Shown here one piece after another: positions 1 to 25,738 of a stretch of DNA of 25,738 nt. The translations under genes and the position numbers were made by a program. Origin of the DNA: a virus. Location of the stretch: positions 1 to 25,738 of the IMG/VR virus record IMGVR_UViG_3300027972_000047; one strand, 5' to 3'. Numbering within the stretch: position 1 is the first letter of the stretch; each line of letters starts with the position of its first letter. The notes under the pieces were generated by a model. The model searched no databases. It had not been told where the DNA came from and saw only the letters and a program-made list of their open reading frames with translations.

Positions 1-72
1 GGTATGGATTCCTTACCTGCAACTCACAAGGGTTGGTGGGAAAACGGGTTTATGGATAGTGAGTGGTCATGA
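1..72 (+). CDS. C-terminal end of an unknown protein (partial)
   Basis: Frame 1 is open from the window edge and ends in TGA at 70-72, giving a 23-residue tail rich in tryptophan (GWWENGF, then EWS at the end). The stop overlaps the ATG of the next gene as ATGA, the translational coupling used repeatedly in this window, which supports it as a real gene end. The start lies outside the window. I do not recognise the protein. Confidence 0.55.
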   Translation, partial: GMDSLPATHKGWWENGFMDSEWS

Positions 73-416
73 AATGTTTAGTTTGTGGGGTTGAGTTTGT
101 TGCGGAGCGAAAGACGGCGAAGTATTGTTCTGAGCTTTGCAAGAAGAGGTTTCGGAGGGGAGTTAGCGGGACAGAAGGTTCCTTAGCGGGACAAGATGAC
201 CTTAGCGGGACAGATGAAGTTGGGAGTCCTGCGGAGGTGGTTGATGTGGTCAAGGACTTGAAATTGGATTTGCACAAAGACCTTGGGTGCTATTCATGGA
301 CGGAGAATGGGATATTTATTCGTTCCGACATAACGATAGATCAGGTTCAGAACATAGCTCGATTAGTTGCGGCGAAGCATGGTAGGGAGGTTGATTTTAA
401 TGAGTGCCGAGGTTAA
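69..416 (+). CDS. Small zinc-finger-like phage protein upstream of the terminase genes
   Basis: A 115-residue protein. The N-terminus has CLVCG (Cys3, Cys6) followed by YCSELC (Cys20, Cys24) and a basic stretch KKRFRRG, the layout of a short treble-clef or zinc-ribbon nucleic-acid-binding finger. The middle is low complexity (SGTEGSLAGQDDLSGTDE) and is built from three copies of an 11-bp DNA repeat. The C-terminal 55 residues look like a small folded alpha/beta domain. I chose ATG 69 rather than GTG 63 because ATG 69 overlaps the previous stop as ATGA. The last 17 bases overlap the next gene. The context (immediately before the terminase genes) suggests a DNA-binding role in packaging or late regulation, which is inference. 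Confidence 0.75.
   Translation: MKCLVCGVEFVAERKTAKYCSELCKKRFRRGVSGTEGSLAGQDDLSGTDEVGSPAEVVDVVKDLKLDLHKDLGCYSWTENGIFIRSDITIDQVQNIARLVAAKHGREVDFNECRG
163..212 (+). repeat. Three direct copies of TTAGCGGGACA
   Basis: TTAGCGGGACA occurs at 163-173, 183-193 and 202-212. The period is 20 then 19 bp, so the copies fall in different reading frames and encode SGT, LAGQ and LSGT. A repeat that ignores the frame suggests either DNA slippage in a linker or a protein-binding site in the DNA. Confidence 0.7.
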
Positions 417-951
417 GAAACCTTTGCCAATGCACAGCCCGGAGGCGATAAAGAAGCGGGTAGCGACTTTGCATAAGCAGCATAGGGTGAGGGACATGGC
501 GATAGTGAAGAAGCGGATAGAGGGGAAGTCTAACAGGACGATAGCGAAGGAGATTACGAGGGAGTTTGCGCCGATAACTCATCAGCGTGTGGATTATATA
601 TTGAGTCGAGATGATATAAAGCCTATCATGGAGAAGCAGTATTTGAAGATCATGGGTGTTGTCCCGGAGGTTACGGACAGGATTATTGCGAAGTCGAGGG
701 CATTAGATGAGAATTTGGATGACAAGATCAACCAGCCGATTTGTTGGGAGGCGAACAAACTATTGGCACAGACGGCGGGTATTTTGATTGCGCCGAACCA
801 GACGAATATTCAGAACACGTTTATCACCCAAAATAACAACATAGTCCCTCCGGTGATACAGGATCTCATGAAAAAGTATTTCGGGGACATTATTGATATT
901 AAGCCTTTGGACATGAAGGAGATTGAAGATGCCGCTGACGCCCAAGGGTAA
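400..951 (+). CDS. Probable terminase small subunit (DNA-recognition HTH protein)
   Basis: A 183-residue protein two genes before the large terminase. Residues about 25-70 have the pattern of a helix-turn-helix (IVKKRIEGKSNRTIAKEI then HQRVDYIL), as in small terminases that bind the packaging site. The middle is helical and would suit oligomerisation. The C-terminus has an Asn/Gln-rich stretch (TQNNNIVPP) followed by an acidic end. ATG 400 is preceded by AGGGAGG at 384-390, nine bases away; a longer in-frame version from TTG 367 has no such support. The call rests on the HTH pattern and position, not on a recognised close relative; another DNA-binding regulator is possible. Confidence 0.55.
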   Translation: MSAEVKKPLPMHSPEAIKKRVATLHKQHRVRDMAIVKKRIEGKSNRTIAKEITREFAPITHQRVDYILSRDDIKPIMEKQYLKIMGVVPEVTDRIIAKSRALDENLDDKINQPICWEANKLLAQTAGILIAPNQTNIQNTFITQNNNIVPPVIQDLMKKYFGDIIDIKPLDMKEIEDAADAQG

Positions 952-1063
952 GAAGATCATGAAGTCGATGAAGAAGACCTATAAAACCACTAAGAAGACG
1001 GAGGAGGTGTTTTACTCTTCTGTTAATAAGGGTAAGATAAAGGGAGTCCACAAAAAGAAATAG
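929..1063 (+). CDS. Very small lysine-rich phage protein
   Basis: A 44-residue protein, too short for most gene callers: it starts MPLTPKGKKIMKSMKK and ends KGKIKGVHKKK. AAGGAG lies seven bases before ATG 929, and the gene starts inside the end of the small-terminase candidate. Short basic proteins of this pattern (MPLT..GKKIM.. then FY.S.NKGKIKGV) are common in phage structural regions and have no established function. It is strongly basic, so nucleic-acid binding is possible but is inference. Confidence 0.75.
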   Translation: MPLTPKGKKIMKSMKKTYKTTKKTEEVFYSSVNKGKIKGVHKKK

Positions 1064-1072
1064 GAGTCTCTG

Positions 1073-1660
1073 ATGCGATTCATTCTGAAAGGAACGGCGA
1101 GGGATGGGCATGGGCAGATAATTTCAAGTGCCACGGTGAGTGTTTATTTGGCGGGGACCACGACGGTTGCTTCGGTGTATGCGGCATCTGCCGGTGGGAC
1201 TGCGGTGAACTCAGTCACTTCTGGAACGGACGGTTCGTTCACGTTATATGTTGATGATTCGGATTACTATCAATCTCAGAAGTTCAAGGTGACGGTATCT
1301 AAAACCGGATACACGAGTAAGACTTACGATGATGTGGTCATTTTCGCTCTGGGACAGGCGACGGTGAAGACTGCTTTGCCTTCGGATGGTGCCGGGGAGA
1401 ACGGTGATTTTGCCATCGTTGAGACAACGGACAACCATCAGTTCGCGTGGCAAGCCGGGGATGTATGGTACACCAGCGGCAGGGCGGAGATTCTTGCTGC
1501 GGTTCCTTCTGCGGGTACGGGGACTAACGGGGAGATAAGGATCATCGAAGCAACCGGCCTTCATGCGATAGCATGGAAAGCCGGGGGTGCGTGGTATGTG
1601 TCCATAGGAGGCACGACAGAAGGTTCTGCCGGTAATTACTCTTGGGAGTCGAGTCTGTGA
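1073..1660 (+). CDS. Beta-rich repeat protein (virion decoration or fibre-like) between the terminase genes
   Basis: A 195-residue protein. Residues about 1-92 resemble a carboxypeptidase-regulatory-like or transthyretin-like beta-sandwich as found at the base of phage fibres (LKGTARDGHGQIISSATVSV, then GTDGSFTLYV). The rest holds two diverged copies of one unit at residues about 101-135 and 143-177: compare NGDFAIVETTDNHQFAWQAG with NGEIRIIEATGLHAIAWKAG, each followed by a WY pair. AGGAG stands six bases before ATG 1073. The stop overlaps the GTG of the terminase gene as GTGA. It is probably displayed on the virion, but the position between small and large terminase is unusual for such a protein. 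Confidence 0.7.
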   Translation: MRFILKGTARDGHGQIISSATVSVYLAGTTTVASVYAASAGGTAVNSVTSGTDGSFTLYVDDSDYYQSQKFKVTVSKTGYTSKTYDDVVIFALGQATVKTALPSDGAGENGDFAIVETTDNHQFAWQAGDVWYTSGRAEILAAVPSAGTGTNGEIRIIEATGLHAIAWKAGGAWYVSIGGTTEGSAGNYSWESSL

Positions 1661-4191
1661 CCGAGATTGAAGGCATAGCGGGTTGGGAGGGGATGTTTTC
1701 GTACAAGCCCACTCAGGTATTGAAGTGGCTTTTAACGAGTCCCTGTAAGATCACCTGCATATTTTCCGGCAACCAATTTGGAAAAAATGAATGTTTATCA
1801 GCACTTACGTTAATAGATACTCCTGAAGGGAAATTCACAATGGAGTATTTATATAATAGAAGGATGCCATTTGAAGTTTATTCTTGGGATGGGGACAAAA
1901 TCGTTAAAGCAAAAGCATCAAAACCTTTTAAGAAAAGTGGTGGTAAACGCTTATGTTATAAAATTACAATGGCTAATGGTCAGTGGGTAGAGGCATCTTC
2001 TGAGCATCGTGTTTTAACAACTTCTGGTGATTATATTTCTGTCGGCACCTTATACGATTTTTTTCGCGGTTCTCCTCAGGAGAAAGTTTACGAGAAATAT
2101 TATAAGATTGCTGACGAACCCTCCCATCGGGAGTCCATTTTGGGATTTTTCCCTTCAATTCAGTTCGAAGATGTTCTGCATTACTTGAAAAGAGTATTAG
2201 GTTTTCTAGGTTGTTGTTTTCACGATTTCCATCTAAATGGTGGACAACCTCTTGGGGGAGGAGGTAGCGAGACAGTTTTCTTTCGATTATTAAACGATGT
2301 TCGGCAACATATTTACCGCCATGTACTGCAAAAGGATGTTCTGGATAGTAAATATGCCAGTATCCAGAAATTAGTATGCGGCCTCCTTTCCATCCTGTGT
2401 GTTTATCACCGGAACGTGGTCCGGTTCTTTGAGTCTTTATTGCCAGTTTTTTGCATAGGTACTCTATCGTATACAGGGGTACATCAAAATATTCAGCGAC
2501 TTCCCATTGTCTCAAACCTTCTTTCTCAATCATATAGATTAGTTTCTGATGATCGACTTTTCCCGAAGATTTCATACGCTCCTCCTTTAATATTTGATGG
2601 TAATAAAGTTATTAGCATCGAAATGGTTGCAAGTCAAGAAGTATATGATATGACCGTTGAAAAATATCACAACTATCTTGCGGGTGGTTTAATTCACCAT
2701 AATTCAGTTGCGATGGATCAAATCTTCTCTATCTTGGGAACGCACCCTAACGTGAACAAACGTGTAAGGCCCGAAGACACCATCAGGACGTTCAGGTTTG
2801 CCTCTCAGACCCTCCCCGGGGAGAAGGAAGAGGATGAAGTCAAGAACACCCAATACCCCGCGTTCAAACGAAGGCTACCGGCTAATCTTATCGAGAAAGA
2901 GATCACGCAGAGAAAACCAACCTTAACGGTGAAGACTCCTGATGGCGGGAACGTACAGATAGAATTTGTGAGTTTCCAACAGGATGTTCAATCCGGTGCC
3001 GGTGTCCAGAGGAAGCGGATATGGATAGATGAGGAATGTACAAGGGATTTCTACGAAGAGCAGATCCCGAGGCTTCTTGCGGCGGATGGGGATATTGTGT
3101 TCACCTTTACTCCTGTCCCCGGCGCGATAGGTTGGGAGTTTGACGAACTCTACGAACGGGCGAAGATCATCTACCGGACCCCTGCGGTACGACAGCGGAT
3201 TAAAGAACGCTACGGAGAGGACTACCCCGAATGTCAGATAACCAAAAGCAAAGATGACATCTGCGTTATCATGGCGGCTACGGATGACAACCCTGTTTAC
3301 GAAGAGGTGGCACGGAAGCGAAGCCTTCATACCGGGATAAAGATCACGGCGAAAGAATACATCGATTCCATGTTCAATATGTATGACGATGAGGACGTTA
3401 TCGATGCTCGAAGATATGGGTTGTTCAGACAGCTTTCCGGCAAGATCCACAAGTCGTTTTGCGCGACACATATATTAAAGGAAGAGGTTTACTTCCCCGA
3501 AGGCATTCCAACCGAGTGGAAACACTATCGTGGGATCGACTATCATCAGTCTAACCCTTGGGCGTGTGTATGGCTCTCTTTAAGCCCTCAGGACGAGATA
3601 TTTGTATGGGACGACTACGCCCCCTCCCCCCAAAGGATGATAACCTACGACATAGCAGAGAACATCGCCCGAAGGAGCCATGACTTCAGATATGTGTTTA
3701 ACATGATTGACCCGAACGCTTCCAATAGGCAGCCGAATACGAATTTAACCACCATAGACGACCTGAATAGAGCCTTTATGGACTTCCGAACCAGGGGACT
3801 ATGTAATGGGGGTCACTGGCAAGCATGGGATACCCACGGTGGTCGCGGCAGGGAAGAACTGACTAAAAGACTGATAAATTCCGTAAAAGTGGGCAAGCCG
3901 TTCAATAATAAGGTAGTTTCAGAGGGTCGTGCGGTATATCTCCCGACAATTTGGTTCACCCAGAACTGTAAAAACACGATTGAAAGTCTGAAAAATTGGC
4001 GTTTGGAACAGTGGTCTTCACGGGAATCTCTTTCAAAAAACGATCCAAGGGAAAAGACGCAGATGAGGTGGTCGCATTTTCCTATTTGTATAGAATGTAT
4101 GCTCAAGTCGCCCCTTCTGTCCCTTGCCAAATGGGGGAATCTGGATGGGACACCGTTGAGGCCGAAACTTTATGCTTCAGGAAGGAATTAA
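1657..4191 (+). CDS. terL: Terminase large subunit, interrupted in its P-loop by an intein
   Basis: The packaging motor: ATPase plus headful or end-cutting nuclease. The precursor is 844 residues and the predicted spliced protein 540, normal for TerL. Walker A is GNQFGKNE (residues 38-45), cut by the intein after the Glu; N follows the Lys where Ser/Thr is usual. Walker B is RIWIDEE (Asp at spliced residue about 154), followed by the coupling motif FTFTPVPG. The RNase-H-fold nuclease has the first Asp in RGIDYHQSNP (about 324) and the second in MIDPNASNR (about 381). The C-terminal RWSHFPICIECMLKS region stays in frame. GTG 1657 has GGGAG eight bases upstream and overlaps the previous stop; TTG 1642 is in frame but unsupported. 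Splicing should be required for activity, because the intein splits the ATP-binding loop. Confidence 0.93.
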   Translation: MTEIEGIAGWEGMFSYKPTQVLKWLLTSPCKITCIFSGNQFGKNECLSALTLIDTPEGKFTMEYLYNRRMPFEVYSWDGDKIVKAKASKPFKKSGGKRLCYKITMANGQWVEASSEHRVLTTSGDYISVGTLYDFFRGSPQEKVYEKYYKIADEPSHRESILGFFPSIQFEDVLHYLKRVLGFLGCCFHDFHLNGGQPLGGGGSETVFFRLLNDVRQHIYRHVLQKDVLDSKYASIQKLVCGLLSILCVYHRNVVRFFESLLPVFCIGTLSYTGVHQNIQRLPIVSNLLSQSYRLVSDDRLFPKISYAPPLIFDGNKVISIEMVASQEVYDMTVEKYHNYLAGGLIHHNSVAMDQIFSILGTHPNVNKRVRPEDTIRTFRFASQTLPGEKEEDEVKNTQYPAFKRRLPANLIEKEITQRKPTLTVKTPDGGNVQIEFVSFQQDVQSGAGVQRKRIWIDEECTRDFYEEQIPRLLAADGDIVFTFTPVPGAIGWEFDELYERAKIIYRTPAVRQRIKERYGEDYPECQITKSKDDICVIMAATDDNPVYEEVARKRSLHTGIKITAKEYIDSMFNMYDDEDVIDARRYGLFRQLSGKIHKSFCATHILKEEVYFPEGIPTEWKHYRGIDYHQSNPWACVWLSLSPQDEIFVWDDYAPSPQRMITYDIAENIARRSHDFRYVFNMIDPNASNRQPNTNLTTIDDLNRAFMDFRTRGLCNGGHWQAWDTHGGRGREELTKRLINSVKVGKPFNNKVVSEGRAVYLPTIWFTQNCKNTIESLKNWRLEQWSSRESLSKNDPREKTQMRWSHFPICIECMLKSPLLSLAKWGNLDGTPLRPKLYASGRN
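1973..2575 (-). CDS. HNH homing endonuclease encoded antisense inside the intein
   Basis: A 200-residue protein, the only convincing minus-strand gene here. Residues about 19-45 form a helix-turn-helix (LRQWEVAEYFDVPLYTIEYL), and residues about 61-138 the HNH nuclease of phage homing enzymes: GYWHIYYPEHPF, then YVAEHRLIIERKL, then EVVHHLDGNRENNNLENL with a final His in NAEHLR. ATG 2575 is preceded by AAAGGAGG five bases away, an almost perfect ribosome binding site. The last 25-30 residues are antisense to the intein's own N-terminal splicing domain and look like an accidental extension to the TAG at 1973-1975. It presumably cuts intein-free terminase genes at the P-loop and so spreads the intein. 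Function is inferred from the family; strand and motifs are seen directly. Confidence 0.92.
   Translation of the reverse strand: MKSSGKVDHQKLIYMIEKEGLRQWEVAEYFDVPLYTIEYLCKKLAIKTQRTGPRSGDKHTGWKGGRILISGYWHIYYPEHPFAVHGGKYVAEHRLIIERKLSRYLLPQEVVHHLDGNRENNNLENLILFSSNAEHLRTELKGKIPKWTPDGRVRQQSYNISRKLSPEENREKNRIRCRQKYNHQKLLKHDAQKMPLPTDH
2581..2588 (-). promoter_or_regulatory. Strong ribosome binding site of the antisense HNH gene
   Basis: The minus strand reads AAAGGAGG here, with five bases (AGCGT) before ATG 2575. On the + strand the same bases encode the Pro-Pro-Leu just before the C-terminal splicing domain. So good a site in the right place argues that the antisense frame is translated as a free protein. 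Confidence 0.85.
2609..2637 (-). promoter_or_regulatory. Promoter-like sequence for the antisense HNH gene
   Basis: On the minus strand, TTGACT (2637-2632; five of six against the sigma70 -35 consensus) is followed by a 17-base spacer and TAATAA (2614-2609; three of six against the -10 consensus), with an extended -10 TGC directly before it. A transcript would start near 2602, giving a leader of about 27 bases with the ribosome binding site inside it. The promoter lies wholly within the codons of the C-terminal splicing domain. The -10 match is weak, so this is a candidate. Confidence 0.5.
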
Positions 4192-4194
4192 AAC

Positions 4195-4341
4195 ATGCTT
4201 TATGCGTTCCATTGTAAGGAATGTAAGAAGGTTTACGAGGTGATTCTACCCTTGAAACAGTACGATAAGAAGGTGAAATGCCCGTATTGCAAGAAAAGAT
4301 TGAATAAAATCATCACTCCGGTCTTATTTAAGGTGAAATGA
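4195..4341 (+). CDS. Small zinc-ribbon protein (FmdB-like pattern)
   Basis: 48 residues with CKEC (Cys7, Cys10) and CPYC (Cys29, Cys32) spaced as in a single zinc ribbon, resembling the FmdB-type putative regulatory ribbon; the C-terminus is basic and hydrophobic. It lies directly after the terminase stop, with an AGGAAGGAA purine run upstream of ATG 4195, and its TGA overlaps the portal start. Function is unknown; such ribbons bind nucleic acid or protein partners. Confidence 0.75.
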   Translation: MLYAFHCKECKKVYEVILPLKQYDKKVKCPYCKKRLNKIITPVLFKVK

Positions 4342-6242
4342 TGGCAAAAAGACGGCTTAAAGAGGCAGATTTGGTGTTGGCGAACAACATTTACGACCAA
4401 TACGACATTGCCAAAAGGGATCAACAGGATTCGGATGAAGAATTTGCCGGGATAATGGACATGATTGAGTGCAAACGGTCTGAAAAGGACTATGAGTGGA
4501 TGTCCGATGTCTTCATCCCGGAGTTTCCATCTATTCACTTGACTGAAGCATCCCAATGGGCAAACCAGTATTTCCAGAGTCGTGATTTCGTTGAGGTGTA
4601 CCTAAGCGATGCCTCCGAAATTGGTGAATTTAGGGCAAAAGCCGCCAAAGATTACATCAACACCATGCTCAATGTGAAGGAACTCTATCACTACCCTAAG
4701 TACATAAGGGCAAGGGGGATAAATTCAATCCGTGGACAGGTTGTTGCGGTATGCAGTTGGAAACAGAGGCTTATAGAGAAGAACGAGCCTTCGGAAGAGA
4801 TGGCATTAACAGGGTACGATGCCAATTCCGCCCCGGTTTACGACATGGTACAGAAGCAGAACACGGTTTCTCATCCGGTTGAGGACAGGTTTGAGTATGA
4901 GGTAATCGACCCGAGGAACCTGTTTTCGGATAACAAATACGCCTATTCGATACAGGAAAAGGAATGGGTTATCATTAGGAGTGAGATGACCTATGACGAA
5001 CTGTATTCCAAGCGATTGGAAAACGGGTACATCAATCTCGACAAGGTGAAAAAGTGGAAAACGGTTTATAAAACTGATACCGCAAAGGACACCGAGAATG
5101 AAGAGAACGAAAGCAAACTTACCGAGCCGCATTTTGATGTTCTTGAACGATTCGGGAAGACTTGGGCGGTTGTTGAAGACCGTGACGAATATGGAAACCC
5201 GAGAACGATTCATAACGGGTACAAAGAGGACGGGTCTGTAAAGGAATCTGCGGAACTTGTCGAGGCGATTGTCACGGTGGCTTGCTACAATAGCGATAGA
5301 GTCCTGATAAGGCTTCAGGCAACACCGTTTATCACCTCCAAGGGTATTCCCTATAGACCCCTTATAAGAGGGTTATGCTACGTCCATCCGACCAAGGATG
5401 TCGGCATGAGCGACGGTAAGTACGGCAGGGAACTTCAAATTTTAATAAACGACATGATAAACATGGGTATCGACAGGTCTAAACTCTCCATGCTGCCTAC
5501 TTTGAAGGTCCGGAGACTTGCTTGGGAAGACAACGATTCCATCTATTTTGAGCCGGAACACGCTATGATAGTCGAGAACAAGGACGACATCGAGGAGTTC
5601 AGGATCGATGGGAATATTCAATCTTCAATGGACATCATCTCATTGGCGATAAATAAGATGCAACAGGTCGAAGCGGTGTACCCCACGACAATGGGAAACA
5701 CGCCAGGGAAAGTGGAAACCGCAACGGCAATCTCCGGCGCGGAGAACCGGGGGAACTTGAGGGCAAACTACAAATCCCTTACCTTTGAACATACTTTTCT
5801 TTCGGAGTTTTACTGGATGATGCTTCAAATGGGCTACCAGTTCATGCACCCCGAAACCGCCACCGAGATCATGGGTGACAATGCACAATATTTCGATCCC
5901 GACCAGAACTACAGCTATACCCCTGTGACGAGCAATATCGAGGTGGAATACTCAAAGGCGAAGAAACTGCAAGCCTTCGACTCTATGTTGAGCCGTTTGG
6001 TTGGGCTTCAGAACCCCGCCATCGTCCCGATCATTGCGGCGATTGTGTCACGGCAATTCGAACTCCTGGGTGATGAGTACCAGAAATACTCTAAACTTGT
6101 TGAAGTGTTGGCTAAGACACCCAATACCCCTGAAGCCGGAGGAGGGAATAAAAATCAACCCAACGGTAAAGAAGCAATGCCTCCTCAGAATCAGGAAGGA
6201 TTGCCCATGAGTGGCATGGAACAAGAGGTTAGAGGAATATGA
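4341..6242 (+). CDS. Portal protein
   Basis: 633 residues, located directly after the terminase as expected for the portal ring through which DNA is pumped. The sequence is the long alpha/beta type of short-tailed phages: an acidic helical N-terminus, a wing/clip-like middle with FEYEVIDPRNLFSD, and a conserved stem/crown region with YGRELQILINDMINMGIDRS and VYPTTMGNTPGKVETATAIS. The last 40 residues are a Gly/Asn/Pro-rich flexible tail. AGGTG lies five bases before ATG 4341; ATG 4338 is also in frame but too close to that site. The gene overlaps its neighbours on both sides. Identification rests on overall pattern, length and position. Confidence 0.8.
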   Translation: MAKRRLKEADLVLANNIYDQYDIAKRDQQDSDEEFAGIMDMIECKRSEKDYEWMSDVFIPEFPSIHLTEASQWANQYFQSRDFVEVYLSDASEIGEFRAKAAKDYINTMLNVKELYHYPKYIRARGINSIRGQVVAVCSWKQRLIEKNEPSEEMALTGYDANSAPVYDMVQKQNTVSHPVEDRFEYEVIDPRNLFSDNKYAYSIQEKEWVIIRSEMTYDELYSKRLENGYINLDKVKKWKTVYKTDTAKDTENEENESKLTEPHFDVLERFGKTWAVVEDRDEYGNPRTIHNGYKEDGSVKESAELVEAIVTVACYNSDRVLIRLQATPFITSKGIPYRPLIRGLCYVHPTKDVGMSDGKYGRELQILINDMINMGIDRSKLSMLPTLKVRRLAWEDNDSIYFEPEHAMIVENKDDIEEFRIDGNIQSSMDIISLAINKMQQVEAVYPTTMGNTPGKVETATAISGAENRGNLRANYKSLTFEHTFLSEFYWMMLQMGYQFMHPETATEIMGDNAQYFDPDQNYSYTPVTSNIEVEYSKAKKLQAFDSMLSRLVGLQNPAIVPIIAAIVSRQFELLGDEYQKYSKLVEVLAKTPNTPEAGGGNKNQPNGKEAMPPQNQEGLPMSGMEQEVRGI

Positions 6243-6550
6243 AAGACATACAGACATATTTGGAACGGATTAAAAAGCGTAGTGCTCACAGTCTTCAGGT
6301 ATTTGAGAACAACCTTGATTTTGTGCTTGCCATAAAAACCCCTATCGGGCAGATGCTCTTAAAAGACTTGGTTGATCGGCATGAGATTCAGTTTAATAAA
6401 ATCGCCTCTTTGGATGCCACTTATGCCGACAAACAGACGTATCTATACTTAAAAGGAATGATTGAAACATGGGTGGCTCGCATTGCGAGCTATGAAAATA
6501 ACGTGAGTGATTATAAGAGTTCCGCCCCAAAAGCCGAACAGAAAGGATGA
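6239..6550 (+). CDS. Small helical protein between portal and scaffold-like genes
   Basis: 103 residues, mostly amphipathic helix with a long central hydrophobic stretch (FVLAIKTPIGQMLLKDL). There are no cysteines and no signal peptide. The start overlaps the portal stop as ATGA and the stop overlaps the next frame the same way, so it is translated as part of the head operon. I do not recognise it; head assembly or a portal accessory role is guessed from position only. Confidence 0.75.
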   Translation: MKDIQTYLERIKKRSAHSLQVFENNLDFVLAIKTPIGQMLLKDLVDRHEIQFNKIASLDATYADKQTYLYLKGMIETWVARIASYENNVSDYKSSAPKAEQKG

Positions 6551-6552
6551 GT

Positions 6553-7251
6553 ATGGAAAACGAAGAACTGGCCCAGGAAACTCCCGCCCCCGAAGAGGCA
6601 AGCGAAGTCCCTGCGCCCGAACCCGAGGTTGAGCCTGATGAACCCATAGACAACAGGGAGAGGTCAAGGCTCGGAAGACGCTTCACGCAGTTGGAGTCTG
6701 AACTTCGATCAACCAAAGAGACACTGGCAAGAATGGAACAGATGTTGGCTTCGCCCCAATCGCTTCCTTCGGCCCCTCTTGACGACGAGTATGATTCCGA
6801 CAAGATCCTTACCGTAGGAGAACTTGAGAAGTACGAACGGGCAAAACAGGAAAAGAGAGATCGGCAACAGAGTGTGTATCGAAGCCAGTATGTTCAGACC
6901 ATAAAAAGTCTGTCCACTGACCCTGATCTTCATGCTGAAATTGAGAAGGAAATGCTGACCAATATTTCTGAATATCCTACTCATACGAATCATCAGAATC
7001 CGGTACACGATGCGAAGGTGAATTATCGACTTGCCCGAGCAGCCGTGATCGAAAAGAAGTATGCCGTTCCGAAACCCAATGTGCGTGGAGGCGTAAATGC
7101 ACCAACGGGTGTGACTGCCACCACAAGGACGGCGACACCTCCAAGGAAGATTGTCAAACTCGATGAGGCGACAGCCAAATTCGCAAAGGCAATGGGACTT
7201 GATGAGGAGTCTGAATTTGTCCAGCAGTCTGTAACAAGGAGTGATCTTTGA
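6553..7251 (+). CDS. Probable capsid scaffolding protein
   Basis: 232 residues, located between portal and capsid genes where scaffolds usually lie. The N-terminus is very acidic and rich in Pro, Glu and Ala. Residues about 32-65 form a charged coiled coil (RRFTQLESELRSTKETLARM), followed by another helical stretch (VGELEKYERAKQEKRDR), then a Thr/Gly/Pro-rich linker and a short C-terminal helix with basic and acidic residues (IVKLDEATAKFAKAMGL), the kind of tail that contacts coat protein in scaffolds. ATG 6553 is six bases after AAAGG; ATG 6547 is in frame but touches that site. Scaffolds diverge fast, so the call rests on composition and position. Confidence 0.6.
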   Translation: MENEELAQETPAPEEASEVPAPEPEVEPDEPIDNRERSRLGRRFTQLESELRSTKETLARMEQMLASPQSLPSAPLDDEYDSDKILTVGELEKYERAKQEKRDRQQSVYRSQYVQTIKSLSTDPDLHAEIEKEMLTNISEYPTHTNHQNPVHDAKVNYRLARAAVIEKKYAVPKPNVRGGVNAPTGVTATTRTATPPRKIVKLDEATAKFAKAMGLDEESEFVQQSVTRSDL

Positions 7252-7619
7252 ACAGTAGGTACATAAGGACTCATCGCACACGACTTCCGAAGCACCGGCA
7301 ATCCACACGTTTGCCTGGTTCGTTTGAGGACCGGAACAAGTGGATACGGTGTTGGAATTGCGGATTCGTGATTAACAAGGATCGTCTGACTAAATCAGAT
7401 CAAATGGCATCCTCCATAACGGATTATCCATTAGAAAACACAGAGGTCAGGGGATCTGGCGATGAATTAAACATAATTTTGTCACAAGACGAATTAGACA
7501 CGGTAGGGACGATGATACAGAACGGGCTTGATGGTGATCCTGTCACGGATTATTACACTCCGAGGATTTGCAAACCATTGAAAGGCTGCCCATTGTGCGG
7601 AGTCGTCAACCTGCCTTGA
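7248..7619 (+). CDS. Zinc-ribbon protein before the capsid genes
   Basis: 123 residues from TTG 7248, which has AAGGAG six bases upstream and overlaps the previous stop. CWNCG (Cys35, Cys38) and CPLCG near the end (about Cys115, Cys118) with a Cys at about 109 form a split ribbon around an acidic 70-residue middle. The first 25 residues are very basic (RYIRTHRTRLPKHRQSTRLP). Function is unknown. A small conserved head-region protein with a metal site is the most that can be said. Confidence 0.72.
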   Translation: MNSRYIRTHRTRLPKHRQSTRLPGSFEDRNKWIRCWNCGFVINKDRLTKSDQMASSITDYPLENTEVRGSGDELNIILSQDELDTVGTMIQNGLDGDPVTDYYTPRICKPLKGCPLCGVVNLP

Positions 7620-7632
7620 GGAGGATAAGATC

Positions 7633-8478
7633 ATGGGAATGGGATTTTCAATCGTTTATTCTCCGCATAAGCCAATTTGGGTTCCAGTGGACACCACGGA
7701 CACCCTTTATCACGGTCAGTTGGTTTATTACGGTCTTCGGACACCTGCTAACACAGGTGGAGTAAAGGCGTTGATCGCTGCAAGCGGGATGGGGGATGTC
7801 AGTAAGTTCCAGCCCCCGTTCGGCATTGTGGTTGGCGACAACAATGCAACTCCCGTATATGCGACTGTGAGCACGGCGAATGTGAAACTTCCGTATATCA
7901 CCGGAGTGGATACGGCGGCGGCACAGATAGCCCGTGATTGGCGCGGTGCGGAAGGGATGTACTCAAAGGGTGACCCTCAACCGCTGGTTCAGGTAGCGCG
8001 GATTACTGCCGAAACCATCATCAGAGGGTATTTCAGAAACAGCGCAACCGTTGGGACGACATGTATCACCACGTTGTCTCCGACGGCGGTTGCGACCACG
8101 GCGATGACTTTTGCAACCTTCGGGATGACTACGGTGGCTCAGAACGCGACTACCTATTGCGTGACAGGGGCAAATGCTGGTCTGTATAGAGTTGCTGCAA
8201 GTGCAAGTGCAACTGCTTACACATACACCCGTGAATGGCCCTACACCCCCGCGACGACGGATACGTTCAAGACCGTCAATGTGCGTCAGGGTCTTTGCCG
8301 TATGAACGTGGACACGACCTACGGGCTTTGGATCAATAACGTGGATGCGTTGACTTCGAATTGTTATTTAGCCAACGTGCTTAAACTGGATCTCTCTGGC
8401 GGTGCCGGTGAGGAATATTGTGACTTCTCGTTTGCTCACGATATGTTCTCGGCAGCTGCTCAGGGCAGAACGACATAA
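7633..8478 (+). CDS. Probable head or decoration protein next to the major capsid gene
   Basis: 281 residues, predicted mostly beta, with many Ala, Thr and Gly. The N-terminal part (PIWVPVDTTDTLYHGQLVYY) and the next repeats of short strands look like a compact beta-barrel. Residues about 140-220 form an Ala/Thr-rich insert (YCVTGANAGLYRVAASASAT) resembling a small beta-domain added to a virion protein. GAGGAGG lies about nine bases before ATG 7633. Placed immediately before the capsid gene, a decoration or minor head protein is likely. I do not recognise its family. Confidence 0.6.
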   Translation: MGMGFSIVYSPHKPIWVPVDTTDTLYHGQLVYYGLRTPANTGGVKALIAASGMGDVSKFQPPFGIVVGDNNATPVYATVSTANVKLPYITGVDTAAAQIARDWRGAEGMYSKGDPQPLVQVARITAETIIRGYFRNSATVGTTCITTLSPTAVATTAMTFATFGMTTVAQNATTYCVTGANAGLYRVAASASATAYTYTREWPYTPATTDTFKTVNVRQGLCRMNVDTTYGLWINNVDALTSNCYLANVLKLDLSGGAGEEYCDFSFAHDMFSAAAQGRTT

Positions 8479-8490
8479 GGAGGTAGTATC

Positions 8491-9435
8491 ATGGGAAATC
8501 CATTGACCAGTTCACAGTTTATCCGCCTTCTGGACGACAGACTCCGCAAGGTGGAAGTGGATTCCTTCAAGGAGCTGCCTTCTATGATTGACCGCCTGTT
8601 CGGGGTCATCAAGTCGGACAAAGCCTGGGAGGAGTTCTATGGGATAGGTGCGGTGCCTGACATCCCGGCGTTCAATGGAGCGTTGGAATATCTGAGTGTC
8701 GCCCCTCAATATTACACCAGGATCGAACCCAAGGAATATGCGGGTGCGATTGTTATCGAGAGAAAACTTATTGACGACGAACGCTACGGGGTCATCAAGA
8801 GCCGCCAGCAGGGACTTGTCGATTCTCTCATCCGTGTTCGTGAGAAGTTGGGCGCACAGGCGTTCGGATACGCCTTCTCGTCTGCTTTCACGTTCCAGAC
8901 CAGTGAAGAAGGAGTTTCACTTTGCTCCTCTTCGCATACCACTAAGAGTGGTGCGGCAACGACTACCGGATTCGACAATGCCGGTACGACTGCAATCAGT
9001 AAAACCTCTATCGCGGCGACACGGATTATCATGCGGCAGTTTAGAAACGAAACGGGATCTCGTATCGTTATCGAACCAGATACCCTGATCGTTCCCGACA
9101 ACCTCTATGATACTGCGTGTGAAGCGGTAGGATCGAACTTTGTAGGTGCAAGTTCCCAGATGGACCCCGACAGCGGGAATATCGGTAAGATCAATACCCA
9201 GTACAACAGATGGAAGGTTATCGCCTATCCTCGTCTTGACGACTACGACACCAACAACTGGTTCATGGTCGATTCCAAAAAGATGAAGGACTATCTGCTC
9301 TGGGTTGATCGGCTGGCACCGGACATCGAAACCACCAAAGATTTCGAAACGAAAATGTTCAAGCAAAGTATCTATTCCCGTTTCGGGTACGGATTTACCG
9401 AATGGAGATGGATCTACGGAATGGAAGTAAGTTAG
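8491..9435 (+). CDS. Major capsid protein (HK97 fold, Mu gpT-like pattern)
   Basis: 314 residues. The N-terminal helix, the E-loop-like segment and the P-domain spine helix fit the HK97 fold, and the layout is that of Mu gpT-like major head subunits: YAGAIVIERKLIDDERYGV, then a long helix with LIRVREKLGAQAFGYAF, a Gly/Ser/Thr loop (SHTTKSGAAT), then TSIAATRIIMRQFRNETGSR and IEPDTLIVPDNLYDTACEAV. The C-terminus has WFMVDSKKMKDYLLWVDR and ends near RFGYGF. AAGGAGG lies eight bases before ATG 8491. It is expected to be among the most abundant virion proteins. No separate protease gene is visible beside it. Confidence 0.85.
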   Translation: MGNPLTSSQFIRLLDDRLRKVEVDSFKELPSMIDRLFGVIKSDKAWEEFYGIGAVPDIPAFNGALEYLSVAPQYYTRIEPKEYAGAIVIERKLIDDERYGVIKSRQQGLVDSLIRVREKLGAQAFGYAFSSAFTFQTSEEGVSLCSSSHTTKSGAATTTGFDNAGTTAISKTSIAATRIIMRQFRNETGSRIVIEPDTLIVPDNLYDTACEAVGSNFVGASSQMDPDSGNIGKINTQYNRWKVIAYPRLDDYDTNNWFMVDSKKMKDYLLWVDRLAPDIETTKDFETKMFKQSIYSRFGYGFTEWRWIYGMEVS

Positions 9436-9457
9436 TAGTAACGGTAACTTAGGCTCT

Positions 9458-9486
9458 TTGACAATTTAGGAGTTGAGGCTTAATAT
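9458..9486 (+). promoter_or_regulatory. Sigma70-type promoter candidate after the capsid gene
   Basis: TTGACA (9458-9463) is a perfect -35 element, with a 17-base spacer and TAATAT (9481-9486; four of six against the -10 consensus). It lies in the 175-base gap after the capsid stop, the largest gap in the window. A start near 9493 would give a leader of about 118 bases for the gene at 9611. Confidence 0.6.
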
Positions 9487-9510
9487 GAACAAAGTCCTCA
9501 ACAAAACCAA

Positions 9511-9537
9511 TCGGTAGGGGGCTTCGGCCCCCGCCGA
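9511..9537 (+). other. UUCG-tetraloop RNA hairpin in the leader after the capsid gene
   Basis: GGGGGC (9517-9522), loop TTCG (9523-9526) and GCCCCC (9527-9532) form a six-base GC stem with the very stable C(UUCG)G loop. TCGG (9511-9514) with CCGA (9534-9537) can extend it across a small internal loop. No T tract follows, so it is not a standard terminator; a transcript-stabilising 5' hairpin is more likely. A weaker CCC-TTCG-GGG hairpin follows at 9575-9584. Confidence 0.65.
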
Positions 9538-9610
9538 ATAATCGTGCAAGGGTCCGTTAGAGTCGGATCGGCAGCCCTTCGGGGGTGTTACATACAGAGG
9601 AGGATTAGAA

Positions 9611-10627
9611 ATGGGATATACGAATTTTCCAAACGGGGTGACAAGTTTCGGCCTTCCGGTCTTGGGTCAGGCTGGATGCGGGGAGATTTTTCATTTGGTG
9701 ACCAACAAGACAACCGATACATATTATGGGTTGCTCAGTGACCGTAAGGTTTCTGAGGATACTATCTTTACCACTCTCGCAACCGCATATGCGGCAATGA
9801 CGACAAATCAAAACGATACGCTTTATGTGTATCCAGGCGATCACGTCCAAACCGCAAGTCTTACATGGGCAAAAGATGCGACGAATATCATTGGTGTGGG
9901 AAGCATAAACCAGAGATTCCAACCTTCAACCCTAACTACAGGTGGGGTCAGGATTTCCTGTACCACGGCAGCAGTTGATTCCATCATCGATTTTACCGGA
10001 AACTACGTCAGTCTATATAATATTGGCACGTTCAATAGTGCGGCAAGCACATCGAACAAATGCGATATTAAGATTTCCGGTAAGAACTTCTTTGCGGATT
10101 ACTGTTCGTTCCGTGGTGGAAATAGTTCCACGCAGACCGCAAACGCGACGGCTGGTATCCCGATTTGGGTTGCCTCCTCCGTTGCCGGCGGCGGAAATGC
10201 CATGTGGATTAGAAACTCCGTTATCGGGAGTGCCGGGAATGCAGATAGAACGAAAGGGCCAGGATGTATCTATTTTGAGGGTGGCGCGGCGGCAGGGTTC
10301 AATCCTGTTATCGAAAATTGTCTCCTTTCAACGAGGGCATCCGCAAGCACGAATCAATGCTGCTTGGTTCTCCTTGAGGCGAACTACTCCGTTGACCGTG
10401 AGCTTCTGTTTAAGGGTTGCAACTTCTACAACTTTGTCGAGAACCTTGCTTCGCTTGTTGACTATGCGATTCAGGACGAGTGCGCCACGACCCACATGAT
10501 TACGATTGATTCACGATGTACCGCAACGGGTATTGATTACTGGTCGAATGCGCCGACGTATTGTTTCGTGTGTGCGCCAGCTTCGGATGGTCATGGCGGA
10601 ATCGGAACTGCAAGCCATACGACCTAG
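9611..10627 (+). CDS. Right-handed beta-helix-like virion protein
   Basis: 338 residues. The middle has the turn-by-turn pattern of pectin-lyase-like beta-helices: NDTLYVYPGDHVQTASL, then IIGVGSINQRF, VSLYNIGTFNS, ADYCSFRGG, MWIRNSVIGSAGNA, VIENCLLS, LLFKGCNFYNF, each rung pairing a buried hydrophobic strand with an Asn/Cys/Ser position. Such folds form spikes, head fibres or polysaccharide-binding proteins of phages. The N-terminal 60 residues resemble a virion anchoring part. GAGGAGG stands eight bases before ATG 9611. No catalytic motif is evident. It sits close to the capsid gene, so a head decoration is as likely as a tail spike. Confidence 0.6.
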   Translation: MGYTNFPNGVTSFGLPVLGQAGCGEIFHLVTNKTTDTYYGLLSDRKVSEDTIFTTLATAYAAMTTNQNDTLYVYPGDHVQTASLTWAKDATNIIGVGSINQRFQPSTLTTGGVRISCTTAAVDSIIDFTGNYVSLYNIGTFNSAASTSNKCDIKISGKNFFADYCSFRGGNSSTQTANATAGIPIWVASSVAGGGNAMWIRNSVIGSAGNADRTKGPGCIYFEGGAAAGFNPVIENCLLSTRASASTNQCCLVLLEANYSVDRELLFKGCNFYNFVENLASLVDYAIQDECATTHMITIDSRCTATGIDYWSNAPTYCFVCAPASDGHGGIGTASHTT

Positions 10628-10638
10628 TGAGGTGAATT

Positions 10639-10785
10639 ATGCCAAAACCGAGTGGCGGGAAGGATGTTTACGGTATCTGTCCTCAGTGCAACGGGACAGG
10701 AAAGAGGAAAACAGGCACAGGGGAAGAGGAATGTCCCCGGTGTGCCGGAGCGGGATACGTCATTATCGGTTATGTGGAAAAGTAA
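10639..10785 (+). CDS. Tiny DnaJ-type zinc-finger protein
   Basis: 48 residues with two CxxCxGxG motifs, CPQCNGTG (Cys14, Cys17) and CPRCAGAG (Cys32, Cys35), which together make one DnaJ-type zinc centre, and little else. GAGGTG lies five to six bases before ATG 10639. Free-standing fingers of this type occur in phages. The DnaJ central domain binds unfolded protein, so an assembly-chaperone role is conceivable but is inference. Confidence 0.75.
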   Translation: MPKPSGGKDVYGICPQCNGTGKRKTGTGEEECPRCAGAGYVIIGYVEK

Positions 10786-10786
10786 C

Positions 10787-10820
10787 CCCGCCGGGGAGGC
10801 GGGTAAACCTCCCCACTTTT
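10787..10820 (+). terminator. Two mutually exclusive hairpins, terminator-like
   Basis: Hairpin 1 pairs CCCGCC (10787-10792) with GGCGGG (10798-10803). Hairpin 2 pairs GGGGAGG (10793-10799) with CCTCCCC (10808-10814) and is followed by ACTTTT (10815-10820). They share 10798-10799 and the loop of the first, so both cannot form. The T run is short, so termination would be weak or conditional. Confidence 0.45.
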
Positions 10821-10834
10821 AAGGAGCAAAAGAG

Positions 10835-10969
10835 ATGATTTGTAAATGGTGTGGTGAGAACGATGTCCAATCCGGAGAGGCGTGTGCCTTTTGCGGAACT
10901 CTTTTCGGAGAGGACAAACCGAAAATAACGGAAGTCAAGAAGCCAGCCCCTAAGAAGAAAGGCAAGTAA
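10835..10969 (+). CDS. Tiny zinc-ribbon protein with basic tail
   Basis: 44 residues: CKWCG (Cys3, Cys6) and CAFCG (Cys17, Cys20) form a compact ribbon of the kind written zinc_ribbon_2, then an acidic linker and a Lys/Pro-rich tail (KKPAPKKKGK). AAGGAG lies eight bases before ATG 10835. The stop is directly followed by the GTG of the methyltransferase gene. Function is unknown. Confidence 0.72.
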   Translation: MICKWCGENDVQSGEACAFCGTLFGEDKPKITEVKKPAPKKKGK

Positions 10970-11524
10970 GTGGGGAGAGTCGGCGGTCATTGTAATATGA
11001 CTAACATCGACCAGGGTGTGTTTGATTACATCCAGAAGCTCTTTGACATAGATACAATGGTTGATGTCGGGTGTGGTCCAGGGGGGATGGTGTATATCGC
11101 AAAATGCCACGGTGTCCATGCAGTAGGGGTCGATGGAGACTCTAATGTAAATGCGGATATAACCCATAACTTCGATGACGGACCTCTTGATATTGGCCCG
11201 TTTGATTTAGCGTGGTCGGTGGAGTTTCTTGAGCATATTGAGGAACAATACTTAGTCAACGTCTTCTCTTTGTTTAAGAACTGCAAGTATGTCTTTTGCA
11301 CTCACAACCCGAAACCGGGACCGTGGCACTTCAACTGCCAACCAAACGAGTATTGGATAGATGTATTTACTAAAAACGGATTCAGTTACGACAGGTCAAT
11401 ATCGGAACAGATTAAAGTCCACAGCACCATGCAGAGGGAGTTTGTTAAAAACAGCGGGGAGTTTTACATAAATGAAGGTTTCGATCATCGGCAAAGGGCG
11501 TGGTTGGGAGGAAGCCCCATATGA
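10970..11524 (+). CDS. SAM-dependent methyltransferase, class I
   Basis: 184 residues. Motif I is VDVGCGPGG (residues about 31-39) and the motif II acidic end is GVDGD (about 53-57). The motif IV region is LAWSVEFLEHI, a common pattern in small-molecule methyltransferases. The substrate cannot be read. GTG 10970 follows the previous stop without a gap and has AAAGG seven bases upstream; starting there keeps the MGRVGGH N-terminus, which I believe is conserved in related phage enzymes. ATG 10997 is the alternative. The 3' end overlaps the next gene by 53 bases in another frame, which suggests a functional pair. Confidence 0.8.
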   Translation: MGRVGGHCNMTNIDQGVFDYIQKLFDIDTMVDVGCGPGGMVYIAKCHGVHAVGVDGDSNVNADITHNFDDGPLDIGPFDLAWSVEFLEHIEEQYLVNVFSLFKNCKYVFCTHNPKPGPWHFNCQPNEYWIDVFTKNGFSYDRSISEQIKVHSTMQREFVKNSGEFYINEGFDHRQRAWLGGSPI

Positions 11525-11981
11525 TTCAAGGACTTGGGGGATCACACAGTTAAATCTCCGTCGTCCGGTGAATCGGGTCATTGATATGAATGACTACATG
11601 CTTTGGGGACCAGAGGAAGCTATGGAAGCGGCTCAATCCCGTATGCTTGCTGAGGTCTATGGGACAGAATATATCGATAGGGATTCATACCCATTAGAAG
11701 GTGTGATTGATAAATTCAAAACAGATTACTTTTCCAATTCCGTGGACTACGCGATAGCCCTTGCGCTTTATGAAGGATATGATGAGATTCATCTTTACGG
11801 TGTGAACATGGAAACCAATTCTGAGTACGCATTTGAAAAAGCCGGGGTTGATTTCTGGTGTGGATATGCCCTTGGGTTAAAAGCCCAAGTGATAGTGCAT
11901 GGTATGTTTTCGACTATCATGCGAACTAAGGACGGACTATTATACGGGTACGGGAGTCCCCAGAGAGAGAGGAGAATATGA
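11472..11981 (+). CDS. Rossmann-like protein, possibly DUF115/sugar-related
   Basis: 169 residues. It starts with a beta strand and Gly-rich loop (VSIIGKGRGWEEAP), then WGITQLN, and later SVDYAIALALYEGYDEIHLYGVNME, the layout of a nucleotide-binding Rossmann fold as in phage proteins related to DUF115 or glycan-modifying enzymes. FWCGYALGL near residue 128 is probably also conserved. There is no clear catalytic residue. GGGGAG lies about ten bases before ATG 11472. The overlap with the methyltransferase gene suggests both act on the same product, perhaps a glycan or nucleotide-sugar; that is inference. Confidence 0.55.
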   Translation: MKVSIIGKGRGWEEAPYDSRTWGITQLNLRRPVNRVIDMNDYMLWGPEEAMEAAQSRMLAEVYGTEYIDRDSYPLEGVIDKFKTDYFSNSVDYAIALALYEGYDEIHLYGVNMETNSEYAFEKAGVDFWCGYALGLKAQVIVHGMFSTIMRTKDGLLYGYGSPQRERRI

Positions 11982-12517
11982 CGGCACAGTTTTTTTCAGA
12001 GGCGGATATGACCACTAAAGAAGGCATAAAGAAAGTCTCTTCGGAATATCCGGCGTGGTATTACACGACTATGGTTGAAGACTTGAAAGACGATGTTCGG
12101 CGGGAAGAGTTTCAGCTTGAAAGCGGGGTTATCCCCGCCGACAGAATCCCACAGATCAGGGATAAGGTCAAAAGACTCAAAAGCAAACTTGAGGAAATCG
12201 AAAATAGCGTTCCGAAGCTGAATGAAGTTGAAGAGGCTAAACTTTTGAAGGTTCGAAAGGATCTGGGTAAAGAGATCACCAATCTCATGTTTACCCGTTC
12301 GCAGATGCAGAAAGGCTTGGCGGATAGCCATACAGAAGCCCGACGAATGACGGAACCGTGCATCACCGTTACTCCCGAAGTCGCGGAGGTAGCAAAATCG
12401 TGCAACATCACTATAAACAAAGGCAAACTGTCTCGGAACCAAGCAGAAAAGATATGGAAGATCACCGGAAGGTATTTTAATGACATCTCAAATAGCGAAA
12501 GTCTCCGCAAGGATTAA
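11978..12517 (+). CDS. Coiled-coil protein of unknown function
   Basis: 179 residues. A short N-terminal segment with PAWYYTTMVEDLKDDV is followed by a coiled coil at residues about 58-115 (RIPQIRDKVKRLKSKLEEIE onward), then a segment with CITVTPEVAEVAKSC and a helical end that could be an HTH (LSRNQAEKIWKITGRYF). ATG 11978 overlaps the previous stop as ATGA and has AGGAG upstream. I do not recognise it. Position before the adaptor-like gene suggests a connector or assembly role. Confidence 0.7.
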   Translation: MTAQFFSEADMTTKEGIKKVSSEYPAWYYTTMVEDLKDDVRREEFQLESGVIPADRIPQIRDKVKRLKSKLEEIENSVPKLNEVEEAKLLKVRKDLGKEITNLMFTRSQMQKGLADSHTEARRMTEPCITVTPEVAEVAKSCNITINKGKLSRNQAEKIWKITGRYFNDISNSESLRKD

Positions 12518-12526
12518 GGTGACGTT

Positions 12527-13453
12527 ATGATCGGGATCGATTATATAAACAGATTGGCGCAGATTCTTAACGATGCACACCCAAGTGGGTATTTCCTCGA
12601 CAAGAAAACCAGTTTCGATTTTATCTATGAAGCGGCGAAGAATTTTGCATCCGATACCCGATCACTCCATTCCACTCAGACCATAACCACGGTGGACGGG
12701 ACTGCTAAGTACGCTCTTAACCCGAATTTCCTCAGAGTCTTGACGGAGGATTCGGATGGGAAGGAAACGATACCATATAATAATGGAACCGATACGTCGT
12801 GGCTTTCATTTGAACAATATCCAACGATTGTTTACGAAGACCTTGATGAAGCAACGCCTTACAGGTTTTCCATCACCGATAGACCAAAAGCGACTCAGTT
12901 GACCGGAACCGCGACATCGAGTTCGACCAATTCAGGTGGTGAAACCACACTAACGGATACCACGGCGGCATTCACCACTGTTCCTACCGGGTCTGCGGTA
13001 TATAATACAACCTCAAGCTATGTCGGGTATGTGCTTTCGGTCACCTCTGGGACTGCCGTTAAAACCGCTATGTTTGACCTCTCAGCGGTTCAGAGCGCAT
13101 ATGCGAACTGGACATCCACAAATGCCTATATCGTTCAACCAGCGGCTCAGTATGACCTTGTGTTAGACCCTACTCCTGATACTTCGGGTCATACGATAGC
13201 ACTTGAGTATGTCTGTTCTCCTGATCCGGTTTATACCGATTACGGGAGTTACGGGTTTGCCTCGGGGTTTGAGGAGGCAATTCTGAAGTATGCCGCATGG
13301 CTCTATAAATACCGTGATGTCCAGCCTAAGTTTGGGGATATGCTTTACATGGCATACGATGGTCAGATGCGGAAGGCTCGGAGCAACAACAGGGCTATAA
13401 AGGGGATGAAAAGAGTTAGGGCGAATTTCATATCTTCTAAGCCGTGGAGATAA
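12527..13453 (+). CDS. Probable head-tail adaptor protein
   Basis: 308 residues. The N-terminal helices (INRLAQILNDAHPSGYF, FDFIYEAAKNFASDT) and the strand region (KYALNPNFLRVLTEDSDGK), with a C-terminal helical part (FASGFEEAILKYAAWLYKY, then MLYMAYDGQMRKARSNNR), fit the adaptor or tail-tube-A type proteins that dock under the portal of short-tailed phages. Residues about 120-205 form a Thr/Ser-rich beta insert (GTATSSSTNSGGETTLTDT) reminiscent of an added Ig-like domain. TAAGGTGA lies before ATG 12527. Position before the nozzle-like gene supports the call. Confidence 0.5.
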   Translation: MIGIDYINRLAQILNDAHPSGYFLDKKTSFDFIYEAAKNFASDTRSLHSTQTITTVDGTAKYALNPNFLRVLTEDSDGKETIPYNNGTDTSWLSFEQYPTIVYEDLDEATPYRFSITDRPKATQLTGTATSSSTNSGGETTLTDTTAAFTTVPTGSAVYNTTSSYVGYVLSVTSGTAVKTAMFDLSAVQSAYANWTSTNAYIVQPAAQYDLVLDPTPDTSGHTIALEYVCSPDPVYTDYGSYGFASGFEEAILKYAAWLYKYRDVQPKFGDMLYMAYDGQMRKARSNNRAIKGMKRVRANFISSKPWR

Positions 13454-13454
13454 A

Positions 13455-15713
13455 ATGGCTCGCAAAAAAGTAGAACCGAAGAAAAGTATCGCAGACATGG
13501 CACCTATCCCGATGAGGGGCGGGTGTAACACCTATCTCCCGGCGATAACCTTGCCATCGGGTGCGTTTTCCATGATTCAGAATATGAGGGCAACGCATCC
13601 TGGGTTTAAGGCTCGGGCAGGGACGTTAAAACTTCATTCAACAGCTCATTCAGCAACTAAGACGCTTTCGCTTTACCACTTCAGTAAAGGTAAAAGGTCG
13701 GAGAACCATTTCCTGGCGCAGTTTTCGGACGACGATTTATATCAAGCCACTACTCAACCTCCTGGTGTTACCACAGGTGTTTTCGGGACTTTGATGCACA
13801 CCGGAACTGCGTCTTCGTACCCTGCGGCGTATTCTAATATAGATGATACGCTATTGTATTCCAACGGGGTGGATCAGCATCAACTCTATCCCGGTGATGC
13901 GAACCCGATCAAGAGTTTTGTCGTCTATCAGTCTGCGAATGCACTACCATTGATCCCCTCCATCGGGAAGGACTATACCAACGAAGTCTTGGATTCAAGC
14001 ACGACGAGTTATGCCGATATTTCCGCGCTTGAAACTAACGTCAACGATTCGGTTCTTATCTGTTGCTCCTGTGTTCCGTCGAAGTTGAATATCACAATGA
14101 TTGCGACGGCGTTAAATACTAACACCTCTGTTCTTTCGGTGGAATATTACAAGGATAGTTGGGCATCCGTAACGGCTCTTTCGGATGGAACCGCTTCGGG
14201 TGGGAAGACGTTTGCACAAAGCGGGACGATTTCATGGACGGCTCCCACGGATATGACACAGGGATATATGTTCGGGGTAACGGGTTTCTGGTTGAGGTTG
14301 ACCGTTTCATTGACGCTTAGTGCCACGGTAAGAATTGCCCAAGTAACTTATGGTGGTGTGTTCCAATCGCTTCAAAACGTATGGGACGGTGAAAGTCTGG
14401 TCGCAATTGAGGCAAGGTTTTATATCCATGCAAGCGCAGCGTATTTTACCTATTATGGGTCATCGATCGACATTTCAAGCATGGTTGCCACGGATGATGC
14501 GATTTATTTCAATTCACTTGATTTAATCAGTGCGTTTTATATCGACAGCACTTCTGCCCCTTCGGTGACGGCAAGCGTGACTCCACATTTGTATTACTAC
14601 ACCGGATCGGCATGGACAGAGGTAAGCGGTCTTGTGGACAATACAGCAGGGTTTACTAAACCTGGATGGGTGACGTTCACAAAAACTGCCGCACAAAAGA
14701 CCATGTTTCAGACATCCTATTATTCATACTGGTGGAAGATAACTGTAACGGGTGGCAATATCTCAGCCGATACGCGGATAGGGATTTATACCATGCCCTA
14801 CTATGACATAAACGACATCTGCACCACTGGGAGGGTGAATTGTGCATGGAAGAACAGGGCGGTTTACGGAACCAATAGGGATCAGTATCTTTTGGTTTCG
14901 GCACTCCATCAGCCGATGGTTCTCAACGGAAGTGATTCTGCGGTGATTGACCCAGGTGATGGCAGGGCGAACATTCCTATTTGCGCGAAACAGTTCAAAA
15001 ACGAACTCATGGTATGGCAAGAGGAGAAGGGAACAGAAGGCGGATGTTTTACGCTCTTTGAAGGCTATAGCCCTGAAACCTTCGGTAAGTTGGTTCTATC
15101 AACCAAACTTGGCGCGATGAACTCCAAAAGCGCAGTCGTTGTCGAGGGTGTTGCGGTAAGCACCGAAACGGGCGTTGAGATCCGCACAGTGGTTTATGTC
15201 CTTAGTCACTACGGAGTTTATGTTTCGGATGGAAGGTATTGCACTATTATTTCAGACGACATAAGGGACAGGTTTGATACCACAAACGCAAATTGTATTA
15301 GAAGAGGTTACGAATCGGATATGTGGATTGCCTATGATTCGACCTACAATGTCCTGAAACTTGGTTTGGTGTGCGGAACCGGAACGGTGCCGAATGTGTT
15401 TCCAGTGTACGACATTACTGACAGTTCATGGATGTTCGATTATGGTCAGAATATATCAAGTTTCTGTGAAGTCGAAGCCGGTAGCGGTACTGCTCCTGTT
15501 CTCCAATGTGGGGGTGGTAGTGCGGATGGTTTAGTGCATCTCCTGAACAGCGGCACAACTGATAACGGGACTGCGATAGATTCTTATGTCACAATAGAAC
15601 TCGATGGTGCTGGTATGGTCATGAATGCAAGGGAACTCATTCTCTCCAAGACCGGGGACGTGACCATAACGCCCTACCAGGACGGAACAGCTCAGACCGC
15701 AAAGGTGATTTGA
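13455..15713 (+). CDS. Probable tail nozzle / tubular protein B-like structural protein
   Basis: 752 residues, nearly all beta. The N-terminus PIPMRGGCNTYLPAITLPSG, followed by MIQNMRATHPGFKARAGT, matches the start of nozzle-type proteins, where a short segment states which molecules are listed and ends in an R.G turn. Repeated blade-like segments follow (TLSLYHFSKGK, YSNIDDTLLYSNGV, MVWQEEKGTEGG, YVLSHYGVYVSDGRY), consistent with a beta-propeller. Residues about 175-450 contain beta-sandwich-like inserts with SWTAPTDMTQGYMF and YYTGSAWTEVSGL. It should form the distal DNA channel of the tail. GGAGA lies four bases before ATG 13455, and the stop overlaps the next gene. Confidence 0.6.
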   Translation: MARKKVEPKKSIADMAPIPMRGGCNTYLPAITLPSGAFSMIQNMRATHPGFKARAGTLKLHSTAHSATKTLSLYHFSKGKRSENHFLAQFSDDDLYQATTQPPGVTTGVFGTLMHTGTASSYPAAYSNIDDTLLYSNGVDQHQLYPGDANPIKSFVVYQSANALPLIPSIGKDYTNEVLDSSTTSYADISALETNVNDSVLICCSCVPSKLNITMIATALNTNTSVLSVEYYKDSWASVTALSDGTASGGKTFAQSGTISWTAPTDMTQGYMFGVTGFWLRLTVSLTLSATVRIAQVTYGGVFQSLQNVWDGESLVAIEARFYIHASAAYFTYYGSSIDISSMVATDDAIYFNSLDLISAFYIDSTSAPSVTASVTPHLYYYTGSAWTEVSGLVDNTAGFTKPGWVTFTKTAAQKTMFQTSYYSYWWKITVTGGNISADTRIGIYTMPYYDINDICTTGRVNCAWKNRAVYGTNRDQYLLVSALHQPMVLNGSDSAVIDPGDGRANIPICAKQFKNELMVWQEEKGTEGGCFTLFEGYSPETFGKLVLSTKLGAMNSKSAVVVEGVAVSTETGVEIRTVVYVLSHYGVYVSDGRYCTIISDDIRDRFDTTNANCIRRGYESDMWIAYDSTYNVLKLGLVCGTGTVPNVFPVYDITDSSWMFDYGQNISSFCEVEAGSGTAPVLQCGGGSADGLVHLLNSGTTDNGTAIDSYVTIELDGAGMVMNARELILSKTGDVTITPYQDGTAQTAKVI

Positions 15714-15931
15714 TGGATAGGGTAAGGATGAGTCTGAATATCACAGGAAAGCACGGATCGCTTAAGCTCGCGGGTAGCGATCTGAGTGAACTGGTCGTGT
15801 TAAAAAATGATGCGGTTGAGATAACGCCTTATGTCCCTTTGAATGTCATTGGGGAACACATTGGGATTAAAATGGCAGGGTCGAGATTGGATTACGTTTG
15901 TTTCAATATAGAACCAATGGCGGCAAGATGA
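15713..15931 (+). CDS. Small beta protein after the nozzle-like gene
   Basis: 72 residues with two similar halves (SLNITGKHGSLKLAGSDLSE and PLNVIGEHIGIKMAGSRLDY), suggesting an internal duplication of a beta-hairpin unit of about 40 residues. ATG 15713 has AGGTG five bases upstream and overlaps the previous stop; TTG 15710 and ATG 15728 are alternatives. The function is unknown. Its stop overlaps the next start as ATGA. Confidence 0.65.
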   Translation: MDRVRMSLNITGKHGSLKLAGSDLSELVVLKNDAVEITPYVPLNVIGEHIGIKMAGSRLDYVCFNIEPMAAR

Positions 15932-17211
15932 AAGAGTATTTCAGAAAACCACATATTGCCAAAAGCTACGTTGATATGTTCGAAAGAACATCTGAAAAAC
16001 AGATGCAGTCTGAAAGTGTATATAAACATTCCGAGTTTAAGAAGCCATACAACTCTGATAGTTATGACGATATGGAGCAGATGGTTCAGCCCACGTTCAA
16101 CTTTGGTGGAATTGCGCCTCCTAAATGGGACTATCCGCCTGACGAGAAGAAAATATTTAGATGGAAAATCATAAGGACACTCAAGGAGAAGATAAAAGAT
16201 TTTTATCATCGGGAAACAACGGGAGAACTAAAAATTACGGGAGAACTAAAAATTACGGGAGAACTAAAAATTATTGATGGGCCGATTGGTGAAATCTCTC
16301 CCAGGACTTTTGCAGCTGGTGGTACGGGTCCAACAAAGAAGGAAAGAACTTGTGCTGATTACTGGCGTGAGTTGTTTGGGAATTGGACAGGGGGTGTAGT
16401 TGATAGCGATGGGATGAGATTGATAAACAAATACGCTATGGTGTGTCCCGTTATATTTGAACCACCCTATGACTGTTGCAAAGACGCAAAGATGTCCGAT
16501 CAGAATGGGTTTGAAAGGAAAGCTGGATGCACTTATACCTGGACGAAGAAACTTGTATCAAAATCAGGAAGCACTTGTACTTATCTTGTTGAGGTATGGA
16601 CTATATGGCAGAACGAACCATGCTTCAGTAAAACCATAACGGCAGTTTGCGGGTCCGTAACTGCGGTCAATAATCAATTATATTATAGAACTGTACTATG
16701 TGGCGGTACTGAATCGATAGGTTATGTGTCCCTTCAAATGGCGGTGGATGAAATTCAGTCCTTCACAATAGTAGATGAACAGGTTGGAGCATCATACGAT
16801 TGGGTAATCACTTCAGGGGGTGGATCAATAACAGGTGACGGAGTATATACAGCACCTTCTTACAATGTGGATTGTTTACAAAACCCGACGATAGCATTGA
16901 AATGTGGTGGGAACATTATGGCAACCATAAGCCTTGCGGTGAATGGTCCTTATTATGCAACGTCTTTAGCATCAGAAGTATGTTGTCAGCCGGTGTCACC
17001 GCTGCAAGATTATAACTGTCTTAACTACCAGAAGTGTAACGGAACATATCAAAACGCCACTGACGCTCAATGTCTCTCGGCTTGCGGAGCCAATTCTGGT
17101 ACACTTGCGTATAACCCCTGCGGTTGGCCCACGCCTGGGGGGAGTTATACTACCGATCTAAGGACAGCGGATATGAAAACAGCATGGTGTTGTGTTACTT
17201 CGTTGTTATAG
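15928..17211 (+). CDS. Cysteine-rich structural-type protein with tandem repeat and Ig-like region
   Basis: 427 residues. The first 95 are charged and cysteine-free (SYDDMEQMVQPTFNFGG, APPKWDYPPDEKK). Residues 98-115 are TGELKI three times. From residue 142 on there are 20 cysteines, including three CC pairs (residues 183-184, 352-353, 421-422). Residues about 278-340 resemble a bacterial Ig-like strand pattern (YDWVITSGGGSITGDGVYTA). Dense cysteines suggest disulfides or metal in a secreted or virion-surface protein. No signal peptide is seen. ATG 15928 overlaps the previous stop; TTG 15898 in frame is less likely. Among tail genes a receptor-binding or decoration role is plausible but unproven. 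Confidence 0.7.
   Translation: MKEYFRKPHIAKSYVDMFERTSEKQMQSESVYKHSEFKKPYNSDSYDDMEQMVQPTFNFGGIAPPKWDYPPDEKKIFRWKIIRTLKEKIKDFYHRETTGELKITGELKITGELKIIDGPIGEISPRTFAAGGTGPTKKERTCADYWRELFGNWTGGVVDSDGMRLINKYAMVCPVIFEPPYDCCKDAKMSDQNGFERKAGCTYTWTKKLVSKSGSTCTYLVEVWTIWQNEPCFSKTITAVCGSVTAVNNQLYYRTVLCGGTESIGYVSLQMAVDEIQSFTIVDEQVGASYDWVITSGGGSITGDGVYTAPSYNVDCLQNPTIALKCGGNIMATISLAVNGPYYATSLASEVCCQPVSPLQDYNCLNYQKCNGTYQNATDAQCLSACGANSGTLAYNPCGWPTPGGSYTTDLRTADMKTAWCCVTSLL
16219..16272 (+). repeat. Three tandem copies of an 18-bp unit
   Basis: ACGGGAGAACTAAAAATT is repeated exactly at 16219-16236, 16237-16254 and 16255-16272. The period is in frame and encodes TGELKI three times. Identity at DNA level implies recent slippage, so copy number may vary between relatives. 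Confidence 0.93.
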
Positions 17212-17218
17212 GAAAGTT

Positions 17219-17608
17219 ATGAAAGAGCTTACCAAAGAACAGTTATATGACAGGGTGATGGCGGTTCAAAGGGCGAAGGCTATCTTTATAGAGTCCGGGT
17301 TGACGAACAATATTACTAAAGCCTTTGAAGCGTACCAAGAGATATTTGCGGAGAGAGAACGGGAGATATTTCTATCATCCCAAGTCCACGGGAACAGAGA
17401 AAAGACTGTTCTGGATAAATATGAACGTATTAGATGCCCGGATTGTGATTCAGATATGATGTTTAGGCAAGTTCCTACAAACCCAGAGGGGATAAAAGTG
17501 CAACTTGTTTGCAGTAACGGCGAATGCGATACGGTGCTTAATTCGGAGAACGATTTACTGTGGTGGATGCAGAACATGAGGGTGAAAGATGGACCTGTCG
17601 CAACTTAA
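17219..17608 (+). CDS. Helical protein with C-terminal zinc ribbon
   Basis: 129 residues. Residues 1-65 are helical (KELTKEQLYDRVMAVQRA, then AFEAYQEIFAERERE). The C-terminal half has CPDCD (about Cys73, Cys76) and CSNGEC (about Cys98, Cys103), a zinc ribbon with a long loop. ATG 17219 follows AGGAAAG; the upstream in-frame TTG 17192 lies inside the previous gene. The 3' end overlaps the next gene by 20 bases. Function is unknown. Confidence 0.7.
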   Translation: MKELTKEQLYDRVMAVQRAKAIFIESGLTNNITKAFEAYQEIFAEREREIFLSSQVHGNREKTVLDKYERIRCPDCDSDMMFRQVPTNPEGIKVQLVCSNGECDTVLNSENDLLWWMQNMRVKDGPVAT

Positions 17609-17807
17609 AAAGTCATCTAAGAAGGATGATGTACCAGGAACTGTGGAAGCGTATCTTGAAGAGTTATGCCCCGTTCCTAATTGCGGGAAAAAGTTGAAAT
17701 TGATGAAACCATGCTGCACCAGCAGGTTCTTTACGAAGGAATGTAAATGTGGATATAAAGCTACTGTCAATCATTATGTTGGGGATAGCCGCCGAAGCAC
17801 TGGTTGA
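17589..17807 (+). CDS. Small cysteine-rich, zinc-binding-type protein
   Basis: 72 residues with seven cysteines: CPVPNC (27, 32), CC (42, 43) and CKC (52, 54) and the basic C-terminal half, compatible with one or two metal sites. GAGGGTG lies five bases before ATG 17589. It overlaps the membrane-protein gene by 59 bases in another frame. Function is unknown. Confidence 0.65.
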   Translation: MDLSQLKKSSKKDDVPGTVEAYLEELCPVPNCGKKLKLMKPCCTSRFFTKECKCGYKATVNHYVGDSRRSTG

Positions 17808-18090
17808 GTTGATTAAGAAGGCTGGCCCATTACAGGGAGCAAGAAGATGGATTATCTGCAAGACACCGTTTCTTTACAGCAGAGAGATGGAAACACATTT
17901 GCTGCAATGCCCATATTGTATCAGCTTATGGCTTGGGATTTTGGCGGCGATAGGATATTTATTTATGGAATCAGTGGTGGTTCAGTTTATTGTGGTTGGA
18001 CTTGTTTTGCACAGATTGAGCAATTATATTCATATCTTATGGAGTATAACGAAGGATAGGCAGATGGACATTCGTATAAGGAGGGGTTGA
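17749..18090 (+). CDS. Small membrane protein, DUF1360-like
   Basis: 113 residues with a hydrophobic N-terminus (LLSIIMLGIAAEALVELI) and two long hydrophobic segments (SLWLGILAAIGYLF, VVVQFIVVGLVLHRL). Between them is CPYCISLWLG, the CxxC-x-x-W pattern that is the signature of DUF1360-type small membrane proteins, with an earlier Cys at residue 37. GTG 17749 has AAGGA eight bases upstream. The family has no established function. In a structural cluster, envelope contact during entry or lysis is speculation. Confidence 0.6.
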   Translation: MDIKLLSIIMLGIAAEALVELIKKAGPLQGARRWIICKTPFLYSREMETHLLQCPYCISLWLGILAAIGYLFMESVVVQFIVVGLVLHRLSNYIHILWSITKDRQMDIRIRRG

Positions 18091-18091
18091 G

Positions 18092-19240
18092 ATGCCTTAC
18101 GATGCTGAGGGACAATATTATGAAGGGGCGCAGGTTAGTTCTTCCGATTTTCAGCCTGTGAGTGCGTTCTATCAGGATGATGATTATTGGTCGGGGAATG
18201 ATAAAAATACGCCTATGAGTGCCTTTGGGCAAGAAAATGACTTGTTTGGAAGCCAACCTGCTCTTGGCCCATCTGTCAATGATAATTTATCTCTTAAATA
18301 TGGAAGAGAGTATGAAGGCATAGGACAACCATATTGGAACGGGAACGCATGGACGCTCGGTTCAAGCGGTGGGACGACAAATAAAGCCATTACTCCAAAA
18401 GTGAGTTCATCCAGTGGCACAAGTTCATCTAACCGAACTCCGGTATCTTCTGGTCCAAGTAGGGTTTCATCCATGCCTGATTCAAGGTTCGCAACAACCC
18501 CAGCCATAGCTACCGTGGTAAGACCTCAATCGGCATTACAACCTGTCATTCCTCCTGCCATTGATCGGTTTGTTTCCATTCCTCAATCTATGTATCAGAC
18601 GACAACCACCTTTCCTGAGACAAGTAATGTAATCAAGGATACATGGGGAAGAACGGTTACGGCCCCTCAGACTCAAATCACAACGGGGGAGACTACAAGC
18701 ACAACTCATAAAGTGCCTACAATGGCATTGCCTCAATATCAAGAGACACCGGCTTTGGTAGCCCCTCCCCGTAACGCTATGAGAGAGAGGATGCTTGCAC
18801 AAGAAGAAGCGTCTTTGGGAGTGGGTGAATGGCGGCAGTCACTTAAATCAGGATTGAATAAGATCATGTCCGAGGGGAATTTCGCTGCAAGAGGGGCGCA
18901 GATGCGTGAACTGTTCTCCGGTGCTGGTAAAGCCCTTGGGAGGATACTGCAATCCGCAAGTTCGGCGGCGAGGAAACAGTATAACGAGGAGTATGCAACA
19001 GCGGTTTCTTTTGCGGTTGAGAATTATCGTGGTCAACTCCAACAGAGGCTTTCAAAGTATTCTCAGGACATTCAGATGTACCTTGGTACAATGGAGAATC
19101 AGACTACGCAATCATCGAATCAGAGTGTGTTCACTTCGGGTGGCGGCACGACAACCACGGGTGGGACAACAGTAACCGAAAATAAAAGTGGTGGCGGCCA
19201 ACTGACCGAAAAAAGCACAACAAGACCCGCAGGGTATTAG
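18092..19240 (+). CDS. Internal/ejection-like virion protein with a disordered half
   Basis: 382 residues. The first 230 are low-complexity and rich in Ser, Thr, Pro, Gln and Gly (SSSSGTSSSNRTPVSSGPS), with Tyr/Asp-rich acidic segments at the start. Residues about 230-340 are helical (MRERMLAQEEASLGVGEW, ARGAQMRELFSGAGKALGRI, SARKQYNEEYATAVSFAV-like), and the end is a Gly/Thr tail (GGGTTTTGGTTVT). AAGGAGGGG stands six bases before ATG 18092. The place just before two long helical proteins fits the first of the ejection proteins of short-tailed phages. That is inferred from position and composition. Confidence 0.55.
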   Translation: MPYDAEGQYYEGAQVSSSDFQPVSAFYQDDDYWSGNDKNTPMSAFGQENDLFGSQPALGPSVNDNLSLKYGREYEGIGQPYWNGNAWTLGSSGGTTNKAITPKVSSSSGTSSSNRTPVSSGPSRVSSMPDSRFATTPAIATVVRPQSALQPVIPPAIDRFVSIPQSMYQTTTTFPETSNVIKDTWGRTVTAPQTQITTGETTSTTHKVPTMALPQYQETPALVAPPRNAMRERMLAQEEASLGVGEWRQSLKSGLNKIMSEGNFAARGAQMRELFSGAGKALGRILQSASSAARKQYNEEYATAVSFAVENYRGQLQQRLSKYSQDIQMYLGTMENQTTQSSNQSVFTSGGGTTTTGGTTVTENKSGGGQLTEKSTTRPAGY

Positions 19241-19249
19241 GAGGTTATC

Positions 19250-21013
19250 ATGGGTGAATGGCAAGCAGAAGACACGGCAACTGATTATCCACGAGGCCCA
19301 TACCCGACTGACCTCATTGTTTCGGAAGACAGCCAAAGCCTCATAAAACGGGATCTAACCGATGAACCGAATCCTGAGAAATTCACATTCACTCCTGATA
19401 TGGGGCCAGTGGATTTGCGGGTTAATTATGGGCTTAACCAACCCGCTATCAATAGTCAGATCCCTGGATCAGCACTTGGTACGACAGAAGTTGTGGGTTA
19501 CGACAATAGGACAGCCATAAGAAAAGGTGGTCAAGAGACATGGACGACTCCCGAAGGGAATGAGGTCACGGAAGACTATTACAAAACGGGCGGGAAATAC
19601 GGTAAAGCAGATGATCCTCATAAGGATTCGGATGTCATCTATTACCCCGATGAGATCCATACCAAGAAACCTGACGGGACTTGGGATGTCACCGCACGAC
19701 CTCAGCCGCCCAAGAAAGACCCTGTCTTGGACCAGATAGACAAGTTATCAAATACATCACCGGAAGATGTGGTGAGAACCGCAGAACGGAAGTTTGGTGT
19801 TTCTTTAACTCAATCTCCCAAAGAACAAGCTATGGCAAGAGTGAGCCAAAGCGATTCCATTGCATTTAAGGATATGTTCGGGGTTGATATTAGCAGGGCT
19901 ACACCTGCAATGTCGGCAATGTTCAGAGATAAACGAAAATCAGAATTGGCAAGTTTTACTAAGCATTACGAACAACAGGCGGCACAAGCGGCACAGTATA
20001 TTAAACAAAATTCACCCGAGGAGCTTCTGAAACTCAAGAAGTCTTATCTGGAAGTTAAAAAACTGGAAGAGGATTTGAAAAATAGAACCCCGAAACAAGA
20101 ACCGAAACGCATGAAATCCTACTATAATGCCGAAGGGAAATATGTGGGCGAGTTTAACGTCAATGACCCGAACTTGGGGAAACTGATTGAGGAGAAAGGT
20201 CTTACCCCTGACAAACCTGCGAAACCGGCAAACGAAGATTCCTTAATCAAAGGAGCTATAAGTCAAATAGATGCCCATATCGCTAAGAATTATACGCCTG
20301 AGATCAAGGCAGAAAGAGCATTGATAAATCTCATTGCAACAGGGAAGGGAGTTGATAGCAAAGGGAAACCCTACAAGGATGAGGCGGCGAAGTCTAATGC
20401 GATTCAAATCCATATGAAGCGGATTGAAGACATGGAACAAAAAAGGGATCAGGCACTTGCGACGAAAGCATTGATCCAGAACAAAGAACTACATCCTTCT
20501 CAGGTGGTTTGGGGCGGGAATAAGGAATCCGCTCCTACGGATTCAGCAAAAGAATCCGAGTTTGATCCAGAGGGAACGGGATACGATTACGAAACGGCAA
20601 AAATGTCTGGTCTAAAACCTGACGCATCCGGGCATTGGCCGTCGAGAGATCCTCTTACCGGACAGATATTGAAAGGCAAAAAACATGAAACATTTTCTAA
20701 AACGGAAGAGGGGGAAAAAGTAGCTGGACACACAATAATCAAAGCATCAAATGGAAGGTATTACTCCTATACAAAGGATAAGTTACCAACAACCACTACC
20801 GTTCCGTCTACAATGCCAGCTGCGGCTCCAAAGAACATAGGCACACCGAATAAACCTGTGGTTCCACCTGTTACAGTGCCTCCGATGGTGAATCAGCAGA
20901 CTCTTGTGGATGAAGCAAACAAGGCTATTCAGGGTGGTGCTAATCCCGATTTGGTTATGAAACGTCTGAAAGAAAAGTACGGCATCGAGGTAAAAATGCG
21001 AGAGGTAAAATAA
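19250..21013 (+). CDS. Probable internal/ejection protein
   Basis: 587 residues, no cysteine. An acidic N-terminus and a YNAEGKYVGEFN-type segment flank a long charged coiled coil (residues about 225-290, with KLKKSYLEVKKLEEDLKNR). A second helical part (KAERALINLIATGKGVDSKG, then MKRIEDMEQKRDQALATKAL) is followed by a Pro/Thr-rich linker (TTTTVPSTMPAAAPKNIG) and a short C-terminal domain ending with PDLVMKRLKEKYGIEV. AGGAGG lies about six bases before ATG 19250. The stop overlaps the next start as TAATG. Long coiled-coil proteins here are usually ejected into the host at infection. Confidence 0.55.
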   Translation: MGEWQAEDTATDYPRGPYPTDLIVSEDSQSLIKRDLTDEPNPEKFTFTPDMGPVDLRVNYGLNQPAINSQIPGSALGTTEVVGYDNRTAIRKGGQETWTTPEGNEVTEDYYKTGGKYGKADDPHKDSDVIYYPDEIHTKKPDGTWDVTARPQPPKKDPVLDQIDKLSNTSPEDVVRTAERKFGVSLTQSPKEQAMARVSQSDSIAFKDMFGVDISRATPAMSAMFRDKRKSELASFTKHYEQQAAQAAQYIKQNSPEELLKLKKSYLEVKKLEEDLKNRTPKQEPKRMKSYYNAEGKYVGEFNVNDPNLGKLIEEKGLTPDKPAKPANEDSLIKGAISQIDAHIAKNYTPEIKAERALINLIATGKGVDSKGKPYKDEAAKSNAIQIHMKRIEDMEQKRDQALATKALIQNKELHPSQVVWGGNKESAPTDSAKESEFDPEGTGYDYETAKMSGLKPDASGHWPSRDPLTGQILKGKKHETFSKTEEGEKVAGHTIIKASNGRYYSYTKDKLPTTTTVPSTMPAAAPKNIGTPNKPVVPPVTVPPMVNQQTLVDEANKAIQGGANPDLVMKRLKEKYGIEVKMREVK

Positions 21014-24000
21014 TGGGTGCGTTTGATGATTTGATCCCATCTTCCGAATCCGCTTCCGGCGCATTTACTGACTTGATCCCAAGTTCTGAGGGGATAGCTG
21101 GATCATTCGATGATCTCATTCCCAAACCCAAAGAAGAGGGTATCGTTGATACCGCTTTAAGATATGGTGAGAACGCTATGGACTTCTCAAAAGAAGTGGG
21201 GAAGACCATAGCGGATGTCCCGGTGCAGTTGGTTACGATGCCAGCGGCTTGGATGGGCGGGGTAGCAACAGAAGCAATAACCAAAGCAATCACTGGTGAT
21301 CCAGAAAAAACAGCAGAATATAAAGATATTGTATCTCGCGGTCTATCAGTAGAGCCTATGAGCAAGGTCGGGAAGTATGTCATGGAAAAGGCAGAACCAG
21401 TTTTCCAAGGCGTATCTAACTTTGCAACCGAAGTTACCGAACCGATAAGACGTGACCCCCTGCTTGGTGGTTCTCATTCGCCTGTACCTGAATTGGCAAA
21501 GGCGGCAGTTGAATTGTATCTCTTTAAGAAGGCCGGTGATGTTGGCAAGAAAGGCGCAAAAGCCATTGACCTTCGGGGTATGAAAGAAGGTCTTGATGTT
21601 ACCCGTCCAACGGAACTTGAGATAGTCCGTCCCGAGTCCGGTCAGATACCCCTTGAAAGGCCTAAAATCGTCCTTGAAGCGAAAGAACCTGTTAAACCCG
21701 TACCGGAAGCCATTAAAGAGGAGATCGTTCCTCTTGATGCCACTACACCCCCTCTGGAAGTCAAAGAAGAGGTAGTTTCCGAAGTTTCTCCGAAGCGTCC
21801 TGTATGGGACATGCACCGATCAGAGGTAAATGAAAACGCACCCGCGACACTCAGAAAGACCGACGAAGGGAAATTCTATCTTGAGAAAGAAGATGGGACG
21901 CTGGTTCAGAACCCCAAAACAAAAAACGCTTTATTCGATAACGGGGATTACGCCTTTGACGAGTATTACAAGCAGGAACTTAACGGCGCATTGAAACGGG
22001 GTGAACCTGTTCGTGCGGATATTTACGAAGAGATTTCATGGCTGAAAGAACAGGAAGTCGAAACACCTGTGTCTAAACGCAGCCCTCAGAATATCGTCAC
22101 AAGGATTAACGTGCCAGACGACATGGGGAATTACGGGATTAACCTTGGGAAATCCTATAACCCAACAGAGTTAAGAGAGTTCCCTGACCTCAATAGGACG
22201 ATAAACCAAAAGAACGGATTGCACCCTGACGAATGGGCGACCATACTCAATTCCGAAGGCTATAAAACCAGAACCGGAGAACCTTGGACGGCAGATACCT
22301 TGATCGAGTCGCTTAAAACAGGTGAGGGAAGGGACTTACTAAATCCAGAGAAGGCCGATGTCTTAACCGAACGAAAATTCAAAACTCAGGAACAGGAGGC
22401 TATTGAAAGAGGTATCGAAGCAGAAAATCAAGGAGTGCCGTTTGATGTTCCTGGTGAAAAGCCAAGGGGTTTGGCTAAAAGTATTGAAGATGCGGCTCTT
22501 GAAAAAGCGTTGATACAAGAACGAGGTGACTTGGGGAAACTTCCTACTTATGGTGAACGGAACATGCAAGAGATTCACCAGATAGTTAAGGAGTTTGTTG
22601 ACTTAAACAGAGAGAAAGCATTTAAGATAGTTGAAACCGGGAGAGATGCACCGGAAGGACTGTACCCTGAAGATATATTTACGGGGTTAAGGGTAAAAGC
22701 AGAACTTGAAGGCGATGTCCCTACTCTTCAAAGGTTATTGGAATCACCGTTAGTTACGGAAGGGACAACGATGGGGCAAAGGATACAAGCCCTTGACTCT
22801 GGTGAACGAACTCCTTTTGGTGACATGAAAGATATTGCGAATACGAGGGCTAATAGGGTTGAAAAGACCACCGGGAAGAAACCATCACCTCAAGTTGTCT
22901 TGGAGGCGCAGAAGCGTTTAGACCTTGCCGAAAAAGCCCTTGAGAGAGTTGAGAATAAAAAAGCACTTCAAGCGTTCAACGAAACCCATGCGGCACTGAC
23001 CAACCCTAAAACACCGATTGATAGAAAACCTACCGTGTACGGGGCTAAGAACAAACTCGTCACGAAGGATATGTATGATTTAATAAGGAAGGAGTTAAAA
23101 GAGAGTTTCAGGGGGACTAAATTAAGCATGGGTCCGGACCTTGATCTTGCGGTAAAGGCAGGTCTTTATCATCTTGAAGCGGGTGCAAGGGAGTTTAAGG
23201 CATGGTCTGAGAGGATGGTTGCGGATGCCGGGGAGAAGATAAGGCCGTTCCTTGACGACCTTTGGAAAAGGACTAAAGCTGATTTCCATAAACTTTCGAT
23301 AGACGATTTGAAGGGTAAGATTTCCAATCGATTGGAAAAGGGTAAAGACCTGTCCGAACTTAGTCCCTATGTCAATGCGATTGCAAAACAATTCATCGAG
23401 GAGGGTGTAAGGCGCAAGGGAGAACTTGTAAAGTCAGTCCATAAGGTTCTCAAAGAAGTTATGCCCGAAGTCACTCCGAGAGAAACGATGGACGCTATTT
23501 CGGGGTATGGACAATGGCGCAAGTTAAAGCATACCGAAGTTCTTGATACTCTCAGGGAGATGAAAGCAGAACTCCAAGACGTTGCCAAACTGGTTGACTT
23601 GAAAAAGAAAGGCACATTCAGCCTCACAGGACACGAAAGACAAGCAAAGACAGATGCTCAGAGGATACTTGAAAAGAAAGTAAACGAATACAAAAAGAAA
23701 TACGGGCTACAGGATGTCAATCGGGAGTCACTTAACAAATCGGCACTTCAAGCGATTAAGACCAGACTTGAGAATGAGATAAAAGACCTCAACACCCAGA
23801 TTGAAACCGGAAAGAAGATAATCAAGAATAAAACCCAAGTGAATTGGGATAAGGAAGCACTTGATCTAAAAGCTAAACGTGATGAACGAAAAGCAGTCTT
23901 TGATGAATTATTCGGCAAGCCTCAAATTACCGATGCACAGAAAATAGACCGAGCCATAAAAGTCACCGAAAAATGGATTGTGGAATACCAGCGCAAGATT

Positions 24001-25710
24001 GAAGCCGGTGACATCACCCCTATAAACAAGAGAGAGGTGTTACATTCAACCAAACTCGATGCCCTGAGATTGGAACGTGAGAAATTAAAGGATAGGTTAC
24101 AGGAACTCCGCAACCTGAAGAATCCGAAGAAAACACCCGAAGAGATTACGCTTCAGAGATTGAAGACACGGTTGGAGAACGAAACCAAAAGATACAACGA
24201 AAAGATGAAGAATCTTGATTTTGAGGTTAACCCCAAGAAACCAACTGAGTTGGACATTAAAGGACAGATACTTAAAAAAGAACGGGATAGGGCAAAAAGA
24301 GACTTTGACAATGCTTCCAACGCTTCTGTAAATAAAGATGAGATGGAGAACATCTTGAAGATGTCCAAAGAGATCACCGAAGCAGAGAAGCGTGATCTTG
24401 CTAAGTATGGGAAGGATGGACAATGGGCAGAATATGGTTCTGCTAAACGAGCCTACGATAAATACGTTCAAGCTCTTAAAGAGGGGGATAGAACATTCAC
24501 AAAAGAAATAACGGATAGGATACAAAGGGCAAAAACAGAATATAAGGAAAATCCGTCTTTGGCTACTCTTAATATCCTTAAAGACATAGGGCATGAGATA
24601 GCAGATAACTCTGTAGCAATGGCGGCATCTTTCGATTTAAGTTTTGTGGGTCGGCAGGGCTTTTTTACTGCTTTAACACATCCATCGGCATGGCTTAAAG
24701 GGTTTAAGGTGATGATGCACTCTTTTGTCAAAGAGTTTGGTGTAAATGGTGCTATGGATGCTTATCTGTCTAACGTATTCAGCAGACCGAATTATCGTAA
24801 TGGGCTTTACCAAAAGGCGGGTGTTCTGTCGATGACGGAAGAAGTTTACCCTACTTCTCGTCCAGGGAAAATTCCGGTTATTGGAAAAGTATTCAACGCA
24901 AGTCAAGCGGCGTTTCAAACTGCTGGAATTGAAATGCGAACAAGGGCAATGGACATTATAGCTGAAATCCAAAAACAGAATAAAATAGACCCATTTGGTA
25001 AGGATCAGGCGGAATCAGTAGGGACTTTAATAAATAGTCTTACTTATAGAGGGAAATGGGGGGAACGGGGTGTTGCTCCATCCATAAAACTATTGCTGTG
25101 GGCACCGAATATTATCAAGGGACAATGGGATATATTAACGGCCCATACGGGCGGGGCAGGGCTTAGAACATCGTTTGCTCGTCAACAGGCAAGAATGAAT
25201 CTTTATAAAATAACAGGTGAAATGGTAGCGTTTGCTACGATAGCAAATATGTTAAGCCCTGGTAGTGCCGAGATAAATCCGACAAGCAGTGCATTTGGGA
25301 CTGTAAAGGTAGGGGATGAGCATATCGACTACACGGCAGGGGCAAGAACACCCATTATCGCATTTGCAAAATTTATTACGGGTAAAGAAAAGAACATAAC
25401 AACAGGGATGACAAAAGACCTTGAATGGGGTTTTGGAAAGAGAAAAAGATTAAATATTCCTATAGATTTTGCCTTGTCTAAATTCAATCCCGTTGCCGGT
25501 GTTGTGAGAGATTGGGCAAGGGATGAGTTTTACGGAGGAGAAAAATTCAGTTGGTTAGGAGGTTTCTATCGGGCATATACACCTATCCTTGGTCAACAAA
25601 CGGCACAATCTGCCGAACAGGGGATGACTCCATCAAGAGTATTGGGGATAGGCTTAGAAGGATTCGGCGTTGGGACACCACAAATAGGGACACCTTGGAT
25701 ACGGAGATAA
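21013..25710 (+). CDS. Giant internal/polyvalent-type virion protein with FDDLIP repeats
   Basis: 1565 residues. The N-terminus has three copies of F(D/T)DLIP at residues 4-9, 18-23 and 32-37, a 14-residue period (42 bp in DNA). Next come an amphipathic stretch (VQLVTMPAAWMGGVATEAI), an acidic/Pro-rich region and a segment HPDEWATILNSEGYKTRTGE of the type seen in large polyvalent phage proteins. A huge charged helical region follows (about 640-1190). The last 365 residues (from NSVAMAASFDLSFVGRQGFF) form a conserved-looking domain with LINSLTYRGKWGERG and LLLWAPNIIKGQWD, as in polyvalent-protein C-terminal domains. No lysozyme or protease motif is clear. It should be ejected with DNA. Confidence 0.6.
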   Translation: MGAFDDLIPSSESASGAFTDLIPSSEGIAGSFDDLIPKPKEEGIVDTALRYGENAMDFSKEVGKTIADVPVQLVTMPAAWMGGVATEAITKAITGDPEKTAEYKDIVSRGLSVEPMSKVGKYVMEKAEPVFQGVSNFATEVTEPIRRDPLLGGSHSPVPELAKAAVELYLFKKAGDVGKKGAKAIDLRGMKEGLDVTRPTELEIVRPESGQIPLERPKIVLEAKEPVKPVPEAIKEEIVPLDATTPPLEVKEEVVSEVSPKRPVWDMHRSEVNENAPATLRKTDEGKFYLEKEDGTLVQNPKTKNALFDNGDYAFDEYYKQELNGALKRGEPVRADIYEEISWLKEQEVETPVSKRSPQNIVTRINVPDDMGNYGINLGKSYNPTELREFPDLNRTINQKNGLHPDEWATILNSEGYKTRTGEPWTADTLIESLKTGEGRDLLNPEKADVLTERKFKTQEQEAIERGIEAENQGVPFDVPGEKPRGLAKSIEDAALEKALIQERGDLGKLPTYGERNMQEIHQIVKEFVDLNREKAFKIVETGRDAPEGLYPEDIFTGLRVKAELEGDVPTLQRLLESPLVTEGTTMGQRIQALDSGERTPFGDMKDIANTRANRVEKTTGKKPSPQVVLEAQKRLDLAEKALERVENKKALQAFNETHAALTNPKTPIDRKPTVYGAKNKLVTKDMYDLIRKELKESFRGTKLSMGPDLDLAVKAGLYHLEAGAREFKAWSERMVADAGEKIRPFLDDLWKRTKADFHKLSIDDLKGKISNRLEKGKDLSELSPYVNAIAKQFIEEGVRRKGELVKSVHKVLKEVMPEVTPRETMDAISGYGQWRKLKHTEVLDTLREMKAELQDVAKLVDLKKKGTFSLTGHERQAKTDAQRILEKKVNEYKKKYGLQDVNRESLNKSALQAIKTRLENEIKDLNTQIETGKKIIKNKTQVNWDKEALDLKAKRDERKAVFDELFGKPQITDAQKIDRAIKVTEKWIVEYQRKIEAGDITPINKREVLHSTKLDALRLEREKLKDRLQELRNLKNPKKTPEEITLQRLKTRLENETKRYNEKMKNLDFEVNPKKPTELDIKGQILKKERDRAKRDFDNASNASVNKDEMENILKMSKEITEAEKRDLAKYGKDGQWAEYGSAKRAYDKYVQALKEGDRTFTKEITDRIQRAKTEYKENPSLATLNILKDIGHEIADNSVAMAASFDLSFVGRQGFFTALTHPSAWLKGFKVMMHSFVKEFGVNGAMDAYLSNVFSRPNYRNGLYQKAGVLSMTEEVYPTSRPGKIPVIGKVFNASQAAFQTAGIEMRTRAMDIIAEIQKQNKIDPFGKDQAESVGTLINSLTYRGKWGERGVAPSIKLLLWAPNIIKGQWDILTAHTGGAGLRTSFARQQARMNLYKITGEMVAFATIANMLSPGSAEINPTSSAFGTVKVGDEHIDYTAGARTPIIAFAKFITGKEKNITTGMTKDLEWGFGKRKRLNIPIDFALSKFNPVAGVVRDWARDEFYGGEKFSWLGGFYRAYTPILGQQTAQSAEQGMTPSRVLGIGLEGFGVGTPQIGTPWIRR

Positions 25711-25738
25711 AAAGGGGGCTTGTAAAAGCAAATAATAG

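Follow-up and report, generated by a model that had tools for sequence, protein, structure and literature searches.

An intein in a phage terminase with a putative homing endonuclease gene nested on its opposite strand

The window analysed here is a whole stretch of 25,738 nucleotides from a virus record in IMG/VR (IMGVR_UViG_3300027972_000047, positions 1 to 25,738), in which an open reading frame for the terminase large subunit TerL (1642-4191, plus strand) is interrupted by an intein within its Walker A motif (GNQFGKNE|S). In tblastn searches the frame matches terminases annotated in cultured phages, and Pfam Terminase_6N scores above cutoff for L015, a natural intein-free homologue of the window terminase. 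The intein comprises 304 residues (1792-2703, plus strand), is free of stops throughout and carries class-1-type motifs, with all of the residues expected of a class 1 intein in place: Cys1 (TGT, 1792-1794), the block B histidine His72 (2005-2007, in SSEHR), the penultimate histidine and terminal asparagine (His303-Asn304, 2698-2703) and Ser+1 (2704-2706), together with His293 in block F, all on the plus strand. The block B motif reads SSEH and not TxxH. Cys1, the block B histidine and the His-Asn pair are invariant in an alignment of 28 sequences. The NCBIfam models intein_Nterm (6.8e-8) and intein_Cterm (4.3e-5) both match above cutoff, Pfam Intein_splicing matches with a value of 1.8e-10, and the coordinates and residues given for a complete set of splicing motifs by an earlier reading of the locus, made from the sequence only, were confirmed without exception.

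The HINT splicing domain of this intein is divided into an N-terminal half (approximately residues 1-95, 1792-2076, plus strand, placed by AlphaFold2 and Foldseek) and a C-terminal half containing blocks F and G (2590-2703, plus strand, placed by the intein_Cterm model and AlphaFold2). Between them lies an insert (2107-2586, plus strand) which is open in the intein frame, free in its amino-acid sequence and predicted to be mostly disordered. In the AlphaFold2 model of the window intein the HINT halves mostly exceed a pLDDT of 90 and most of the insert falls below 50, and the best Foldseek matches of the HINT model are solved mini-inteins (6frh, 3.3e-7; 4kl5, 5.5e-7), as the fold of a class 1 intein demands. 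No endonuclease domain was found by Pfam in the insert when it is read in frame. A split or fractured intein was considered and rejected, the host gene being one continuous reading frame and not two.

On the minus strand, a gene for an HNH_3 endonuclease of 200 amino acids, with an ATG start and a TAG stop, runs antisense to intein residues 61-262 (1973-2575). The protein matches Pfam HNH_3 above cutoff (1.8e-8, residues 93-132) and PHROG HNH (2.6e-22). It consists of a helix-turn-helix (HTH) region (residues 9-43, 2447-2551, minus strand), with helices predicted at residues 9-18, 23-30 and 34-43, and an HNH catalytic domain (residues 66-139, 2159-2380, minus strand) with the pattern EHR...VVHH.DG.......N..NL..F..N..HL. 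The residues of this catalytic motif show little or no variation across an alignment of 44 sequences, and the window protein qualifies as an HNH_3 domain with its motif intact. Its AlphaFold2 model, for which two phage-record sequences were left out of the alignment, is confident, with a mean pLDDT of 87.8, and shows an N-terminal three-helix HTH region joined to an HNH core. Foldseek returned no significant match for this model, with a weak one to I-HmuI, and its non-significant matches include many HTH DNA-binding domains. The proposal of a complete minus-strand HNH endonuclease with an HTH was thus borne out by HNH_3, PHROG and the predicted helices. The accompanying proposal that the gene exactly fills the slot in which inteins usually carry their endonuclease holds only in part: the slot is occupied, but the overlap extends further. 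Because the gene spans intein residues 61-262, the C-terminal tail of the HNH protein (1973-2076, minus strand) lies opposite block B and the remaining N-terminal HINT half, facing essential block B codons including that of His72. Double coding therefore reaches inside the essential splicing domain. In one relative (L003, 3983-4516) the HNH stops in frame before the C-terminal tail that is kept opposite block B in other members.

A strong Shine-Dalgarno sequence, AAAGGAGG (2581-2588, minus strand), lies 5 nt upstream of the HNH ATG in the window, and a promoter-like site, TTGACT-17 bp-TAATAA with TG at the extended -10 position (2609-2637, minus strand), lies inside the DNA coding for block F. 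The window promoter-like site is modest in comparison with the much stronger sites of relatives, which include the near-consensus TTGACA-18-TATAAT (L058) and TTGACA-17-TATACT (L085 and L107). For the evaluation of such signals across 55 non-redundant lineages (HNH clusters at 80% identity), the HINT-C codons upstream of the HNH start were replaced synonymously according to the codon usage of each contig. A sigma70-like antisense site was stronger than this null in 30 of the 55 lineages at p<0.05 (combined z 15.9), and the Shine-Dalgarno score upstream of the HNH in relatives was likewise above it (z 10.3). Measured against this synonymous background, putative antisense promoters and Shine-Dalgarno sequences are enriched beyond what coding for the intein explains. 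Several lineages (L048, L054, L057, L073, L075, L086, L092, L093, L094 and L096) have no Shine-Dalgarno sequence and a -10 element whose end lies 6-11 nt upstream of the ATG; their HNH mRNA may therefore be leaderless, an inference which depends on the assignment of the start codon.

When the window HNH alone was used as a query against IMG/VR, seven further loci (L003-L009, some of them near-identical to one another) were found in which an open terminase intein carries the HNH on its antisense strand, and the weakest matches of the same scan (L010-L013) did not have the antisense-in-intein arrangement. A scan of IMG/VR with an HNH alignment gave 492 relatives, of which the best 80 were kept; all 80 were antisense in an open frame with intein motifs, none was on the same strand, and the codon phase was identical in every one. 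With three IMG/VR scans pooled, the HNH is antisense in an open intein frame in 164 of 164 classified loci, and in none does the HNH form the in-frame endonuclease of a canonical homing intein. Some of the 164 loci are one contig counted twice. The loci were chosen by HNH similarity and not by an open intein frame, and the sample is not random: the queries were themselves antisense HNHs, and some 410 lower-ranked members of the 492 are outside the count. The insertion site in the IMG/VR family is the terminase Walker A motif. A rule-based assignment of insertion points over 85 loci gave the form G(N/Q)R|SGKT in 52, GNRxGK|T in 25 and GNQxGKxE|S in 2 (the window and L030), and left 6 unassigned; the rule for the first class relies on the +1 side, since a partial match of the N-terminal model leaves the upstream boundary in doubt. 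In GTDB genomes (one scan, with alignment A5), nine distant HNH relatives were found and none was flanked by an intein motif.

Carriers of the antisense-HNH intein number in the hundreds and are mostly uncultured phages. Close HNH relatives are also present in nine cultured-phage records (tblastn), and the arrangement was confirmed directly in Ymer, Taid, Setonix and PHS3, the other records resting on the tblastn match only. In the Pseudoalteromonas phage PHS3 (KX912252; L027, 1056-3179) the open frame is a longer TerL with an intein; the deposited annotation treats the HNH as an ordinary gene and places the start of the TerL CDS (1053-2228) within the intein stretch. In Ymer the P-loop junction is VAGFG|TGKS. 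In this Pectobacterium phage and its relatives (L025, 2492-3190) the HNH gene is unannotated and the intein-bearing TerL is a "hypothetical protein", and the paper describing the Ymer genus makes no mention of an intein or HNH. Double coding explains why gene finders lose one of the two partners, leaving the HNH unannotated in the Ymer group and TerL truncated in PHS3. Two further loci (L079 and L085) have, within the same terminase and towards its C terminus, a second HINT-like domain (host residues ~700-1090), and no HNH was found on the strand opposite these second stretches. Same-strand inteins in a different phage gene (L022, 2599-6420; L024, 3461-6139) were set aside as a different system; this gene holds several such inteins and frequent in-frame stops, with HNH-like pieces in L022, and the recurrence of the stops suggests a recoded stop codon.

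In all members tested, position 2 of the intein codon lies opposite the wobble position of the HNH codon, and the number of stops expected in the intein frame can be estimated by synonymous shuffling of the HNH. Across the 55 lineages no intein-frame stop was observed against 384 expected (7.0 per gene); for the window gene (represented by an identical sequence, L029) shuffled versions had a mean of 6.2 stops and none of 400 was stop-free. In this geometry a Phe in the HNH with Ile, Met, Thr, Asn or Lys directly after it forces a stop in the intein frame. One of these five residues comes after 0 of 131 Phe in antisense HNHs, as against 25% after other residues, and after 18 of 71 Phe in 18 free-standing relatives (Fisher p 1.4e-9), which have 2-17 stops in the corresponding phase. 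Among close pairs, dN/dS is mostly 0.06-0.3 in the HNH frame and mostly 0.5-5.5 for the intein-frame insert read from the same bases, whereas the HINT halves, mostly below 0.2, are under strong purifying selection; pairs with only few differences were uninformative. The absence of intein-frame stops together with the relaxed dN/dS of the insert indicates that its amino acids are free and its openness is constrained. Selection maintains both strand readings at once, namely the amino acids of the HNH on one strand and the HINT blocks with a stop-free insert on the other.

Antisense reading frames opposite genes are common, and one copy (L123, 2992-3708) has an in-frame stop which breaks the HNH frame with the intein frame still open, so decay does occur; L123 is a candidate for the decay stage of a homing cycle. 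The possibility that the antisense HNH is merely a spurious or decaying shadow of the intein nevertheless deserves almost no credence. Chance is ruled out by the shuffling, dipeptide and dN/dS tests, the codon-level purifying selection refuting it for the family, and the match to HNH_3, the catalytic motif, the confident predicted fold and the enrichment of Shine-Dalgarno and promoter signals also speak against it. A remnant or pseudogene is likewise ruled out for the family, with one decayed HNH (L123) noted. Degraded relatives with stops in either frame, which would have refuted the sequence-only reading, are the opposite of what was found. Conversely, the HNH might be real and the plus-strand intein non-functional, either as an open insertion or as a dead mini-intein sheltering a selfish gene. 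In favour of this, the HNH belongs to a wider family with the out-of-frame HNH of ShiLan, whose insertion lacks splicing motifs (PMC11855218). However, we consider it highly improbable given the invariant splicing residues, the selection on the HINT halves and their predicted mini-intein fold, as well as the position of the element in the Walker A motif of an essential ATPase, including in phages grown on isolates in culture (PMC11445585).

Evidence for lateral movement comes from inteins which are more alike than the genes that carry them. The inteins of L034, L036 and L037 are 97-98.5% identical, against 76-84% for the flanking terminase DNA on either side; those of L064 and L071 are 99.0% identical with flanks at 76-87%. 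In these pairs extein dS is approximately 1.2-1.9 as against 0.02-0.05 for the HNH. Near-identical inteins in diverged terminases indicate a recent lateral transfer whose limits coincide with the ends of the intein. Relatives L015, L016 and L020 have precise empty sites, consistent with in-frame insertion at the conserved Walker A site, and spread into empty alleles is in this way supported, if indirectly. HINT and HNH distances are correlated (r 0.66), as expected if the intein and the HNH travel as a unit, and both also track the extein (r 0.51 for HINT and 0.59 for HNH).

The arrangement could have arisen through many independent backwards insertions of an HNH into inteins or through a single ancient event. 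Three P-loop insertion points, very divergent terminases and the abundance of free-standing HNH_3 genes in phages are compatible with the former. On the other hand, the codon phase is the same wherever tested, even though free-standing relatives show that another antisense phase would be easier to keep open, and the HINT and HNH distances go together. On the HNH tree the label needs to switch between antisense and free-standing only twice, one switch being due to L010, a free-standing sequence on a very long, rogue branch inside the antisense group; the remaining 18 rows that are not antisense in an intein, ShiLan included, form one group (SH-aLRT 95). Repeated insertion is accordingly thought unlikely, though it keeps more weight than any other alternative discussed here. 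The uniform phase makes one ancient origin likely and, together with the tree, probably favours a single origin without proving it. The earlier suggestion that the endonuclease gene landed backwards stands in so far as the endonuclease has a gene of its own, read from the other strand; as inferred from the single codon phase and the probable single origin, this is an arrangement both old and shared rather than a one-off event.

The fractured genes reported by Dassa and colleagues in 2009 are said to have an intein split in two, with an endonuclease gene standing free between its parts. Like them, the window element places endonuclease and splicing domain on separate polypeptides; unlike them, its host gene is continuous, consistent with cis-splicing, and shares its DNA with the endonuclease gene, which is read from the other strand. 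Canonical homing inteins, for example the TerL inteins of mycobacteriophages, have an in-frame HNH or LAGLIDADG domain (PMC5050341). They share with the window intein the HINT catalytic residues, sites in the ATPase or P-loop of TerL, an endonuclease placed between the two parts of HINT, a patchy distribution and lateral movement, but the window endonuclease is a separate opposite-strand gene with its own putative promoter and ribosome-binding site, and the precursor insert is mostly disordered. The ShiLan-type insertion in phage DNA methylases contains a hidden out-of-frame HNH and, according to its authors, no splicing domain (PMC11855218). Its HNH is homologous to the window family, similarly overlaps a frame kept open through the host gene and shows homing-like spread. 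However, it is on the same strand as its host gene, whereas the window HNH is antisense and accompanied by a complete splicing domain, so the window element is not of this type. Nuclear rDNA group I introns L2066 have antisense homing endonuclease genes (PMC9548176), which are independently expressed within a self-splicing element, as is inferred for the window HNH; this is however a eukaryotic RNA intron with a His-Cys nuclease, and its sense strand needs no open frame because it sits in non-coding rRNA. None of these closest published systems unites an intein with an antisense endonuclease. The literature searched did not describe any intein with an endonuclease on its antisense strand, in agreement with the initial impression that there was no precedent, although a 2025 preprint on actinobacteriophage inteins of 'non-canonical architecture' might overlap.

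Taken together, the locus is, with high confidence, a mobile intein that interrupts a phage TerL within Walker A and whose homing endonuclease is a separate, antisense nested gene, with splicing and cleavage inferred. The plus strand would be translated as TerL-intein-TerL, an order evident from the anatomy, and the two ordered HINT halves around the stop-free insert would excise themselves and restore the ATPase. From the minus strand, the statistically supported promoter and ribosome-binding site would allow the HTH-HNH protein to be made. This protein may then cut TerL genes that lack the intein, within the P-loop, and the break would be repaired by copying the entire element, both intein and endonuclease gene, in keeping with the lateral movement seen in sequence comparisons. 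The anatomy, double selection, antisense signals and lateral movement are observed; splicing, antisense expression, cleavage of the empty P-loop and copying through repair are inferred in the absence of splicing, expression or cleavage data. The idea of splicing and mobility as the work of two uncoupled polypeptides was supported by every test run, within the same limits. The conservation of an antisense promoter within the terminase gene also raises the possibility that the unit mainly regulates the terminase, through antisense RNA or transcriptional interference delaying a late gene, with homing secondary. This appears very unlikely, as the HNH protein sequence is conserved and not the promoter alone, and as the element moves laterally, which homing explains directly.

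With more reserve, we lean towards the view that the family is a class of homing inteins that is large, arose once and has so far gone undescribed, one where opposite-strand coding is obligate and a promoter within the HINT codons would let the HNH be made independently of the late terminase, for example before it. As cultured phages carry the element, splicing, antisense expression and homing can be tested together. It is one of the clearer examples in nature of antisense double coding over a long stretch, with approximately 200 codons on both strands and selection measurable in dozens of lineages, and it breaks with the textbook picture in that the endonuclease of a homing intein need not be an in-frame domain.
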